DNA of 64,000 nt from Streptomyces nymphaeiformis (GTDB taxonomy: Bacteria; Actinomycetota; Actinomycetes; Streptomycetales; Streptomycetaceae), in contig NZ_JACHJY010000003.1 in assembly GCF_014203895.1 (NCBI RefSeq), positions 806,001 through 870,000 on the forward strand, written 5' to 3'. Below the pieces are notes generated by a model, which did not search any database, was not told the origin of the DNA, and saw only the letters and a list, made by a program, of their open reading frames with translations. Shown one piece after another: positions 1 through 64,000 of the stretch (position 1 is its first letter; every line of letters starts with the position of its first letter). Made by a program: the position numbers and the translations under genes.

Positions 1-680
1 TCGTGGATCTTGAAGCCGAGGGCGCCGCCGCGCAGCTGGGAGTGCATGGCCTCCCGGGACATGGTGTTGCCCTTGCCGAGCAGCCCGATGTTGACGGGGA
101 AGGTGTCCAGGGCCTCGAACATCCGGGCCATGTGCCAGGGGCCGGGGGTGATCGTGGTCGCCTTGGTGCCCTCGGCGGGTCCGGTGCCGCCGCCGACGAG
201 GGTGGTGACGCCGGTGGCGAGGGCCTGCTCGACGACGGTCGGCGAGATGAAGTGGACGTGGGTGTCGACGGCCCCGGCGGTGACGATGCGGCCGTTGCCG
301 ACGATGATCTCGGTCTCGGGGCCGATGACGAGGTCGGGGTGGACGCCGTCCATGGTGTCGGGGTTGCCGGCCTTGCCGAGGGCGGTGATCCGGCCGTCCC
401 TGATGCCGATGTCCGCCTTGACGACGCCCCAGTGGTCGATGACGACGGCGCCGGTGATGACGGTGTCGGGGGCGCCCTCGGCGCGGGTGGTGCGGGCCTG
501 GCCCATGGACTCGCGGACGACCTTGCCGCCGCCGAAGACGGCCTCCTCGCCGGCGCGGCCGGGGCCGCCGCAGCGGTCCTCCTCGATCTCGACGAGCAGG
601 TCGGTGTCGGCGAGCCGGATGCGGTCGCCGGTGGTGGGGCCGAACAGGTCGGCGTAGACGGCGCGGTGGAGGTCAGGCAC
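1..680 (-). CDS. ureC: urease alpha subunit (N-terminal part; runs off the left edge)
   Basis: Catalytic subunit of urease, which hydrolyses urea to ammonia and carbamate in the cytoplasm. About 226 N-terminal codons are present; the C-terminus lies beyond base 1. The start is a GTG at 680 ([20 protein letters not shown]). The frame carries the urease alpha segments [19 protein letters not shown] (first two nickel-ligand histidines), [19 protein letters not shown] and NIGLLGKGN. The carbamylated lysine region near GALGFKIH is at the very edge. The gene overlaps the ureB stop codon by 8 bases, indicating translational coupling in ureA-ureB-ureC order. Family assignment is near certain; nothing can be said about accessory genes outside the window. 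Confidence 0.97.
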
Positions 681-1014
681 GGTCGCCGTCCTTGTGGTCT
701 GCGGGGAGGTCGAGGGGGCCCGCGGTCTCGCCGCGCAGGCCGGGCACGATCCGGCGGCCGGCGATCGGCACGAGCTCGACCTCGACGGGGATGCCGGGTT
801 CGAAGCGGACGGCGGTCCCGGCGGCGATGTGCAGGCGCTGCCCGCGGGCGGCGGCACGGTCGAAGTCCAGACCGGGGTTGACCTCGGCGAAGTGGTAGTG
901 GGAGCCGACCTGGACGGGCCGGTCGGCGGCGTTGAGGACGGTGAGGCGGGTGACGGGGCGCCCCTCGTTGAGGGTCACGGGCCCGTCCGCGTACAGGATC
1001 TCTCCGGGGATCAT
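673..1014 (-). CDS. ureB: urease beta subunit
   Basis: Small structural subunit of urease, 113 residues, starting [11 protein letters not shown], as usual for the family. The conserved core [18 protein letters not shown] and the tail ETAGPLDLP are visible. It follows ureA after a 14-base gap and overlaps ureC by 8 bases, so the three form one leftward operon. Full length (the family is usually 100-130 residues) and no abnormal features. Confidence 0.97.
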
Positions 1015-1028
1015 CGGCGGCCGCCCGT

Positions 1029-1331
1029 TCAGACGATGGGGTCGTGGACGGTGACGAGCTTGGTGCCGTCCGGGAAGGTGGCCTCGACCTGGACGTCATG
1101 GATCATCTCCGGGATGCCGTCCATGACCTCGTCGCGGGTGAGCACCTTGCGCCCGGAGGCCATCAGCTCGGCGACCGTCCGCCCGTCCCGGGCGCCTTCC
1201 AGGATGTGGGAGGTGATGAGCGCGACGGCCTCGGGGTGGTTGAGCCGCACACCGCGGGCCCGGCGCTTCTCGGCCACGTCGGCCGCCACATGGATGAGCA
1301 GGCGTTCCTGCTCGTGCGGGCTCAGTTGCAC
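1029..1331 (-). CDS. ureA: urease gamma subunit
   Basis: First gene of the leftward urease operon, 100 residues, starting [20 protein letters not shown]. The motifs [25 protein letters not shown] and [19 protein letters not shown] are characteristic of the gamma subunit. The 219 bases upstream (1332-1550) contain no other gene and should hold the operon promoter, including a possible GlnR half-site at 1457-1472. In actinomycetes the urease operon is commonly under nitrogen control; the site here is only a sequence match. Confidence 0.97.
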
Positions 1332-1456
1332 TCTTCCACCTCACAGTCGTCGACCGGGACGGGACCCGGACAGCTGGGGACCCTACCGACCGTCAACACT
1401 CTGTTGAACTGCGGAGATGCGATGCACGGCCAGACATTGCACGTTAGGGCGGAAGT

Positions 1457-1472
1457 TTTTCCGGCTCGTTAA
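1457..1472 (-). promoter_or_regulatory. possible GlnR-box half site upstream of ureA
   Basis: Read on the minus strand the sequence is TTAAC, six bases, GAAAA. This resembles one a/b unit of the actinomycete GlnR box (gTnAC-n6-GaAAc). It lies about 125 bases upstream of the ureA start. I do not see a convincing second a/b unit at the usual spacing, so this is a weak match. It is listed because urease operons are established GlnR targets in Streptomyces. Confidence 0.35.
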
Positions 1473-1550
1473 CTCGGCCTTTGCGTTCTCATGATGATCA
1501 GATCTGCACCCCCGGACGGGGCGCGGTGCGTGGCTTGTTCGCGCCGTCCG

Positions 1551-1829
1551 TCAGGAGGTGCCGGGCTCGCGGTGGTGGGCGGCGATGCCGAAGCGGCGCT
1601 GTTCGCCGGGAGCGGAGTCGACCGGGTGCAGCCCGGAGAGCGAGCTGACCACCTGCTCGTCGGCAGGCTTCTCCGCCGCCTCGAGTTCCTCCAGGTCAGC
1701 GGCGGAGACCAGGGCGACGAGCGGCTTCCCGTGCCGGGTGACGACGACGCGCTCGCCGCCGTAGACGACGCGGTTGATGAGGTCGGCGAGCTCAGCCCGC
1801 GCTTGCGTCACCGGGATCTCGTAGGTCAT
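1551..1829 (-). CDS. Phd/YefM-family antitoxin-like protein, no adjacent toxin
   Basis: A 92-residue protein ([20 protein letters not shown]) with the classic prevent-host-death/YefM fold motif: [18 protein letters not shown], then [23 protein letters not shown]. Such proteins are DNA-binding antitoxins that repress their own operon and bind a RelE- or Doc-type toxin through their C-terminus. Here the C-terminal half ([16 protein letters not shown] onward) is long and charged, and no toxin gene lies downstream: 1332-1550 has no plausible small ORF before ureA. An in-frame ATG at 1838 is an alternative start; an AGGAG lies only one base before the ATG at 1829, so neither start has a well-spaced ribosome site. 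The gene is divergent from a ClpP-like gene, with a TGTACA-type inverted repeat between them. Confidence 0.85.
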
Positions 1830-1847
1830 GCTCCTCATCTTACGGCC

Positions 1848-1862
1848 TGTACGTCCTGTACA
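1848..1862. promoter_or_regulatory. TGTAC-n5-GTACA inverted repeat, candidate YefM/Phd operator
   Basis: The sequence TGTAC GTCCT GTACA is a perfect 5-bp inverted repeat in the 63-base gap between the divergent antitoxin and ClpP-like genes. It contains the hexamer TGTACA, the core recognised by E. coli YefM-YoeB at its own operator. TGTA at 1857-1860 also pairs with TACA further right (1868-1871). The position suits autoregulation of the antitoxin and control of the ClpP-like gene by the same site. Binding is inferred. Confidence 0.55.
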
Positions 1863-1892
1863 TTTTTTACAGACAGCTGGAGGTGCTCAGCC

Positions 1893-2510
1893 ATGGATGC
1901 CCGCCACGTCCTTCCCGAGTTCACGGAGCGGACCAGTTTCGGAACGCGAACCCTCGACCCGTACTCGAAGCTCCTCGAGTCCCGGATCGTCTTCCTCGGC
2001 ACCCCGATCGACGACACCTCGGCCAACGACGTCATCGCCCAGTTCCTGCACCTCGACTACGCGGCCCCCGGTCAGGACATCGCGCTCTACATCAACTCCC
2101 CCGGCGGCTCGATCAGCGCCATGACCGCGATCCACGACACGATGCGGACGCTCTCCTGCGACGTGGAGACCACCTGCCTCGGACAGGCCGCCTCCACCGC
2201 CGCCGTCCTGCTCGCCGCCGGCACCCCCGGCAAGCGGCTCGTCCTCCCCGGCGCCCGGGTCACCCTCCGCCAGCCGGCCATGGACGAACCCCTCCAGGGA
2301 CAGCCGAGCGACCTCGACATCCACGCGCGCGAGCTGCTCCGGCTGCGCGCCCTGACGGCCGGGATGCTCGCCCAGTACACCGGGCAGAGCCGGGACCGGA
2401 TCGACGCCGACATCGACCGCCTCACCGTCCTGGACGCGCCGGCGGCCGTCGCGTACGGCCTGGTGGACCACGTGATCACGAACCGGCGCGACGCCGGTGC
2501 GGCGCGGTGA
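1893..2510 (+). CDS. ClpP-family protein with degenerate catalytic triad
   Basis: A 205-residue protein clearly homologous to ClpP, the barrel-forming serine peptidase of the Clp machine: [34 protein letters not shown] and AVAYGLVD are all present. Aligned by eye to E. coli ClpP, the nucleophile Ser is kept (Ser101). The catalytic His of the IHQP motif is Arg126 (LRQP), and the catalytic Asp of the RDRFL motif is Leu177 (DRLTVL). There is a two-residue insertion after RQP. It should be peptidase-inactive or use another chemistry, similar in principle to the ClpR subunits of plants and cyanobacteria. The start is an ATG at 1893 with GGAGG at 1879-1883. It is divergent from an orphan antitoxin and followed by a small unknown gene. 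Confidence 0.9.
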
Positions 2511-2517
2511 GCCGGCC

Positions 2518-2823
2518 GTGGTGCCCGAGCTGCCGCCGCTGCCCGCGCTGACGCGGGCCGAGGGCGAGTTGATCGACGCCTACCTCGAAGTCGTCGACCT
2601 CCTTGGGAAGATCAACCCATCCAGGGGTACGCATACCTATGGGGCACTACGGGCGGCACAGGCCCTGGTGGGACGTGCGGAGGCGCTGCGCGAGGCCCTG
2701 ACGCTCATGCATATGCGGGGCGAGAGCGAGGTGCACGCGGACACACTGGCGCGCGCCCTGCGGGTGTTGGACGGCGAGCGCCGCACCGACCGCGTCACCG
2801 TCCCCCGCGCACGGGCGAGTTGA
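2518..2823 (+). CDS. small hypothetical protein downstream of the ClpP-like gene
   Basis: A frame of about 101 residues, probably starting at a GTG at 2518 or 2521 (VPELPPLPALTRAEGELIDAYLEVVDLL). It begins 8-11 bases after the ClpP-like stop codon, which suggests co-transcription. The protein looks mostly alpha-helical, with leucine/alanine-rich amphipathic stretches, and ends in an arginine-rich tail. I do not recognise a family. A lower-GC patch near 2605-2660 is unlike the neighbouring genes. Because it sits next to the degenerate ClpP, a partner or adaptor role can be proposed but not shown. Confidence 0.6.
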   Translation: MVPELPPLPALTRAEGELIDAYLEVVDLLGKINPSRGTHTYGALRAAQALVGRAEALREALTLMHMRGESEVHADTLARALRVLDGERRTDRVTVPRARAS

Positions 2824-3147
2824 CATTCCGGCATGTCGTGTCGAGGTCCGTACGGCCGACACGCACCGCAGAATCGCTCCCCCGTTCGGCGTAGTCGACG
2901 AGTCGACATATGTGCCGGGTGAGTTGCGCAACAGGTGTACGCATTTGGCGGAATGGGACGTTCCACCCCTGGTACGGGGCTCGTAGGCCAAACCTCCGGT
3001 GATCACGAAAGCACCCTGTCCACCCGAATGGATCAGTCGTGAGGAGCCTCACATATCGCCGTTTCAGCTCGGATTTCGCCCTGGGTGTGGGTCAAGATCC
3101 CTGTCGACGACAAGCCCCCGCCATCCGAGGCGGGGCGGTCCGGGCGG
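2824..3147. other. 324-base gap with no recognisable gene
   Basis: G+C is lower than in the surrounding genes and no frame shows actinomycete codon bias. I see short dyads, such as AGTCGAC repeated near 2895 and TGGGACGTTCCA near 2954, but no feature I can name. The right part probably holds the promoter of the riboswitch and NlpC/P60 transcript. Confidence 0.5.
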
Positions 3148-3335
3148 ACGCCGAGTCCTGCCGCTGTCCCGGACGTCTGGTCGACAGGAGTGGATCGGCA
3201 GGAGTGGAGGACCCAGGCAGTACGGGACGTACGCGCTGTTTCCGCAGCGGGGCCGTCCCTTGGGGTGAAGCCGCAGCCGCGGCCGGGCATCTTCGCCAGC
3301 CCGAACCCGACAGGTCATCCTTCGCAGGCGGCTGA
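3148..3335 (+). ncRNA. ydaO/yuaA-type cyclic di-AMP riboswitch
   Basis: The leader of the NlpC/P60 gene carries the ydaO landmarks in order: GCCGAGTCCTG near 3150, GGAGGACCCAGGCA near 3206, TTGGGGTGAAGCCGCA near 3260, GGGCATCTTCGCCAGCCC near 3285, and CCCGACAGGTCATCC with TTCGCAGGCG near 3306-3330. This class binds cyclic di-AMP and in actinomycetes typically precedes cell-wall hydrolase genes. The hydrolase start codon follows 14 bases after the element. High c-di-AMP normally turns expression off in this family. Boundaries are approximate. Confidence 0.85.
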
Positions 3336-3348
3336 CGAAGGGTTGCGC

Positions 3349-3825
3349 ATGACTGCGCAGATGCACGTCCCGTCCCTGCTGTCCCGGGCCGGAGCCGTCA
3401 CGGCTCTCACCCTCGCCGCCGTCGGCGGCACGATGCTCGCACCAGGTGCGGCGTCCGAGGCCCAGGCGGCGACCACCTACGCGAACAAGGCACTGAGCGT
3501 CGCCGCGTCCAAGAAGGGAGCCCCGTACCGGTACGGGAGCGCGGGACCCTCCCGGTTCGACTGCTCCGGTCTGACGCTCTACGCGTACAAGCAGGCGGGC
3601 AAGTGGCTGCCCCGCACCGCGCAGCAGCAGTACAACAACACCCGGCACGTCTCCGCGTCCAGCAGACAGAAGGGGGACCTGGTCTTCTTCCACTCCGGCG
3701 GGAGCGTCTACCACGTGGGCATCTACGCCGGCAGCGGCAAGATCTGGCACTCGCCCAAGACGGGATCCTGGGTGAAGCTCGACCCGATCTGGACGTCGAA
3801 GGTCTACTACGGCCGCGTCCGATGA
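3349..3825 (+). CDS. secreted NlpC/P60 peptidoglycan endopeptidase
   Basis: A 158-residue secreted cysteine peptidase that should cleave peptide stems of peptidoglycan outside the membrane. Residues 1-40 form a signal peptide (hydrophobic run TALTLAAVGGTML, likely cleavage after AQA). The rest is one compact NlpC/P60 domain with the catalytic Cys in RFDCSGLT, the His in VYHVGIYAG, and a third polar residue in IWHSPKTG. There is no coiled coil, SH3 or LysM region, so it is a minimal enzyme. The start is an ATG with GAAGGG upstream. It lies directly behind a c-di-AMP riboswitch, the usual arrangement for streptomycete wall hydrolases involved in germination and growth. Confidence 0.92.
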   Translation: MTAQMHVPSLLSRAGAVTALTLAAVGGTMLAPGAASEAQAATTYANKALSVAASKKGAPYRYGSAGPSRFDCSGLTLYAYKQAGKWLPRTAQQQYNNTRHVSASSRQKGDLVFFHSGGSVYHVGIYAGSGKIWHSPKTGSWVKLDPIWTSKVYYGRVR

Positions 3826-3885
3826 CGCCCGCCGGGCACTGAGCCCGCCCCAGGGGTGCGGTGGCGCCGCACCCCTGCGCCGGGT

Positions 3886-4323
3886 CTATGCGTACGAGGC
3901 CGCCGCCGGGGCCCACGGGAGGGAGATCCAGACCGTCTTCCCGCCCTCCTCCGTCGGGGTGACCGACAGACGGCCGCCCGCCTCCGCCGCCAGGGAGCGG
4001 ATGATGACCATGCCCCGGCCGTTGTCCTGCTGGACCGCCGCCGGAAGACGGCGGGGCCAGCGCGGGTGGCTGTCGGTGACGCCGATGTGGAGGTGCTCCT
4101 CGCGCTCCAGGCGGACGTCGACCGTGAACGTGGGCGACTGCCCGAAGGTGTGCAGGACGGCGTTGGTGGCCAGCTCCGAGACCATCAGGCGGATCGCGTC
4201 CGCCAGGTCGTCGGCACCGGCGAGGCCCCACCCGTCGAGGACCTCCACGACGAACCGCCGGGCGGTGGGGACCGACGCGGGATCGCTCGGCAGAGTGACG
4301 GATGCTTCCTGATGGTCTGCCAT
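3886..4323 (-). CDS. RsbW-like anti-sigma factor / histidine-kinase-type ATPase
   Basis: A 145-residue single-domain HATPase_c_2 protein. The N-box is SELATNAVLHT and the glycine-rich nucleotide loop is DNGRGMVIIRSLA, followed by the strand GGKTVWISLPW. In Streptomyces such free-standing domains act as serine kinases or anti-sigma factors of SigB-type partner-switching systems, and many are orphans without a linked sigma or anti-anti-sigma gene, as here. The start is an ATG at 4323 with AAAGGGA upstream. It is convergent with the NlpC/P60 gene across a 60-base gap. The partner cannot be deduced from the neighbourhood. Confidence 0.88.
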   Translation of the reverse strand: MADHQEASVTLPSDPASVPTARRFVVEVLDGWGLAGADDLADAIRLMVSELATNAVLHTFGQSPTFTVDVRLEREEHLHIGVTDSHPRWPRRLPAAVQQDNGRGMVIIRSLAAEAGGRLSVTPTEEGGKTVWISLPWAPAAASYA

Positions 4324-4493
4324 GGCGACGCTGTCCCTTTCCCGCCGGGGCTTCTGCCCCGGATCGCGCTTCGCGTCAGAGTCCCACCGATCGTGCCGCC
4401 CCGGCAGGCGTTCCACCAAGATATGTCCCCATCTGTCGCCCGAAGCGGTGAACTCTGCTGCCCGGGAACGCGCTTGGGACTCCCGACGGGACG

Positions 4494-5696
4494 TCAGACC
4501 GCCGGCGCGGTCCGCAGGATCGTCTCCACCGCGTGCGTGATCTCCGCGTCCGTCAGATCGGCCCGCGCCGTGAGCCGCAGCCGCGAGATGCCGTCGGGGA
4601 CGGACGGGGGCCGGAAGCAGCCGACCGCCAGGCCCTGTTCGCGGCAGTCCGCCGCCCAGCGCAGCGCCGCCTCCGGGGAGGGGGCGTGGACCGAGACGAC
4701 GGCCGCGTCGGGACGGGCCGAGGTCAGCCCGGCGTCCGTGAGCAGCCGGTGCAGGGTGGTGGCGACGGTACGGGCCCGCTCGGCGAGGCCCGGTTCGGCC
4801 GCGATCAGCCGCAGGCTCGCGAGCGCGCCGCCCGCGGCGGCCGGGGCGAGCCCGGTGTCGAAGATGAAGGTGCGGGCGGCGTTCACCAGGTGCTCGATCA
4901 CCCGCGCCGGGCCGAGGACGGCCCCGCCCTGGCTGCCGAGGGACTTCGAGAGGGTGAGGGTGGCGACGACGTCCTCGTCGCCCGCGAGCCCGGCCTCGTG
5001 CAGCGCGCCCCGGCCGCCGTCGCCGAGGACGCCGAAGCCGTGGGCGTCGTCGACGACGAGCCCGGCGCCGTGCGCGCGGCAGGCGTCGGCGAGCCCGGGG
5101 AGCGGGGCCTTGTCGCCGTCGACGGAGAAGACGGAGTCGCTGACGACGAGCGCCCGGCGCCCCGGATGGGCGTCCAGGGTCTTGGCGACGGCCTCGGCGT
5201 CGGTGTGCGGGACGACCGCGGTCTCGGCGCGCGCCAGGCGGCAGCCGTCGACGATCGAGGCGTGGTTGGAGGCGTCGGAGACGATCAGGGAGTCCCGGCC
5301 GGAGAGCGCGGTGAGCGCCGCGAGGTTCGCGGTGTAGCCGGAGGAGAAGACGAGGGCCGCCTCGAAACCGCAGAAGTCGGCGAGTTCGCGCTCCAGGCGG
5401 GTGTGCAGCCGGGTGGTGCCGGTGACGAGCCGCGAGCCGGTGGAGCCGGCGCCCCAGCGCCTGGCCGCCTCGGCCGCCGCCTCGGTGACCTCGGCGCGGC
5501 GGGTGAGGCCGAGGTAGTCGTTGCTCGCCAGGTCCAGGACGTCCGGCTCGGCCGCCCGGGGCCGCAGCGTCCGGACGAGACCGGCCTCGGCCCGGCGGCG
5601 CGCCTCCGCGTCGGTCCAGTCGAAGGCGGTACGGCGCGGGCCCGCGGCCCGTGCGTCGTCGGCGCCCGCGGCGCGTGCGTCCTCGGCCTGTGGCAT
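4494..5696 (-). CDS. bioF: 8-amino-7-oxononanoate synthase
   Basis: PLP enzyme condensing pimeloyl thioester with alanine to form 8-amino-7-oxononanoate, the first step of biotin ring assembly. 400 residues from the ATG at 5696, which has AAAGGAT upstream. Family marks are [53 protein letters not shown] and the PLP lysine in [11 protein letters not shown] (about residue 250). The N-terminal 20-25 residues are an Ala/Asp-rich extension. It is divergent from bioBAD over 143 bases that contain a long dyad. Full length, no abnormal features. Confidence 0.95.
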
Positions 5697-5742
5697 GCGG
5701 CGATCCTTTTGTAGGCAGCGCACAGACCCTAACCGCAGGATG

Positions 5743-5776
5743 TCGAGGTCGGGATGTGGTCATCCACACACCTCGA
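5743..5776. promoter_or_regulatory. nested dyad between bioF and bioB
   Basis: TCGAGGT (5743-5749) is matched by ACCTCGA (5770-5776), and inside it TGTGG (5755-5759) is matched by CCACA (5764-5768) around TCAT. It lies in the only shared control region of the divergent bioF and bioBA genes. It could be an operator for a biotin regulator (BioQ- or BirA-type) or an RNA hairpin in a leader. It does not obviously match the published BioQ box as I remember it. Confidence 0.4.
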
Positions 5777-5839
5777 TCGGGGGCGTTTGTTCGGTTCCTC
5801 CTTGGCCAGGGGGCGGGCGGTAGGCAAGGATCTGCGGTT

Positions 5840-7078
5840 ATGGACCTGCTGAACACGCTGGTGGAGAAGGGGCTGCGGCGCGAGCTGCCGACCCGTGAAG
5901 AAGCGCTCGCCGTGCTGGCGACCTCCGACGACGAACTGCTCGAGGTGGTGGCGGCGGCCGGCAAGGTGCGCCGTCAGTGGTTCGGGCGCCGGGTGAAGCT
6001 GAACTACCTGGTCAACCTGAAGTCCGGTCTCTGTCCCGAGGACTGCTCGTACTGCTCGCAGCGGCTCGGCTCGAAGGCCGAGATCCTCAAGTACACCTGG
6101 CTGAAGCCGGACGAGGCCTCGCAGGCCGCTGCGGCGGGTGTCGCCGGCGGCGCCAAGCGGGTCTGCCTGGTGGCCAGCGGCCGCGGCCCCACGGACCGGG
6201 ACGTGGAGCGCGTCGGCAAGACGATCGAGGCGATCAAGGAGCAGAACGAGGGCGTCGAGGTGTGCGCCTGCCTCGGTCTGCTCTCCGACGGCCAGGCGGA
6301 GCGGCTGCGGGAGGCCGGCGCCGACGCGTACAACCACAACCTGAACACGTCCGAGGCGACGTACGGGGACATCACCAAGACCCACACCTACGCGGACCGC
6401 GTGGACACCGTGCAGAAGGCGCACGCCGCCGGTCTGTCGGCCTGCTCCGGTCTGATCGCGGGCATGGGCGAGAGCGACGAGGACCTCGTCGACGTCGTCT
6501 ACGCGCTGCGCGAGCTCGACTCGGACTCGGTGCCGGTCAACTTCCTGATCCCGTTCGAGGGCACCCCGCTCGCCAAGGAGTGGAACCTCACCCCGCAGCG
6601 CTGCCTGCGGATCCTCGCGATGGTCCGGTTCGTCTGCCCCGACGTCGAGGTGCGGATCGCCGGCGGCCGCGAGGTGCACCTGCGCTCGATGCAGCCGCTG
6701 GCGCTGAACATCGCGAACTCGATCTTCCTCGGCGACTACCTGACCAGCGAGGGCCAGGCCGGCCAGGCCGACCTGGACATGATCGCGGACGCGGGCTTCG
6801 AGGTGGAGGGCGCGGGCACGACCACGCTGCCGAAGCACCGCGCGGACGCGCTCGCGGCGGCGGGCGCGACGGGCGGCTGCGGCTCGACGGCCTCGGCGGG
6901 CTGCGGCTCGGAGGCCTCCGCGGAGGGCGCGGGCTGCGGCGGTCACGCGGAGGAGGCCGGCGGCTGCGGCCCCTGCGGCGGCCACGCGGCGCCCGTGCGC
7001 ACCTCGGACGAGGCCCGCACCGACCTGGTGGCCGTGCGCCGCCGCGGCGCCGGGACGGACCTCGCGCCGAATGCGTAA
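5840..7078 (+). CDS. bioB: biotin synthase with Cys/Gly-rich C-terminal tail
   Basis: Radical SAM enzyme inserting sulfur into dethiobiotin. 412 residues from an ATG with AAGGA 10 bases upstream. The radical SAM cluster motif CPEDCSYC is at residues 65-72, and the conserved segments [26 protein letters not shown] and AGGRE follow. The enzyme core ends near residue 332. An 80-residue tail then carries five cysteines (about 347, 355, 366, 376, 379) and two histidines in Gly/Ala/Ser-rich sequence. E. coli-type BioB (about 350 residues) has no comparable Cys-rich tail. The tail could hold or deliver iron-sulfur material; this is inference. The stop overlaps the bioA start by 8 bases. Confidence 0.96.
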
Positions 7079-8351
7079 CGACGAACTCCTCGCCCTGGAC
7101 CGGGCGCACGTCTGGCATCCGTACGGCCCCATGCCGGGCCGTACGGAGCCGCTGGTCATCGAGTCCGCCTCCGGTGTACGTCTCCGGCTCGCCGAACCCG
7201 TGCACGGCCAGGCCGAGTTGATCGACGGCATGTCCTCGTGGTGGTCGGCGCTGCACGGCTACAACCACCCCGTGCTCAACGAGGCGGCGCACGACCAGCT
7301 GGGCCGGATGAGCCACGTCATGTTCGGCGGGCTCACCCACGAGCCGGCCGTGCGGCTCGCCACCCGCCTGGTCGAGATCACCCCGGAACCCCTCCAGCAC
7401 GTCTTCCTCAGCGACTCCGGCTCGGTCTCCGTCGAGGTCGCGGCCAAGATGTGCCTGCAGTACTGGCGATCGGTGGGCAGGCCGGGCAAGCAGCTCCTGA
7501 TGACCTGGCGCGGCGGCTACCACGGCGACACCTGGCAGCCGATGTCCCTGTGCGACCCCGAGGGCGGGATGCACGAGCTGTGGTCGGGCGTGCTCCAGCG
7601 CCAGGTCTTCGTCGACGCGCCGCCGGTCACGTACGAGGAGTCGTACGCCCGGATGCTGCGGGAGCAGATCGCTCTCCACGCGGACGAGGTCGCCGCGGTG
7701 ATCGTGGAGCCGGTGGTGCAGAACGCGGGCGGGATGCGGTTCCACCCGCCCGAGTACCTGCGCGTCCTCCGCGAGGCGTGCGACGAGCACGGTGTGCTCC
7801 TGATCTTCGACGAGATCGCGACCGGCTTCGGCCGTACGGGCACGCTGTTCGGCGCCGACCAGGCCGGCGTCTCGCCCGATGTGATGTGCGTGGGCAAGGC
7901 GCTGACGGGCGGTTACCTGTCGATGGCGGCCACGCTCTGCACGACGGAGATCGCCGAGGGCATCTCGCGCGGCGAGGTTCCCGTCCTGGCGCACGGGCCG
8001 ACCTTCATGGGCAATCCGCTGGCCTCGGCGGTGGCCTGCGCGTCGATCGACCTGCTGATGTCCCAGGACTGGGCACTGGAGGTCAAGCGCATCGAGACGG
8101 GACTCCGCGAGGGGCTCGCCCCTGCCGCGGAACTCCCCGGTGTGCGCGAGGTGCGGGTGCTCGGCGCCATCGGCGTCGTCCAGCTCGACCACGACGTCGA
8201 CATGGCCGCGGCCACGGAGGCGGCGGTCCGGGCGGGCGTGTGGCTGCGCCCCTTCCGCGACCTGATCTACACGATGCCGCCGTACGTGACGGGCGACGAG
8301 GACCTGGCCAGCATCTGCGCGGCGGTGAGGGCTGCGGCGCAGGCGGGCTGA
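7071..8351 (+). CDS. bioA: adenosylmethionine-8-amino-7-oxononanoate aminotransferase
   Basis: PLP aminotransferase converting 8-amino-7-oxononanoate to 7,8-diaminopelargonate using SAM as amino donor. 426 residues. Motifs are [69 protein letters not shown] and the PLP lysine in VGKALTGGY (about residue 274). It starts inside the end of bioB (8-base overlap), so it should be translationally coupled. It is separated from bioD by 156 bases holding a dyad repeat. Confidence 0.96.
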
Positions 8352-8375
8352 CCCCGTTGTGGCGGGGGCGCCCCG

Positions 8376-8422
8376 CCGTTGTGGGCAATCGTTCCGCAGG
8401 GAGGAACGGGTGGGCACAACGG
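8376..8422. repeat. intergenic dyad element between bioA and bioD
   Basis: Outer arms CCGTTGTG (8376-8383) and CACAACGG (8415-8422), inner arms CGTTCC (8390-8395) and GGAACG (8403-8408), with AGGG at the centre. A further GTTGTGG copy lies just left at 8356. From memory this GTTGTGGGCA/CGTTCCGC pattern is a dispersed intergenic repeat in many Streptomyces genomes. Function is unknown; it could act as an attenuator or processing hairpin between bioA and bioD. Confidence 0.6.
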
Positions 8423-8507
8423 AACGGCGCCCCTGCCGGCGCCAGAGGCCTCCGCGCCTGAACCCGCACCCCGTGCAAGCCGCACCGAACAAGGAAGGAC
8501 ACCCCCC

Positions 8508-9239
8508 ATGGGCATCATCGTCGTGACCGGCACCGGCACGGAAATCGGCAAGACCGTCGTCACCGCGGCCGTGGCGGCCGTCGCCACGGCCGCGGGACGG
8601 TCGGTAGCCGTACTCAAGCCCGCCCAGACCGGCGTCACCCCCGACGAGCAGGGCGACGCCGACGAGGTCGTACGCCTCTCCGGCGCCACGACCTCCGCCG
8701 AGCTCGGCCGTTTCCCGGAGCCGCTGGCCCCCGGAACGGCCGCCCGGCGGGCCGGGCTCACCCCGGTCGGGCCCCGGGAGGTCGCGGAGGCCGCCCGGAA
8801 GCTGGCCGCCGACCACGACCTGGTGCTCGTGGAGGGGGCGGGTGGCCTCCTCGTCCGCTTCGACGAGGAGGGCGGCACCCTCGCCGACGCGGCCGCGCTG
8901 CTCGGCGCGCCGGTTCTGGTGGTGGTCCCGGCCGGTCTGGGGACGCTCAACCCGACGGCCCTGACGGCCGAGGCGCTGCGGGCACGCGGGATCGAGCAGC
9001 TCGGCGTGGTCGTCGGCAGCTGGCCGGACGCGCCGGACCTGGCGGCGCGCTGCAACCTCGCGGACCTGCCGGATGAGGCGGGCGCTCCGCTGCTCGGGGC
9101 GGTACCGGAGGGTGCGGGGGCGCTGGACCCGGCGGCGTTCCGGGCGGCGGCGGGCGGCTGGCTGGGCCCGGAGCTCGGCGGCACGTGGGACGCGCAGGCG
9201 TTCGCCGAGGCGCAGGCGGCACCGCTCCCCGCGAGCTGA
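8508..9239 (+). CDS. bioD: dethiobiotin synthetase
   Basis: ATP-dependent enzyme closing the ureido ring of dethiobiotin from diaminopelargonate and CO2. 243 residues. The P-loop is GTGTEIGKT at residues 8-16, followed by VLKPAQTGV (substrate lysine) and VEGAGGLLVRF. The start is an ATG with AAGGAAGGA upstream. It completes the bioBAD set, so the window encodes KAPA-to-biotin synthesis. No pimeloyl-forming genes (bioC, bioH, bioI, bioW) are visible nearby. Confidence 0.96.
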   Translation: MGIIVVTGTGTEIGKTVVTAAVAAVATAAGRSVAVLKPAQTGVTPDEQGDADEVVRLSGATTSAELGRFPEPLAPGTAARRAGLTPVGPREVAEAARKLAADHDLVLVEGAGGLLVRFDEEGGTLADAAALLGAPVLVVVPAGLGTLNPTALTAEALRARGIEQLGVVVGSWPDAPDLAARCNLADLPDEAGAPLLGAVPEGAGALDPAAFRAAAGGWLGPELGGTWDAQAFAEAQAAPLPAS

Positions 9240-9265
9240 GGGCACGCGCGGAGACCGCGCGGGCA

Positions 9266-9353
9266 GCACGGTCTCCGTACGCGGAAAGCGCGGTCTCCGT
9301 ACGCGGAAAGCACGGTCTCCGTACGCGGAAAGCGCGGTCTCCGTACGCGGACG
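9266..9353. repeat. four tandem 22-bp repeats downstream of bioD
   Basis: Units start at 9266, 9288, 9310 and 9332, each of the form GCRCGGTCTCCGTACGCGGA with a 22-base period; the fourth diverges at its end. The unit contains the palindrome CGTACG. No coding role is evident. It lies between bioD and the VOC protein and may act as a terminator or protein-binding array. Confidence 0.85.
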
Positions 9354-9429
9354 GCACGCGCGCAAGCACACCCCTCACCGAGGGCGCGTGCGCACGCACA
9401 ACCCGCACCCCTCTCCGTACGCTGACCGT

Positions 9430-9774
9430 ATGCGCGCACACGTTCAGGAGATCGTCTTCGACTGCGCCGCCCCGGCGGCCCTCGTCCGCTTCTGGGCCGG
9501 GCTCCTCGGCGGCGAGCCCGTCGACCGGAGCGCCGACTGGTCGTACGTGGATCCGCCGGAGTTCGTACGGATCGCCTTCCAGCGGGTGCCGGAGGGCAAG
9601 GCCGCGAAGAACCGGCTGCATCTCGACCTGGAGGTGCCGGATCCGGCGCTGGCGGCCAAGGAGGTGCTGCCGCTGGGGGCGGTCGCGGTCGGCGGGCTCG
9701 TCACCGACGAGCAGGGCTCCTTCCAGGTCATGCGGGACCCGGAGGGCAACGAGTTCTGCTTCGTGACGGGCTGA
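9430..9774 (+). CDS. VOC (glyoxalase-like) superfamily protein
   Basis: A 114-residue single-domain protein starting MRAHVQEIVFDCAAPAALVRFWAGLLGG, the standard first beta-alpha-beta element of small VOC proteins, ending MRDPEGNEFCFVTG, the usual second-half metal or substrate motif. Substrate is unknown; such proteins range from dioxygenases to resistance proteins. It is followed 12 bases later by a methyltransferase gene, probably co-transcribed. Confidence 0.85.
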   Translation: MRAHVQEIVFDCAAPAALVRFWAGLLGGEPVDRSADWSYVDPPEFVRIAFQRVPEGKAAKNRLHLDLEVPDPALAAKEVLPLGAVAVGGLVTDEQGSFQVMRDPEGNEFCFVTG

Positions 9775-9786
9775 GGGGCGACTCCG

Positions 9787-10449
9787 ATGACCCAGAACCG
9801 TCCCGCGCCCCGGACCCCTCACGTGCACCATCCGCTCTTCGCCCGCTTCTACGCCCGGTTCAGCACCTCGGCCGACACCCGGGGCGGTCTCGGCGCGCTG
9901 CGGACGGAGCTGCTCGCCGGGCTGACCGGCCGGGTCGTCGAGATCGGGGCGGGGAACGGCCTGAACTTCGCGCACTACCCGGCCGGGGTCACCGAGGTCG
10001 TCGCCGTCGAGCCGGAGCCCCATCTGCGCCGGCTCGCCGAGGAGGCCGGGCGCCGGGCCGCCGTCCCGGTGACGGTGCTGCCGGGCACGGCCGAGGCACT
10101 GCCGGGGCCGGACGGCTCCTTCGACGCGGCGGTGGCCTCGCTGGTGCTGTGCACCGTACGGAACGTGCCGGAGGTCCTCGCCGAGCTGCGGCGGGTCCTG
10201 CGCCCCGGCGGCGAGCTGCGGTTCTTCGAGCACGGGGCGGCGGACACGCCCGGGCTCGCACGCGTGCAGCGGGGGCTCGACCGCACGGTCTGGCCTCTGC
10301 TCTTCGGCGGCTGCCACACCTCCCGCACCCCGCTCGCGGCGATCGAGGCGGCCGGCTTCGACCTCGTCTCGTACCGCTCCTTCGACGTCCCGGAGCAGGG
10401 CCCGCGCCTGCCGTCCTCCCCCTGCGTCCTGGGCACGGCCCGGCGGTGA
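9787..10449 (+). CDS. class I SAM-dependent methyltransferase
   Basis: 220 residues. Motif I is VVEIGAGNGLNFAHYP, followed by VVAVEPEPHLR, the post-II segment FDAAVASLVLCTVRN and RVLRPGGELRFFEHG, a Methyltransf_11/UbiE-like fold. The C-terminal part resembles Streptomyces methyltransferases of unknown substrate (GGCHTSRTPLAAIEAAGFD). It follows the VOC gene closely. Confidence 0.88.
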   Translation: MTQNRPAPRTPHVHHPLFARFYARFSTSADTRGGLGALRTELLAGLTGRVVEIGAGNGLNFAHYPAGVTEVVAVEPEPHLRRLAEEAGRRAAVPVTVLPGTAEALPGPDGSFDAAVASLVLCTVRNVPEVLAELRRVLRPGGELRFFEHGAADTPGLARVQRGLDRTVWPLLFGGCHTSRTPLAAIEAAGFDLVSYRSFDVPEQGPRLPSSPCVLGTARR

Positions 10450-10502
10450 TCCCCGGCGGTAATTCCTGGCAGCCCCGCCGCGCCACGTGATGGGATCCGG
10501 TC

Positions 10503-10940
10503 ATGATCGACCTGCAGATACGTTCCGCTGTGCCCGCCGACGCCGAGGCCGTCCTGGCCTTCTGGAAGGAGTCCGCCGAGGGCACGTCCATCTCGGACGA
10601 CGTGAACGGGGTGACCCGGCTGGTCGAGCGCGACCCCGACGCCCTGATCCTCGCCCTCGCCGACGGCGTGATCGTCGGCTCCGTGATCGCCGGCTGGGAC
10701 GGCTGGCGCGCCTCGCTCTACCGGCTCGCCGTCCTGCCCTCGTACCGCCGCCGCGGGATCTCCACCGCGCTGCTGCGCGCGGCCGAGGAGAGGTTCCTCG
10801 CGCTCGGCGGACGGCGTGCGGACGCCATGGTCCTGGAGGCGAACGGGACGGGACAGGCGCTGTGGACGGCCGCCGGGTACGAGCGCGAGGAGCACTGGCG
10901 GCGCTGGGTGAAGCCGCTCGCGGACCGGGCCGCGAAGTGA
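10503..10940 (+). CDS. GNAT-family N-acetyltransferase
   Basis: 145 residues, one GNAT domain. It starts MIDLQIRSAVPADAEAVLAFWKES. The acetyl-CoA loop is LPSYRRRGISTALLRAAEERF, followed by a C-terminal GQALWTAAGYEREEHWRRWVK typical of small-molecule or protein acetyltransferases. Substrate is unknown. Confidence 0.88.
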   Translation: MIDLQIRSAVPADAEAVLAFWKESAEGTSISDDVNGVTRLVERDPDALILALADGVIVGSVIAGWDGWRASLYRLAVLPSYRRRGISTALLRAAEERFLALGGRRADAMVLEANGTGQALWTAAGYEREEHWRRWVKPLADRAAK

Positions 10941-11051
10941 CCACCGGGATCGCCACCGGGGGGATCACCGGGGCGATCACCACCCCGCTTTGCCGATCCT
11001 TTACCATGGTGTCCATTCCTCCCGACGACCGAAAGGTGTGAGCGTCCGCCC

Positions 11052-11144
11052 ATGGGCGAGCCTCCCAGTAGCACTGGTTCCGACCGCCGACATCGAGCGA
11101 TCCCTCTCCCGCTGACTGATCATGGGACGGAGGTGAACCGATGA
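11052..11144 (+). CDS. possible 30-codon leader ORF upstream of the CNNM operon
   Basis: ATG at 11052 opens a frame (MGEPPSSTGSDRRHRAIPLPL) whose TGA overlaps the ATG of the CNNM gene in the form ATGA. An AAAGG lies about 14 bases upstream, so its ribosome site is weak. The peptide is proline-containing, reminiscent of the mgtL and corL leader peptides that sense translation of Pro codons for magnesium transport genes. Here the downstream genes are also CorC/CNNM-type. This is a speculative ORF. Confidence 0.35.
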   Translation: MGEPPSSTGSDRRHRAIPLPLTDHGTEVNR

Positions 11145-12490
11145 CCGAAGTGCTTCTGCTCGTGGTGGCGCTCCTGCTCGCGCTCGCGTGCGGCGCGTTC
11201 GTCGCGGCCGAGTTCTCGCTGACCACGGTCGAGCGCGGCGATCTCGAAGCCGCCGTGGAGCGCGGCGAGCGCGGCGCGTCGGGCGCGCTCAAGGCCGTCC
11301 GCTCGCTCACCTTCCAGCTCTCCGGCGCGCAGCTGGGCATCACCGTGACCAACCTGGTCGTCGGCATGCTCTCCGAGCCGTCGATCGCCGCGCTGATCAG
11401 CGGCCCCCTGGAGTCGATCGGACTCTCGTCCTCGACGGCCTCCTCGGTCGCCCTCGTCCTGGGCACCGCCCTGTCGACGGTCGTCCTGATGGTCGTCGGC
11501 GAGCTCGTCCCCAAGAACTGGGCGATCTCCTCTCCGCTCGCCGTCGCGAAGGTGGTGGGCACCCCGCAGCGCGTGTTCACGGCCGCCTTCAAGCCGTTCA
11601 TCAGCCACCTCAACAACACCGCGAACCGGATCCTGCGCCGCCTCGGCCTGGAGCCGACCGAGGAGCTCGCCTCCGCGCGCTCCCCGCAGGAGCTGGTGGC
11701 GCTCGCCCGGCACTCCGCGAAGGAGGGCGCCCTGGAGGCGGACACGGCCGAGCTGTTCGTCCGCACCCTCAACCTGGCGGAGCTCACCGCGGAGAACGTG
11801 ATGACGCCCCGCGTGCAGGTCACCGCCCTCGAGGTGCAGGCCACCGCCGAGGACGTCGCCAACGCGACCCGCGCGACCGGCCTGTCCCGCTTCCCCGTCT
11901 ATCGGGGCAGCCTCGACGCCGTCGTCGGCATCGCCCACATCAAGGACGTGCTCGCGATACCGGCCGAGGAGCGGCCCCGCCGCCGGATCGGCGAGATGCT
12001 GCGCGAGCCGCTGCTCGTCCCCGAGACCCTCACCGTGGACCGGCTCCTCGACCGCCTGTCGGGCAAGCAGACGATGGCCGTCGTCATCGACGAGTACGGC
12101 GGCACGGCCGGAGTCGTCACCCTCGAGGACATCGTCGAGGAGGTCGTCGGAGAGGTGCGCGACGAGCACGACCCGCACGAGACGTCCGACCTGGCGCGGG
12201 CCGGCGAGGACGCGGACGGCCGCGAGCTGTGGTCCGCCGACGGCGCCGCCCGTACGGACCAACTGGCCGCGATCGGCCTGCGGGTGCCGGACGGCCCGTA
12301 CGAGACGCTCGCGGGCGTCCTCGCGACGGAACTCGGCCGCATCCCCGCCGCCGGCGACACCGTGGAGCTGGCCGGCTGGCGCCTCGACGTCGTCGACGCC
12401 TCGGGCCGCCGCGCCGCGCGCGTCCTGCTGCACGCCCCCGCGCAAGCCGCCCCGCACGGCACCGACGAGTCCGGGGAGGCCGGCCGATGA
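11141..12490 (+). CDS. CNNM/CorC-type (HCC family) membrane protein 1
   Basis: 449 residues. An N-terminal CNNM (DUF21) membrane domain with about four helices (residues 1-190; LSGAQLGITVTNLVVGM and VVGELVPKNWAI are the hallmark motifs) is followed by a CBS pair (about 205-330; VMTPRVQVTAL, SRFPVYRG, VVIDEYGGTAGVVTLEDI) and a C-terminal CorC_HlyC FAD-like domain. Relatives mediate or regulate magnesium/cobalt efflux. It starts at an ATG with GGAGG upstream and overlaps the next gene by 4 bases (ATGA). Confidence 0.93.
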   Translation: MTEVLLLVVALLLALACGAFVAAEFSLTTVERGDLEAAVERGERGASGALKAVRSLTFQLSGAQLGITVTNLVVGMLSEPSIAALISGPLESIGLSSSTASSVALVLGTALSTVVLMVVGELVPKNWAISSPLAVAKVVGTPQRVFTAAFKPFISHLNNTANRILRRLGLEPTEELASARSPQELVALARHSAKEGALEADTAELFVRTLNLAELTAENVMTPRVQVTALEVQATAEDVANATRATGLSRFPVYRGSLDAVVGIAHIKDVLAIPAEERPRRRIGEMLREPLLVPETLTVDRLLDRLSGKQTMAVVIDEYGGTAGVVTLEDIVEEVVGEVRDEHDPHETSDLARAGEDADGRELWSADGAARTDQLAAIGLRVPDGPYETLAGVLATELGRIPAAGDTVELAGWRLDVVDASGRRAARVLLHAPAQAAPHGTDESGEAGR

Positions 12491-13506
12491 TCGCGGTCCA
12501 GCTGTTGATCGGCCTGCTGACCCTGGTCGTCAACGCCTTCTTCGTCGGCGCCGAGTTCGCCCTGATCTCGGTCCGCCGCAGCCAGATCGAGCCCCTGGCC
12601 GACTCCGGGAACCGGCGGGCGCGCAGCGTCATCTGGGGCCTGGAGCACGTGTCCGCGATGCTCGCGGCGGCACAGCTCGGCATCACGCTCTGCACCCTGG
12701 TCCTCGGCATCGTCGCCGAGCCGGCCATCGAGCACCTGCTCGAACCGGCCTTCAACGCGATGGGCGTGCCGCACGGCGTGGCCGCCACGATCTCGTTCGC
12801 GATCGCGCTGGCCCTGGCGACGTATCTGCACATGCTGCTCGGCGAGATGGTGCCGAAGAACATCGCGCTCGCCGACCCGGCGCGCTCCGCGCTGCTCCTC
12901 GGGCCGCCGCTCGTGACGCTCGCGCGGGCGCTGCGACCGGTGATCTTCGCGATCAACGCCTTCGCCAACGCGCTGCTCAGGCTGTTGCGGGTGGACGCCA
13001 AGGACGAGGTCGCGGCGACCTTCTCGGACGACGAACTGGCCCGGATGGTCACCGACGCGGGCGACGCGGGCCTCCTGGACGACCGGGCCGCCGAGCGGCT
13101 GCACGACGCCCTGGAGCTGGGCCGGCGCCCCGTGCGGGACGTCGTGATGCCGGCGGAGAAGGTGGTGTACGCGGAGGTGGGCACCACTCCGGAGGAGCTG
13201 GAGGCGCTGGCGACGCGGACCGGGTTCTCCCGCTTCCCCGTGGTCGACGCCGAGCGCCGCATCCTGGGCTATCTGCACGTCAAGGACGCCCTGGACGTCA
13301 CGCCGCGCGACCTGCCGTTCCCGGTGTCGGCCCTGCGGCCGATCGCCCGGGTCCGGGCGGCGACGCCGCTGGACGACGTCCTCACGGCGATGCGCCGCAG
13401 CCGGACGCACCTGGCGGCGGTACTCGACGAGGCGGACAAGCCGGCGGGCCTGGTGACGATGGAGGACGTCCTGAGGGAACTGGTGGGCCGTCCGACGGCA
13501 CCGTAG
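12487..13506 (+). CDS. CNNM/CorC-type membrane protein 2 (lacks CorC_HlyC domain)
   Basis: 339 residues. The same CNNM membrane domain (AEFALISVRRSQIEPL, AAAQLGITLCTLVLGI, LLGEMVPKNIAL) and CBS pair (VVMPAEKVVYA, FSRFPVVDAERRILGYLHVKD, AAVLDEADKPAGLVTMEDVLRELVG), but the protein stops directly after the second CBS. It lacks the C-terminal CorC_HlyC domain present in its partner. Tandem pairs of a long and a short CNNM protein are common in actinomycetes and suggest a heteromeric transporter. A strong hairpin follows. Confidence 0.93.
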   Translation: MIAVQLLIGLLTLVVNAFFVGAEFALISVRRSQIEPLADSGNRRARSVIWGLEHVSAMLAAAQLGITLCTLVLGIVAEPAIEHLLEPAFNAMGVPHGVAATISFAIALALATYLHMLLGEMVPKNIALADPARSALLLGPPLVTLARALRPVIFAINAFANALLRLLRVDAKDEVAATFSDDELARMVTDAGDAGLLDDRAAERLHDALELGRRPVRDVVMPAEKVVYAEVGTTPEELEALATRTGFSRFPVVDAERRILGYLHVKDALDVTPRDLPFPVSALRPIARVRAATPLDDVLTAMRRSRTHLAAVLDEADKPAGLVTMEDVLRELVGRPTAP

Positions 13507-13537
13507 CCCGCGTCGCGGCACCATAAGCCCGCGTCGC

Positions 13538-13574
13538 GGCCCCGGGGCCCGGCACACCGCCGGGCCCCGGGGCC
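13538..13574 (+). terminator. 16-bp perfect GC hairpin after the CNNM pair
   Basis: Arms 13538-13553 and 13559-13574 are perfectly complementary (GGCCCCGGGGCCCGGC and its complement) around ACACC. There is no U-tract, as is usual for Streptomyces terminators. A direct repeat of CCCGCGTCGCGGC precedes it. Confidence 0.75.
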
Positions 13575-13604
13575 GGCCATACCGCACGGTATGATCGCTC
13601 CGCC

Positions 13605-14378
13605 ATGGAGATCAATGCCACGTACAACAGTCTCGTCGCCGTCGGAGACAGCTTCACCGAAGGCATGTCGGACCTCGCCCCCGACGGCTCCTACCGGGGC
13701 TGGGCCGACGTCCTCGCCGCCCGTCTCGCCACCCGCTCCCCCGGCTTCCGCTACGCCAACCTCGCCGTCCGCGGCAAGCTCATCGGGCAGATCGTCGACG
13801 AGCAGGTCGGCCTGGCCGCGGGCATGAAGGCCGACGTGGTGACCCTGGTCGGCGGGCTCAACGACACCCTGCGGCCCAAGGTCGACATGGTCCGGGTGCG
13901 GGACCTGCTGACCGAGGCGGTGGAGCGCCTCACCCCCTCCTGCGGACAGCTGGTCCTGATGCGCAGCCCCGGCCGCAACGGCCCGGTCATGGAGCGCTTC
14001 CGCCCCCGGATGGAGGAGCTGTTCGAGCACATCGACACGCTCGCCGACCGGCACGGCGCGCTGGTCGTCGACCTGTACGGGGCCCCGCCGCTCGGCGATC
14101 CCCGGCTGTGGGACGTGGACCGGCTCCACCTGACGGCCGACGGGCACCGGCGGGTCGCCGAGGCCGTGTGGCAGACGCTCGGCCTGGCGCCCGAGGCGGA
14201 CTGGCGCGAACCGCTTCCCCCGGCCGTACGGCCGGGCTGGGCGAGCCGCCGGATCGCGGACGCCCGTTTCGCCAGGGAGCACCTCGGCCCGTGGATCGGA
14301 CGGCGCCTGACCGGCCGCTCCTCGGGGGACGGCCGCGCGCCCAAGCGCCCCGAGCTCCTGCCGTACGAGCCCGAGTGA
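13605..14378 (+). CDS. SGNH/GDSL-family hydrolase
   Basis: 257 residues, no signal peptide. Block I is AVGDSFTEGMSD with the catalytic Ser; block II Gly is in NLAVRGK; block III Asn is in LVGGLNDTLRP; block V Asp/His are in DVDRLHLTADGHRRVAE. Streptomyces lipases and esterases of this group act on small esters; the substrate here is unknown. The basic C-terminal tail (RRIADARFAREHLGPWIGRRL) is typical of a conserved streptomycete subgroup. It precedes purB with 73 bases between. Confidence 0.9.
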   Translation: MEINATYNSLVAVGDSFTEGMSDLAPDGSYRGWADVLAARLATRSPGFRYANLAVRGKLIGQIVDEQVGLAAGMKADVVTLVGGLNDTLRPKVDMVRVRDLLTEAVERLTPSCGQLVLMRSPGRNGPVMERFRPRMEELFEHIDTLADRHGALVVDLYGAPPLGDPRLWDVDRLHLTADGHRRVAEAVWQTLGLAPEADWREPLPPAVRPGWASRRIADARFAREHLGPWIGRRLTGRSSGDGRAPKRPELLPYEPE

Positions 14379-14437
14379 GCTGCGTCTCGTAGCAAGCTCC
14401 ACACGGGACCGTGGCGCTGGCCTGCAGAAACCACCAG

Positions 14438-14443
14438 TAAACT
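14438..14443 (+). promoter_or_regulatory. -10 element TAAACT upstream of purB
   Basis: TAAACT ends nine bases before the GTG at 14452, which would place the transcript start at or next to the start codon. No Shine-Dalgarno sequence is present, so purB is probably leaderless or nearly so. The -35 region is not convincing. Confidence 0.45.
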
Positions 14444-14451
14444 CTGTGCAC

Positions 14452-15894
14452 GTGACTGCTGTGACTCCGAAGCCCCGCATCCCCAACGTTCTGGCCGGCC
14501 GCTACGCCTCCGCGGAGCTCGCCGTCCTCTGGTCCCCCGAGCAGAAGGTGAAGCTGGAGCGTCAGCTGTGGCTCGCCGTGCTGCGTGCGCAGAAGGACCT
14601 CGGGATCGAGGTTCCGGACGCCGCCCTCGCCGACTACGAGCGCGTTCTCGACCAGGTCGACCTCGGTTCCATCGCCGAGCGCGAGAAGGTCACCCGGCAC
14701 GACGTGAAGGCCCGGATCGAGGAGTTCAACGCCCTCGCCGGCCACGAGCACGTCCACAAGGGCATGACCTCGCGCGACCTCACCGAGAACGTCGAGCAGC
14801 TGCAGATCCGGCTCTCCCTGGAGCTGATGCGGGACCGTACGGTCGCCGTCCTCGCCCGGCTCGGCAAGCTCTCCGCCGAGTACGCGGAGCTGGTCATGGC
14901 CGGCCGCTCGCACAACGTCGCCGCCCAGGCGACCACCCTCGGCAAGCGTTTCGCGACGGCGGCGGACGAGCTGCTCGTGGCGTACGCCCGCCTGGAGGAG
15001 CTGCTCGGCCGCTACCCGCTGCGCGGCATCAAGGGCCCGGTCGGCACCGCGCAGGACATGCTGGACCTGCTCGGCGGCGACGCCGGCAAGCTCGCCGACC
15101 TTGAGCAGCGGATCGCCGGCCACCTCGGCTTTGCGCACGCCTTCACCTCGGTCGGCCAGGTCTACCCTCGCTCGCTCGACTACGACGTGGTCACCTCGCT
15201 GGTGCAGCTGGCCGCCGCCCCGTCCTCGATCGCCAAGACGATCCGCCTGATGGCGGGCCACGAGCTGGTGACGGAGGGCTTCAAGCCCGGCCAGGTCGGC
15301 TCCTCGGCGATGCCGCACAAGATGAACACCCGCTCCTGCGAGCGCGTCAACGGCCTCATGGTCATCCTGCGCGGCTACGCGTCGATGACCGGTGAGCTGG
15401 CGGGCGACCAGTGGAACGAGGGCGACGTGTCCTGCTCCGTGGTCCGCCGGGTCGCGCTGCCGGACGCCTTCTTCGCGCTCGACGGCCTCCTGGAGACCTT
15501 CCTCACCGTGCTCGACGAGTTCGGCGCCTTCCCGGCCGTCGTCGCCCGCGAGCTCGACCGCTACCTGCCGTTCCTGGCGACCACGAAGGTCCTCATGGGC
15601 GCCGTGCGCGCCGGGGTCGGCCGCGAGGTCGCCCACGAGGCGATCAAGGAGAACGCCGTCGCCTCCGCCCTCGCCATGCGGGAGCAGGGCACCGTGCAGA
15701 ACGAGCTGCTCGACAAGCTGGCCGCCGACGAGCGGATCCCGCTGGACCGGGCGCAGCTCGACGAGCTGATGGCCGACAAGCTGTCCTTCACGGGCGCCGC
15801 CGCCGACCAGGTCGCGTCCGTGGTCTCCCGCATCGAGGAGATCCTCAAGCAGCACCCGGAGGCCGCCGCCTACACCCCCGGCGCGATCCTCTGA
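14452..15894 (+). CDS. purB: adenylosuccinate lyase
   Basis: Purine biosynthesis enzyme splitting fumarate from SAICAR and from adenylosuccinate. About 480 residues, starting VTAVTPKPRIPNVLAGRYAS (GTG 14452; an in-frame GTG at 14446 is possible). Superfamily signature SSAMPHKMNTRSCERV, catalytic His in the HEHVHKGMTSRDLTEN and GRSHNVAAQATTLGKR segments. The length and C-terminus match the actinomycete form. The promoter region suggests a leaderless message. The downstream gene overlaps its stop codon. Confidence 0.95.
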   Translation: MTAVTPKPRIPNVLAGRYASAELAVLWSPEQKVKLERQLWLAVLRAQKDLGIEVPDAALADYERVLDQVDLGSIAEREKVTRHDVKARIEEFNALAGHEHVHKGMTSRDLTENVEQLQIRLSLELMRDRTVAVLARLGKLSAEYAELVMAGRSHNVAAQATTLGKRFATAADELLVAYARLEELLGRYPLRGIKGPVGTAQDMLDLLGGDAGKLADLEQRIAGHLGFAHAFTSVGQVYPRSLDYDVVTSLVQLAAAPSSIAKTIRLMAGHELVTEGFKPGQVGSSAMPHKMNTRSCERVNGLMVILRGYASMTGELAGDQWNEGDVSCSVVRRVALPDAFFALDGLLETFLTVLDEFGAFPAVVARELDRYLPFLATTKVLMGAVRAGVGREVAHEAIKENAVASALAMREQGTVQNELLDKLAADERIPLDRAQLDELMADKLSFTGAAADQVASVVSRIEEILKQHPEAAAYTPGAIL

Positions 15895-16451
15895 CCCGGA
15901 ACCCCCGGTTCACCCAGCAGGAGCTGGAGGCCGCTCGCGACCGCGTCGTTCCCGACGTGGTGGCGGGCGGCCTTTCCGTCCTCTTCTGCGGGATCAACCC
16001 GGGTCTGATGACGGCGGCCACGGGCCACCACTTCGCCCGCCCCGGCAACCGCTTCTGGCCGGTCCTGCACCTGTCCGGGTTCACACCGCGGCAGCTGCGG
16101 CCGGACGAGCAGGACGAGCTCCTCTCGTACGGGCTCGGCATCACCAACGTCGTCGCCCGGCCCACCGCGCGGGCCGACGAGCTGAGCCGCGAGGAGTACC
16201 GCGAGGGCGGTCGTCTGCTGACGGAGAAGGTGGAACGCCTTGAGCCGCGCTGGCTCGCGGTCGTCGGCGTCACGGCGTACCGCACGGCCTTCGCGGAGCC
16301 GAAGGCGGCGATCGGTCCGCAGGAGCGGATGATCGGCTCCACCCGGATCTGGGCGCTGCCCAATCCGAGCGGGCTCAACGCCCACTGGACGGCGGCGACG
16401 ATGGCCGAGGAGTTCGCCCGGCTGCGGGCGGCGGCCGAAGGCACCTCCTAG
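15891..16451 (+). CDS. mug: Mug-type G/U mismatch uracil-DNA glycosylase
   Basis: DNA repair glycosylase removing U or T mispaired with G. Core motifs are LFCGINPGLMTAATGHHFARPGNRFWP (residues about 30-55), ITNVVARPTARADELS and the C-terminal LPNPSGLNAHWT. The homologous region begins upstream with TQQELEAARDRVVPDVVAGG, but no ATG, GTG or TTG precedes it in frame. The only upstream option is a CTG at 15891 overlapping the purB stop as CTGA. Otherwise the gene starts at GTG 15957 or 15960 and loses the conserved N-terminal helix. I chose the CTG because it keeps the conserved N-terminus and mimics the ATGA coupling seen elsewhere. Its stop shares CTAG with the convergent gene. Confidence 0.85.
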   Translation: MTRNPRFTQQELEAARDRVVPDVVAGGLSVLFCGINPGLMTAATGHHFARPGNRFWPVLHLSGFTPRQLRPDEQDELLSYGLGITNVVARPTARADELSREEYREGGRLLTEKVERLEPRWLAVVGVTAYRTAFAEPKAAIGPQERMIGSTRIWALPNPSGLNAHWTAATMAEEFARLRAAAEGTS

Positions 16452-16885
16452 GGCGGGTCGACCTCGGTGACCACGGCGAGGAGCTCGAACGGCAGCTCCT
16501 TGTCGTGCTGGGAGACGCCGAGGCCGATCCACCGGCCGTCCACCCGCCACAGCCGCAGGTCCGGCGTGTGGCAGCTGAGGTCGGCCCACGGCTCGGGCAT
16601 CTCCTCGTCGTCGTGGATCCGCTCCAGGACGTACCACAGGCTCAGCACCCGCGGCGGGCCCCAGCGGACGGTGAACAGGGCGGCGAGTCCGTCCCGCTCC
16701 GCCTCGTACTGCTCCTCGACGAGGAGGCTGCGGGTGCCGTCGTCCTCCCAGAAGTCCTCGCTCGTCGCGAGCGTCCCCACGTGGAAGCCCGGGCCGCTGT
16801 CGACGCGTCCGGATCGCTCCGGTCGCGCCGGGAAGGCGCGGGTGCGGAGCGAGTCGATCGTCGCCAGGTGCTGTGCCGTGGTCAT
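16448..16885 (-). CDS. hypothetical protein
   Basis: 145 residues starting MTTAQHLATIDSLRTRAF. It is acidic and tryptophan-rich in the second half (FTVRWGPPRVLSLWYVLERIHDDEEMPEPW; LRLWRVDGRWIGLGVSQHDKELPFELLAVVTEV), which looks like a small alpha/beta domain related to immunity or SUKH-like families in style. I cannot name it. It is convergent with mug; the two stop codons overlap in CTAG. No linked toxin or effector gene is visible. Confidence 0.75.
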   Translation of the reverse strand: MTTAQHLATIDSLRTRAFPARPERSGRVDSGPGFHVGTLATSEDFWEDDGTRSLLVEEQYEAERDGLAALFTVRWGPPRVLSLWYVLERIHDDEEMPEPWADLSCHTPDLRLWRVDGRWIGLGVSQHDKELPFELLAVVTEVDPP

Positions 16886-17036
16886 GGATCCAGTAAAACG
16901 GCCGCCACTGACAGTTGGCGTTCCGTCAGGATTCGGGGCGCGCGCCGCTCCGGGGCGCCGCGGGGGCGGCACTCGCCGCATCCGGGCCCATTGAGTACCA
17001 TCCGCCGGAGAGGCGCACGAGCTGGGAGGAAACACT

Positions 17037-18194
17037 GTGGGGCGGCTGACCGGCGGGGATCCGTCTCTGCTGCGGCGGATCAACTCCGCGGTGGTACTCC
17101 ATGCGCTGCGCGGCGCCGACGCGCCCACGCTCACGGATCTGACCCGGATCACGGGCCTGTCGCGGCCCACGGTCGAGGGCGTCGTCGAGGGCCTCATGGA
17201 GGGCGGTCTCGTCGTCGAGTCGGCGCCCGAGGAGGGCGAGGCCCGGCGGCAGGGACGTCCGGCACGGAGGTTCCGGTTCCGTGCGGAGGCCGGTCATCTG
17301 CTCGGCATCGAGATCGGCCCGCACCGCGTGGCCGCCCTGCTCTCCGGCTTGGACGGGCGCATCATCGGCGCCGGGTCCCGCGAGGTGTCGGAGACGGCGC
17401 CCGAGGACGAGCGCCTGGACCGGGTGCGTACGGTCGTGGCCGACGTGCTGCGCAGGGCCGGGGTCGCCCGGTCCAACCTGCGGGCGGTCGGCGTCGGCAC
17501 CCCCGGCATCGTGGAGGCCGACGGGACCGTGCGCCTCGGCACGGCGCTGCCCGGCTGGACGGGCCTCGCGCTCGGCGATCGGCTGAGGCGCTCCTTCCGC
17601 TGCCCGGTGATCGTGGAGAACGACGCCAACGCGGCGGCCGTCGCCGAGCACTGGAAGGGTGCCGCGACCGACTCCGACGACATCGTGTTCGTACTGGCGG
17701 GGCTCAGCCCGGGGGCCGGTTCGCTGATCGGCGGCCGGCTGCACCGGGGCTTCGGCGGGGCGGCCGGGGAGATCGGCGCCCTGCACCTGCTCGGCCGGGG
17801 CGTCACCCCCGAGCATCTCCTGTCGACCACGGACGAGCCGCTGCACCCGCTGGACGAGCAGGCGGTCGCCGAGGTCTTCGCGCTGGCCCGCAAGGGCGAC
17901 GCGCGCGCGGAGGCGGCGGTGCAGCGGTTCATCCAGCGGCTCGTGCACGACGTGGCGGCCCTGGTCCTCGCCATCGACCCCGAGCTGGTGGTCGTCGGCG
18001 GCTGGGCGGCCGGTCTCGACGGAGTGCTCCAGCCGCTCCGCGAGGAACTGGCGCGGTTCTGCCTGCGGCCGCCGCGGGTGGTGCTGTCCCTGCTCGGCGA
18101 GGCCGCGGTGGGAACGGGCGCCCTGCGGCTCGCCCTCGACCACGTCGAGGAGCAGCTCTTCGCCGTGGACGGCACGGTGACGGCCCGCCGCTAG
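17037..18194 (+). CDS. ROK-family transcriptional regulator
   Basis: 385 residues from a GTG with GGAGGAA 8 bases upstream. Residues 1-75 are a winged-helix (LLRRINSAVVLHALRG, DLTRITGLSRPTVEGVVEGL). The rest is an actin-like ROK domain (GIEIGPHRVAALLSGLDG, VGVGTPGIVEADG, VIVENDANAAAVAEHW, PGAGSLIGGRLHRGFGGAAGEIG, PELVVVGGWAAGLD). The zinc-binding CxCGxxGC motif and EIGH histidine of kinase-type ROK proteins are missing (AGEIGALHLLGRGVT). It is therefore likely a regulator without sugar kinase activity. Target genes are not evident nearby. Confidence 0.92.
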   Translation: MGRLTGGDPSLLRRINSAVVLHALRGADAPTLTDLTRITGLSRPTVEGVVEGLMEGGLVVESAPEEGEARRQGRPARRFRFRAEAGHLLGIEIGPHRVAALLSGLDGRIIGAGSREVSETAPEDERLDRVRTVVADVLRRAGVARSNLRAVGVGTPGIVEADGTVRLGTALPGWTGLALGDRLRRSFRCPVIVENDANAAAVAEHWKGAATDSDDIVFVLAGLSPGAGSLIGGRLHRGFGGAAGEIGALHLLGRGVTPEHLLSTTDEPLHPLDEQAVAEVFALARKGDARAEAAVQRFIQRLVHDVAALVLAIDPELVVVGGWAAGLDGVLQPLREELARFCLRPPRVVLSLLGEAAVGTGALRLALDHVEEQLFAVDGTVTARR

Positions 18195-18250
18195 CCCCCT
18201 TTCCGGGGAGCCTGCGACGGGCCGGTGCTCGCGCGGTGTCAGTCGTACGG

Positions 18251-18284
18251 CGTTACTCGTGCCGTGTCGTTACTCGTGCCGTGT
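18251..18284. repeat. exact tandem 17-bp duplication
   Basis: CGTTACTCGTGCCGTGT occurs at 18251-18267 and again at 18268-18284. The second copy touches the last base of the GntR-type regulator stop codon. It looks like a recent slippage duplication in the 3' region. Confidence 0.9.
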
Positions 18285-19024
18285 CACGAGGCCATGACCA
18301 GGTCGGCCGAGTCGCCGAAGGTGAGGCGGCAGGTGTCGGCGCGGTACGTCGCCACCGAGACGGCGGCCGGGCGTCCGGCGGACAGGTAGCGGGTCGTCAC
18401 GACGAGGACGGGCGCGCCCGGCAGCCGGTCGAGCTCCTTGGCGTCGTCGGCGCGGGCGGAGCCGAGCTCCACGGAGCGGTCCTGGCCGTCGAGGGCGAGG
18501 TGCTGGAGCTCACGGAGCACGGCGCGGGCGCGGGCGGGGCCCGCGGGCGCGTCGATGGCGCTGAGGCCGGGGACGGAGCCGGCCGGCACGTAGAGCAGCT
18601 CGGCGGCGACCGGCTGGCCCTGGCTGATCCGGAGGCGGCGGACGACGTGCACCTGCTCGTCGGCGGCGGTCTCCAGGACGCGCGCGACGGCGGCCGGGGC
18701 CACGTCGGCGGCGGAGTCCTGGGGCTGCCAGGCGTCGTCACCGACACCGGGCCAGACGTGCTGGGTGGTGGAGACGTCGACGCCGACGCGGGGCGGGGCG
18801 ACGGTGGTGCCGACGCCACGGCGGCGCTGCAGGCGCCCTTCCAGCTCCAGCTGCTCCAGGGCCTGGCGGAGCGTCGCGCGGGCGACGCCGAAGCGGGCCG
18901 CGAGCTCGCGCTCGTTGGGCAGGATCTCCCCGACCGCGAAGTCCGAGTCGAGCGCTTCGCCGATCACTGTCTTGAGGTGCTGGTACTTCGGTTCCGGTAC
19001 CGATGCCAGCTGCGTGGTCCCCAC
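18284..19024 (-). CDS. GntR-family (HutC/UTRA) transcriptional regulator
   Basis: 246 residues from a GTG at 19024, chosen because GGAGG sits six bases upstream (an in-frame TTG at 19039 is the alternative). The N-terminal winged helix is YQHLKTVIGEALDSDFAVGEILPNERELAARFGVARATLRQALEQLELEGRLQRRRGVGT. The C-terminal UTRA ligand domain contains VRRLRISQGQPVAAELLYVP and LVVTTRYLSAGRPAAVSVATYRADTCRLTF. It belongs with DasR-like regulators that sense amino sugars or other small ligands. Its promoter carries a perfect TTGGTC-AA-GACCAA dyad over the -35, so autoregulation is likely. Confidence 0.92.
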   Translation of the reverse strand: MGTTQLASVPEPKYQHLKTVIGEALDSDFAVGEILPNERELAARFGVARATLRQALEQLELEGRLQRRRGVGTTVAPPRVGVDVSTTQHVWPGVGDDAWQPQDSAADVAPAAVARVLETAADEQVHVVRRLRISQGQPVAAELLYVPAGSVPGLSAIDAPAGPARARAVLRELQHLALDGQDRSVELGSARADDAKELDRLPGAPVLVVTTRYLSAGRPAAVSVATYRADTCRLTFGDSADLVMAS

Positions 19025-19104
19025 CCTGATCCTCCGCAATTCGCCGTGTCCCGCGGCGTTTTTCCGCGCCCTTGTTTATTAAAGGTTCCTGCACTAACTC
19101 TGCG

Positions 19105-19139
19105 ACCATAAGGCGAGCCACCCCCTTGGTCAAGACCAA
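19105..19139 (-). promoter_or_regulatory. promoter and DasR-like operator of the GntR gene
   Basis: On the minus strand, -35 TTGACC (19133-19128) and -10 TATGGT (19110-19105) are separated by 17 bases. The dyad TTGGTC-AA-GACCAA (19126-19139) covers the -35. It closely resembles the HutC/DasR-type operator (TGGTCTAGACCA) and should be bound by the GntR protein it precedes. Confidence 0.7.
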
Positions 19140-19226
19140 TCCTCCGTCGAACGCCCCTGAATGTGACCCTCTGACCTAGATCGTTCACAGGACGTTCGCA
19201 CCCTGGTGAGCCCTGCGCAGCAAAGA

Positions 19227-19255
19227 GCCCCGCCTCCCGGGAGGGGAGGCGGGGC
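19227..19255 (-). terminator. terminator hairpin downstream of the ECF41 sigma gene
   Basis: Arms GCCCCGCCTCCC (19227-19238) and GGGAGGCGGGGC (19244-19255) with a five-base loop. Read leftward it is followed by TCTTT, close to a classical intrinsic terminator. Confidence 0.8.
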
Positions 19256-19283
19256 GAGTTCCGGCCGACTGGCGTGATCCTGG

Positions 19284-20192
19284 TCAGGCGTCGGCGAGGC
19301 CCCGGAGCTTGTCGGGGTTGCGGATGATGTGGACGCACTGGACGAGTCCGTCGCGCATCTCGATCTGGAAGACGGTGTCGGGCTTCCCGTCGGCGAGGAC
19401 GAGCACCGCGGGGGCGCCGTTGAGCTCCAGGAAGCGCGCCTCGTACCCGGCCCACGCGTCCCGGGCGACGGCGGAGAGGAAGCGGCCGACCTTGTCGGCG
19501 GTCTCGATGATGCGCAGCGGCGCCTTGGACTTGCCGCCGCTGTCGCCGACGAGCCGGACGTCGGGGGCGAGGAGCGCGAGGAGCTCGCCGAGATCGCCGC
19601 CGGCCGCGGCGGAGAGGAAGCGCTCGGTGAGGTCGCGGCGCTCGGCCGGGTCGACGTCGTAGCGCGGCCTGCCCTCGTCGACGTGGCGCCGGGCGCGTCC
19701 GGCGAGCTGGCGCACGGCCGCCTCGGAGCGGTCGAGGGCGGTGGCGATCTCCCCGTACGGGAAGCCGAAGGCCTCGCGGAGCACGAAGACGGCCCGCTCC
19801 AGCGGGGAGAGGGATTCGAGCACCACGAGGACGGCGAGCGAGACGGAGTCGGCGAGCAGCGCGCGCTCGGCGCTGTCGGGGGCGGCGGGGCCGAAGTCGG
19901 TGACGAGGGGCTCGGGGAGCCAGGGGCCGACGTAGGACTCGCGGCGCGCCTGCGCCTGGCGGAGCCGGTCGATGGCGAGCCGCGTGGTGATCCGTACGAG
20001 GAAGGCGCGCGGTTCGCGGACGGCGGCCCGGTCCGCGGCGGTCCAGCGCAGCCAGGCCTCCTGGACGACGTCCTCGGCGTCGGCGGTGCGGCCGAGCATC
20101 CGATAGGCGACGCCGAGGAGCATCGGGCGGTGCTCCTCGAAGAGTTCGGTCAGGGTGTCGGTGTCGGTGAGCACCCACCCATCCCAGCCCAC
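19284..20192 (-). CDS. ECF41-type RNA polymerase sigma factor with SnoaL-like C-terminus
   Basis: 302 residues. Sigma region 2 (RPMLLGVAYRMLGRTADAEDVVQEAWLRW) and region 4 (LSPLERAVFVLREAFGFPYGEIATALDRSEAAVRQLAGRAR) are joined by a linker with WLPEP. The C-terminal SnoaL-like domain carries DSGGKSKA (variant of DGGGK) and ends with NPDKL. These three motifs define group ECF41, whose C-terminus acts as a built-in anti-sigma element. ECF41 genes usually sit next to a carboxymuconolactone decarboxylase, oxidoreductase or epimerase gene; here the divergent neighbour is an alpha/beta hydrolase. GTG at 20192 has AGGA upstream; GTG at 20174 is an alternative. Confidence 0.9.
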   Translation of the reverse strand: MGWDGWVLTDTDTLTELFEEHRPMLLGVAYRMLGRTADAEDVVQEAWLRWTAADRAAVREPRAFLVRITTRLAIDRLRQAQARRESYVGPWLPEPLVTDFGPAAPDSAERALLADSVSLAVLVVLESLSPLERAVFVLREAFGFPYGEIATALDRSEAAVRQLAGRARRHVDEGRPRYDVDPAERRDLTERFLSAAAGGDLGELLALLAPDVRLVGDSGGKSKAPLRIIETADKVGRFLSAVARDAWAGYEARFLELNGAPAVLVLADGKPDTVFQIEMRDGLVQCVHIIRNPDKLRGLADA

Positions 20193-20341
20193 GTCACCGG
20201 TCCTGTCCAGTTTCCGGCTCCCGTCTTGAACTCCTGGCTACTGAGCGGTAATTCTTACTGACGGGACGTCTAAAAGATGGCGCGTGCCCGGTGTTCACGA
20301 GGAAGCTCCACGAGCGAGCTTCACGAGGAAGCGAGGGGCCC

Positions 20342-21172
20342 ATGCCCGCACGGATCGCGTTCACGATCGAGACCCCGGCGGGTCCCCGCACCACGTCCCT
20401 GACGTACGAGCGGCGGGGCGCGGGCGAGCCCTTGCTGCTGCTCCACGGCATCGGGCACCACTGGCAGGCCTGGGAGCCCGTACTCGACGTGCTCGCCGCC
20501 GAACGCGAGGTCATCGCCGTCGACCTGCCCGGCTTCGGGGCCTCCGACGGGCTGCCCGAGGGCTGCCCGTACGACCTGTCCACCGTCGTCCCCGTGCTCG
20601 GCGCCTTCTGCGGGGCCGTCGGCTTCGAGCGGCCGCACGTGGCGGGTAACTCGCTCGGCGGACTGCTCGCCCTCGAACTCGGCCGGGAGAAGCTGGTGCG
20701 TTCGGTCACCGCCCTCTCCCCCGCCGGCTTCTGGTCGGAGAGCGAGCGGCGGTACGCCTTCGGGACCCTGCGGGCCATGCGCGGCGCCGCCCTGGCGCTG
20801 CCCGTGCCGCTGATCGAACGCCTCTCCCGCTCGGCCGCCGGACGCACCGTGCTCACCAGCACCATCTACGCGCGCCCCGGCCGCCGCTCACCCGAGGCCG
20901 TCGTCGCCGAGACGCTCGCGCTGCGCGAGGCCACCGGCTTCCACCAGACGCTTGCCGCCGGCCGCACGGCCCTCTTCCGCGACGTCGTCCCCTCGGTCCC
21001 CGTGACCGTCGCCTGGGGCAGCGGCGACCGGCTGCTGCTGCGCCGCCAGGGCATCCGCGCCAAGCAGATCCTGCCCGCCGCGCGCCTGGTCAGGCTCCCC
21101 GGCTGCGGGCACGTGCCGATGAACGACGACCCGGCTCTCGTCGCACGCGTGATCCTGGACGGCAGCCGCTGA
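20342..21172 (+). CDS. alpha/beta hydrolase
   Basis: 276 residues. Oxyanion motif LLLLHGIGHHWQAWEP, then VDLPGFGASDG, nucleophile elbow HVAGNSLGGLLALEL (Ser), and a late His in LPGCGHVPMNDDP. Related Streptomyces proteins are lipase or esterase-like of unknown substrate. It is divergent from the ECF41 sigma gene and may be its target. Its last 285 bases are overlapped on the opposite strand by the EamA gene. Confidence 0.9.
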   Translation: MPARIAFTIETPAGPRTTSLTYERRGAGEPLLLLHGIGHHWQAWEPVLDVLAAEREVIAVDLPGFGASDGLPEGCPYDLSTVVPVLGAFCGAVGFERPHVAGNSLGGLLALELGREKLVRSVTALSPAGFWSESERRYAFGTLRAMRGAALALPVPLIERLSRSAAGRTVLTSTIYARPGRRSPEAVVAETLALREATGFHQTLAAGRTALFRDVVPSVPVTVAWGSGDRLLLRRQGIRAKQILPAARLVRLPGCGHVPMNDDPALVARVILDGSR

Positions 21173-22111
21173 GACGAGGTGGGGCGTGCGTGTGAACAGA
21201 CCACGCCGGCGCACCTGTGTGAACAGACCCCTGCGGGCCTCCCGTGTGAACAGGCCCGTGCCCAGGGCGGCTCCGGCGCCCACGAGGAGGCTGCCGGTGG
21301 CCTGCGGGAGGCCGAAGACGGCGTCTCCGACCAGGGCGGCGCTCAGGGCTGCGGCGATCGGGATGGCCCCGGTGTAGAGAGTGGCCCTCTCCATGCCGAC
21401 ACGCTGGACGCCCATGTAGAAGAGGACGAATCCGACGACGGTGGCCAGGGCCGCCTGCCAGAACAGGGCTCCCGCCTCCACGGCCGTCGGCATCCGCACG
21501 AACCCGGCGCCGTCCACGACCAGGCCGAGGAGTGCCGCCTCGGCCGCGCCGATCCCGCACACGGCGGCCGTCAGGAGCTTCGGCCCGAGGACCCGGAGCA
21601 CCGGGACGGCCAGCACGGTGAAGCCCACCTCACCCGCGAGCGCCGCCGCGGACCAGCCGATCCCGGCCAGGTCCGTCCGGCCCCAGCCCTGCACGGTGAA
21701 GGCGCCGGCGGCGACGAGCAGCGCTCCGTACAGCACGGCGGGGGCGGGCCTGCGACCCTCGGTCAGCGGGACGAGGACCGCGACGACGACCGGGGCGCAG
21801 CCGACGAGGACGCCGGGGACGGCGGGCTCGGCGGTCCGCTCGGCGGCGAGGACGGCGAGGTTGAAGCCGACCATGCCGACGGCCGCGAGCGCGGCGAGCC
21901 GCAGCCAGTGGCGGGCGGTCAGGAGCCGCAGCGGGGCGAGCCCGTCACGGCCGAGCAGCGGGAGGAGGAGCAGGCATGCGGCGCCGTACCGAAGGGCTTG
22001 TCCACCCGCGTACGGGTAGGCGCCGAGCAGGCTGTTGGCGGTGAAGGAGGCACCGACGAGGGCGTAGGCGAAGGTCACCAGGAGGACCCCGCGCAGGGCG
22101 TTCGCGTTCAT
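20888..22111 (-). CDS. EamA/DMT-family exporter with anomalous C-terminal extension
   Basis: The exporter body (residues 1-about 295) has ten membrane helices in two EamA halves, beginning MNANALRGVLLVTFAYALVGASF and ending LVGAGAALGTGLF. Transporters of this family normally end there (about 290-310 residues). Here the frame continues about 110 residues through three GLFT-containing repeats (DNA repeat 21191-21252) and then reads antisense through the alpha/beta hydrolase gene to a stop at 20888. The extension is hydrophilic, low-complexity and probably non-functional; the ancestral stop seems to have been lost at the repeat. It starts 10 bases after the AraC-type gene, likely one operon. Confidence 0.8.
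   Translation of the reverse strand: MNANALRGVLLVTFAYALVGASFTANSLLGAYPYAGGQALRYGAACLLLLPLLGRDGLAPLRLLTARHWLRLAALAAVGMVGFNLAVLAAERTAEPAVPGVLVGCAPVVVAVLVPLTEGRRPAPAVLYGALLVAAGAFTVQGWGRTDLAGIGWSAAALAGEVGFTVLAVPVLRVLGPKLLTAAVCGIGAAEAALLGLVVDGAGFVRMPTAVEAGALFWQAALATVVGFVLFYMGVQRVGMERATLYTGAIPIAAALSAALVGDAVFGLPQATGSLLVGAGAALGTGLFTREARRGLFTQVRRRGLFTRTPHLVSAAAVQDHACDESRVVVHRHVPAAGEPDQARGGQDLLGADALAAQQQPVAAAPGDGHGDRGDDVAEEGRAAGGKRLVEAGGLAQRERLGDDGLG
21191..21252. repeat. three direct copies of TGTGAACAG with 27-28 bp spacing
   Basis: TGTGAACAGACC occurs at about 21191 and 21218, and TGTGAACAGGCC at about 21245. On the minus strand each copy reads CTGTTCACA and encodes GLFT in the exporter frame. The array sits exactly where an EamA stop codon would be expected. 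Confidence 0.8.
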
Positions 22112-22121
22112 GCCTCCGACG

Positions 22122-23135
22122 CTAGGGAGCGGTGCGGTCCGCGTTGAGGTCCACTTCCGTCGCGCCATCGGGGACCACTTCGCCGGGACCGGGGCGGGTC
22201 CGCAGGCGGAAGGTGCGGCGATAGGTGTCCGGGGGCACGCCGACGGTGCGGTTGAAGTGCCGGCGCAGCGTCGTGGCGGTGCCCATGCCGGTGGCCTCCG
22301 CGATGGCGTCGACGCTGTCGTCGGTGGCTTCGAGGAGCTCCTGGGCGCGGCGGATCCGCTGGGTGAGCAGCCATTGCAGCGGAGTGGTGCCGGTCGCCGC
22401 CCGGAAGTGGCGGCCCAGGTGGCGCGAGCTCATCCGCGCCCGGCGCGCCAGGTCCTCGACGGTCAGCGGCCGGTCGAGCCGTTCGACCGCCCAGGGCAGC
22501 AGCTCGGTGAGCGGGTGGTCCTCGCGGGTGGGCACGGGTGCGGTGACGAACTGGGCCTGGCCGCCGTCCCGGTGCGGGGGCACGACCAGGCGGCGGGCGA
22601 CCGTGTTGGCGATCGCCGAGCCGTGGTCGAGGCGGACGAGGTGCAGGCAGAGGTCCATCGCGGCGGCCTTGCCGGCGGAGGTGAGCACGGTGCCGTTGTC
22701 GACGTAGAGCACGTCCGGGTCGACCTCGACCCGGGGATACCGCTCGGCCAGGGCCTCGGTGTGCGCCCAGTGCGTGGTCGCACGGCGGCCGTCGAGCAGA
22801 CCGGCGGCGGCCAGGACGAACGCGCCCGTGCACAGGGACGCCACGCGCGCGCCTGCCTCGTGGGCAGCGCGTACGGCGTCGACGAGGTCGGCGGGCGGTT
22901 CCCGGTCGACGTCGGCCCAGCCGGGGACGATCACCGTGTCCGCGTACGGGAGTCGGTCGAGCCCGTGGTCGGGTTCCAGGCGGAACCGCTCGACCCGTAC
23001 GGGGCCGGGCCCGCAGACGGTCATGTCGTACCAGGGGACGGCGACCGCGTCCGGGGCGGAGCCGAACACCTCGTGGGCGAGGGAGAGTTCGAAGTGCAGC
23101 ATGCCGTCGGTGACGGCCAGCGCGAGCGTACCCAT
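22122..23135 (-). CDS. GlxA-type AraC family regulator (DJ-1/PfpI + HTH)
   Basis: 337 residues from ATG 23135 (MGTLALAVTDGM); ATG 23156 is an alternative. The N-terminal DJ-1/PfpI-like domain has DTVIVPGWADV and ASLCTGAFVLAAAGLLDGRRATTHW (the Cys elbow). The C-terminal double helix-turn-helix has VEDLARRARMSSRHLGRHFRAATGTTPLQWL and TATTLRRHFNRTVGVPPDTYRR. A TACAAT -10 seven bases before ATG 23135 suggests a leaderless message, overlapped by a CATGTCC dyad. It precedes the EamA exporter in one leftward unit. Confidence 0.9.
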   Translation of the reverse strand: MGTLALAVTDGMLHFELSLAHEVFGSAPDAVAVPWYDMTVCGPGPVRVERFRLEPDHGLDRLPYADTVIVPGWADVDREPPADLVDAVRAAHEAGARVASLCTGAFVLAAAGLLDGRRATTHWAHTEALAERYPRVEVDPDVLYVDNGTVLTSAGKAAAMDLCLHLVRLDHGSAIANTVARRLVVPPHRDGGQAQFVTAPVPTREDHPLTELLPWAVERLDRPLTVEDLARRARMSSRHLGRHFRAATGTTPLQWLLTQRIRRAQELLEATDDSVDAIAEATGMGTATTLRRHFNRTVGVPPDTYRRTFRLRTRPGPGEVVPDGATEVDLNADRTAP

Positions 23136-23157
23136 GTCCGTAATTGTACGGGACATG
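23133..23157. promoter_or_regulatory. CATGTCC...GGACATG dyad over the AraC-type promoter
   Basis: Arms CATGTCC (23133-23139) and GGACATG (23151-23157), with inner GTA/TAC matching. It spans the leaderless -10 TACAAT (minus strand, 23148-23143) and both candidate start codons. A regulator bound here would block its own transcription. Confidence 0.45.
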
Positions 23158-23243
23158 TCGTTCCGGACACTCGCGGTGGCTCGCAACGGCCGCCAGGATG
23201 GCAGTAGTTGAACATTCGATTACAGGGAACGGCGGGAGAAGTC

Positions 23244-24275
23244 ATGGGATCGGGTCGGACGGTCGCGGTGTTCGGTGCCTACGGTCACACCGGGCGCTTC
23301 GTGGTGGCGGAGCTGCTGGAGCGGGGGTTCGTCCCGGTGCTTTCCGGCCGCGACGCCGACAAGTTGCGGGCGCTCGCCGCGTCCCACGACGGGCTCGACG
23401 TCCGCCCGGCGTCGGTCGACGACCCGGCCGCGCTCGACCGCGCGCTGGCGGGCGCGGCGGCCGTCGTCAACTGCGCCGGACCGTTCGCCGTGACCGGCGC
23501 CCCGGTGATCGAGGCCGCGCTGCGGGCCGGAATCCCGTACGTGGACGTGGCGGCCGAGATCGAGGCCAACGCCGACACCTTCGCGCGCTTCAGGGACCGG
23601 GCCCGCGCCGCGGGAACCGTGATCGTCCCCGCGATGGCCTTCTACGGCGGCCTCGGCGACCTCCTGGCGACCACGGCCATGGGCGACTGGACGACGGCCG
23701 ACGAGGTGCACGTCGCGTACGGACTGAGCAGCTGGCACCCCACAGCGGGGACCCTCGCGGCGGGCAGGGTCTCCCGGGAGCGGCGGGGCGGGCGGCACGT
23801 CCGCCACACCGGCGGACGGCTCGAATACCACGACGACGCGCTCTCCGTCGTGGAGTGGCCCTTCCCCGCGCCCCTGGGCACCCGACCCGTCATCGGCGAG
23901 TTCACCATGGCCGACGTCGTGACCGTCCCCAGCCACCTGGCGGTGCCGGAGGTACGCACGTACATGGCGGTCGACGCGGCCCAGGACCTGACGGCGCCGG
24001 ACCCGTCCGCACCGACCGCGGTCGACGGGCGCGGCCGCTCCGCGCAGACCTTCCTGGTGGACGTCGTCGTGCGCTCCGGCGGCGCGGAACGCCGGGCCGT
24101 CGCCGCCGGCCAGGACATCTACGCCGTCACCGCGCCGCTCGCGGTGGAGGCGCTCCACCGCATCCTCACGGGCCGGACCCGGACGACCGGCGTCGCCTCC
24201 GCGGGCGAGATGTTCGACGCACCCGACTTCCTCCGCGCGCTGTCCGCACACCTGTCCCTGGACGTGCGGCACTGA
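23244..24275 (+). CDS. saccharopine dehydrogenase-like NAD(P)-binding protein
   Basis: 343 residues from an ATG with GGGAGAA upstream. The N-terminal Rossmann motif is VAVFGAYGHTGRFVVAELLERG, followed by VVNCAGPFAVTGAPVIEAALRAGIPYVDV, a hallmark of saccharopine-dehydrogenase-like or trans-acting enoyl-reductase-like proteins. The substrate is unknown. It is divergent from the AraC-type regulator, which may control it. Confidence 0.87.
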   Translation: MGSGRTVAVFGAYGHTGRFVVAELLERGFVPVLSGRDADKLRALAASHDGLDVRPASVDDPAALDRALAGAAAVVNCAGPFAVTGAPVIEAALRAGIPYVDVAAEIEANADTFARFRDRARAAGTVIVPAMAFYGGLGDLLATTAMGDWTTADEVHVAYGLSSWHPTAGTLAAGRVSRERRGGRHVRHTGGRLEYHDDALSVVEWPFPAPLGTRPVIGEFTMADVVTVPSHLAVPEVRTYMAVDAAQDLTAPDPSAPTAVDGRGRSAQTFLVDVVVRSGGAERRAVAAGQDIYAVTAPLAVEALHRILTGRTRTTGVASAGEMFDAPDFLRALSAHLSLDVRH

Positions 24276-24307
24276 CCCGGGGCGGCCTCGGCATCATGGG
24301 TCCGACC

Positions 24308-24348
24308 GGGTGGATCGGTCCTGGGGTGGATCGGTCCCGGGTGGATCG
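24308..24348. promoter_or_regulatory. three direct GGGTGGATCGGT repeats upstream of the MocR gene
   Basis: GGGTGGATCGGTC starts at 24308 and 24324, and GGGTGGATCGGTG at 24339, giving 15-16 bp spacing. They end about 40 bases before the MocR start. MocR regulators (PdxR, GabR) typically bind direct repeats in their own promoter region; PdxR sites contain a related GTGGWC core. Confidence 0.5.
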
Positions 24349-24388
24349 GTGAACTTCCGGGCCGGGACGGCGAGAAGGGCCAGATGAC

Positions 24389-25798
24389 ATGAGGAGCCAG
24401 GGGCAGGCGGCCTGGGAGCTGCTGCTGCCGGCCGCAGGCGCTCCGCCGCGACGGCGGGGGCGGGCACTGCAGGAGGCACTGCGGGAGGCCGTGCGGTCGG
24501 GGCGGCTCGCGGCCGGGACGCGGCTGCCGTCGACCCGCGCGCTCGCGGCCGACCTCGGCGTCTCGCGGGGCCTCGTCACCGAGGCGTACGAACAGCTGAC
24601 GGCCGAGGGCTACCTGCGCAGCGACCGGGGCGCGGGGACCTGGGTGGGCGGCGCGGCCCGGGCTGCCACGCGCGGGGCCCGCGACCTGGCCGCCGGGACG
24701 CCCGGGATCCGGATCGACTTCCGTCCGGGGACGCCCGACCTGTCGCTGTTCCCGAGGAGCGCCTGGGCGGCGGCACAGCGGTCCGTGCTCACGCGGCTCC
24801 CCCACCCGTCGCTCGGCTACCCGGATCCGCGCGGGCTCCCCGCACTGCGCGAGGCCCTCGCCGCGCTGCTGGCGCGGCGGCGGGGCGTGGTGGCCGATCC
24901 CGAGCGGCTCGTGGTCTGTTCGGGCGTGGCACAGGCGTCGACCCTGCTCGGCTTCGTCCTACGCGCGCGTGGACACGACCGGGTCGGCATCGAGGACCCC
25001 GGCAGCCCCGAGCACGGGCGGCTGTTCGCCTCGACCGGCCTGGACACGGTGTGGCTGCCACTGGACGAGGACGGTCTGCGCCCGGGGCCACTCGCCGACT
25101 CCGGCGTACGGGCGGTGGTGGTGACGCCCTCGCACCAGTTCCCGTCCGGGATCAGCTGGTCGGCGGAACGCCGGGCCGCGCTCCTCGACTGGGCGCGCGC
25201 GGTGGACGGATACGTCCTGGAGGACGACTACGACGGCGACTTCCGCTACGACCGCGCCCCCGTCGGCGCGCTCCAGGGACTCGACCCCGAGCGGGTCGCC
25301 TACGCCGGCTCGGTCAGCAAGTCCCTCGCCCCGGGCCTGCGGCTCGGCTGGCTGCTCGTCCCGGAGGCGCTGCTCGACGAGGTCGTCGAACGCAAGCGGA
25401 CGATGGACCTCGGGAATCCCGTACTCGACCAGGCCGTCCTCGCGGAGTTCGTGACGCGCGGCGGGTACGACCGACAGCTCCGCCGCTGCCAACGCGCCTA
25501 CCGGGAGCGGCGGGACGCGCTCCTCGCCGCCCTCGCGGAACACCTGCCCGGCACCCGTGTGAGCGGCATCGCCGCCGGACTCCACGTCATCGCGCGCGTA
25601 CCGGCCGGTTTCGGGCCACCCGAGCGGTTCCTGGCACGGGCCGCGGAGGCCGGGGTGGCGCTGCGTTCCCTGGAGGAGTACGGCACGGCCCGGCCGGCGG
25701 ACGGGGACGTACGGCTCGTCATCGGGTACGCGCACCTGGCGCCTTCGGCCGTCACGACGGGGATCCGGCTGGTGGCGGAGGCGTTGGGGCGCGGGTGA
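24389..25798 (+). CDS. MocR-family (GntR-aminotransferase fusion) regulator
   Basis: 469 residues. N-terminal winged helix (LQEALREAVRSGRLAAGTRLPSTRALAADLGVSRGLVTEAYEQLTAEGYL) linked to a fold-type I aminotransferase domain (GTPDLSLFPRSAW, GYPDPRGLPALREALAALLARRRGV, VTPSHQFPSGISWSAERR, EDDYDGDFRYDR). The PLP-binding lysine is in YAGSVSKSLAPGLRLGW (about residue 310). Such proteins sense PLP, GABA or D-amino acids. No pdxST or gabT gene is adjacent; the divergent target is unclear, so autoregulation through the direct repeats upstream is the simplest reading. Confidence 0.93.
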   Translation: MRSQGQAAWELLLPAAGAPPRRRGRALQEALREAVRSGRLAAGTRLPSTRALAADLGVSRGLVTEAYEQLTAEGYLRSDRGAGTWVGGAARAATRGARDLAAGTPGIRIDFRPGTPDLSLFPRSAWAAAQRSVLTRLPHPSLGYPDPRGLPALREALAALLARRRGVVADPERLVVCSGVAQASTLLGFVLRARGHDRVGIEDPGSPEHGRLFASTGLDTVWLPLDEDGLRPGPLADSGVRAVVVTPSHQFPSGISWSAERRAALLDWARAVDGYVLEDDYDGDFRYDRAPVGALQGLDPERVAYAGSVSKSLAPGLRLGWLLVPEALLDEVVERKRTMDLGNPVLDQAVLAEFVTRGGYDRQLRRCQRAYRERRDALLAALAEHLPGTRVSGIAAGLHVIARVPAGFGPPERFLARAAEAGVALRSLEEYGTARPADGDVRLVIGYAHLAPSAVTTGIRLVAEALGRG

Positions 25799-25826
25799 CG
25801 GGGGTCGTGGATCCAGAATCCCGGGT

Positions 25827-25882
25827 GTTGGATCCGGGATGTTGGATCCCGGATGTTGGATCCGAAGTGTTGGATCCCGGAT
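25827..25882. repeat. four tandem 14-bp GTTGGATCC repeats
   Basis: Units at 25827, 25841, 25855 and 25869, each GTTGGATCCSGGAT or a close variant (third GTTGGATCCGAAGT). A further GGATCC follows directly. The same GGATCC-centred style recurs at 35614-35681, so this is a family of short intergenic tandem repeats. Confidence 0.9.
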
Positions 25883-25910
25883 CCAAAGCGGCCGGCGGCC
25901 AGGGCGATCT

Positions 25911-25932
25911 GTTCACGCGGGGTTGGTGTGGG
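25911..25932 (+). promoter_or_regulatory. weak PHO-box-like direct repeat upstream of phoD-type gene
   Basis: Two 11-base units, GTTCACGCGGG and GTTGGTGTGGG, are directly adjacent. Streptomyces PhoP binds adjacent 11-base repeats beginning GTTCA. The first unit fits well, the second poorly. The downstream gene encodes a PhoD-type phosphatase, a typical PhoP target. Confidence 0.3.
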
Positions 25933-26032
25933 CGCCGCACCCGGTCGTTAGGCATGGGGCGGCGCACTCGGCCGTCCGGCATGGGCCGGGGCGCCGTCCG
26001 TGACCGGAACGACCGACCCCGGAGGTCCTTTC

Positions 26033-27625
26033 ATGTCCCTTCCCCCGTCCGCCTCTTCCTCCTCCCCCGCCCGGCGGAGCATCCTGCGCGGCTCGCTGGC
26101 CGCGTCGGCGGCGCTCACCCTCGGCGGCACCGGCCTCGCCGCCCCGGCGTTCGCGCTCTCGGGCCGGCCCCGGGCCGAGTGGGGCGTGCAGGCCGGTGAC
26201 GTCACGGCCTCCTCCGGTCTGGTGTGGGTGCGTTCGGACCGGCCGGCGCGGATGCTCGTGGAGACCTCGGCGACCGAGTCCTTCCGGCACGCGCGCCGCC
26301 ACCTCGGGCCGCTGATCGGCGCGGACACGGACTTCACCGGTACGACCGCCCTACGCGGACTGCCGGCGGGCGAGCAGATCCACTACCGGGTCACCCTCGT
26401 CGATCCGGACGACCCGCGCCGGGCGGGCGAGCCGGTCCTCGGTACCTTCCGCACGGCCCCGGACCGGCGCCGGGGCGGGGTCCGCTTCCTGTGGTCCGGG
26501 GACATCGCGGGGCAGGGCTGGGGCATCAACCCGGACATCGGGGGCTTCCGCGCGTACGAGGAGATGCGCCGCCTCGACCCGGACTTCTTCCTGTGCAGCG
26601 GCGACACGATCTACGCCGACGGGGTCATCCAGCCGAGCGTGACCCTGCCGGACGGACGGATCTGGCGGAACGTCACGACGCCGGAGAAGTCGAAGGTCGC
26701 GGAGACCCTCGACGAGTACCGGGGCAACTTCCGCTACAACCTCCTCGACCACAACGTCCGGGCCTTCAACGCGCAGGTGCCGTCGGTGGTGCAGTGGGAC
26801 GACCACGAGGTGCGGAACAACTGGTACCCGGGGCAGATCCTGGACGACGCCCGCTACACGGAGAAGGACGTGGACGTCCTCGCGGCCCGCGCCTCGCAGG
26901 CGTTCGGCGAGTACTTCCCGGTCTCCACGCTCCACGCGCGCGGTGGGGGACGCGAGCGGCGGGTGCACCGGGTGGTGCGGTACGGGCCGCTGCTCGACGT
27001 GTTCGTGCTCGACATGCGCTCGTACCGGAACGCCAACTCGCCCGGCCGGCAGGCCGACGACACCACCGGCATCCTCGGTGCCGAGCAGCTCGCCTGGCTC
27101 AAGCGGGAGCTGGCCGCGTCCCGTGCGGTGTGGAAGGTGCTCGCTGCGGACATGCCGATCGGTCTGGTCGTCACGGACGGCGCGGCGAACTTCGAGGCGA
27201 TCGCCCAGGGCGACCCGGGCGTGCCGCTGGGCCGGGAGCTGCAGATCGCGGAGCTGCTGAGGTTCGTGAAGCACCGGCGGATCACCGGCACGGTGTGGCT
27301 GACGGCGGACGTCCACTACACCTCGGCGCAGCACTACGCGCCGGAGCGGGCGGCCTTCCAGGACTTCGCGCCGTTCTGGGAGTTCGTGTCCGGGCCGCTG
27401 GCGGCGGGCGGGTTCCCGGCGAACGCGCTGGACGCGACCTTCGGTCCGGAGCGGGTGTTCGTGCGGGCGCCGGAGCGGGCGAACCTGTCGCCGATGGAGA
27501 GCCCGCAGTACTTCGGCGAGGTCGACATCGACGGACACAGCGGGGAACTGACGGTACGGCTGCGGGCCGAGGGCGGCGCGGTGCTGTTCACCAAGGTGCT
27601 GCAGCCGGGGCGCGTCGGACAGTAA
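26033..27625 (+). CDS. PhoD-like alkaline phosphatase / phosphodiesterase (Tat-secreted)
   Basis: 530 residues. The N-terminus has a Tat signal (ARRSILRGSLAASAALTLGG, ending near AFA). An N-terminal beta domain precedes the PhoD metallophosphatase domain, with GDIAGQGWG, FLCSGDTIYADG, VQWDDHEVRNNW, FVLDMRSYRNAN and LTADVHYTSAQHY as metal-ligand motifs. PhoD enzymes use calcium and iron to release phosphate from mono- and diesters outside the cell. GGAGG lies 12 bases before the ATG. A PHO-box-like repeat upstream is weak. Confidence 0.93.
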   Translation: MSLPPSASSSSPARRSILRGSLAASAALTLGGTGLAAPAFALSGRPRAEWGVQAGDVTASSGLVWVRSDRPARMLVETSATESFRHARRHLGPLIGADTDFTGTTALRGLPAGEQIHYRVTLVDPDDPRRAGEPVLGTFRTAPDRRRGGVRFLWSGDIAGQGWGINPDIGGFRAYEEMRRLDPDFFLCSGDTIYADGVIQPSVTLPDGRIWRNVTTPEKSKVAETLDEYRGNFRYNLLDHNVRAFNAQVPSVVQWDDHEVRNNWYPGQILDDARYTEKDVDVLAARASQAFGEYFPVSTLHARGGGRERRVHRVVRYGPLLDVFVLDMRSYRNANSPGRQADDTTGILGAEQLAWLKRELAASRAVWKVLAADMPIGLVVTDGAANFEAIAQGDPGVPLGRELQIAELLRFVKHRRITGTVWLTADVHYTSAQHYAPERAAFQDFAPFWEFVSGPLAAGGFPANALDATFGPERVFVRAPERANLSPMESPQYFGEVDIDGHSGELTVRLRAEGGAVLFTKVLQPGRVGQ

Positions 27626-27795
27626 CCCCTGGTCGGGGCGGGCGCCGCTGATTGTCAGTGGGGGGTCGTAACGTCGTTCCCATGACGCGATCCGTACAGG
27701 CGCTCGCCTCCGTCCGGCCGTCCGCGCCGGGGCCTACGGGCTCCGGCCGCGGTTCGGGTCGTTCTCCGGCCGCGGCAGAACGGGACGGGGGGAGC

Positions 27796-30651
27796 ATGGG
27801 AACGGGGAGGGCTGACGACGTGGTGGCTGGTGCGGGTGACAGCACGGGGGTTCGTGCGGGTGAGGACGTGACGGCTCGCGCGGGCGGTGGCGGGCAGGGG
27901 GACGCCCGCGTCGAGGAACTGCTCGCGGCGGTGCGCGACGGGGAGGCCGCCCGGATGCCGGGGCTCCTGGAGCCGCTGGACGCCGCCGCCCGCAAGGCCG
28001 CGCTCGCTCGGCTCAAGGAGTTGCGCGCGGAGGTGCGTGCCGGGAAGTGGGCGACGCCGCCGTACCACCCGAACCGGATCCGCAGCGCGCTGTACGTGGC
28101 GGGGGCCGGCTGTCACCCGACGGCCGCGGCCGCCGCGAGCTGGCTCGGCGCGCGCGACCTGTTGATCTGGGAGGAGGACAAGGTCCTGGCCCTCGAGGTG
28201 CTCGGCGACCGGGACCCCGAGTGGGCGGCGGACCTGGCGGGGCGCCTGGCCAAGCGCCGGACGGCGGCGGAGAACAGCTACCCGCTGTTGCACGGGCTCA
28301 TGGTCCGCTCCGGGTACAGGGTGCCGCCGACCGACGGCTACGTGACCGGCTGGGCCTGGCACATCACGGACGATCGGCTCGTGGAGCGTCTCCGGGAGGA
28401 CCCGCAGACCCCGGTCCTGGTGGCGCACGCGCTCGCGATGGCCGAGCCGCCCGAGCGGCTGGCCCGGTCCCTCGGCCGCCGACCGGAGCGGTACTGGCCC
28501 TTCGCCCTGCGGACGCTCGTCGAGGAAGGGATCCTGGACCGGGCGCAGATCCTGGACGTGTGCGTGTCGCGGCTGCTGCGCGGCGGCCCCATCCGGAACC
28601 TCCGCCTGCCGCTGGAGATGGTGCGGCTGCTCGCACCGGACGCGGAGGAGCTGCGGCAGCGGATCCCGGACTGGGTCGGGATCGCGGCCGAGGCGCCGTC
28701 GCTCGTCGCCGGGTACGCCCAGGACGTCCTGGTGGAGCTCGCCTCGGCGGAGCTCCTGCCGGTCGGGGCGCTGGCCGAGATGACGGCCGGTGTTCTCTTC
28801 CGTACCGAGAAGAAGCTCGTACGGGCCCAGTTGGCGCTGGTCGGCAAGGTGCTGGCCCGGGAGCCGGGCGCGGCCGGGGAGCTGCTGCCCGCCGTGACGG
28901 AGGCCTTCGCGAGCGAGGACACCGACGTGCAGGAGCGGGCCCTCAAGCTGGTCGGCCGCCATCTGCCGGCCGTGGACGCCGAGGTCCGACGCGAGCTGGC
29001 CGAGGCCGCCGGTCTCCTGGGCCCGACGCACCGGCAGGCCGCCGAGGAGCTGTTCGGCGCGGACCTGGAGCAGGAGGCGCGGCTTCCGTACGAGGAGATC
29101 CTGCCGCCGGTGCCGGAGCCGCAGCGGCTCGCGCCTGCGGCGACGACGGTCGAGGAGCTGATGGCGCAGCTGGTGGTGAGGCGCCTGGCGGAGGAGCCCG
29201 CGGCCTTCGAGCGGGCGCTCGACGGGTTGGTGCGGCACGCGCACGCCGACCGGGCGGCCGTGGCGGAAGCGGTGCGGGAGGCCTTCCCCCGGCCGCGATG
29301 GGAGCAGGAGCCCCACTACTTCACGCACGAGACCCATGGGGTCCATGTGGTGCTCGCGGGGCTGCTCGGGGTCCTGGACCCGGCGCTCGTCGATGTCCGC
29401 AGGACCCAGGGGCACGGTTCCGTCGCCTGTCTCCACCAGGCTCTGTCGGGGGTCCTCGACGCCCGGCTGTGGGAGGCCGCCGGCCTCGTCGGCACGGCCG
29501 CGCTGCCGTTCCTGCTCGCCACGCCGACCTGGCACACGGGGGCGATCGACCCGCTGGTCCTGGTGGACCGACTGCGGGAGTACCGGGACGCCGGCGTCGA
29601 GCCCGCTCCGACCGATCTCGCGCAGGCCCTGGTCCGGGTGCTGCGAGCCGATCCGTCGGCGGAGCGGGCGGCCGAGGAGGCCGCGGCGCTCGGCACCGAG
29701 CCCGGCCGACGGCTCGCCGCCTGGCTGCGAGGGGAGGCGACCGCCGCAAGAGCCGTCCAGGGCGCGGCAGCCGACGAGCCGGTCCCGAGCGCGACGGCCG
29801 ACGAGCCGGTCCCGAGCGCGTCCGGCGGCGGGGCTGTCGCTGATGCGGCCTCCGTCGGGGCCACCGTGCGTTTCCTCCAGCGCGACGAGGACAGGACCCT
29901 TCGCAGGCTGTGGCTGGCCGACCGCCTCGTCGTCGGGATCGACGAGCACCCCGCCGTGCGGGCGGAGTTCCCGCCCGCCTTCCAATGGCTCGGTGGCGCC
30001 CTGGAGGCGACTCCGCGCCGCTGCACCCACTGGATAGAGGGCCGTGCGCAGTGGTCGACGGTGCTGCCGGCCGACCGCGAGGTGTTCGCGGCCTGTCTCC
30101 TGCCGACGCTCACGAGCAGCACCGAGGGGGACTCGCGCGGCACGACCGAGCCGCTGACCGCGCTGGTCGAGGCCGAAGGTCCGGTCGGAAGGGCGGTCCT
30201 GCTGGCCCTTGCCTTCGGTCTCGGCTGTGTGGACGCGGACGACCGGCTGCGCGCGGTGGACGCCGTGCTCGTCCTGGCGGCGCGGGGCGAGCTGGACGCC
30301 CGGGGGCTCGGTGCGGAGCTGGCGTGGCTGGTCGCGGAGGGTTCGGTGAAGCCGAACCGGCTGGCGGACGCGGCCCGAACGGCGGCCGCCACGGGCGCGT
30401 ACGGGACGGTCTGGGCGGTGCTCGCGGCGATGCTCCCGGAGCTGCTCGCCGCGGCGAAGCCGGTACGGGGGCTCGGCGAGGTCCTCGCGGTCGCCGCCGA
30501 CTGCGTGGAGCGGTGCGGGGCCGTCGGCGAGGTCTCCGGGCTCGGCGCGTCGGCCTCGGGACGGGGTTCCTCGCAGCTGGTGGTGCAGGCCAAGCGGCTG
30601 CTGGGCGCACTCCGTCAGGGGGTCGATCAGCCGCCGACAGAAACGGTCTGA
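27796..30651 (+). CDS. large DUF6493-like helical-repeat protein
   Basis: About 951 residues, cytoplasmic, without membrane segments. From about residue 30 on it is built of alpha-helical leucine/alanine-rich repeats (HEAT-like) such as VEELLAAVRDGEAARMPGLL and RAQLALVGKVLAREPGAAGELLPAVTEAF. I associate the pattern with DUF6493 proteins of Streptomyces, which often sit beside SWIM zinc-finger or VWA/AAA genes; none is here. The start is uncertain: ATG 27796 has GGGGGAG just upstream; ATG 27682 and GTG 27868 are in frame. A Pro/Ser/Ala linker with two ATADEPVPSA-like copies sits around residue 660. Function unknown. Confidence 0.8.
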   Translation: MGTGRADDVVAGAGDSTGVRAGEDVTARAGGGGQGDARVEELLAAVRDGEAARMPGLLEPLDAAARKAALARLKELRAEVRAGKWATPPYHPNRIRSALYVAGAGCHPTAAAAASWLGARDLLIWEEDKVLALEVLGDRDPEWAADLAGRLAKRRTAAENSYPLLHGLMVRSGYRVPPTDGYVTGWAWHITDDRLVERLREDPQTPVLVAHALAMAEPPERLARSLGRRPERYWPFALRTLVEEGILDRAQILDVCVSRLLRGGPIRNLRLPLEMVRLLAPDAEELRQRIPDWVGIAAEAPSLVAGYAQDVLVELASAELLPVGALAEMTAGVLFRTEKKLVRAQLALVGKVLAREPGAAGELLPAVTEAFASEDTDVQERALKLVGRHLPAVDAEVRRELAEAAGLLGPTHRQAAEELFGADLEQEARLPYEEILPPVPEPQRLAPAATTVEELMAQLVVRRLAEEPAAFERALDGLVRHAHADRAAVAEAVREAFPRPRWEQEPHYFTHETHGVHVVLAGLLGVLDPALVDVRRTQGHGSVACLHQALSGVLDARLWEAAGLVGTAALPFLLATPTWHTGAIDPLVLVDRLREYRDAGVEPAPTDLAQALVRVLRADPSAERAAEEAAALGTEPGRRLAAWLRGEATAARAVQGAAADEPVPSATADEPVPSASGGGAVADAASVGATVRFLQRDEDRTLRRLWLADRLVVGIDEHPAVRAEFPPAFQWLGGALEATPRRCTHWIEGRAQWSTVLPADREVFAACLLPTLTSSTEGDSRGTTEPLTALVEAEGPVGRAVLLALAFGLGCVDADDRLRAVDAVLVLAARGELDARGLGAELAWLVAEGSVKPNRLADAARTAAATGAYGTVWAVLAAMLPELLAAAKPVRGLGEVLAVAADCVERCGAVGEVSGLGASASGRGSSQLVVQAKRLLGALRQGVDQPPTETV

Positions 30652-30691
30652 ATCGGTTCTTAATCCGCCAGATCGGCGCTTAACCCGTCAG
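30652..30691. promoter_or_regulatory. two adjacent 20-bp direct repeats with CTTAA core
   Basis: ATCGGTTCTTAATCCGCCAG (30652-30671) and ATCGGCGCTTAACCCGTCAG (30672-30691) match at 16 of 20 positions. A 20-base period equals about two helical turns. They begin right after the preceding stop codon and 49 bases upstream of the membrane-ACT-GNAT gene. CGTGATCACG (30704-30713) is a perfect palindrome nearby. Confidence 0.5.
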
Positions 30692-30739
30692 TCACAAAGC
30701 GTTCGTGATCACGCAACACCGCTGGGTCACAGTGAAGCC

Positions 30740-32158
30740 ATGACCGATGTGACGTCTTCGAAGAGCGCCCACCGTCCGCACCACTGGCGGCACGACCTGA
30801 TCGAGCTCGCCGCCCTGTTCACCGCCGTGGTGGTGGCCGACACGATCGCCAAGACCGTGGTCAAGGGCCATGACGGCCCCTACCTCCTGGTCTTCTCGGC
30901 GATCGCGCTGGTCGCCACCGCCGCGTTCCACACCTGGTGGGCGCGGCGGCACAGTCATGCCAGCCCTGCCCCACCCGCCGGCCTCCCGGCGGCGGCCGGG
31001 TCCGAGCGGAGCGAGAGCGGGGACGAGTCCGCGGCCCCGGCCGAGACCACGCTGTGGCGGATGCGGACCACCGTCGCGGACACCCCGGGCAGCCTCGCCG
31101 CGCTCTGCACGGTCCTCGCCCGCCTCGGCGTGGACATCCTCACCCTGCAGACGCATCCGCTCGGTGACGGCACGGTCGACGAGTTCCTGCTGCGCGCCCC
31201 CGCCGACCTCTCCGCGCAGGCCCTCGCCCGTGAGACGGCGGCGGCCGGCGGCCGTGACACCTGGACCGAGCGGGCCGACGCCCACGACCTGGTGGACACG
31301 CCCACCCGGGTCCTCGGCCTGGCCACCCGTACCGCGCTCGACGCGGCCGAACTGCCGCTCGCGCTGCGCCAGCTCCTCGGCCGCTGCACCCTCCACTCCG
31401 TGCCGGCCGTCTCGCTCACCGGCCGCCCCACCGGCGAACAGGCCCCGGTGGAAGGAGTCCTGGAGGAGACCGTGATGCGGCTGCGCGACCCGCACGGCGG
31501 CACCCTCATCATCGAGCGGCCCTATCTGCCCTTCACCCCGACCGAGTTCGCCCGGGCCCGCGCCCTCGTCGAGCTCGACGCCCGCCTCGGCCCCCGCCTC
31601 CCGCGCAGCCGGGACGTGCTGACCCTGCCGGAGGGCAACGAGATCACCGTGCGCCGCGCCGACCAGCGCGACCTGGCCGCCGCGCGCGCCATGCACGACC
31701 GCTGCTCGGCCCGCACCCTGGGCCTGCGCTACCACGGCCCGGTCGGCGACGCCGACCGCTACCTCGACCACCTGCTCAGCCCCCGCTTCGGCCGTACCCT
31801 CGCCGTGCAGACGACCTCCGGCCGCCTCGTCGCCCTCGGCCACCTGCTGTGGGACGGCGACGAGACCGAGGTCGCTCTCCTCGTCGAGGACGACTGGCAG
31901 CGGCGCGGCATCGGATCCGAGCTCCTCGGCCGACTGGTGGCGATGGCCGAGGAGACCGGCTGCGACAGCGTGTACGCCGTGACGCAGTCCTCCAACACGG
32001 GGATGGTGGCCGCGATGCGGGCGCTGAACCTCCCCCTCGACTACCAGATCGAGGAGGGCACCCTGGTGATCACCGCCCGGCTGGCCTCGGCATCGCGACC
32101 GGCCGCCCGGACGCAGCAGGAGCAGCCGCACGAAGGGACCCGGCCGGCGGAGCGCTGA
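30740..32158 (+). CDS. membrane-anchored ACT-GNAT acetyltransferase fusion
   Basis: 472 residues. Two predicted membrane helices (about 20-42 and 47-66, ending HTWWARR) are followed by a Pro/Ala/Ser linker. An ACT domain lies at about 105-160 (RMRTTVADTPGSLAALCTVLARLGVDILTLQT), then a middle region, and a C-terminal GNAT domain lies at about 300-450 (ITVRRADQRDLAAARAMHDRC, EDDWQRRGIGSELLGRLVAMAEETG). Actinomycete GNAT proteins with ACT or cNMP domains are amino-acid- or nucleotide-gated protein lysine acetylases. The membrane anchor makes this one unusual. Its 3' end overlaps the convergent methionine gamma-lyase-like gene by 89 bases. Confidence 0.88.
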   Translation: MTDVTSSKSAHRPHHWRHDLIELAALFTAVVVADTIAKTVVKGHDGPYLLVFSAIALVATAAFHTWWARRHSHASPAPPAGLPAAAGSERSESGDESAAPAETTLWRMRTTVADTPGSLAALCTVLARLGVDILTLQTHPLGDGTVDEFLLRAPADLSAQALARETAAAGGRDTWTERADAHDLVDTPTRVLGLATRTALDAAELPLALRQLLGRCTLHSVPAVSLTGRPTGEQAPVEGVLEETVMRLRDPHGGTLIIERPYLPFTPTEFARARALVELDARLGPRLPRSRDVLTLPEGNEITVRRADQRDLAAARAMHDRCSARTLGLRYHGPVGDADRYLDHLLSPRFGRTLAVQTTSGRLVALGHLLWDGDETEVALLVEDDWQRRGIGSELLGRLVAMAEETGCDSVYAVTQSSNTGMVAAMRALNLPLDYQIEEGTLVITARLASASRPAARTQQEQPHEGTRPAER

Positions 32159-33296
32159 GCGCCTGGGTCAGGTCGCGCCACAGGTCCTCGACGTCCTCCA
32201 GGCCGACCGACATCCGCAGCAGCCGGTCGCTGACGCCCGCCGAACGCCGGTCTCCCTCGGCCACGATCCGGTGGCTGATGGAGGCCGGGTGCTGGATGAG
32301 GGTGTCGACGCTGCCGAGACTGACCGCCGGGGTGATGAGCCGTACCCCGGCGATCACGTCGTGCGGGTCCCCGTACACCTCGAAGGCGATCATCGCGCCG
32401 CCGATCCGCGGGTAGTGGACGCGGGCGATCCGGGGGTCGGTGGCGAGCCGCCGGACCAGCTCCGCGGCCGTCGAGGACGCCGCCCTGACCCGTACCGGAA
32501 GGGTGGACAGGCCGCGCAGCAGCAGATATCCGGCGAGCGGGTGGAGCACCCCTCCGGTGGCGAAGCGGATCTGACGGAGGGTACGGGCGAACTCCTCGTC
32601 GCAGGCGACGACCCCGCCCATGACGTCGCCGTGGCCGCCGAGGTACTTGGTGGCGCTGTGCAGCACGATGCGCGCGCCCTGCTCGACGGGCCGCTGGAGC
32701 ACCGGCGTGGCGAAGGTGTTGTCGACGAGCAGCGGGACGGAGCCGCAGGAGTGGGCGAGGGCCCTGATGTCGGCCTCGGCGAGCGTCGGGTTGGCGGGCG
32801 ACTCGACCACGACGAGGCAGGTGTCGGGGCGGAGGGCGTCGGTGACGCCCGCCGGATCGGTCCACGTCACCTCGGTGCCGAGCAGCCCGGCGTCGAGGAG
32901 GTGGTCGCTGCAGCCGTAGAGCGGGCGGACGGCGACGACGTGGCGCAGGCCCTGGCTCGCCCGTGCGAGGAGCACGGCGGTGAGGGCGGCCATGCCGCTG
33001 GCGAAGGCGACGGCGGCCTCGGCGCCCTCCAGGCGGGCGAGGGCGTCCTCGAAGCGGGCGACGGTCGGGTTGTCGAGCCGGGCGTAGACCGGCGGCCCGT
33101 CGAGCCGGGCGCCGGTGGTGGCGAACTCGTCGATGCGGGCGGCCTCGGCCCGGGCGTCGTACGAGGGGTAGGTGGTGGACAGGTCGAGCGGCGGGGCGTG
33201 CAGCCCGAGGCCGGCGAGGTCTTCGCGGCCGGCGTGCACGGCTTCGGTGGCAAGGGCCCTCGGGATGGCCGAGAGGCCGTGATCCATGGCGTCCAT
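32070..33296 (-). CDS. methionine gamma-lyase-like PLP enzyme
   Basis: 408 residues, Cys/Met metabolism PLP family. It has [13 protein letters not shown] (Tyr/Arg phosphate grip), [19 protein letters not shown], the PLP lysine in [12 protein letters not shown] (Lys217) and [17 protein letters not shown] near the end. Cys129 in RPLYGCS matches the active-site cysteine that distinguishes methionine gamma-lyase from cystathionine gamma-synthase and lyase. It should convert methionine to methanethiol, ammonia and 2-oxobutyrate. Cystathionine lyase is the alternative. It is divergent from an Lrp-type regulator, like mdeA/mdeR of pseudomonads. The ATG at 33296 or 33287 is the start. Confidence 0.85.
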
Positions 33297-33323
33297 GGCG
33301 GCACTGTGAACGGATACCGGGAA

Positions 33324-33346
33324 GTAGCGCGAAATCACCGTGCTAC
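33324..33346. promoter_or_regulatory. GTAGC-n13-GCTAC inverted repeat between MGL and Lrp genes
   Basis: GTAGC (33324-33328) and GCTAC (33342-33346) are separated by 13 A/T-richer bases, in the 59-base gap between the divergent lyase and Lrp genes. The symmetry and length suit an Lrp/AsnC dimer site. Binding is inferred. Confidence 0.45.
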
Positions 33347-33355
33347 GTTCGCCAG

Positions 33356-33853
33356 ATGGCCGATTCTGTCGTACTGGACACGGTCGATCTGCACATTCTT
33401 CGCCTCCTGCAGAACGACGCCCGGAGCACCTACCGCGAACTCGCCGCCGAGGTCGGGGTCGCACCCTCCACCTGCCTCGACCGGGTGGCACGGCTGCGCC
33501 GCACCGGCGTGATCCTCGGACACCAGCTACGACTGGATCCGGCCAAACTCGGGCGCGGGCTCGAAGCACTGCTTCTGGTCCAGGTCCGCCCCCATCGGCG
33601 TGAACTGATCGGTCCGTTCGTCGACCGGATCCGGGCCCTCCCCGAGTCCCGGGCGCTGTTCCACCTCACCGGACCCGACGACTACCTGGTGCACGTGGCC
33701 GTGGCGGACCCCGCCGACCTGCAGCGTCTCGTCCTCGACGAGTTCACCTCGCGCCGCGAGGTGGCCCGCGTCGAGACGCGGCTGATCTTCCAGCAGTGGG
33801 AGTGCGGCCCGCTCCTGCCGCCCTCCTCGGGCCCCTCCTTGTCAGCCGACTGA
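33356..33853 (+). CDS. Lrp/AsnC-family regulator, probable regulator of the lyase
   Basis: 165 residues. N-terminal helix-turn-helix (LDTVDLHILRLLQNDARSTYRELAAEVGVAPSTCLDRVARLRRTGVI) and C-terminal RAM ligand domain (ALLLVQVRPHRRELIGPFVDRI, FHLTGPDDYLVHVAVAD). Lrp proteins sense amino acids and assemble as dimers to octamers. Placement opposite a methionine gamma-lyase-like gene suggests methionine or a related amino acid as signal. Confidence 0.92.
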   Translation: MADSVVLDTVDLHILRLLQNDARSTYRELAAEVGVAPSTCLDRVARLRRTGVILGHQLRLDPAKLGRGLEALLLVQVRPHRRELIGPFVDRIRALPESRALFHLTGPDDYLVHVAVADPADLQRLVLDEFTSRREVARVETRLIFQQWECGPLLPPSSGPSLSAD

Positions 33854-33902
33854 GGCCGGACGAGGGTGACGCGGGCCCGCCGGAGGCGCCAGGATGACCC
33901 CC

Positions 33903-35606
33903 ATGCCAGACACTTCCATCAGCCCGCTGCCCCGCCAGGTCGCCGACGACCACGTCGACGCACTCATCGCCCTCGACCCGATCACCGGTACGTACCTGGG
34001 AGTCAAGGAGAGCGCCGGACGGCTGCCGGACTTCTCGCCCGCCGGCCAGCGTGCGGTGGCCGACCTCGCCCGCCGCACGCTCGCGCGGCTCGACGAGGCC
34101 GAGCGGGCGCCGGGCGCGGACAGCGACGCCGAACGGCGCTGCGCGCGGCTCCTCCGGGAGCGGCTGACGGCGGAACTGGCCATGCACGAGGCCGAGGAGA
34201 ACCTCTGCACCGTCAGCAACATGCGCTCGCCCGCGCACAGCGTCCGCATCGTCTTCACCGTCATGCAGACGGAGACCGAGGAGGACTGGGAGGCGGTCGC
34301 CGACCGGCTGCGCGCGGTCCCGGCCGCGCTCGACGGCTACCGCGCCTCGCTCGCGCTCGGTCTGGAGCGCAAGCTCCACGGCGGGCCGCGCCCCACCGCC
34401 ACCTTCGTCGAGCAGCTCACCGAGTGGGCCGGCGGGGAGAACGGGAAGCTGGGCTGGTTCGAGGAGTTCGCCGCCGCCGGCCCCGCCGCGCTCCCCGAGG
34501 AGCTGCGGGCCGCGCTCGCGACGGCCGCGAAGGGCGCGACCGCGGCCGTCGGGGCGCTGCGGGACTGGATGCGCGACGTGTACGCACCGGCCGTCGCCGA
34601 CGCGCCGAACACGGTGGGCCGCGAGCGCTACCAGCGCTGGACCCGCTTCTTCAACGGCACCGACCTGGACCTCGACCAGGCGTACGCGTACGGCTGGACC
34701 GAGTACCACCGGCTCCTCGGCGAGATGCGGACCGAGGCCGAGCGGATCCTGCCCGGCGCGGGCCCCTGGGAGGCGCTCGCCCACCTCGACGAGCACGGCA
34801 CCCACATCGAGGGCGTGGAGGAGGTACGGGTCTGGCTCCAGGAGCTGATGGACCAGGCCATCGAGACGCTCGACGGCCGGCACTTCGAACTCGCCGAGCG
34901 GGTACGGCGGGTGGAGTCCCGGATCGCCCCGCCCGGCGGCGCCGCCGCGCCGTACTACACCGGCCCGTCCGAGGACTTCTCCCGCCCCGGCCGCACCTGG
35001 CTGCCCGTGGACGGCACGACCCGCTTCCCCGTGTACGACCTGGTGTCGACCTGGTACCACGAGGGCGTGCCCGGCCATCACCTGCAGCTCGCGCAGTGGG
35101 TGCACGTCGCCGACCGGCTCTCCCGCTACCAGGCGACCATCGGCAAGGTCAGCGCGAACTCGGAGGGCTGGGCGCTGTACGCGGAGCGCCTGATGGACGA
35201 GCTCGGCTTCCTGCCCGACGCGGAGCGGCGCCTCGGCTACCTCGACGGGCAGATGATGCGCGCGTGCCGGGTGATCGTGGACATCGGCATGCACCTCGGC
35301 CTGGAGATCCCCGCGGAGTCGCCCTTCCACCCGGGCGAGCGGTGGACGCCGGAGCTCGCGCAGGAGTTCTTCCAGCTGCACAGCAGCCGGCCGCCGTCCT
35401 TCGTGGAGAGCGAGATGACCCGCTACCTGTCGATGCCGGGCCAGGCGATCGGCTACAAGCTGGGCGAGCGCGCCTGGCTGCTCGGTCGCGCCAACGCGCG
35501 GGCCGCGCACGGCGACGCGTTCGACGCGAAGGCCTGGCACATGGCGGCCCTCTCCTTGGGCCCGCTGGGCCTGGACGACCTGGTGGACGAGATCTCCCGC
35601 CTCTGA
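33903..35606 (+). CDS. DUF885-family zinc metallopeptidase-like protein
   Basis: 567 residues, no signal peptide. Zinc site HEGVPGHHLQ at about residue 386 followed by GWALYAERLMDELGF, the paired motifs of DUF885 proteins, a gluzincin-like family of predicted carboxypeptidases or dipeptidases. The helical C-terminus ends with MPGQAIGYKLGERAWL, also typical. Substrate unknown. It is followed by GGATCC repeats. Confidence 0.88.
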   Translation: MPDTSISPLPRQVADDHVDALIALDPITGTYLGVKESAGRLPDFSPAGQRAVADLARRTLARLDEAERAPGADSDAERRCARLLRERLTAELAMHEAEENLCTVSNMRSPAHSVRIVFTVMQTETEEDWEAVADRLRAVPAALDGYRASLALGLERKLHGGPRPTATFVEQLTEWAGGENGKLGWFEEFAAAGPAALPEELRAALATAAKGATAAVGALRDWMRDVYAPAVADAPNTVGRERYQRWTRFFNGTDLDLDQAYAYGWTEYHRLLGEMRTEAERILPGAGPWEALAHLDEHGTHIEGVEEVRVWLQELMDQAIETLDGRHFELAERVRRVESRIAPPGGAAAPYYTGPSEDFSRPGRTWLPVDGTTRFPVYDLVSTWYHEGVPGHHLQLAQWVHVADRLSRYQATIGKVSANSEGWALYAERLMDELGFLPDAERRLGYLDGQMMRACRVIVDIGMHLGLEIPAESPFHPGERWTPELAQEFFQLHSSRPPSFVESEMTRYLSMPGQAIGYKLGERAWLLGRANARAAHGDAFDAKAWHMAALSLGPLGLDDLVDEISRL

Positions 35607-35613
35607 GGTCTCC

Positions 35614-35681
35614 GTATCCGGGATATCGGATCCAGTATCCGGGATATCGGATCCGAATCTTGGATCCGAATCTTGGATCCG
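35614..35681. repeat. GGATCC-type tandem repeats (2 x 21 bp + 2 x 13 bp)
   Basis: Two 21-base units of the form GTATCCGGGATATCGGATCC plus one base (35614-35634, 35635-35655), then two exact 13-base units AATCTTGGATCCG (35656-35668, 35669-35681). They share the TGGATCC core with the array at 25827. They lie between the DUF885 gene and an Lrp-type regulator. Confidence 0.9.
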
Positions 35682-35711
35682 ATGCCCCGGCTCCGGCGTC
35701 TCCGATGGCGA

Positions 35712-35747
35712 GAATCCCCGGTCGATCGCTTGATCGGCCGGGGATTC
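35712..35747. promoter_or_regulatory. 16-bp inverted repeat upstream of the second Lrp gene
   Basis: GAATCCCCGGTCGATC (35712-35727), loop GCTT, GATCGGCCGGGGATTC (35732-35747); one mismatch. It ends 18 bases before the Lrp start codon. It could terminate the DUF885 transcript or be the Lrp operator. Confidence 0.6.
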
Positions 35748-35765
35748 CCCCGCAGGATCTCTCCC

Positions 35766-36215
35766 ATGAGCACCGATTACGCACCCGACGCCACCGACTG
35801 GCGCATCCTCGAAGCGCTCCAGTCCGAGGGCCGTGCCAGCTTCGCCGAGCTCGCCCGCGCCGTGTCGATGTCGCCGTCCGCGGTGACCGAGCGGGTGCGG
35901 CGCCTGGAGGACGCCGGGGTGATCACCGGGTACACGGCGATCGTCGACCAGGACCGCCTCGGCCTGCCCATCCTCGCCTTCGTACGGCTGCGCTACCCGC
36001 ACGGCAACTACAAGCCGTTCCACGACCTGCTGGACACCACGCCCGAGGTCCTCGAAGCGCACCACGTCACCGGCGACGACTGCTTCGTCCTCAAGGTCGC
36101 CGCCCGCTCCATGAAGCACCTGGAGGGGATCAGCGGGAAGATCGCCACGCTCGGCGCGGTGACCACCAGCGTCGTCTACTCCTCGCCGCTGCCCCGGCGT
36201 TCCCTCAGCCGCTGA
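35766..36215 (+). CDS. Lrp/AsnC-family regulator
   Basis: 149 residues from an ATG. Helix-turn-helix ATDWRILEALQSEGRASFAELARAVSMSPSAVTERVRRLEDAGVITGYTAIVD, RAM domain with FVRLRYPHGNYKPFHDLLDTTPEVLEAHHVTGDDCFVLKVAARSM. No amino-acid enzyme or transporter lies next to it, so the target is open. Its 3' end overlaps the convergent sbcC stop region by 11 bases. Confidence 0.92.
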   Translation: MSTDYAPDATDWRILEALQSEGRASFAELARAVSMSPSAVTERVRRLEDAGVITGYTAIVDQDRLGLPILAFVRLRYPHGNYKPFHDLLDTTPEVLEAHHVTGDDCFVLKVAARSMKHLEGISGKIATLGAVTTSVVYSSPLPRRSLSR

Positions 36216-39200
36216 GCGCGTCCGCGCCGGTCCGCAGCCGCACGGCCGAGCCCTGGCGCGCCTTGACCACCTCCAGCTGGGCGGGGATCCGGCGGCGCAG
36301 GTCGCCGACGTGGCTGACGATGCCGACGCTGCGGTCCCGTTCGCGCAGCGAGTCCAGGACGTCGAGGACCTCGTCGAGGGTCTGCTCGTCGAGGCTGCCG
36401 AAGCCCTCGTCGATGAAGAGGGTGTCGAGCCTGACCCCGCCGGCCTCGTCGGTGACGACGTCGGCGAGGCCGAGGGCGAGCGCGAGGGAGGCGAAGAAGG
36501 TCTCGCCGCCGGAGAGCGTGGCCGTGTCGCGTTCGTTGCCCGTCCAGGCGTCGACGACGTGCAGTCCGAGGCCGGACCGCTTGCCGCCGGAGCGCGCGTC
36601 GGAGTGGACCAGGGTGTAGCGGCCCGAGGACATGCGCTGGAGGCGGGCGCTCGCGGCCGCCGCGACCTGTTCGAGCCGGGCGGCGAGGACGTACGACTCC
36701 AGGCGCATCCGGCGCTCGTTCTCCGCGGAGGTGCCGGCGGTGAGGGCGGCGAGCCGGGCCACCCGGTCGTACTCCTCGCGCAGCGGGCCCAGGCGGCGGA
36801 CCTCGGTGGCGGCCTGCCGGGAGAGTCCGGCGAGTCCGGTGGCCCGCTCGCGGGCGGCGGAGAGGGCGGAGTCGGCCTCGCGGAGGGCGCGTTCGGCCGC
36901 GGCGTGCGCGGCCGCCGCGCCGGCGGGGTCGGCGGGCGGCCGGGCGGCGGCCTCGGCCGTGCCGGGCTCGGCGAGCCGGTCCGCGACGGCGGCGGCCTCC
37001 GCCTGCCAGGCGTCGACGCGCTGCTGGAGGTCGCGGCGCTCACGCTCGTCGAGGACGGCGCCGGCGGCCTCGGCCGGGGTGGCGAAGCCCGCGCGGTAGG
37101 CGGCGTCGGCGAGCCGGTCGTCGGCCTCCTTGAGGCGCTGGGCGGCGAGTTCGGCGGTGTGTACGGCCCCGGCGGCGTGGGCCAGGAGCGCGATCCGCCG
37201 CTCGAGGAGGGCCGCGTGTTCGGCCACGCTGGCGAACACGCCGCGTCCCCGGGCGAGTTCCTCGTCGAGCGCGGACTGCTCCCGCTCCAGGGCCTCGCGC
37301 CGCGAGGTCCGCGCGGCGACCCGCCGCTCGGCCTCCCGCTGGGCGCCCACCCGCTCCTCGTGTTCCCGCTCGGCTCGCGCGAGCGCCTCCCGCGCGCTGT
37401 GCGTCTGCCCGGCGAGGGCGTGCACCTCGGCGTGCAGCCGGGCCAACTCGTCTGCTTCGTCGGCGAGTTCGGCGACGGTGGGCTCGGGCGACTCGGGCCC
37501 GTCCTGCACCTCCGTACGTGCCGCGGACCAGGACTCGCGGGTGACGGCCAGTTCGCGTTCGGCACCCGTGCGGGTCTCCTCGGCGCGGGTGTAGGCCGCA
37601 TAGGCGGCGTCCTCGGTGGCGCGGTCGACGTGGTCGGCGGTGGTGCGGGCGGGGGCGGGGTGGGCGGTGGAGCCGCAGACCTGGCAGGGGTCGCCCGGGG
37701 TGAGCGTGACGGCGAGTTCGGCGGCGATGCCCTCCAGGCGGCGGGACTTGACGTCGAGCCAGGTCTCGTGGGCCGCGTTGCGCCGCTCGCGGGCCTCCGC
37801 GAGACGCGCCTCGGCCACCCGGGTGCCCTCGGCGAGGGCGTCGCGGCGGCGGGCCGCGGCGAGCCGGCGGCGGGCGGGATCGAGGCGGCCCGCGAGGTGC
37901 TCGGCGCGGGCGGCGGCGTCGCGGGCGGCCTCGACGCGTTCGGCGAGGGCCGTGCGGCGCGGTTCCCAGCCCGCGAGCCAGTCGGCCGCGTCCCGGAGGG
38001 CGTCCTCGTCGGCGCGCGCCTCCCGGGCGAGGACGGCGCGTTCCTCGGCGACGGCGGCGGCCCGGTGCTCGGCGCGGCGGGCGGCTTCGAGGCCGCCGAG
38101 CTCCTCGCGCAGCCGGTGTTCGCGGGCGGAGAGCTGCTCGGCGCCGTGGTCGGCGAGGCTGGGGGGCAGCTGGGCGAGCGCACGCTCCCGGGCGCTCTGC
38201 GCGGTGGTGTGTTCGCGCTCGGCGTCCCGGCGCAGGCCGAGCGCGGGGGCCACCCGGTCGGCCTTGAGGCCGCGGTCGAGGGTGGCCTGGAGGCGGTCGC
38301 GCTCGGGGGTCTGTTCGGTGAGCCGCTCGCGGCGCCGAAGGGCGTCGGCGTGCCGGGCCTGCCGGGCGGCGAGGTCGTTCTCCGCGTCGAGGGCGGCCCG
38401 CGTGGAGGCCTGCCCCGCCTCGGCCGCGGTGAGGCGGACGCCGGCGATGTCGAGGGCCTCGCGGGCCTCGGTGCGGGCGACGGCGGCCCAGGTGAGGACG
38501 GACTCGGCGAGCCCGGGGTCGCCGGGCCGGCCCTCGACGGGGGTGCGGGCGGCGTCGAGGCCGCCGGCGGCCTGGGTCATGCGGTGGGCGAGGGTGAGCA
38601 GCCGTGCGTCCCCGTCCTCGACCTGCTGCTGTGCGGCGCGTCGCAGTTCGGCGAGGCGTTCCTCGACGGCGGCGAAGCGGCGGGTGTCGAAGAGGCGGCC
38701 GAGGAGCTTGCCCCGGGCCTCGGCGTCGGCGCGCAGGAAGCGGGCGAAGTCTCCCTGCGGGAGGAGGACGACCTGGCAGAACTGTTCGCGGCTCATGCCG
38801 ACGAGCTGGGTGATCTCCTCTCCGATCTCCTGGTGGGAGCGGCTGAGGCCGGCCCACTCGCCGGTGGCCGGGTCGTACTGCCGGAGCCAGGTCTGGGCCT
38901 TCTCGGTGGTGAAGCCGCCGCCGCGCTTCTTGGGCCGCTGCTGGGCCGGGCGGCGGGTGATCTCCAGGCGCCGGTCCCCCGCGGTCAGTTCGAGCAGGAC
39001 CTCGGTGTACGTGCCGACGGGCGCGTGGTCACTGCGCAGGGAGGTGCCGGGGTTCTGGCGGACGCCGGGCACGCTCCCGTACAGGGCGAAGCAGACGGCG
39101 TCGAGGACGGAGGTCTTGCCGGCGCCGGTCGGCCCGTGGAGGAGGAAGAGCCCGGCGGAGGACAGGGCGTCGAAGTCGACCTTCTGCGTGGTGCCGAACG

Positions 39201-39237
39201 GCCCGAATGCCGTGATCTCCAGGCGGTGCAACCTCAT
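36205..39237 (-). CDS. sbcC: SbcC-type exonuclease ATPase subunit
   Basis: 1010-residue SMC-like ATPase of the SbcCD (Mre11-Rad50) complex, which cuts DNA hairpins and processes ends. Walker A HGPTGAGKTSVLD at about residues 35-47, Q-loop VVLLPQGDFARFLRA, two long Ala/Arg/Glu-rich coiled-coil arms, zinc hook CQVC near residue 520, ABC signature TLSGGETFFASLALALGL and Walker B DTLFIDEGFGSLD near the C-terminus. Start ATG 39237 overlaps the sbcD stop as ATGA. Full length and intact. Confidence 0.95.
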   Translation of the reverse strand: MRLHRLEITAFGPFGTTQKVDFDALSSAGLFLLHGPTGAGKTSVLDAVCFALYGSVPGVRQNPGTSLRSDHAPVGTYTEVLLELTAGDRRLEITRRPAQQRPKKRGGGFTTEKAQTWLRQYDPATGEWAGLSRSHQEIGEEITQLVGMSREQFCQVVLLPQGDFARFLRADAEARGKLLGRLFDTRRFAAVEERLAELRRAAQQQVEDGDARLLTLAHRMTQAAGGLDAARTPVEGRPGDPGLAESVLTWAAVARTEAREALDIAGVRLTAAEAGQASTRAALDAENDLAARQARHADALRRRERLTEQTPERDRLQATLDRGLKADRVAPALGLRRDAEREHTTAQSARERALAQLPPSLADHGAEQLSAREHRLREELGGLEAARRAEHRAAAVAEERAVLAREARADEDALRDAADWLAGWEPRRTALAERVEAARDAAARAEHLAGRLDPARRRLAAARRRDALAEGTRVAEARLAEARERRNAAHETWLDVKSRRLEGIAAELAVTLTPGDPCQVCGSTAHPAPARTTADHVDRATEDAAYAAYTRAEETRTGAERELAVTRESWSAARTEVQDGPESPEPTVAELADEADELARLHAEVHALAGQTHSAREALARAEREHEERVGAQREAERRVAARTSRREALEREQSALDEELARGRGVFASVAEHAALLERRIALLAHAAGAVHTAELAAQRLKEADDRLADAAYRAGFATPAEAAGAVLDERERRDLQQRVDAWQAEAAAVADRLAEPGTAEAAARPPADPAGAAAAHAAAERALREADSALSAARERATGLAGLSRQAATEVRRLGPLREEYDRVARLAALTAGTSAENERRMRLESYVLAARLEQVAAAASARLQRMSSGRYTLVHSDARSGGKRSGLGLHVVDAWTGNERDTATLSGGETFFASLALALGLADVVTDEAGGVRLDTLFIDEGFGSLDEQTLDEVLDVLDSLRERDRSVGIVSHVGDLRRRIPAQLEVVKARQGSAVRLRTGADALSG

Positions 39238-40403
39238 CGGCCCACCTCGCGCTCGGCCGCGTCGACGCGGACGTCGTCGAAGGCGCCGTACAGGACGGAC
39301 CGTTCGGCGCCGTCGAGGGCGGCGCCGCCACGCACATGGGCCACGAAGTCCTCCGCGATCTGCTGGTCGCTGCGGTCCCGGAGCCGCTGGGCGTAGGAGG
39401 CGCCCTGGTCGTCGCCGGTCCGCTCGGGGTCGAAGACCAGGTTGAGGGCGTGGGGGAAGCGTTCGGTGAGCCGGGCCATGGGCTCGGCGGGGCGCACGGG
39501 GTCGGTGAGGGTGGCCTCGACCCAGGACTGCTCGTGCGGGGCGAGCGCCGGGTCGGCGAGGAGGTCGTCGAGCCGGCCCCTGATCCGGGCGAGGGGGCGC
39601 GGGACGGGGCAGTCGAGGCGTACGTCGGCGGTGATCGTCCCGTTCTCGCCGAGGTCGATCAGCCACATGGTCTTGCGGTGGTCGGCCTCGGAGAAGGAGT
39701 AGGCGAGCGGGGAGCCGGAGTAGCGGACGCGGGGGGTGAGGGTCTGGCTGCCGTGGAGGTGGCCGAGGGCGACGTAGTCGACGCCGTCGAAGATCCCGGT
39801 GGGGACGGCGGCGACGCCGCCGACCGTGATGTCCCGCTCGCTGTCGCTCGGCGCGCCGCCCGCGACGAAGGCGTGGGCGAGGACGACGGAGCGGGTGCCG
39901 GCGGGCCGCGTGGCGAGGTCGGCGCGGACGCGGTCCATGGCGGCGGCGAGGACGGCCTCGTGGCCGGCCTTCTCGGCGCCGAGGCGCTCGCGGACGAGCG
40001 CGGGTTCCAGGTAGGGCAGGCCGTAGAGGGCGACCTCGCCGTGGGGGTCGGTCAGGACGACGGGGGTGCCGATGCCGTCGGGGTCGGTACGGAGGTGGAT
40101 CCCGGCGCGTTCGATGAGTCCGGCGCCGACGCCGAGCCGCCGGGCGGAGTCGTGGTTGCCCGAGATCATGACGGTGGGCACGCCGGCCTCGGCGAGGCGG
40201 TGCAGCGCGGTGTCGAACAGCTCGACGGCGGGCAGCGGCGGCACGGCCCGGTCGTAGACGTCACCGGCGACCAGGACGGCGTCCACGTCGTGCGCGTGGA
40301 CGGTCGCCACGAGGTGGTCGAGGAAGGCGGCCTGGGCGTCGAGGAGGCCGACGCGGTGGAAGGACCGGCCGAGGTGCCAGTCCGAGGTGTGCAGGAGCCT
40401 CAC
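39234..40403 (-). CDS. sbcD: SbcD-type nuclease subunit
   Basis: 389 residues from GTG 40403 (VRLLHTSDWHLGRSF). Phosphoesterase motifs HTSDWHLG, VAGDVYDRAVPP, ISGNHDSARRL, HAFVAGG and ALGHLHGSQ supply the two-metal Mre11-type active site. The C-terminal part is the capping domain (VEATLTDPVRPAEPMARL). It is coupled to sbcC by a 4-base overlap. The 264 bases upstream are non-coding. Confidence 0.95.
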   Translation of the reverse strand: MRLLHTSDWHLGRSFHRVGLLDAQAAFLDHLVATVHAHDVDAVLVAGDVYDRAVPPLPAVELFDTALHRLAEAGVPTVMISGNHDSARRLGVGAGLIERAGIHLRTDPDGIGTPVVLTDPHGEVALYGLPYLEPALVRERLGAEKAGHEAVLAAAMDRVRADLATRPAGTRSVVLAHAFVAGGAPSDSERDITVGGVAAVPTGIFDGVDYVALGHLHGSQTLTPRVRYSGSPLAYSFSEADHRKTMWLIDLGENGTITADVRLDCPVPRPLARIRGRLDDLLADPALAPHEQSWVEATLTDPVRPAEPMARLTERFPHALNLVFDPERTGDDQGASYAQRLRDRSDQQIAEDFVAHVRGGAALDGAERSVLYGAFDDVRVDAAEREVGR

Positions 40404-40667
40404 GATGCCGTCCCACCCCGCATGTGCCCCGCTCCTCGCCGCCGGTTCCCGTTCGTGTGCGCCCACCACGCTATCCCGAGCGGGGGTGTGGGGAGGGCCT
40501 CACGGGTGGGGCTCCCCTGGCGGGGTGTCACGGACGGGGCTCCACGGGAGCGGACGCCACGGGCGGGGGCGTCACCGAGGGCTCGCCCGTGTGAGGCGCG
40601 TCACCTGCGACGTGTCACGCGCGCGTACATCTCGCCGCGCCACGCGTCACCCGTCACAGGTCACCCG
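40404..40667. other. intergenic region with GTCAC-rich short repeats
   Basis: No gene is supported. The left part should hold the sbcDC promoter. The right part has irregular repeats of CACGGGYGGGG style (40500-40580) and of GTCACC/GTCACG (40595-40680), the latter running into the end of the YigZ gene. Confidence 0.5.
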
Positions 40668-41294
40668 TCACGCGTCCCCGTACGCCTCGCCGCCGAGTTC
40701 GAAGGAGGCCGTTCCCGCCGTGGCGTCGGCGAGCCAGCCGCGGAAGGCGGGGACGTCCGCGTCGGGGAGACCGATCTCGATCGTGACGGCGTCGGCGTAC
40801 CGCACCTCGCGGACGGCGCGGCCGGTGGCCCGCAGGTCGTTCTCCAGCTTGCCGGCGCGCTGGTGGTCGACGGTGACGGTGGCGAGCCGGAAGCGCTGCC
40901 GGGTGACGGTGCCGAGGGCGTCGAGCGCCTCGCCGACCACCCCGCCGTACGCGCGGATCAGGCCGCCCGCACCGAGCTTCACGCCGCCGTAGTAGCGGGT
41001 GACGACGGCGGCGACGTACCGCATCTCGCGGCGCAGCAGCATCTGGAGCATGGGGACGCCGGCGGTGCCGCCGGGCTCGCCGTCGTCGCTCGCCTTCTGC
41101 ACGGAGGCGTCGGCGCCGAGGACGTACGCGAAGCAGTTGTGGGTGGCGGTCGGGTGCTCCCTGCGGATCCGGGCGACGAACTCCTGCGCCTCCCGCTCGT
41201 CGGCGACGGGTGCGAGCGCGCAGAGGAAGCGCGAGCGGTTGATCTCGGTCTCGTGCACGCCCTCACGGGCCAGAGTGCGGTACTGCTCCTGCAT
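40668..41294 (-). CDS. YigZ/IMPACT-family protein
   Basis: 208 residues. UPF0029 N-terminal domain with EINRSRFLCALAPVADEREAQEFVARIRREHPTATHNCFAYVLG, SDDGEPGGTAGVPMLQMLLRR and VVTRYYGGVKLGAGGLIRAY, all diagnostic, followed by a DUF1949-like C-terminal domain. Relatives bind ribosome-associated factors or RNA; the bacterial role is unsettled. The C-terminal residues lie in the GTCAC-repeat region. Confidence 0.92.
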   Translation of the reverse strand: MQEQYRTLAREGVHETEINRSRFLCALAPVADEREAQEFVARIRREHPTATHNCFAYVLGADASVQKASDDGEPGGTAGVPMLQMLLRREMRYVAAVVTRYYGGVKLGAGGLIRAYGGVVGEALDALGTVTRQRFRLATVTVDHQRAGKLENDLRATGRAVREVRYADAVTIEIGLPDADVPAFRGWLADATAGTASFELGGEAYGDA

Positions 41295-41448
41295 CCGACC
41301 AGCCTACGTTCCGCCGGGCCCGGCCTGATCGGCAAGGCACTCCCTAGGGGAGATCTCAGGGCCGCGCGGTGGCGCGGGCGGGAATCACGGCTCGGCGCGG
41401 CTCGTTCCACTCGCAGACGGGCCGCGCCCACGAAAGGCAGCAGAAGCG

Positions 41449-41889
41449 ATGAGCGTAGACACCACGACCACGGACCCCACCGCGTACTCCGCGTCGGAGA
41501 CGGTGCGGCGGATCCTGACGTCCACGGGCGACACCTGGGCGGTGGTCGGCCTCTCGTCGAACCGGGGCCGTGCCGCGTACGGGGTGGCGGCCGTCCTCCA
41601 GCGCTTCGGGAAGCGGATCGTGCCGGTGCACCCGAAGGCGGAGACGGTCCACGGCGAGCAGGGGTACGCCTCGCTGGCCGACATCCCGTTCCCGGTGGAC
41701 GTCGTGGACGTCTTCGTGAACAGCGAGCTGGCGGGGGCCGTCGCCGACGAGGCCGTCGCGATCGGCGCCAAGGCGGTCTGGTTCCAGCTGGACGTCATCG
41801 ACGAGGACGCGTTCGCCCGCACCCGTGAGGCGGGGCTCGACATGGTCATGGACCGCTGCCCCGCGATCGAGATACCCCGCCTGGGCTGA
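41449..41889 (+). CDS. CoA-binding (Rossmann) domain protein
   Basis: 146 residues, a single CoA_binding_2 domain: TWAVVGLSSNRGRAAYGVAAVLQRFGKRIVPVHPKAE, then VDVVDVFVNSELAGAVADEAVAIGAKAVWFQ and a C-terminal DRCPAIEIPRL. Relatives bind CoA. Its role is unknown. AAAGGCAGCAGAAGCG precedes the ATG. Confidence 0.9.
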   Translation: MSVDTTTTDPTAYSASETVRRILTSTGDTWAVVGLSSNRGRAAYGVAAVLQRFGKRIVPVHPKAETVHGEQGYASLADIPFPVDVVDVFVNSELAGAVADEAVAIGAKAVWFQLDVIDEDAFARTREAGLDMVMDRCPAIEIPRLG

Positions 41890-41974
41890 GCCGCGGGCCG
41901 GGTCCTGGGCGGGGCGCTCGGCCCCGCCCTCACCCGACGCTCGGCCCCGTTCTCACCGACGGTCGGCCCCCTCC

Positions 41975-42538
41975 TCACCCGACGGGGACGCCGAGGCCCT
42001 CCAGGACGACGGCGCCGGGGAGTTGGGCGAAGGCCTTGCCGGGGAGGATGAGCTTGCCCCGGCGGCGGCCGCTGCCGATGAGGACCCATTCGGTGTCGAC
42101 GACGGCGGCGTCGACGAGGAGGGGCCAGTCGGCCGGGAGGCCGACGGGGGTGATCCCGCCGTACTCCATGCCGGTCTCGCCGGTCGCGGTGTCCATCGGA
42201 GCGAACGAGGCCTTGCGGGCGCCGAGGTGCTTGCGGACGAGGCCGTTGACGTCGACCCGGGTCGCCGACTTCACGAGGCACGCGGCGAGGGTGGTCGTCT
42301 CGCCGCGCCTGCCCGCCACGACCACGCAGTTGGCGGACGCGTCGAGGAGGTCGGGCCCGTGGTGCTCGACGAAGACGGCCGTGTCGGCGATGTCCGGGTC
42401 GGTGTCCACGTACAGCACCTGGTCGGCCGTGACGGGCCCCGTCCAGGCGCGGACGGCTGCCGCGACGGGGGCGGTCAGGAGGTCGAGGCAGTCGGGGGCG
42501 GGCCGGGCGTCTACGAAGTCTCCGATGGGTGCGCGCAT
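41975..42538 (-). CDS. YbaK/ProX-type aminoacyl-tRNA deacylase-like protein
   Basis: 187 residues (MRAPIGDFVDARPAPDCLDLL). The YbaK/EbsC fold is indicated by NCVVVAGRRGETTTLAACLVKSATRVDVNGLVRKHLGARKASFAPMDTATGETGMEYGGITPVGLP, a standard segment for this trans-editing family, which removes mischarged amino acids from tRNA. Substrate specificity cannot be read. It follows the XRE-cupin gene by 44 bases and may be in the same unit. Confidence 0.9.
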   Translation of the reverse strand: MRAPIGDFVDARPAPDCLDLLTAPVAAAVRAWTGPVTADQVLYVDTDPDIADTAVFVEHHGPDLLDASANCVVVAGRRGETTTLAACLVKSATRVDVNGLVRKHLGARKASFAPMDTATGETGMEYGGITPVGLPADWPLLVDAAVVDTEWVLIGSGRRRGKLILPGKAFAQLPGAVVLEGLGVPVG

Positions 42539-42582
42539 ACGCCTCACGCTAACAACCGCCGCCCGGGGAAGGGGCATCCGTC

Positions 42583-43155
42583 TCAGCGTACGGGCGGGAT
42601 GGAGACGGCCATCGTCATCTCGGCCGGCTCGTCGCCGTCGTTGCGGTAGGCGTGCGCGACGTTGGCCTCGAAGACGGCGGAGGTGCCGGCGGGCAGCGGG
42701 TGGTCCTCGCCCTCCACGACGAGGGTGAGCGTCCCGGCGGTGACGTGCAGCAGCTCGACCGTGCCCTCCGGGTGCGGGTCGGAGGCACTGCCGTCGCCCG
42801 GCATGAGGGTCCAGGACCAGAGCTCCAGCGGGCCGCGGGCCTCCGTGCCGACGAGGAGCGTGGTGTGGCTGCCGGTGGAGGTGGACCACATCCGGACGGC
42901 CTGGCCGGGCGGGACGAGCCGGACCTGGGGGCCCTGCTCGTAGTCGAGGAGGGTCGTGATGGAGACGCCGAGGGCGTCGGCCAGCTTCACGGTGGTGCCG
43001 ACGCTGGGGTTGGTCCGGGCCTGCTCGATCTGGATGATCATGCCGCGGCTGACGCCCGCGCGGGCGGCGAGCGCGTCCAGGGTGAGTCCCCGCTCCTTGC
43101 GCCAGCGCTTCAGGTTCCGGGCGAGCGACTGCGTGAGCTGGTCGAGGTCCGACAC
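42583..43155 (-). CDS. XRE-family regulator with cupin domain
   Basis: 190 residues from GTG 43155, with GGACGGAA upstream (an in-frame TTG at 43188 is weaker). N-terminal helix-turn-helix LARNLKRWRKERGLTLDALAARAGVSRGMIIQIEQARTNPSVGTTVKLADALG, C-terminal cupin with PHPEGTVELLHVTAGTLTLVVEGEDHPLPAGTSAVFEANVAHAYRNDG. Such regulators commonly control a divergent exporter or amino acid gene; here an EamA exporter is divergent, with a GTTCA-TGAAC dyad between. Confidence 0.92.
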   Translation of the reverse strand: MSDLDQLTQSLARNLKRWRKERGLTLDALAARAGVSRGMIIQIEQARTNPSVGTTVKLADALGVSITTLLDYEQGPQVRLVPPGQAVRMWSTSTGSHTTLLVGTEARGPLELWSWTLMPGDGSASDPHPEGTVELLHVTAGTLTLVVEGEDHPLPAGTSAVFEANVAHAYRNDGDEPAEMTMAVSIPPVR

Positions 43156-43182
43156 GTTCCGTCCAATATTCTGGATGACAGA

Positions 43183-43198
43183 GTTCAACAGACTGAAC
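43183..43198. promoter_or_regulatory. GTTCA-n6-TGAAC dyad between XRE-cupin and EamA genes
   Basis: GTTCA (43183-43187) and TGAAC (43194-43198). A second near-palindrome CCAATATTCTGG lies just left (43163-43174) in unusually A/T-rich sequence. These are the best operator candidates for the XRE-cupin regulator. Confidence 0.5.
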
Positions 43199-43272
43199 TA
43201 CGGTGGGGTGCACCCGATTGTTCACTGCACTGTACTGCCGCACGCCGCTGACGCACGCCCTTGCGAGGATCC

Positions 43273-44136
43273 ATGACCGCCCTGTTCGCCCTGGCCACCA
43301 GCCTTCTGTGGGGCCTCGCCGACTTCGGGGGCGGACTCCTCACCCGCCGGATCCCCGCCCTCACCGTCGTCGTGGTCTCCCAGGCCCTCGCGGTCCTCGT
43401 CCTCGGCTCGATCGTCCTCGCGACCGGCGCCTGGACCGAGGCGGGGCCCCAGCTCTGGTACGCGGTCGGGGCGGGCGTCGTCGGCCCTGCGGCCATGCTC
43501 GCCTTCTACAAGGCGCTCGCGCTCGGCCCCATGGGGGTGGTCTCGCCGCTCGGCTCCCTCGGCGTCGTCGTCCCCGTCTCCGTCGGCCTCCTCGTCGGCG
43601 ACCGGCCGGGGCTGCTCCAGTTCGCCGGGATCGCGGTGGCGATCCTCGGCGTGGTGCTCGCGGGCGGACCGGAGCTGCGCGGGGCGCCCGTCCAGCGCCA
43701 GGCGGTCCTGCTGACCCTGATCGCGGCGTTCGGCTTCGGCTCGGTGATGACGCTCATCGCCGAGGCGTCCACGACCGTCACGGGCCTGTTCCTCGCCCTG
43801 TTCGTCCAGCGCGTCACCAACGTCCTGGTCGGCGGCGGAGCCCTGTACGCCTCGGTGAGGCGTGGCGGCCGCGCGCTTCCGGAGGGCGGCGCCGGGGTCG
43901 TCCGCGCCGCGCTCCCGGCCCTCGCCTTCGTGGGCCTCGCGGACGTCGCCGCCAACGGCACGTACGCGATCGCCGCGCAGCAGGGCCCGGTCACCGTCGC
44001 CGCCGTCCTCGCCAGCCTCTACCCGGTCGTCACGGCCCTCGCGGCCCGCGGCGTCCTCAAAGAACGGCTCCGCGCGGTCCAGGCGGCGGGCGCGGGCCTC
44101 GCCCTGGTGGGCACGGTCCTCCTGGCGACGGGCTAA
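43273..44136 (+). CDS. EamA/DMT-family exporter
   Basis: 287 residues, ten membrane helices, two EamA repeats. It starts MTALFALATSLLWGLADFGGG, with GAGGATCC just upstream. LAFYKALALGPMGVVSPLGSLGVVVPV and ASLYPVVTALAARGVLKERL are typical. It probably exports a small metabolite or amino acid under control of the divergent XRE-cupin regulator. Confidence 0.92.
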   Translation: MTALFALATSLLWGLADFGGGLLTRRIPALTVVVVSQALAVLVLGSIVLATGAWTEAGPQLWYAVGAGVVGPAAMLAFYKALALGPMGVVSPLGSLGVVVPVSVGLLVGDRPGLLQFAGIAVAILGVVLAGGPELRGAPVQRQAVLLTLIAAFGFGSVMTLIAEASTTVTGLFLALFVQRVTNVLVGGGALYASVRRGGRALPEGGAGVVRAALPALAFVGLADVAANGTYAIAAQQGPVTVAAVLASLYPVVTALAARGVLKERLRAVQAAGAGLALVGTVLLATG

Positions 44137-44184
44137 CCGCTCACCGCCGGCCGTTCACACCGCCGGCCGTTCACCCCTCACCGG

Positions 44185-44952
44185 TCAGGACGGCACGGAC
44201 TCCGACGACTGCGCGCGCTGCGCCTCCCAGACGGCCAGCGCCGCGAGCTGCTCCGGGGTGACGTGTTCCGGGATCGGCACCGGGGCGGGCGTACGGATCG
44301 GCGGCTGCCAGCCCTTCTCCGGGTCCCAGCTGCGGACGACCCTGGCCGGCGCGCCCGCGACCACCGAGTGGTCGGGAACCTCGCCGCGCACGATCGCGCC
44401 CGCCGCGACCACCACGTTCCGGCCGAGGCGCGCGCCCGGGAGGATCACCGAGCCCGTGCCGAGCCAGCAGCCGGGGCCTATGGAGACGGGTGCCGAGCGG
44501 GGCCACTGGCGGCCGACGGGCTCGTCCGGGTCGTCGTAGCTGTGGTTGGTCGAGGTGATGTAGACGTACGGGCCGCAGTAGGTGTCCGAGCCGATCGTCA
44601 CCTTCGCGTCGGCGATGACGTGACTGCCGCGCCCGAGGACGACTCCGTCGCCCAGGGTCAGGACCGTGTCGGTCCCGAGGTCGAGGTCCGGCAGCATCCC
44701 GGCCGTGAGCGTGACCTGTTCGGCGATGATGCAGCACTCACCGATCTCGATCCACGGCTCGCCGAAGACCGTGCCCTGCGGGAACGCCAGCCGGGTCCCT
44801 GCGCCGAGGCGGCGGAACCGCAGCTTCCCGGGGTGCTCGGCGGTGACGGAGCCGGCCTGCTGCACCCAGCGCCAGCCGCCCTGCACGGCACGGGCGAGGA
44901 CCCTGCGCCGCCAGGCGGCGAGGGATGAGAACGTGTTTCTGTTCCTGGGCAC
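44185..44952 (-). CDS. hexapeptide-repeat (left-handed beta-helix) acyltransferase
   Basis: 255 residues from GTG 44952 (VPRNRNTFSSLAAWRRR). Hexapeptide repeats cover about residues 80-215 (IGECCIIAEQVTLTAGM, LGDGVVLGRGSHVIADAKVTIGSDTYCGPYVYI, PGCWLGTGSVILPGARLGRNVVVAAGAIVRGEVP). TSTNHSYDD marks the acetyltransferase loop. It may acylate a sugar or cell-surface polymer. It is convergent with the EamA gene. Confidence 0.88.
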   Translation of the reverse strand: MPRNRNTFSSLAAWRRRVLARAVQGGWRWVQQAGSVTAEHPGKLRFRRLGAGTRLAFPQGTVFGEPWIEIGECCIIAEQVTLTAGMLPDLDLGTDTVLTLGDGVVLGRGSHVIADAKVTIGSDTYCGPYVYITSTNHSYDDPDEPVGRQWPRSAPVSIGPGCWLGTGSVILPGARLGRNVVVAAGAIVRGEVPDHSVVAGAPARVVRSWDPEKGWQPPIRTPAPVPIPEHVTPEQLAALAVWEAQRAQSSESVPS

Positions 44953-45099
44953 CCGGCCACCGTAGTCGGAGCCGTCGCACCTGATCACCGCGGTGCGCTG
45001 TGATGTCCGTCATGAGCACGGCATAGGCTGCGTGCGGGGGCATCCCCGGGCGTGACACGACGGCTGCGGATCCCGGGATCCGATGATCAGGAGCGAACC

Positions 45100-45627
45100 A
45101 TGACAGAGGCGTTGATCAAGGGAGTGGGCGGCAAGGAGCCGCAGATCGATCCGACCGCCTTCACCGCCCCGACCTCCGTGGTGCTCGGCGAGGTCACGCT
45201 CGGCGCCCGCGCCAGCATCTGGTATCACGCGGTGCTGCGGGCGGACTGCGGTCCGATCGCGATCGGCGAGGACTCCAACATCCAGGACAACTGCACGGTC
45301 CACGTCGACCCCGGCTTCCCCGTCTCGATCGGGGACCGGGTGACCGTCGGCCACAACGCGACCGTGCACGGCTGCGTGATCGAGGACGACGTACTCGTCG
45401 GCATGGGCGCGACCGTCCTCAACGGGGCCCGGATCGGCGCCGGCTCGCTCGTCGCCGCCCAGGCCCTCGTCCCGCAGGGGATGGAGATCCCGCCGGGCTC
45501 GCTGGTCGCCGGCGTTCCCGCCAAGGTGCGCCGCCCACTGACCGACGAGGAGAAGGCGGGGATCCAGCTGAACGCCGAGATGTACCTGCTGCTCGCCAAG
45601 GGCCACGCCGAGGCCTTCGAGGACTGA
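45100..45627 (+). CDS. gamma-carbonic anhydrase-family protein
   Basis: 175 residues, left-handed beta-helix. Zinc ligands are in DNCTVHVDPGFP and GHNATVHGC; IWYHAVLRADCGPI and GMGATVLNGARIGAGSLVAAQAL are the usual flanks. Related proteins are carbonic anhydrase or PaaY-type. It starts at an ATG about 10 bases after AGGAGCG. Confidence 0.9.
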   Translation: MTEALIKGVGGKEPQIDPTAFTAPTSVVLGEVTLGARASIWYHAVLRADCGPIAIGEDSNIQDNCTVHVDPGFPVSIGDRVTVGHNATVHGCVIEDDVLVGMGATVLNGARIGAGSLVAAQALVPQGMEIPPGSLVAGVPAKVRRPLTDEEKAGIQLNAEMYLLLAKGHAEAFED

Positions 45628-45765
45628 CGCGCGGGGCCGGGATCGCGGCCCCGCACCGGGACCAAGGCCCTGCACCACCGGGGCCCGACGCCACCACCGG
45701 GGCCCGAGCCGCCACCGAGGCCCGGCCCCACGAACCCCGCGCCCACGACCGCGGTCCGATACGAA

Positions 45766-45802
45766 ACGGAGGGCGGCACCCGTCCCGGGTGCCGCCCTCC
45801 GT
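45766..45802. terminator. bidirectional terminator hairpin
   Basis: A 16-bp perfect stem (45766-45781 with 45787-45802, sequence ACGGAGGGCGGCACCC) with loop GTCCC lies between the convergent carbonic anhydrase and DedA genes. Three imperfect CACCACCGGGGCCCGA-type repeats (about 45673-45725) precede it. Confidence 0.85.
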
Positions 45803-45822
45803 CGTACGCGTACGGTCCGCGC

Positions 45823-46476
45823 TCAGTCCGCCGCGGGGACCGGCTCCGGCTCCGCGGTCTCGGTCCGCTGCGCCGCCGCCTTCTTGGCGCGGTTCTTGAC
45901 GACCAGCATCGAGGCGATGCCGATCAGGACGGCGAGGACGAGACCCAGCCAGGAGAAGCGCTTGAGCCAGGCCTCGGCGACGACGCCGACCGTGTAGATG
46001 ACGGCCGTGGTGCCGCCGGCCCACAGGACGCCGCCGAGGACGTTGGCGATGAGGAACTTCCAGTACGGCATCTTCAGCACGCCGGCGAGCGGCCCCGCGA
46101 AGATGCGCAGGAGGGCGATGAAGCGGCCGAAGAAGACGGCCCACATGCCCCACTTCTGGAAGGAGCTCTCGGCAAGCCCGATGTTGGCCTCGCTGAAGTG
46201 TTTGGGGAACTTCCCGCCCAGCCAGGCGAGCAGCGGCCGTCCGCCCTTGCGGCCGATCGCGTATCCGATCGAGTCGCCGATGATCGCGCCGGCGGTGGCG
46301 CAGGCGCCGAGGACGTACGGGTCGATGTGGCCGTGCTGCGAGGCGAGCAGCGCCGAGCTCACGAGCACGATCTCGCCGGGCAGGGGGATGCCCAGGCTCT
46401 CCACCCCGATCACCACCGCCACGAGGACGTAGACGGCGACCGCGGGGATCGTCTCCAGCCATTCCTGCACGTGCAA
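45823..46476 (-). CDS. DedA-family membrane protein
   Basis: 217 residues, start TTG 46476 (GGGAGG seven bases upstream) or GTG 46470. Membrane protein with LGIPLPGEIVLVSSALLASQHG, GDSIGYAIGRKGGRPLLAW, FFGRFIALLRIFAGPLAGVLKMPYWKF and GGVLWAGGTTAVIYTVG, typical of DedA scramblase-like proteins that handle undecaprenyl phosphate or other lipids. The C-terminal tail is cytoplasmic and charged. Confidence 0.9.
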   Translation of the reverse strand: MHVQEWLETIPAVAVYVLVAVVIGVESLGIPLPGEIVLVSSALLASQHGHIDPYVLGACATAGAIIGDSIGYAIGRKGGRPLLAWLGGKFPKHFSEANIGLAESSFQKWGMWAVFFGRFIALLRIFAGPLAGVLKMPYWKFLIANVLGGVLWAGGTTAVIYTVGVVAEAWLKRFSWLGLVLAVLIGIASMLVVKNRAKKAAAQRTETAEPEPVPAAD

Positions 46477-46725
46477 CGCGGTACCTCCCGTGACGACCCG
46501 ACCAGGTGTGCACCGCGTCGGGCACACCTGGGCAGCGTACCGGCTCCGACGTGCCCGGCCTCGACTCGCCGGGGTGAGGGCATTGTCACCCGCCCGGGAG
46601 GCAACCCGGGGGCGGCCCGGCGGGTCGGGCGCCGGGCGCGGCCCCCGAACGGCGGTGGCGTAAGCGCCGGTTAAGATCCCGCCGAGCCGCAGACGGCTCG
46701 TCAACTCACCAGGGGGAAGCAGCAG

Positions 46726-47256
46726 ATGCTCAAGCAGATCACGCGCGTGGTCGCCGCGCTGGCGATCACGGCGGCCGCCGCGGTCACGACCGCGGGCCAG
46801 GCCGTCGCCCGCAGCGAACCCACCGGAACCTTCTGCTACCAGGCGCACGTGCAGAACATCGGCTGGCAGGACTGGCGCTGCGACGGGGAGTGGGCCGGTA
46901 CCACCGGCCGCGCCCTCGCCGTCGAGGCCGTCCGGTTCCACGTGCAGCCCGGCAGCTCCATCCGGTTCTGCGCCAGGGCGCACCGCGCGAACTACGGCTG
47001 GGACGACCGCCAGGTCTGCGTGAACGGCTCGCACACGACCGATCAGATCGGTATCGACGGGGTGAACGTCGCCATGGAGGCGATCATGTTCGCCGGCTCG
47101 CCCACGTTGAACGCCGACGCCCACATCAGCAACGACGGCTGGCAGGGCGGCGCGGCCTACGTCGGCGCGAGCGAGTACAACACGCTGCCCAACTACATGA
47201 TCGGCACCACGGGCCGCGGCCTGCCCATCGAGGCCTTCTGGTTCCAGGTCGCGTGA
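46726..47256 (+). CDS. secreted ChW-repeat protein
   Basis: 176 residues. A signal peptide (ITRVVAALAITAAAAVTTAGQAVA, cleavage near residue 28) is followed by three ChW repeats (clostridial hydrophobic with conserved W): one around HVQNIGWQDW...AGTTGRALAVEAVRF, a divergent one around GWDDRQV...VNVAMEAIMF, and one around HISNDGWQGG...IGTTGRGLPIEAFWF. Such repeats bind polysaccharide or form cell-surface complexes in clostridia. No catalytic domain is attached. AGGGGGAAG precedes the ATG. Confidence 0.85.
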   Translation: MLKQITRVVAALAITAAAAVTTAGQAVARSEPTGTFCYQAHVQNIGWQDWRCDGEWAGTTGRALAVEAVRFHVQPGSSIRFCARAHRANYGWDDRQVCVNGSHTTDQIGIDGVNVAMEAIMFAGSPTLNADAHISNDGWQGGAAYVGASEYNTLPNYMIGTTGRGLPIEAFWFQVA

Positions 47257-47307
47257 CGCGTGTGGCCCCCGCTCCGGCGGGGGCCACGGTGCGCACGGCG
47301 CGACTCG

Positions 47308-47766
47308 CTACGCCTTGTCGTGCGGGCGCAGGGTCCAGAGGACCGTCATCTCGCCGGTCACGGCGCCGTCCTCGCGGGTGATGTCGATCCGCACCGGGAA
47401 CTCCGGCCGCTGTCCGGCGTCGAGGTCGGCGACGACCTCGGCGACGGGCCGGCCGAGGGTGGCGGTGGCCGTGACGACGCCCATGGCCAGCTTCTTGTAG
47501 CCGATCTCGGCCTTGACGGCGAGCGGGACCGCGCGGCTCAGCTGGTCGCCGAAGGCGGCGAGCACGATGGCGCCGCTGGCGGACTCGGCCAGGGTGAACA
47601 TCGCTCCGGCGTGCGGGCCGCCGACGTGGTTGTGGTAGGCGGGCTGGTCCGGGAGGCGCACGACGGCGCGCTCGGCGGTGGTCTCCAGGAACTCCAGGTT
47701 CAGGGTTCCGGCCATGGGGACCGTGGCGGCGAGCATCTCGCCGACGGACATCTGGTCTGCGCTCAT
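47308..47766 (-). CDS. hotdog-fold thioesterase (PaaI/DUF4442-like)
   Basis: 152 residues. The hotdog core is HNHVGGPHAGAMFTLAESASGAIVLAAFG, with the His/Gly and Glu positions of acyl-CoA thioesterases. GVVTATATLGRP and ITREDGAVTGEMTVLWTLR complete the sheet. The substrate acyl group is unknown. Confidence 0.85.
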   Translation of the reverse strand: MSADQMSVGEMLAATVPMAGTLNLEFLETTAERAVVRLPDQPAYHNHVGGPHAGAMFTLAESASGAIVLAAFGDQLSRAVPLAVKAEIGYKKLAMGVVTATATLGRPVAEVVADLDAGQRPEFPVRIDITREDGAVTGEMTVLWTLRPHDKA

Positions 47767-47859
47767 GAACCACGATGTTACCCACGAGTAGCAGTCTTGG
47801 CCATCCCCTGGCAGCCCACCGGTCCGGGGGCGGGCGTGGTCGGGCGGCCCGCGCACCTC

Positions 47860-47865
47860 TATGGT
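47860..47865 (+). promoter_or_regulatory. -10 TATGGT placing the transcript at the start codon
   Basis: TATGGT ends eight bases before ATG 47874 and there is no Shine-Dalgarno sequence, so the membrane protein is probably translated from a leaderless message. A GTGGTC at about 47836 could be the -35. Confidence 0.4.
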
Positions 47866-47873
47866 TACTGGCC

Positions 47874-49016
47874 ATGTGGCCAGGACAGCAGCCGCCCGGG
47901 GGCGAGCAGAACCCGCAGGACCAGAGTCAGAACCCCTACCAGCAGTCGGGGTACCAGCAGCCGAACCCGTACCAGCAGCCGACGCAGCCCGGGTACGCGC
48001 AGCAGCCGCCGGCCCAGCCCGGCTATCCGCAGCAACCGCCGACGCAGCCGGGCTACCCGCAGCAGCAGCCCGCACAGCCCGGCTACCCGCAGCAGGGGTA
48101 CGGGCAGCAGCCGGGCTACCCCAACCCGTACCAGCAGCCGACCGTGCCGCAGCAGTACGCGGTGCCGGGCCCCGGACAGCCCGGCGGGCCCGACGGCGGC
48201 AAGAAGAAGCAGACGACGATCGTCGCGATCGTCGCCGCCACCGCCGTGGTCGTCGCGGCCGGAGTGACCGCGTTCCTCGTGCTCGGCAAGGACGACGACA
48301 AGAAGAACACCGCCGAGGACCCCAAGCCCTCCGTCTCCGCTTCCGCGGATCCCTCCTCCGCGCCCGCCCCGAGCCAGTCGTCCGGGATCGCCAACCCGCG
48401 CGACGGAGCGGCGCAGCAGCCGACGGTCCCCGGCTGGAAGGTCGTCTACAACCCGAAGTACGGCACCCTCTTCGACGTACCGCCGGAGTGGGAGGTGCTG
48501 AAGCCGGGCTCGATCACGTACTTCGAGGACGAGAAGAAGCACGACGGCAGTCCGCTGGTCACGATGTCCGGGCCCACGCAGCTCAAGGGCAAGTGGTGCA
48601 CGTACGACGTCGACAAGAACGGCACCGAGGAGACCTGGGGCCTGGCCACCTCGGGCACCAAGGGCGGCCAGGGCGCCAAGGACACCGCGTCCCTCGCCCG
48701 TAGCGAGGCCGGCACCTGGGTGTGGGGCGGCTACGCGCAGCACATGCCGCAGAGCACCATCAAGATCACCAAGTCCGTGCCGTACACGACGGCGTCCGGT
48801 CTCACGGGCAGCCTGGCGACCGCCACGGCGCCCGGCGTGAAGAAGCGCAACAAGTGCGAGACGGACGGCAAGTCCATCGCCTTCTCCTTCAAGAACGCCG
48901 CCGGCGACTTCTCGACCTGGGTGCTCTACGGCGCCGACGGAGTCAAGGACGAGCTGCCCGACGCGACGATCCGGAAGATCCTCTCCACGGTCCGGCTCGC
49001 CCCCTCCGAGTCCTGA
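47874..49016 (+). CDS. proline-rich single-pass membrane protein of unknown function
   Basis: 380 residues. Residues 1-110 are a cytosolic low-complexity region of PGYPQQ/PYQQP-type repeats. A positively charged stop (GGKKKQTTIV) leads into one membrane helix (about 112-135), and a serine/proline linker leads to an extracellular domain (about 175-380) with an internal Cys pair and FDVPPEWEVLKPGSITYFED. This architecture is common in actinomycete surface proteins and resembles accessory parts of secretion or kinase systems; the domain itself is unrecognised. Confidence 0.8.
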   Translation: MWPGQQPPGGEQNPQDQSQNPYQQSGYQQPNPYQQPTQPGYAQQPPAQPGYPQQPPTQPGYPQQQPAQPGYPQQGYGQQPGYPNPYQQPTVPQQYAVPGPGQPGGPDGGKKKQTTIVAIVAATAVVVAAGVTAFLVLGKDDDKKNTAEDPKPSVSASADPSSAPAPSQSSGIANPRDGAAQQPTVPGWKVVYNPKYGTLFDVPPEWEVLKPGSITYFEDEKKHDGSPLVTMSGPTQLKGKWCTYDVDKNGTEETWGLATSGTKGGQGAKDTASLARSEAGTWVWGGYAQHMPQSTIKITKSVPYTTASGLTGSLATATAPGVKKRNKCETDGKSIAFSFKNAAGDFSTWVLYGADGVKDELPDATIRKILSTVRLAPSES

Positions 49017-49162
49017 CCGCCGGGGCCGCCGCGGCGGCCCCGGCGGCCCCGGCGGTCGGTCTCCCCCGTCTGGTCTCGCGCGGCCGATCCCGCACGGTCG
49101 GTCCCGCGCGGCCCGTCACCGCGCGTCCGGTCCCGCGCGGTGACGGGTCGTCCGATATCCGG

Positions 49163-49192
49163 TTGGCAGTACGGGCGGCGGGCAGGGATAGT
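49163..49192 (+). promoter_or_regulatory. promoter of leaderless MFS gene
   Basis: -35 TTGGCA (49163-49168), 18-base spacer, -10 GATAGT (49187-49192). The GTG start at 49199 is seven bases after the -10, the position of +1. No ribosome site exists upstream. Confidence 0.65.
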
Positions 49193-49198
49193 CCCGGG

Positions 49199-50530
49199 GT
49201 GACGTCACCCGCCGCCTCCCCCCGCCAGACACCGCCCCGCGCCCGCCGCCCCGAGTGGGCCGGCCGCAACTACCTGCTGCTCACCGCCGCCACGATCGTG
49301 ACCAACCTCGGCACGCACGGCGCGCTGATCGCCACGACCTGGGCGGTCTTCGACTCCGGGGGCGACGCGGGCGACGTCGGCCTGGTGGCCATGGCGCGGT
49401 TCGCGCCGCTGGTCCTGTTCCTGCTCATCGGCGGCGCGGTGGCCGACCGGCTCCCCCGGCACCGGGTGATGGTCGCGGCCAACGCCCTCAACTGCGTCTC
49501 GCAGGCCGCGTTCGCCGTCCTCGTGCTCTCCGGCGAGGCCCGCATCTGGCAGATGATGGTGCTCACCGCGCTCTGCGGCACCGGCCAGGCCTTCTTCAAC
49601 CCCGCGGCCGAGGGCATGCTCATGTCCAGCGTCAGCGGGGAGCAGGCGAGCCGCGCCTTCGCCGTCTTCCGGATGGCGATGCACGGCGCCGCCATCGGCG
49701 GGGCGGCGCTCGGCGGCGCGCTCGTCGCCTTCGTCGGACCGGGCTGGGTCCTCGCGATCGACGCGGTGGCCTTCGCCGTCGCGGGCGGCCTGCGTGCCTT
49801 CCTCGATGTCAGCGGCATCCCGGACCGCGCCCCCGGCGGCGGGCTCTTCGCGGATCTGCGGGAGGGCTGGCACGAGTTCGTCGGGCGGCCCTGGCTGTGG
49901 TCGATCGTCGCCCAGTTCTCCGTGGTGGTGGGACTGATCGGCGCGGTCGAGTCGGTGTACGGACCGCTGGTCGCCCGGGACTCGCTGGGCGGCTCGCGCC
50001 CCTGGGGCGTCGCGCTCGCCGCGTACGGGGCGGGGACGGTCGCGGGCGCCGTCCTGATGACCCGGTGGAAGCCGCGCCGGATGCTGTTCGTCGGGACCCT
50101 GTGCGTCTTCCCGATCGCGCTGCCCTCGGCCGCGCTCGCCGTACCGCTGGACGCGGCGGGCCTGACGGCGGCGATGTTCGTCAGCGGGGTGGCGATCGAG
50201 GTGTTCGGCGTCTCGTGGATGACGACCATGCACCAGGAGATCCCCGAGGAGAAGCTGTCCCGGGTGTCCGCGTACGACTGGTTCGGCTCGACCGCGCTGC
50301 TTCCGCTGTCCACGGCCCTCGCGGGCCCGGCGGAGAGTGCGTTCGGCCGGAGCGAGGCGCTGTGGGGCGCGGCGGCCCTGATGACCGTCGTCACCGCGCT
50401 CGTCCTCCTCGTGCCGGACGTACGGAACCTGACGCGGCGCCCGCACGGCAAGGAGGTCGCGGGCGGGCCGGCCCCGGAAGCCCCCGCCGCCTCAGCCGAT
50501 GCCGAAGGCGCCCTCCGGGGGAACGGGTGA
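49199..50530 (+). CDS. MFS-family exporter
   Basis: 443 residues from a leaderless GTG. About twelve membrane helices; LGTHGALIATTWAVF, LFLLIGGAVADRLPRHRVMVAAN (motif A), FFNPAAEGMLMSSV and LGGALVAFVGPGWVLAIDAVAF are typical of the MFS_3/enterobactin-exporter-like group. It may export a siderophore or drug. Its end overlaps the convergent spermidine-synthase-like gene by 39 bases. Confidence 0.9.
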   Translation: MTSPAASPRQTPPRARRPEWAGRNYLLLTAATIVTNLGTHGALIATTWAVFDSGGDAGDVGLVAMARFAPLVLFLLIGGAVADRLPRHRVMVAANALNCVSQAAFAVLVLSGEARIWQMMVLTALCGTGQAFFNPAAEGMLMSSVSGEQASRAFAVFRMAMHGAAIGGAALGGALVAFVGPGWVLAIDAVAFAVAGGLRAFLDVSGIPDRAPGGGLFADLREGWHEFVGRPWLWSIVAQFSVVVGLIGAVESVYGPLVARDSLGGSRPWGVALAAYGAGTVAGAVLMTRWKPRRMLFVGTLCVFPIALPSAALAVPLDAAGLTAAMFVSGVAIEVFGVSWMTTMHQEIPEEKLSRVSAYDWFGSTALLPLSTALAGPAESAFGRSEALWGAAALMTVVTALVLLVPDVRNLTRRPHGKEVAGGPAPEAPAASADAEGALRGNG

Positions 50531-51337
50531 CGGGACGGCCCCGGCGTCGAGGACCGGTTCCGCGCCGCCGGTGAAGCGGACGAGGGTGTCCCCGTGCTCC
50601 ACGCGCGCGGGGAAGGCGTCGGCCGCCGCGCGCCGCGCGAGGTGGGCGGTGTCGATCTCCCGGCCGGAGGCGACGAGGACCGCGTTCCCGAAGCGGCGGC
50701 CGCGCAGCACGGCCGGCTCGGCGACGAGCGCCAGCTCGGGGAAGACGGCGGCGAAGGTGGCGAGCTGGGACCGGAGGAACGGGAAGGGCGCCCCGTCGGC
50801 CAGGTTGGCGGCGTAGAGACCACCGGGCCGCAGCACGCGCCGGACCTCGCGCGCGTACTCGACGGACGTGAGGTGCGCGGGCACGCGCGAGCCTCCGAAG
50901 ACGTCGCCCACGATCAGATCGGCCGAGGCGTCCGGTGCCGCTTCCAGCCAGGCGCGGGCGTCCGCCCCGTGCACGGTCGTCCCCGAGCCCTCGGGCAGCG
51001 GCAGGTGCTCCTCGACCAGGGCGAGGAGACCCAGGTCCGCCTCGACGACGTCCTGACGCGAGCCGGGCCGGGTGACGGCGACGTACCGGGGCAGCGAGAG
51101 CGCCCCGCCGCCCAGGTGGAGGACGTCGAGGGGCGCGCCGGGCTCGGCGGCGCCGTCGACGACATGGGCGAGGCGCCGCGCGTACTCGAACTCCAGGTAC
51201 GCCGGATCGTCCAGGTCGACGTACGACTGGGGCGCGCCGTCGACCGTCAGGAGCCAGGCCCGCTCCCGGTCCACATCGGGCATGAGGCGCGCGGTGCCCT
51301 GGTCGACCTCGCGGATGACGGGGATCTGCTCGTTCAC
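50492..51337 (-). CDS. spermidine-synthase-like SAM-binding protein
   Basis: 281 residues. Rossmann fold with YLEFEYARRLAHVVD, VLHLGGGALSLPRYVAVTRPGSRQDVVEAD, DLIVGDVFGGSRVP and EYAREVRRVLRPGGLYAANLAD. These match fused spermidine-synthase-like proteins of actinomycetes whose aminopropyl acceptor is unknown. The polyamine-site residues of true spermidine synthases are not all visible, so a methyltransferase-like role is possible. Confidence 0.85.
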   Translation of the reverse strand: MNEQIPVIREVDQGTARLMPDVDRERAWLLTVDGAPQSYVDLDDPAYLEFEYARRLAHVVDGAAEPGAPLDVLHLGGGALSLPRYVAVTRPGSRQDVVEADLGLLALVEEHLPLPEGSGTTVHGADARAWLEAAPDASADLIVGDVFGGSRVPAHLTSVEYAREVRRVLRPGGLYAANLADGAPFPFLRSQLATFAAVFPELALVAEPAVLRGRRFGNAVLVASGREIDTAHLARRAAADAFPARVEHGDTLVRFTGGAEPVLDAGAVPSPVPPEGAFGIG

Positions 51338-51407
51338 GCTCTCATTGTCGCCCGGTTCGGCGGGCGGCTCGTCACTCGGCCCGTCCGCCGGCCCTCGGCC
51401 CTGCCCC

Positions 51408-52277
51408 TCACCCGCCCCAGACGGCTGCGACGGCCGCGGCGTGGGAGGCGGCCTGGGCGCGGCCCGCGCGGGCCGCGGCCGCCCGGTGGGCGGGGTCGAG
51501 GGCGTTGCGGCCGATGGCCTTGCGGGAGGCCTCGTCTGGGGTGATCACCTCGACGCGCGCCCCGGCGGCGGCGAGGTCGGCGCCCTGCCGGGCCGGGGAG
51601 AGCACGACCTTGCTGCCACGGGCGCTGGGGGCGATGACGACGACCCGGTCGTGGCCGGCGGCGAGGTGGGCGTTGGCCGTGGAGTGGATGCCGCCGTCGA
51701 TCCAGCGGCGCCCGCCGATCGTCGCCGGGGGCCAGACGCCGGGGATGGCGCAGCTCGCGGTGACGGCGTCGACCAGCGGGACGCCGCCGCCCTCGTCGTA
51801 CGCGGTGAGCTCGCCGCTCTCGGCGTCGACCGCGGTGATGAGCAGCGGCCGGGCGGGCCATGCGGTGGTCCGGCCGAGCCGCCGGGCGACGGTCTCGCGG
51901 CGGTCCGCCTCGGCGACGGTGGGGGCGGCGAGGGCGAGCCGTCCGAGCCTGCGGCCGTACTCCTCGGGGGTGCGGGAGCGGAGGACGGCGAGGGCGTACC
52001 GGAGGATCGTCGGGAGCCCGAGCCGTGCGGCGGGCTCGGTGGCCTCGCCGTCGAGCTGCTGCTCGTACAGGGCGTCGAGCCCGCCGCGGCCGGAGGAGAG
52101 CTGTGCCGCGACGACCGCCCCCGCGGAGCTGCCGACGATCAGATCGGCGCCGGTCAGATCGGTCCCGGCGTCGACGAGCCCCCGCAGCACCCCGATCTCC
52201 CACCCCGCTCCGACGAGCCCGCCGGCCCCGAGCACCAGCGCCGTCCGCTTCCCCGTCCGCTTCTCGATCTGCGTCAT
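51408..52277 (-). CDS. patatin-like phospholipase
   Basis: 289 residues. Oxyanion motif VLGAGGLVGAGWEIGVLRGL, nucleophile elbow IVGSSAGAVVAAQL (Ser), and catalytic Asp in WIDGGIHSTANAHLA. These are the Ser-Asp dyad of the patatin family, acyl hydrolases of membrane lipids. No signal peptide. Neighbouring genes do not suggest a defence or virulence role. Confidence 0.9.
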   Translation of the reverse strand: MTQIEKRTGKRTALVLGAGGLVGAGWEIGVLRGLVDAGTDLTGADLIVGSSAGAVVAAQLSSGRGGLDALYEQQLDGEATEPAARLGLPTILRYALAVLRSRTPEEYGRRLGRLALAAPTVAEADRRETVARRLGRTTAWPARPLLITAVDAESGELTAYDEGGGVPLVDAVTASCAIPGVWPPATIGGRRWIDGGIHSTANAHLAAGHDRVVVIAPSARGSKVVLSPARQGADLAAAGARVEVITPDEASRKAIGRNALDPAHRAAAARAGRAQAASHAAAVAAVWGG

Positions 52278-52326
52278 GTGCCGAGTCTGGCGCAGCAGTT
52301 GACCGGGCCGGCGGCCGGGGTGGGGG

Positions 52327-53028
52327 TCAGAGGTTCTTGAGTGCCTCGCGCACGGAGAGGGGGGAGAGACGGGAGCCGTGGGCGGCGACGAAGGCGCGGA
52401 CCTCGGCGGGGGCCGTCTTGCCGTACTCGCGCAGGCTCCAGCCGATGGCCTTGCGGATGAAGAAGTCGGGGTGGGCCGAGCGCCGCAGGCAGTAGGCGAA
52501 GAGCCGCTCGGCGTCGGTGGCGTCCTTGTAGCGGAGCTGGTGGAGGAGGGCGGTGCGGGCGACCCACAGGTCCTCGTCGTCGATCCACGTGTCCATGGCG
52601 GAGGCGAGGGCGGGATCGGCCGCCACCAGGCCGCCGACGACGTGGGCGGCGAGGTGGTCGACGGTGTCCCACCAGGAGACGGTGGTGACGAGCCGGCGGG
52701 CGACCGGCAGGAAGTCCGAGGAGCAGCGCTTCACGTGCCGGCGCAGGTAGTCGACGGCGAAGTAGTGGTACTCGCGCTCGGGCAGGGCGAAGCAGCGCAG
52801 GGCGATCGCGGCGCAGTCGGTCTCGTCGGGGCGCGGGGTGCCGTCGAGGACCGTGCGGGACAGCGCCCGCCGTTCGGGGGTCCGTACGCCGAGGAAGGGG
52901 GCGACGCCCTTCATGTACGCGACCATCTCCTGCGCCCGGAAGGGGTTCGCCGCGGCCGGGTAGACCGTGGTGAGCCGGTCGAGGACGGTGTCGGCGAGGG
53001 CGCTCGCGGGTGGTGCGGTGTCGGTCAT
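52327..53028 (-). CDS. AlkD-like DNA alkylation repair protein
   Basis: 233 residues from ATG 53028. HEAT-like repeat glycosylase: YPAAANPFRAQEMVAYMKGVAPFLGVRTPERRAL, SWWDTVDHLAAHVVG (Trp/Asp at the position used to recognise N3- and N7-alkylated bases in AlkD), WIDDEDLWVARTALLHQLRYKDATD and DFFIRKAIGWSLREYGKT. It would excise positively charged alkylated bases. Confidence 0.92.
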   Translation of the reverse strand: MTDTAPPASALADTVLDRLTTVYPAAANPFRAQEMVAYMKGVAPFLGVRTPERRALSRTVLDGTPRPDETDCAAIALRCFALPEREYHYFAVDYLRRHVKRCSSDFLPVARRLVTTVSWWDTVDHLAAHVVGGLVAADPALASAMDTWIDDEDLWVARTALLHQLRYKDATDAERLFAYCLRRSAHPDFFIRKAIGWSLREYGKTAPAEVRAFVAAHGSRLSPLSVREALKNL

Positions 53029-53122
53029 GGTGCCTCTCCGTCTCGGTGTGCCGCGGGGCGCGCCCGGTCGGACATGACGCACATTACGGCGCTCCTACCA
53101 AGGTGTCCGTTACTCTCCCCGA

Positions 53123-53866
53123 ATGCTCGCCCCCGTCCCCCGGCCGCCGGGCTCCCTCGCCGTCCGCTGCTCCCGGGCCCTGCTCTCCCCCCGCTCGCGG
53201 CTCTCGCTGCTCGCTCTGCTGCTGCTCTCGGCGGGCACCCTGGTGGTGCTGTACGAGCCGCAGCGGATGCTCTCCTCGGGCTGGCCGTCGCAGTCGGGCG
53301 GCGCCGGGGCGGTGCTGCTGTTCGGTCTCGCGTACGGGGTGTGCGCGGCGGCGTTCGTACCGCGTCCGGTGCTCAATCTGGCGGCGGGCGCGCTCTTCGG
53401 TTCCGCGGCCGGCCTGACGGGGGCGCTCGCGGGGACGGTGCTCGGGGCGGGGATCGCGTTCACCCTCGGCCGGGTCCTGGGGCAGGACGCGCTGCGGCCG
53501 CTGGTGCGGGGCCGGTGGCTGACGGCGGCGGACGGGCAGCTGAGCCGGCACGGGTTCCGTTCGATGCTGGCGATCCGGCTGTTCCCCGGGGTGCCGTTCG
53601 CGGCGGCCAACTACTGCGCGGCGGTCTCCCGGATGCGGTACGTGCCGTTCCTCCTGGCGACGGCGCTCGGCTCCCTGCCGAACACGGCGGCGTACGTGGT
53701 GGCGGGCGCCCAGGCCGGTTCGCCGGGCTCGCCGGCGTTCCTCTTCTCGACGGGGTTCATCGTCCTGTCGGGCCTCGGCGCGGCGGTGGTGGCGTGGCGC
53801 AAGCGGCACGGCCTGCGGGCCGCCGTCCCGGCTCCCGGGCCGGAGCGGGAGCCGGTCCTCAAGTAG
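53123..53866 (+). CDS. TVP38/TMEM64 (VTT domain) membrane protein
   Basis: 247 residues, about five membrane helices. VTT core: RPVLNLAAGALFGSAAGLTGALAGTVLGAGIAFTLGR and AIRLFPGVPFAAANYCAAVSRMRYVPFLLATALGSLPNTAAYVVAG, where FPGVPF and SLPN are typical. Related to DedA; possibly lipid scrambling. A TACTCT six bases before the ATG suggests a short or absent leader. Confidence 0.88.
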   Translation: MLAPVPRPPGSLAVRCSRALLSPRSRLSLLALLLLSAGTLVVLYEPQRMLSSGWPSQSGGAGAVLLFGLAYGVCAAAFVPRPVLNLAAGALFGSAAGLTGALAGTVLGAGIAFTLGRVLGQDALRPLVRGRWLTAADGQLSRHGFRSMLAIRLFPGVPFAAANYCAAVSRMRYVPFLLATALGSLPNTAAYVVAGAQAGSPGSPAFLFSTGFIVLSGLGAAVVAWRKRHGLRAAVPAPGPEREPVLK

Positions 53867-53961
53867 CGGTCACGGGCCTCACCATAGGCTTGTCATCTTG
53901 TACCTGTACGCTGCGCACGACCTTCTGACCGCACACGTACAAACGGGACGGCCCTAGCCCC

Positions 53962-54837
53962 ATGAGTTGGTTCGAATCGTTCATCCTCGGACTCGTCCAG
54001 GGGCTGACGGAGTTCCTTCCCATCTCCTCCAGCGCGCACCTCCGCCTCACCGCGGCCTTCGCCGGCTGGGAGGATCCGGGCGCGGCCTTCACCGCGATCA
54101 CCCAGATAGGCACCGAGACCGCGGTCCTGATCTACTTCCGCAAGGACATCGGCCGGATCATCTCCGCCTGGTTCCGCTCCCTCACGGACAGGTCGATGCG
54201 CTCCGACCACGACGCCCAGATGGGCTGGCTGGTGATCGTCGGCTCCATTCCGATCGGCGTCCTCGGCGTGACGCTCAAGGACCAGATCGAGGGGCCGTTC
54301 CGCGATCTGCGGCTGACGGCCACCACGCTGATCGTCATGGGCATCGTCCTCGGCATCGCCGACCGGCTCGCCGCCCGCGACGAGATCGGCGGCCGGCACC
54401 GGGCCGCGCGTGAGCGCAAGACGCTCAAGGACCTCGGGGTGAAGGACGGCCTGATCTACGGCGTGTGCCAGGCGATGGCCCTGATTCCGGGCGTCTCCCG
54501 CTCGGGCGCGACGATCTCCGGCGGTCTGCTCATGGGTTACACCCGCGAGGCCGCCGCCCGCTACTCCTTCCTGCTCGCCATCCCGGCCGTGATCGCCTCC
54601 GGCGGGATGGAGCTGAAGGACGCGGCCTCGGACGGCAGCGTCTCCTGGGGCCCCACGATCTTCGCCACGATCATCGCCTTCGCCGTCGGCTACGCGGTGA
54701 TCGCCTGGTTCATGAAGTTCATCTCGACGAAGAGCTTCATGCCGTTCGTCTATTACCGGATCGCACTGGGCATTCTGCTGTTCATCCTGGTCGGAGCGGA
54801 CGTCCTGAGCCCGCACGCGGGCGAGTCGGCCGGCTGA
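53962..54837 (+). CDS. uppP: undecaprenyl-diphosphatase
   Basis: 291-residue membrane phosphatase that recycles the lipid carrier of peptidoglycan synthesis (BacA/UppP). LVQGLTEFLPISSSAHLRL with the catalytic Glu and Ser region, and IYGVCQAMALIPGVSRSGATISGGLLMGYTREAAARYSFLLAIP with the PGVSRSG signature. About eight helices, full length. A strong terminator follows. Bacitracin resistance by overexpression is the known phenotype of the family. Confidence 0.96.
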   Translation: MSWFESFILGLVQGLTEFLPISSSAHLRLTAAFAGWEDPGAAFTAITQIGTETAVLIYFRKDIGRIISAWFRSLTDRSMRSDHDAQMGWLVIVGSIPIGVLGVTLKDQIEGPFRDLRLTATTLIVMGIVLGIADRLAARDEIGGRHRAARERKTLKDLGVKDGLIYGVCQAMALIPGVSRSGATISGGLLMGYTREAAARYSFLLAIPAVIASGGMELKDAASDGSVSWGPTIFATIIAFAVGYAVIAWFMKFISTKSFMPFVYYRIALGILLFILVGADVLSPHAGESAG

Positions 54838-54866
54838 CGCCGTCGGCGGATCCGGGCCTCGCGCGT

Positions 54867-54911
54867 GACGTCGGCCTTCATGACCTGGTTGGGGTCGTGA
54901 AGGCCGACGTC
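54867..54911 (+). terminator. terminator after uppP
   Basis: An 18-bp stem (54867-54884 with 54894-54911, GACGTCGGCCTTCATGAC with one G-U pair) and loop CTGGTTGGG, followed by GTTTCC. The best intrinsic terminator in the window. Confidence 0.85.
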
Positions 54912-55088
54912 GTTTCCGGGGAGGGCGTCCGTGTCTTCGCGCGTGGAGGAGCCGGGGTCGCCCGTCAGATCTGACACGGCCTGGCAGCCGTGCGACGGTG
55001 GATACGGGACCGCGGCCCCGAGCACACCTGTCGCCGCCTCGCGCGGGGTCCCCGCTGACCGTCGTGATCAGCTCCTGGAGGATGCATC

Positions 55089-56018
55089 ATGCGGGCGAGC
55101 GACAGAACACCGGGCAGGCCTCAGGACGCGCACGCGATACGGCGGGGTGGGGCGGGGACCCGCAGCCTGCCCGGCCGAAAGGCGGCCGCGCAGAGTGCTC
55201 GGCGCGCCAGGCGGGCGACCGAGTGGGGCAGGGCGAAGTACGTGGGGTCGTGGGCCGAGGACCTGTGGCGACGGCTGGACGCGTTCGACTTCCTCAACCA
55301 GGCCATGCTGCTGGCGGCCACGCTCCTGCTGTGCGCGGTCCCGTTCATGCTCATCACGTCCGCCCTGGCCGGACGGTCGGCGGTGTCGGGGCTGTCGCTC
55401 CGGCTGGGACTGAACGGGCAGGCCGCCGCCGACATGGGTGACCTGTTCACCTCCGGCGCGGCCACCTCGGCGGCGGTGACCGGCCTGTCGTGGGTGTTCT
55501 TCGTCCTGAGCGGGCTCGCCGTCGCCGGTTCGCTGCAGAAGCTGTACCAGCAGATGTTCCAGCTCCGTCCTCGTGGGGCGCGGGACCGGCTGCGGGCGGT
55601 GGTCTGGCTGGCCGCGGTCGTGGGCTGGACCGCCCTCGGCACCACCGCCGGGACGAGCTTCCACCAGAGGGCGCCGGTCCTGTGGTGGATCATCAACGTC
55701 CCCGCGTTCATCGGGTTCTGGTGGTTCACGATGTGGCTCCTGCTGGCGGGCCGCGTCGCCTGGCGCAGGCTGTTGCCGTGCGCGGTGGCCACCGGTTCGT
55801 TCTGGATCGGCATGCTGATCGTCTTCCACTTCGTCTTCTCCGGCATGGTCACCGGATACGACGAGAAGTACGGACCGATCGGCGTGGTCTTCGCCCTCAT
55901 GTCGTTCTTCATCGCGATCGGGGTGGTGATCACCCTGGGCGCGGCCACGGGCATGATGTGGCAGGACCGCCACATCTCCTTCCGGACGGCGCTCACGAAG
56001 ATGAGGCGGTCGTCGTGA
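55089..56018 (+). CDS. YihY/BrkB-family membrane protein
   Basis: 309 residues. A basic N-terminal 55 residues precede six membrane helices of the YihY/BrkB family: FDFLNQAMLLAATLLLCAVPFMLI, VTGLSWVFFVLSGLAVAGSLQKLYQQMFQ, APVLWWIINVPAFIGFWWFTMWLLLAGRVAWRRLLP, YGPIGVVFALMSFFIAIGVVITLGAATG. Members are inner membrane proteins of uncertain role, despite the historic RNase BN name. Confidence 0.88.
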   Translation: MRASDRTPGRPQDAHAIRRGGAGTRSLPGRKAAAQSARRARRATEWGRAKYVGSWAEDLWRRLDAFDFLNQAMLLAATLLLCAVPFMLITSALAGRSAVSGLSLRLGLNGQAAADMGDLFTSGAATSAAVTGLSWVFFVLSGLAVAGSLQKLYQQMFQLRPRGARDRLRAVVWLAAVVGWTALGTTAGTSFHQRAPVLWWIINVPAFIGFWWFTMWLLLAGRVAWRRLLPCAVATGSFWIGMLIVFHFVFSGMVTGYDEKYGPIGVVFALMSFFIAIGVVITLGAATGMMWQDRHISFRTALTKMRRSS

Positions 56019-56088
56019 CCGCCGGAAACGGTGGGGCGACCCAGGACCGGGCCGATGCGCACCGTACTCGGACCGGAGGCCACGGACG

Positions 56089-56970
56089 ATGACGACGAAC
56101 GGGTCCAGCAGGCGGGAGCCGCCTGCCACCGGGGGACACCGGAGCGACCGGAGCGCCCTCCGAGCAGTGGCGTTCGTCGACCACGTGCGCGCGGACGGGG
56201 GCGTGGTCCGGTGGGAATCGCGGCGTCACCGCAAGCACCAGCGGCCCGCCGCCGGGTCGACCTGGTGGGCGCCCGCCGCCCGCGGCTGGTGGATCGCGGT
56301 GCTGTTCTTCATCGGGTCGCTGCTGTTCGCCGTCGGCTCGGTGCCCGGCTACACCGAGGCGGTCGGGGCGCGCTGGGACACGGTCACGTACTTCGTCGGA
56401 TCGCTGTTCTTCACCGCGGCGTCGTACCTCTCCTACCGCGAGGCGGTCGACGCGGCCCCGCCGGCGCTCAACCCCACGCGTCGGCGGTTCCTCGTCTACC
56501 AGCCACGACGGATCGACTGGTGGGCCACCGCGATCCAGCTGGTCGGCACGCTGTACTTCAACGTCAGCACCGGCGTCGCCATGGGGAGCAATCTGTCCGC
56601 GACCACCGCCCACCAGCACATCTGGCGCCCCGACGCCATCGGCTCGGTGTGCTTCCTCGTCGCGAGCCTCCTCGCCTGGTACGAGACCTGTCACGGCTGG
56701 ACCGCCTGGCGGCCGGCGTCGTGGGCGTGGTGGATCACCCTGGCCAACCTCGTCGGGTCCGTGGCCTTCGGCGTCTCCGCGGTGGCCGGCTACATCGACC
56801 CGGTCACCGGCCAGGTGCACAACGCGACCGGAGCCGACACGACGACCTTGATCGGCGCGGTCTGCTTCCTCATCGGCTCCGTACTGCTCCTGCCCGAACG
56901 CACCGAAGGAATCCGCGACCGGGCAGCCTCACCCGGAGCGACGTCGTCCCGGGTCCCCAGGGAGCGATGA
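56089..56970 (+). CDS. YrhK-like multi-pass membrane protein
   Basis: 293 residues. After a soluble N-terminus of about 65 residues there are three pairs of membrane helices, each resembling a YrhK unit: WWIAVLFFIGSLLFAVGSVPGY...FVGSLFFTAASYLSY, WWATAIQLVGTLYFNVSTG...GSVCFLVASLLAWYE, WWITLANLVGSVAFGVSAVAGY...IGAVCFLIGSVLLL. The internal triplication is clear. Function unknown. It follows the YihY gene by 70 bases. Confidence 0.82.
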   Translation: MTTNGSSRREPPATGGHRSDRSALRAVAFVDHVRADGGVVRWESRRHRKHQRPAAGSTWWAPAARGWWIAVLFFIGSLLFAVGSVPGYTEAVGARWDTVTYFVGSLFFTAASYLSYREAVDAAPPALNPTRRRFLVYQPRRIDWWATAIQLVGTLYFNVSTGVAMGSNLSATTAHQHIWRPDAIGSVCFLVASLLAWYETCHGWTAWRPASWAWWITLANLVGSVAFGVSAVAGYIDPVTGQVHNATGADTTTLIGAVCFLIGSVLLLPERTEGIRDRAASPGATSSRVPRER

Positions 56971-57120
56971 GGGCGACGGGCGCGGGGGCCGGGGCGGCGG
57001 CGGGGCGACCCGGTCGGGGGCGCGGCAGGGACACGCCGAAGGGCTCGTTCGCCGACCCGCCGCCCGTGGCCTCGACCGCGGCCCCGCGGGCGTCGCACAG
57101 GAGCGTCCGCCCCGACGGCC

Positions 57121-57714
57121 TCAGCCCTGGTACGGCACCCTGGCGATCTCCTCGATGCCGCCCAGGGTGCCCCATTCGTTCTTGCCGAGCCGGGTCAGCG
57201 GGCGCATCAGGGTCATCTCGGGGTGGCCGTCGACCATGACGGACTCGTCGACCGCCGCGTGCACGACCCGGCCGAAGACGACCGTCGAGTCGCCGATCCG
57301 CAGCGTGCTGTGCAGCTCGCACTCCAGCGCCACCGGCGACTGGGCGACCCTCGGCGGCTTCACCCGCAGGCTCGGCTCCCGCTCGACGCCGCACGCGTCG
57401 AACTCGCTGACCCCGCGCGGGAAGTCCGTCGACGTGGCGTTGATCGTCTCGAAGAGCCTCTCGGGGGCGAGGTTCACCACGAACTCCCCCGTCTCCTCGA
57501 CGTTGCGCAGCGAGTCCTTGCGCCCGACCGACGTGAACTGGACGACCGGCGGCGTGACCGAGGAGATGGTGAAGAAGGAGTGCGGGGCGAGGTTGTCCGC
57601 CCCGTCGGCCGAGGTCGTGGACACCCAGGCGATGGGGCGGGGCACGACGGTGGCGGTGAGGAGACGGTAGAAGGAGGTGCGGTCGGTCAGTTCGGGATCG
57701 ATGTTCACGCGCAT
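57121..57714 (-). CDS. flavin reductase-like (FMN-binding split barrel) protein
   Basis: 197 residues from ATG 57714 (MRVNIDPELTDRTSFYRLLTATVVPRPIAWVST). The split-barrel motif continues NLAPHSFFTISSVTPPVVQFTSVGRKDSLRN and EFVVNLAPERLFETINATSTDFPRGVSEFD. It binds FMN; it may be a flavin reductase or a monooxygenase component. A CATACT -10 (minus strand 57727-57722) lies seven bases before the ATG, so it is probably leaderless. Confidence 0.88.
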   Translation of the reverse strand: MRVNIDPELTDRTSFYRLLTATVVPRPIAWVSTTSADGADNLAPHSFFTISSVTPPVVQFTSVGRKDSLRNVEETGEFVVNLAPERLFETINATSTDFPRGVSEFDACGVEREPSLRVKPPRVAQSPVALECELHSTLRIGDSTVVFGRVVHAAVDESVMVDGHPEMTLMRPLTRLGKNEWGTLGGIEEIARVPYQG

Positions 57715-57780
57715 GGCGGCCAGTATGACCGGCGCCTCCGCGGCTTCCGCACACCCGGTCGACCCTCGCGCGCGGTGACG

Positions 57781-57912
57781 CGCACGCCCGTCCGCCTCTC
57801 GCACGTCTCCGCCCGCGCACCCGTCCGCCTCTCGCACGCCTCAGCCCGCACGCCCGCACGCCCCGCGCACGCCTCAGCCCGCACGCCCGTCCGGCCTTCG
57901 CACGCTTTGGCC
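57781..57912. repeat. four tandem 33-bp repeats upstream of the SnoaL gene
   Basis: Units at 57781, 57814, 57847 and 57880, each beginning CGCACGCCCGTCC or a close variant, with exact 33-base period. Read on the plus strand in the frame of the downstream SnoaL gene they encode an 11-residue repeat like TPVRLSHASAR, and a GTG at 57775 opens that frame. The array ends about 45 bases before the SnoaL ATG. Confidence 0.9.
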
Positions 57913-57957
57913 CGCACGACCCTTGGCCCCTGGCGTCCGCTGGCCGACACTGAGCCG

Positions 57958-58404
57958 ATGACGCAGCGCGTGGACCTCGCGACCGTGATGGACCGATTCG
58001 CCCTCGACGACCTGATCACCGGCTACGCGGCGGCCGTCGACGAGGGCGACTGGAACGCCTACCGGGGACTGTTCACCCCGGACGGCAGGGCCGACTACCG
58101 GGGCTCGGGCGGGATCGAGGGCCCGGCGGCGGAGGTCGTGGAGTGGCTCTCCGCGACGCTGCCCCTCTTTCCCGTACGCCAGCACCTCATCGTGAACCGG
58201 CGGGTGCGGTTCCTCGATCCGGGCGGCTATCCGGAGACCGGGGACCGGGCGGACATCGGCGCCGACTACGTCAACCCGATGCGGTTCGCCTCCGGTGAGG
58301 ACTTCGTCTGCGGCGGGCGCTACGCCTTCGCGGCGCGCCGCACCGCCGACGGCTGGCGGCTCGCCTCGGTCGTGGTCGACGAACGCTGGCGCCGCCACGG
58401 CTGA
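57958..58404 (+). CDS. SnoaL-like domain protein
   Basis: 148 residues (MTQRVDLATVMDRFALDDLITGYAAAVDEGDWNAYRGLFTPDGRADYRGSGG). NTF2/SnoaL_4-like fold with a C-terminal sheet YAFAARRTADGWRLASVVVDERWR. The substrate is unknown; related Streptomyces proteins are dehydratase- or isomerase-like. An in-frame GTG at 57775 would add a repeat-rich 61-residue extension, which I consider unlikely. Confidence 0.85.
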   Translation: MTQRVDLATVMDRFALDDLITGYAAAVDEGDWNAYRGLFTPDGRADYRGSGGIEGPAAEVVEWLSATLPLFPVRQHLIVNRRVRFLDPGGYPETGDRADIGADYVNPMRFASGEDFVCGGRYAFAARRTADGWRLASVVVDERWRRHG

Positions 58405-58458
58405 CCCCTGGTCACCGCAGGCGTCGCGGACACTGGAGGCATCGACGGGAGGCACGTC

Positions 58459-60069
58459 ATGCGTGGTCCGTTCGTGGTTCGCCGCCGAGGAGGCCGGGCC
58501 GACCGCTCCCCCGCCCCCCGGCCCGCCGGGCGCGGGGCCTCGCGCTCCCTGCTCGCCGTCGGCTGCGGCGCCCTGCCCGTGCTCGCCTTCCCGGCTCCTG
58601 GGCTCTGGTGGTGGGCCCCTGTGGCACTCGTCCCGTGGCTGCTGCTGATCCGTACGGCTCCGGGAGCCCGCCGTGCCGGTCTCGACGGCTGGTCCGGCGG
58701 CTTCGGATTCATGCTGGCGATGCACCACTGGCTGCTGCCGAGCCTGCACGTGTTCCTGCTCCCGCTCGCCGCGCTGCTCGGTCTGCTGTGGCTGCCCTGG
58801 GGGTGGCTCGTCAGGGCGCTGCTCGGCGGGACCCCGTCGCCCGTGCGGGCGGCCGTGGCGCTGCTCGCGGTGCCCTCGGGCTGGCTGCTGATCGAGTCGG
58901 CCCGTTCCTGGGAGGGGCTCGGCGGACCGTGGGGGCTTCTCGGGGCGAGCCAGTGGCAGGTCCCGGTGGCGCTGCGGCTCGCCTCGATCGGCGGGGTGTG
59001 GCTGGTGAGCCTCCTGGTGGTGGCGGTGAACACGGCCGTGGTGCTCCTCGTGGCGGGGCCGGGGCGGCGTTCCGTCGGGGTGGCGGGGCTCGCCGCCTGC
59101 GCCCTGGTGGCGGGGACGGCGGCCTGGGGTGTCGCGGCCCCGCGCGAGAGCGGGTCGGTACGGGTGGCCCTCGTGCAGCCGGGGGTGTTCGGCGGCCCCG
59201 ACGGGCCCGCGCGGCGCCTCGCGCGGGCCGAGACGCTGACGCGCTCCCTCGCCGGGCAGCGGCTCGACCTGGTCGTGTGGGGCGAGAGCGGGGTGGGCGC
59301 CGATCCGGCGGGTGACCCGGTGCTGGCGGCCCGACTGACCGCGCTGTCGCGGGCGGTCGGCGCGCCGCTCCTGGTGAACGTGGACGCACGGGGCGCCGAC
59401 CGTCCCGGCATCTACAAGAGCGCGGTCCTGGTGGGCCCGGCGGGTCTCACGGGCGACCGTTACGACAAGATGCGGCTCGTCCCGTTCGGCGAGTACGTCC
59501 CCGCACGCAGGCTCCTCGGCTGGGTCACGTCCGCCGGGCGCGCCGCGAAGGAGGACCGGCGTCGCGGCACCGAGCCGGTGGTGATGAGCCTGCCCGCCCG
59601 TGCGGCCGGCGCGTCCCCGCTCCGGGTCGGGCCGCTGATCTGCTTCGAGTCCGCGTTCCCCGACATGAGCCGGACGCTCGCCCGCGACGGGGCCGACCTC
59701 CTGGTCGTGCAGTCGTCGACCAGTACCTTCCAGGACAGCTGGGCGCCCGCCCAGCACGCCTCGCTCGCGGCCCTGCGGGCGGCCGAGATGGGCCGTCCGG
59801 TCGTCCACGCGACGCTCACCGGGATCAGTGCCGCGTACGGCCCCGACGGACACCGGATCGGTCCGGTGCTCGGCACGGACGCGAGCGCCGCCGTCGTGCG
59901 CGAGCTTCCGCTCTCGGGGACGACGACGGCGTACGTCCGGTGGGGTGACTGGCCCTTGTACGGAGCGCTCGCGGTGGTCGGCGCGGTGTGCGCCGCCGAG
60001 GGTGCGGGCGCGTTCAGGAAGCCTGGGTCAACGCGTCGCGGACGACCCGCTCGCACAGCTCGTGGGTGA
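58459..60069 (+). CDS. lnt: apolipoprotein N-acyltransferase
   Basis: 536 residues. N-terminal membrane helices (about residues 30-225) followed by a nitrilase-type catalytic domain. The Glu-Lys-Cys triad is in LVVWGESGVG (about 274), YDKMRLVPFGEY (about 335) and LICFESAFPDM (about 394). The enzyme transfers an acyl chain to the N-terminal cysteine of lipoproteins at the outer face of the membrane. Start ATG with GGGAGG upstream. The last 56 bases overlap the convergent Gfo/Idh gene. Confidence 0.92.
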   Translation: MRGPFVVRRRGGRADRSPAPRPAGRGASRSLLAVGCGALPVLAFPAPGLWWWAPVALVPWLLLIRTAPGARRAGLDGWSGGFGFMLAMHHWLLPSLHVFLLPLAALLGLLWLPWGWLVRALLGGTPSPVRAAVALLAVPSGWLLIESARSWEGLGGPWGLLGASQWQVPVALRLASIGGVWLVSLLVVAVNTAVVLLVAGPGRRSVGVAGLAACALVAGTAAWGVAAPRESGSVRVALVQPGVFGGPDGPARRLARAETLTRSLAGQRLDLVVWGESGVGADPAGDPVLAARLTALSRAVGAPLLVNVDARGADRPGIYKSAVLVGPAGLTGDRYDKMRLVPFGEYVPARRLLGWVTSAGRAAKEDRRRGTEPVVMSLPARAAGASPLRVGPLICFESAFPDMSRTLARDGADLLVVQSSTSTFQDSWAPAQHASLAALRAAEMGRPVVHATLTGISAAYGPDGHRIGPVLGTDASAAVVRELPLSGTTTAYVRWGDWPLYGALAVVGAVCAAEGAGAFRKPGSTRRGRPARTARG

Positions 60070-60919
60070 GCAGGGCGTCCCGGGCGCTGAGCACCCGGCC
60101 CTCCCGTACCGCGTCGAGGAAGGCGAGGACGGCCTGCTCGATGCCGCGCTGCCGGGCCACGGGCACCCAGTCCCCGCGCCGGCGCACGGTCGGCTGCCCC
60201 TTGTGGTCGACGACCTCGGCGAGGTTGAGGACCTGGCGCTTGGTGTCCTGTCCCGAGACCTCGAGGACCTCCTCGGTGGAGCCGTTCATCCGGTTCATCA
60301 TGCCGATGGCGGTGAAGCCGTCGCCGGAGAGCTGGAGCACCACGTGGTGCATGAGCCCCTCGCGGATCCGGGCGCGCACGTCGATGTGCTCGACCTCGCC
60401 GGGCACCAGGAAGCGGAGGGTGTCGACGACGTGGATGAAGTCGTCGAGGACGAGGGTGCGGGGGTCCTCGGGCAGGCCGATGCGGTTCTTCTGGAGGAGG
60501 ATCAGCTCGCGCGGGTGGTCGAGGCACTGGGAGTAGCTGGGGGCGAGGCGCCGGTTGAAGCCGACGGCGAGGCTGACCGAGCGCTTCTCGGCGAGCTCCA
60601 CGATCCGCTCGGAGTCGGCGTACTCGTACGCGAGGGGCTTGTCGACGTACGTGGGGACGCCGGCTTCGATGAGCCGGCCGGCGATCTCGGCGTGGGCGGC
60701 GGTGGAGGCGTGGACGAAGGCCGCGTCGAGCCCCGCGGAGAGCAGCGAGTCGAGGTCGCGGTGGCGCCGCTCGGCGGGCAGGTGCAGAGTGTCGGCCACC
60801 CGCTCCAGGGTCGCCGGGGTGCGGGTCTGCAGGTGGAGCTCGACCCCGGGGAGGGTGCCCAGGACGGGAAGGTAGGCCTTCTGCGCGATGTCGCCGAGTC
60901 CGATGCAGCCAACCTTCAC
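60014..60919 (-). CDS. Gfo/Idh/MocA-family oxidoreductase
   Basis: 301 residues. Rossmann motif VGCIGLGDIAQKAYLPVL, then AFVHASTAAHAEIAGRLIEAGVPTYVDKPLAY with the EKP/DKP-type lysine. The C-terminal domain has FIHVVDTLRFLVPGEVEHIDVRARI, where the HxxD-like metal or catalytic residues sit. NAD(P)-dependent sugar or sugar-like dehydrogenase of unknown substrate. Confidence 0.9.
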   Translation of the reverse strand: MKVGCIGLGDIAQKAYLPVLGTLPGVELHLQTRTPATLERVADTLHLPAERRHRDLDSLLSAGLDAAFVHASTAAHAEIAGRLIEAGVPTYVDKPLAYEYADSERIVELAEKRSVSLAVGFNRRLAPSYSQCLDHPRELILLQKNRIGLPEDPRTLVLDDFIHVVDTLRFLVPGEVEHIDVRARIREGLMHHVVLQLSGDGFTAIGMMNRMNGSTEEVLEVSGQDTKRQVLNLAEVVDHKGQPTVRRRGDWVPVARQRGIEQAVLAFLDAVREGRVLSARDALLTHELCERVVRDALTQAS

Positions 60920-60965
60920 GGGGTCTCCCTTGTCGTCCGCGGGCCCGAAGGGCCCTTCGCGCCGG

Positions 60966-62231
60966 TCAGCTTACGCGGGACGGATCATGCGCCGAAGGGG
61001 CCGGGTCGACCGGCGGGCGCCAGTCGCAGATGCCGTCGAAGCCGCGCAGGGCGAGGCCGGGCCCGAAGCGGGAGACGGCACTGACGGCCGCGGAGCGCAG
61101 GGCTACGGCGGGGCGGGCGGAGAGCATGGTGAGCGCACCGGTGCGGGCGGCCCTGCGGACGATGGCGGTGGTGCGCGGCAGCCGGTCGGCGGTGTACGCG
61201 GCGAGCGCGCGGTCCGGCGTGAAGTCGGGGGCGCTGCGGGCGTGGTGGGCGAGGACGACGGCGTCCTCGACGGCCTGGTTCCCGCCCTGGCCGAGGCTCG
61301 GCATCATCGCGTGCGCGGAGTCGCCGAGGAGGGCCACCCTGCCCCGGTGGAAGGCGGGCAGCGGGTCGGGCAGGTGGTGGACGTCGTGCCGGAGGATCCG
61401 GTCGGGGTCGACGCCGGCGAGGATCTCGGGGACGGGGTGGTGCCAGTCCCCGAAGAGCCGGAGCAGTTCGGACTTCTCGTCGTCCGGCGCGTGGGCGCCG
61501 GCGGGGGCCACGGCCATGGCGTACGCGTAGACCCGGCCGTCCTTGAGGGGCTGGCTGCCCCACAGCCTGCCGGCGCCCCAGGTCTCGTGCGGGGCGAAGG
61601 GGCGCCCGGGCGCGGGGACGACGACGCGCCAGCTGGTGCTGCCGGAGTAGCGGGGGCCCGGGTGGTCGGGGAAGAGCGTCCCGCGGATCGCCGAGCGGAT
61701 GCCGTCGGCGGCGACGACGAGCTCGGCCTCGATGTCGGTTCCGGGCGCGGTCCCGGTCGCGGTCCCGGTCCCAGTCCCGGTCCCGGTCCCGGTCTCCGAC
61801 ACGGTGAGGCGGGCGGGGCGGCGGTCGTCGCCGGGGTCGGTGACGGTGGCGGTCACGCCGGTGCGGACGACGCCCTCGGGGAGGGCCGAGGTGAGGATGT
61901 CGACGAGGGTGGCGCGGTGGAGGAGGACGAGGGGTCCGCCGAAGCGTGCGGCGGCGGCCTTGGCGTCGGTACGGGCGAGCCAGCGGCCGTCCGGGGTGCG
62001 CATGCCGCCGTCGCCCTGCCAGGCGGAGAGCTCGCGGACGCGGTCGCCGAGGCCGATGACGTCGAGGGCGCGCTGGGCGTTGGGGGCGAGGGCGATGCCG
62101 GCGCCGACGGGGGCGAGGTCGGCGGCGCGTTCGAGGAGGGTGACCTGCCAGCCGCGCAGGTGCAGGGCCACGGCGGCGGTGAGTCCGCCGATGCCGGCTC
62201 CGACGACGACGGCACGGTGCTGCTGTTCCAT
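60966..62231 (-). CDS. FAD-dependent aromatic-ring-type monooxygenase
   Basis: 421 residues. FAD dinucleotide motif VVVGAGIGGLTAAVALHLRGWQVTLLER, DG motif VVAADGIRSAIRGTLFP and GD motif GRVALLGDSAHAMMPSLGQGGNQAVEDAVVLA, as in salicylate- and TetX-type hydroxylases. A Gly-Thr stretch near residues 145-162 is encoded by a hexanucleotide repeat. Substrate unknown. It is divergent from a TetR gene with two perfect palindromes between, so it is very likely that TetR's target. Confidence 0.93.
   Translation of the reverse strand: MEQQHRAVVVGAGIGGLTAAVALHLRGWQVTLLERAADLAPVGAGIALAPNAQRALDVIGLGDRVRELSAWQGDGGMRTPDGRWLARTDAKAAAARFGGPLVLLHRATLVDILTSALPEGVVRTGVTATVTDPGDDRRPARLTVSETGTGTGTGTGTATGTAPGTDIEAELVVAADGIRSAIRGTLFPDHPGPRYSGSTSWRVVVPAPGRPFAPHETWGAGRLWGSQPLKDGRVYAYAMAVAPAGAHAPDDEKSELLRLFGDWHHPVPEILAGVDPDRILRHDVHHLPDPLPAFHRGRVALLGDSAHAMMPSLGQGGNQAVEDAVVLAHHARSAPDFTPDRALAAYTADRLPRTTAIVRRAARTGALTMLSARPAVALRSAAVSAVSRFGPGLALRGFDGICDWRPPVDPAPSAHDPSRVS
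61749..61794. repeat. in-frame hexanucleotide repeat in the monooxygenase
   Basis: About 7.5 copies of GGTCCC (with two single-base variants) encode a GT/AT run in the FAD monooxygenase. Because the unit is six bases, slippage would change length without shifting frame. Confidence 0.85.
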
Positions 62232-62273
62232 GGCTGCTCCTCGGTTCGGGACGGGTGCGGCACGGGAGGGGAC

Positions 62274-62287
62274 ACTACAGCTGTAGT
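62274..62287. promoter_or_regulatory. TetR operator copy 1
   Basis: Perfect 14-bp palindrome ACTACAGCTGTAGT in the divergent region between the FAD monooxygenase and TetR genes, close to the monooxygenase side. Confidence 0.85.
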
Positions 62288-62307
62288 GACCTCCGTGCCA
62301 CGACCGT

Positions 62308-62321
62308 ACTACAGCTGTAGT
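62308..62321. promoter_or_regulatory. TetR operator copy 2
   Basis: A second identical perfect palindrome ACTACAGCTGTAGT, 34 bases centre to centre from copy 1 and 23 bases before the TetR start codon. Two sites allow independent repression of both divergent promoters. Confidence 0.85.
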
Positions 62322-62344
62322 CGCGTCGGTAGTAGGTTGTCCCC

Positions 62345-62962
62345 ATGACCCGAGCCACCACCGGGGCCCCGGCCCCGGAGTCCCCCGTCTCCCGCGCCGA
62401 GCGGATCGGCGACGCCACCCTCGCCCTCCTCGTCGAGCGCGGCATGCGGGGCCTGACCCATCGCGCCGTCGACGAGCAGGCCGGGCTGCCACAGGGCTCG
62501 ACGTCCAACCACGCCCGCACCCGCCAGGCCCTGCTGGAGGCGGCCGTACGGCGCCAGGTCGAGCGGGAGGCCGAGGTCCTCACCCCGCACGAGCTGCCGG
62601 GCCCGGAGAGCGGCGGCGAGGCGCTCGTCGACGCGCTCGCCCTCTCCCTGCACCGCTACCTCACCGACCACCGCTCCCTGCTGGTCTCCCGCTACGAGCT
62701 CGCCCTCGAGGCCACCCGCCGGCCCGAACTCCGGAGCTTCTTCGACGCGGCCGGCTCCACCTTCCACACCCCGCTGATCGCGATGATGGCGGCGGCCGGC
62801 TCGCCGGAGCCCGAGCGGCACGCGCTCTCCCTGATCGCCTGGAGCGAGGGGCTGATGTTCTCCTGCGCGGCAGGCTCCTTCCACGCGGCCGTCCCGAGCC
62901 GCGCCGAACTGCGCACCGGTTTCGACGAGTTGCTGCGCGGCATGCTCGGCGATCGGAGCTGA
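62345..62962 (+). CDS. TetR-family regulator of the divergent monooxygenase
   Basis: 205 residues. Helix-turn-helix SRAERIGDATLALLVERGMRGLTHRAVDEQAGLPQGSTSNHARTRQALLEAAVRR; C-terminal ligand domain with YELALEATRRPELRSFFDAAGSTFHTPLIAMM and a Trp/aromatic pocket IAWSEGLMFSCAAGSFH. It should bind ACTACAGCTGTAGT and be released by a small aromatic ligand of the monooxygenase. Confidence 0.93.
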   Translation: MTRATTGAPAPESPVSRAERIGDATLALLVERGMRGLTHRAVDEQAGLPQGSTSNHARTRQALLEAAVRRQVEREAEVLTPHELPGPESGGEALVDALALSLHRYLTDHRSLLVSRYELALEATRRPELRSFFDAAGSTFHTPLIAMMAAAGSPEPERHALSLIAWSEGLMFSCAAGSFHAAVPSRAELRTGFDELLRGMLGDRS

Positions 62963-63026
62963 CGCGGAGTCGGAAGACCCGGGGGACCCTTGGCGCCGCC
63001 CTCGGCCATGGGAGACGATGCCGCCC

Positions 63027-63554
63027 ATGACCACCGAACGCATCGAATCCATCCCGCGCGTCGACCCGGCCACCACCACAGGCGAGCGCGAGGCGCTGGA
63101 GCAGTGGCTCGACTTCCACCGCGTGACCCTCGCGATGAAGTGCGAGGGGCTCGACGACGCCCAGCTGCGCACCCCGTCCGCCCCGCCGTCGGACCTCAAC
63201 CTGCTCGGCCTGGTCCGTCACATGGCCGAGGTCGAGCGCGGCTGGTTCCGCCGCGTCCTGGCCGGCGAGAAGGCGGAGTGGATCTACTCGACGGAGGAGG
63301 ACTTCGACCGGGACATCCACGCCACGGACGAGGACACCTACGAGGAGGCCTACGCCACCTGGCAGGCCGAGATCGCCCACGCGCGCACCCTGGCCGCCGG
63401 CCGTGACCTCGACGACCTGGGCCTGGGCGAGCACCGCACCGGCCGGACCTTCAACCTCCGATGGATCTACCTCCACATGATCGAGGAGTACGCCCGCCAC
63501 AACGGCCACGCGGACCTCATCCGCGAGCGGATCGACGGCGCGACCGGAGACTGA
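63027..63554 (+). CDS. DinB/DUF664-family protein
   Basis: 175 residues from ATG 63027 (ATG 63018 also possible). Four-helix DinB fold: LEQWLDFHRVTLAMKCEGLDDAQLR, LVRHMAEVERGWFRRVLAGE with metal-ligand His, and LRWIYLHMIEEYARHNGHADLIRERIDG with the HMxxxxxRHxGH metal site. This DUF664 subgroup is typical of Streptomyces and related to mycothiol-dependent enzymes. Confidence 0.9.
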   Translation: MTTERIESIPRVDPATTTGEREALEQWLDFHRVTLAMKCEGLDDAQLRTPSAPPSDLNLLGLVRHMAEVERGWFRRVLAGEKAEWIYSTEEDFDRDIHATDEDTYEEAYATWQAEIAHARTLAAGRDLDDLGLGEHRTGRTFNLRWIYLHMIEEYARHNGHADLIRERIDGATGD

Positions 63555-63720
63555 CGCCCTGGCCGGCCGCTGACCCCGTACCGGGCACCGGCACGGGCAC
63601 CGGGCCGGTCAAGACCGGGCCCCGCGCGGCTCACCCGTGCGGGGCATTCCCCGCCGGTAGGGGCGCGAAGATCGCGTACGGACCAGCAGAGTGGCGCGGG
63701 TGCATGGAACCCGAACAACA

Positions 63721-64000
63721 GTGAAGATCCTGGTCGGGGCGGCGGTCGCCGCCCTGGCGGGCTGCGTCTCGGTGGACGCCCCGCCGACGGCGCCCACTCC
63801 CGCCTCGGCCCCGGGGGCCGACACCGCCCCCGCCCAGGACGTGGCACCGCAGATCGTCGAGGGCCCGGCCCGCGAGGCCCTCGAAGCGGCGCTCCCCGCT
63901 CCCCCGCCGTCCCCCGCGCCCCGCGCGAAGCCTCCGGCCGAGCGGCACCGCCAGGCGGCGGCGCCTCCCCGCCCGGCGGCCCCGCACCACGGCTCCGTAC
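63721..64000 (+). CDS. proline-rich lipoprotein (start; runs off the right edge)
   Basis: GTG 63721 opens VKILVGAAVAALAGCVSVDAPPTAPTP: a short lipoprotein signal with LAGC lipobox (Cys15), then a Pro/Ala-rich low-complexity region. The conserved stretch DVAPQIVEGPAREALEAALP matches a streptomycete lipoprotein of unknown function. A six-codon ORF (MEPEQQ, 63704-63724) overlaps the start as GTGA. The rest is outside the window. Confidence 0.82.
   Translation, partial: MKILVGAAVAALAGCVSVDAPPTAPTPASAPGADTAPAQDVAPQIVEGPAREALEAALPAPPPSPAPRAKPPAERHRQAAAPPRPAAPHHGSV

Follow-up and report, generated by a model that had tools for sequence, protein, structure and literature searches.

Organization of the locus

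The locus described here lies in a window, the whole stretch of 64,000 nucleotides that was analysed, within the 9.2 Mb genome of Streptomyces nymphaeiformis (32 contigs). Read from left to right, it comprises the urease beta and gamma subunit genes and a phd gene on the minus strand, a 25 bp operator, and then clpP and a small ORF on the plus strand, followed by an NlpC/P60 peptidase gene located behind a c-di-AMP riboswitch. The three genes of the unit and their shared control region are where an earlier note on this DNA had placed them, although the starts it had taken for phd and for the small gene required correction, to 1829 and approximately 2518 respectively.

The phd gene (1551–1829, minus strand) encodes an orphan regulator with a Phd/YefM domain (PF02604, E-value 4e-13; TIGR01552, E-value 6e-16). 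The product is 92 aa long when counted from the conserved start, and contains a stretch that is near-invariant across relatives. The longest ORF begins at 1838, but the start codon is likely to be that at 1827–1829, since the conserved N-terminus reads M(T/A)YEIPVTQ; an upstream in-frame ATG (1836–1838) overlaps a −10-like hexamer, TAAGAT (1837–1842, minus strand), which we read from the sequence as part of the phd promoter. The hexamer is TATGAT in many relatives, is kept at loci with an adjacent phd and is lost at those from which phd has been displaced. Generic scans of the locus for sigma-70 promoters and for terminators returned nothing, the TAAGAT hexamer included. The operator TGTACGTCCTGTACATTTTTTACAG, recognized by sequence comparison and carrying a YefM-type TGTACA core, occupies positions 1848–1872 (plus strand) between phd and clpP, and by eye it overlaps the expected −35/spacer region of the phd promoter.

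The clpP gene (1893–2510, plus strand) is preceded by a GGAGG ribosome-binding site (1879–1883, plus strand, read from the sequence) and encodes a ClpP2-type paralogue of 205 aa (PF00574, E-value 8e-61), a type assigned through trees. The small gene (approximately 2518–2823, plus strand) encodes a helical protein of about 101 aa that is presumed to be a partner of ClpP. Its longest ORF opens at 2497, but the start is placed near 2518 since the conserved part of the protein begins near V-V-P-E; this is 7 nt past the clpP stop, as it is in many relatives. On a plasmid copy of the unit the RefSeq labels are Phd/YefM antitoxin, Clp proteolytic subunit and hypothetical protein.

The gene downstream of phd is ureA, and nothing toxin-like is adjacent. 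Searches of the S. nymphaeiformis genome for the ParE/RelE (PF05016) and YoeB (PF06769) families gave no matches; when 14 control genomes were searched likewise, 8 and 3 of them respectively were positive. A PF02661 search of the genome found two Fic proteins, both away from phd, of which one is of Doc length (127 aa, at C1:90304) and has immediately upstream of its gene a 67 aa ORF that by eye resembles an RHH antitoxin. No toxin family was recognized in nine hand-picked ORFs from six of the ten loci to which phd has been relocated (see below). Given the empty PF05016 and PF06769 searches and the small ORF that the Doc-length Fic gene has of its own, a hidden toxin is held to be unlikely. By these sequence searches phd is an orphan as far as its neighbours and the genome-wide PF05016, PF06769 and PF02661 matches extend, which agrees with the earlier proposal; a toxin gene overlooked downstream, named beforehand as the observation that would count against that proposal, was looked for and not found.

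Conservation of the unit

Conservation was followed first in 30 clpP loci, namely that of the window and 29 from the same genus, chosen as the highest scoring and thus not at random. A small ORF lies directly downstream of clpP in all 30, and phd is found within the examined stretch in 26 of them, being divergent at a distance of 178 nt or less in 24 and lying 0.9–1.3 kb away in the other two. A sample of 391 genomes of the order was then searched with a small-protein profile, a phd profile and the operator pattern, the last with up to three mismatches allowed, and these gave 314, 325 and 277 raw matches respectively. When eight weak small-protein matches (remnants) and 33 weak phd matches (paralogues) are dropped for the joint count, the small protein is present in 306 genomes, a phd orthologue in 292 and the operator in 277. 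Conservation beyond close relatives is wide within the family, and phd orthologues in the order sample (E-value below 1e-30) are found only in the family of the window. In a sample of 396 genomes of the phylum the small protein is found in 12, ten of them of the same genus (S. nymphaeiformis included) and two of another class. The plasmid records contain two copies of the small gene, both from Streptomyces, and the phage records contain none at an E-value of 1e-5. Judged by these comparisons, the phd–operator–clpP–small gene unit is real and is conserved in most of the genus sample. Within the family the three genes and their control region form a conserved unit; in another class, however, the ClpP–small protein pair occurs without an adjacent phd.

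The operator and its association with phd

The operator conforms to the 25 bp pattern TGTAC(R)TCCTGTACATTTTTTAC, which can also be written TGTAC(G/A)TCCTGTACATTTTTTACAG, and has half-sites centred at 1850.5 and 1859.5, that is, 9 bp apart. The TGTACA core is shared with the YefM-YoeB and Axe-Txe operators, as these are described in three papers (PMC7730913, PMC4803016, PMC3303803), but the spacing deviates from that of YefM-family operators, which is 12 bp centre to centre. Among the relatives read, the distance from the operator to the clpP start varies from about 31 to 84 nt.

The operator is strongly associated with phd. It is present in 277 of the 292 genomes with a phd orthologue and in none of the 99 without one; with the 33 weak phd matches added, the corresponding values are 277 of 325 and 0 of 66. 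These 277 cases represent far fewer independent events, since the genomes are related. Nineteen genomes have the small gene and no phd orthologue, and the operator is found in none of them (one of these loci, L078, was inspected). Fifteen of the 292 phd-containing genomes lack the operator at the three-mismatch cut-off, which misses weaker operators; locus L077, from one of the 15, still shows TGTACGTCCTGTACGTTT. The operator pattern read backwards was not found among the matches listed for the 391 genomes.

The loci in which phd has moved are particularly informative as to where the operator belongs. Ten genomes have phd separated from clpP, and all ten are operator-positive; no operator-like site is present in the 3 kb around the relocated phd in any of the ten, and in at least seven the operator is found next to the small gene. 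Of the ten relocated genes, eight share similar upstream sequence by eye, and these may go back to a single old move. In one named plasmid copy phd is separated from clpP by three genes, and it is clpP that keeps the operator. The same is seen in the conservation of individual columns, calculated without the nine anchor columns used for alignment: operator columns are 95 % identical and flanks 64 % where phd is near (47 loci), 89 % and 63 % where it is at an intermediate distance (five loci), and 93 % and 51 % where its distance exceeds 400 nt or it falls beyond the stretch examined (11 loci). The operator core is present at all 63 clpP loci examined from the same family and missing from the two loci of the other class. 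Since the operator tracks phd and yet stays at clpP, Phd most likely controls the clpP–small gene pair directly, and in trans if needed. The co-occurrence pattern is that expected if Phd acts on the clpP–small gene promoter, and it leaves the sign of regulation unfixed. The earlier note had cast Phd as a repressor-type DNA-binding protein at the control region, and its action on 1848–1872 is now very probable from co-occurrence.

A second target in the same genome is not apparent. With up to three mismatches allowed there is no second operator in the window, nor was there one in 100 shuffles, and a search of the whole genome with the 18 bp operator core gave one exact match and four with three mismatches (one match with the reversed control). 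All four extra matches fall within open frames of more than 150 codons, a placement that is weak evidence because the DNA is G+C-rich; one of the four is in an amino-acid transporter gene, and the open frame at another (L039) looks non-coding. We find no convincing second target among these sequences, and a wider regulon is unsupported.

The ClpP paralogue

There are three ClpP-family matches in the S. nymphaeiformis genome, an adjacent pair of ClpP1 and ClpP2 types and the ClpP of the window. The latter groups with actinobacterial ClpP2 and not with ClpP1 (tree support 100/99 and 99/98), and its best sequence match among solved chains is the ClpP2 of 5dzk, which we take to be that of M. tuberculosis. 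Its own predicted model is too poor for use (pLDDT 58). The protein is presumably ClpP5 of Streptomyces, an identification made from gene number: the five-ClpP genomes of the genus that were read have two pairs plus a single gene of the window type, as does S. lividans. The S. lividans clpP family, for which Viala et al. 2000 is the source, is described as consisting of the clpP1P2 and clpP3P4 pairs and a single clpP5 (PMC9765437).

When aligned with the ClpP1 and ClpP2 proteins of its own genome, both of which are Ser-His-Asp, the window ClpP retains Ser101 at the nucleophile position (codon 2193–2195) but has Arg126 in place of the catalytic His (2268–2270) and Leu177 in place of the catalytic Asp (2421–2423), all on the plus strand. 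ClpP had been described from this DNA as degenerate and probably inactive. The Ser-Arg-Leu triad agrees with the description, and by sequence the window protein is non-catalytic, but inactivity is not a general trait: among 62 orthologues (from high-scoring loci, with the truncated L073 and three duplicate loci excluded) 26 keep Ser-His-Asp and only 36 are without the full triad, so inactivity does not define the unit. On a tree built without the three triad columns there are at least eight changes between the intact and lost states (bootstrap range 7–10; 20.5 with shuffled labels), of which four are forced by well-supported branches, and the minimum numbers of changes for the individual residues are nine (Ser), five (His) and five (Asp). 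The triad-less proteins are nevertheless full length. Median pairwise dN/dS values (NG86, pairs with dS of 0.05–1.5) are 0.34 for clpP, 0.18 for the small gene and 0.23 for phd, and the value for the window clpP against that of L005 is 0.355. These sequence measures show clpP5 to be under purifying selection despite repeated loss of the triad.

A ClpP2-type origin offers a setting for this pattern. According to PMC9765437, the Streptomyces ClpP1P2 complex requires the serine of ClpP1 but can do without that of ClpP2, and it is ClpP2 on which the Clp-ATPases dock. Since this complex does not need ClpP2 catalysis, the window ClpP can be read as an alternative, ClpR-like docking ring; the active site of a ClpP2-type ring seated on ClpP1 would itself be dispensable, so that the triad may decay while the protein persists. 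Similar losses are seen elsewhere among ClpP2-type proteins. In one clade of the ClpP3/P4 type, all eight members from the same genus carry Gly in place of the His, with Glu for Asp as well in one case, and a ninth member, from another family of the order, keeps the His and has Ala at the Ser position. An extra ClpP pair in one genome has a ClpP2-type copy in which Gln replaces the His. Ser-His-Asp is kept by the ClpP1-type partners of those eight and of the extra pair, and the housekeeping-type ClpP2 copies keep the triad in ten cases of ten.

The docking pocket, described in S. hawaiiensis ClpP2 as Ser94, Tyr96 and Tyr116 (PMC9765437), corresponds to A64, Y66 and T86 of the window protein. 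Tyr66 is invariant (64 of 64 rows) and the third position is aromatic in 52 of the 62 orthologues; the aromatic residue is lost in the clade of the window protein, which has Thr86, and the ten orthologues concerned are all triad-less. This loss weakens the idea of ATPase docking for proteins of this clade, and their ring may use another mode of docking, or act instead as a cap or a decoy. We note also that six ClpPs of S. cattleya have each been expressed with ClpX in E. coli, and that the paper lists ClpP1, 3, 4 and 5, with ClpP2 and ClpP6 not among them, as shortening the half-life of the RelB antitoxin (PMC4989188). The ClpPs of S. cattleya and S. lividans are numbered differently, and in S. 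cattleya the single genes are those for ClpP3 and the plasmid-borne ClpP6 (PMC4989188); if S. cattleya ClpP3 is the orthologue of the window ClpP, this result speaks for activity.

The small protein

The small ORF has no match in Pfam, NCBIfam or PHROG. Its product is predicted to be helical (AlphaFold2, pLDDT 72); a Foldseek search with the model gave nothing at E≤0.001, and a profile search of solved structures gave nothing credible (best E-value 0.037). It is better conserved than the ClpP encoded beside it, as the dN/dS values above indicate (0.18 versus 0.34).

In the two genomes of another class the gene ahead of the small one encodes a ClpP2-type paralogue whose triad is intact, and neither phd nor the operator was found within the stretch examined; with the small protein of this class as query, at least one locus was confirmed in genome contigs. 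The distant ClpP was considered as a ClpP5 orthologue, but a joint clade was rejected (p-AU 7.6e-6) and the protein belongs with the other ClpPs of its own lineage. The small gene thus accompanies an extra paralogue of the ClpP2 type in each of two separate ClpP lineages. This speaks for the two proteins working together, or else for the small gene having been transferred. The small gene is also retained at loci where clpP5 has been deleted (L076), has been truncated (L073) or is lacking (L078), so its product probably contacts the Clp machinery more broadly; at one locus (L145) phd, the operator and clpP are present and the small gene is missing.

Comparison with known systems

Among the top matches that the open-access literature returned for the broad topics of Streptomyces ClpP and Phd, we found no description of a phd–clpP–small gene unit. 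The nearest relatives of its regulatory part are the YefM-YoeB and Axe-Txe systems (E. coli and Enterococcus, and SCO2235/2236 in Streptomyces), with which it has in common a protein of the Phd/YefM family, a paired operator with a TGTACA core placed over a promoter, and a divergent gene, although the palindromes reported for SCO2235/2236 vary from the TGTACA core. It differs from them in that Phd is without a toxin, in the 9 bp rather than 12 bp separation of the half-sites, and in having the clpP operon as its target even when phd is elsewhere.

ClpP5 of S. lividans is likewise the product of a lone clpP gene that supplements the clpP1P2 and clpP3P4 pairs, but this gene is described as monocistronic (PMC9765437), whereas the window clpP is directly followed by a conserved small gene. 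Dedicated regulators of clpP operons are also known in S. lividans, PopR for clpP3clpP4 and ClgR for clpP1clpP2; these, however, are activators, paralogues of one another and Clp substrates (PMC9765437), whereas Phd belongs to an antitoxin family. The ClpR proteins of cyanobacteria, plastids and apicoplasts resemble the window ClpP as ClpP homologues without the triad, and are reported to complement active ClpP, with a small accessory protein, ClpT, in plastids (PMC7966870). The window ClpP differs in grouping with actinobacterial ClpP2 (in trees that contain no ClpR) and in that its loss of the triad is still in progress. Set against plastid ClpT through Pfam alone, the small protein shows no family match.

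A model for the unit and its alternatives

On balance we think it probable that the locus is a regulated spare-subunit Clp cassette, in which an antitoxin-type switch has been domesticated for a ClpR-like subunit and its small partner. Of the interpretation first offered for this DNA, the orphan antitoxin, the degenerate ClpP and the conserved unit are retained, and ClpP inactivity as the defining trait is given up. In the scheme that we propose, Phd, being no longer half of a toxin–antitoxin pair, would bind TGTACRTCCTGTACATTTTTTACAG, most likely as a repressor, and would control the clpP–small gene operon, as well as its own gene when that is divergent. When the level of Phd falls, ClpP5 and the small protein would be made. 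ClpP5 would assemble into a heptameric ring and take over from ClpP2 the position on top of the catalytic ClpP1 ring, and the swap would alter which unfoldases and substrates reach the ClpP1 chamber; the small protein would be an accessory of ClpP5 assembly, whether as an adaptor, a cap or an assembly factor.

A more specific and rather speculative version is that the unit is a homeostatic circuit, in which a Clp-degraded repressor of the antitoxin family reports Clp capacity and sets the amount both of a ClpP2-type ring that lacks catalytic activity and of its helper, the ClpP1 chamber being thereby re-aimed to other unfoldases or substrates. The sensing of proteolytic capacity, through removal of Phd by Clp or Lon, is an idea of the earlier note. 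Antitoxins are targets of proteases. Together with the ClpP1P2-dependent degradation described for PopR and ClgR (PMC9765437), this makes capacity sensing plausible, but we regard the circuit as a whole as a tentative suggestion.

Among the alternatives, it is unlikely that Phd activates clpP5 and the small gene instead of repressing them. The position of the operator upstream of clpP at a variable distance (about 31 to 84 nt) would suit an activator, and its absence where phd is absent fits either sign; the YefM-type antitoxins studied are, however, described as repressors (PMC7730913), and by eye the operator overlaps the expected −35/spacer of the phd promoter. We also doubt that triad-less ClpP5 acts as an inhibitor of ClpP1P2, whether as a dominant-negative subunit or as a cap, and is switched on by release of Phd. 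There is a precedent in ClpP-ADEP, a ClpP paralogue reported to disrupt ClpP1 complexes (PMC12607617), and the restriction of the loss of the position-86 aromatic to triad-less proteins (10 of 10) suggests weaker ATPase docking; against this, 52 of the 62 orthologues keep the aromatic residue and 26 keep the triad, and inhibition is unnecessary to explain the pattern.

That ClpP5 is simply a decaying duplicate, with the operator a relic and the triad loss neutral, seems improbable. The triad has been lost repeatedly, a few genomes have a truncated clpP or none (L073, L076 and L078) and the dN/dS of clpP is the highest of the three genes, but the triad-less proteins are full length with dN/dS well under 1 (0.355 for the window against L005), Tyr66 is invariant and conservation of the operator far exceeds that of its flanks. 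Lastly, membership of the Phd/YefM family, and the Doc-length Fic protein found by toxin searches that covered PF05016, PF06769 and PF02661, might suggest that Phd is still an antitoxin whose toxin lies elsewhere in the genome and whose clpP neighbour incidentally shares a promoter region, but this is very improbable given that ParE/RelE and YoeB family matches are absent from the genome, that the Doc-like gene has by eye an RHH-like ORF of its own and that the operator is kept at clpP, and not at phd, when the two are separated.

If the locus is, as we favour, a Clp cassette for a spare subunit under an antitoxin-type switch, it supplies a candidate dedicated regulator, an operator and an uncharacterised small partner for a spare ClpP, together with evidence that the catalytic site of this ClpP is dispensable. 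Were the homeostatic circuit also to prove true, the small protein would represent a new class of Clp accessory factor. Phd would offer a clear example of a protein from an antitoxin family that most of the genus sample has retained as a transcription regulator with a single target, and the repeated loss of the triad suggests that ClpP2-type subunits of Streptomyces repeatedly become ClpR-like pseudo-proteases.

The small gene, a short ORF that lies downstream of clpP and belongs to no known family, can persist where clpP does not. The clpP gene is deleted, truncated or absent in four copies of the locus; three of these (L076, L073 and L078) still carry the small gene despite the loss or truncation, and in the fourth (L081), where clpP is likewise affected, just a remnant of the small gene is left. 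ClpP and the small gene also occur together in two genomes from another class of the same phylum (loci L079 and L080), where they are adjoined by what was judged by eye to be a response-regulator-like gene, and neither phd nor the operator was found in the sequence stretch examined at each locus.

The window also contains an NlpC/P60 peptidase gene (3349-3825) with a c-di-AMP (ydaO) riboswitch (3224-3345) immediately 5' of it. Elsewhere in the same genome (locus L148, 1291-1878), a 67-aa ORF precedes, with no gap, a gene encoding a Doc-length Fic protein (127 aa), and the two are likely to form a toxin-antitoxin pair with a non-Phd antitoxin.

The triad of ClpP5, the presumed name of the window's ClpP2-type paralogue, is intact in 2/15 genomes with three ClpP matches versus 8/15 with five (loci L004-L033), although these plain counts are confounded by kinship. 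Genome G004 has an additional ClpP1/ClpP2-type pair (L103), the ClpP2-type member of which has Gln at the His position.

In all eight same-genus ClpP3/P4-type pairs (L116, L097, L107, L094, L099, L096, L095 and L105), the ClpP2-type member carries Gly in place of the catalytic His, its triad columns reading S-G-D, or S-G-E in one, whereas the ClpP1-type partners keep Ser-His-Asp. These residues suggest that the ClpP3/P4-type back-up core may likewise be half non-catalytic.
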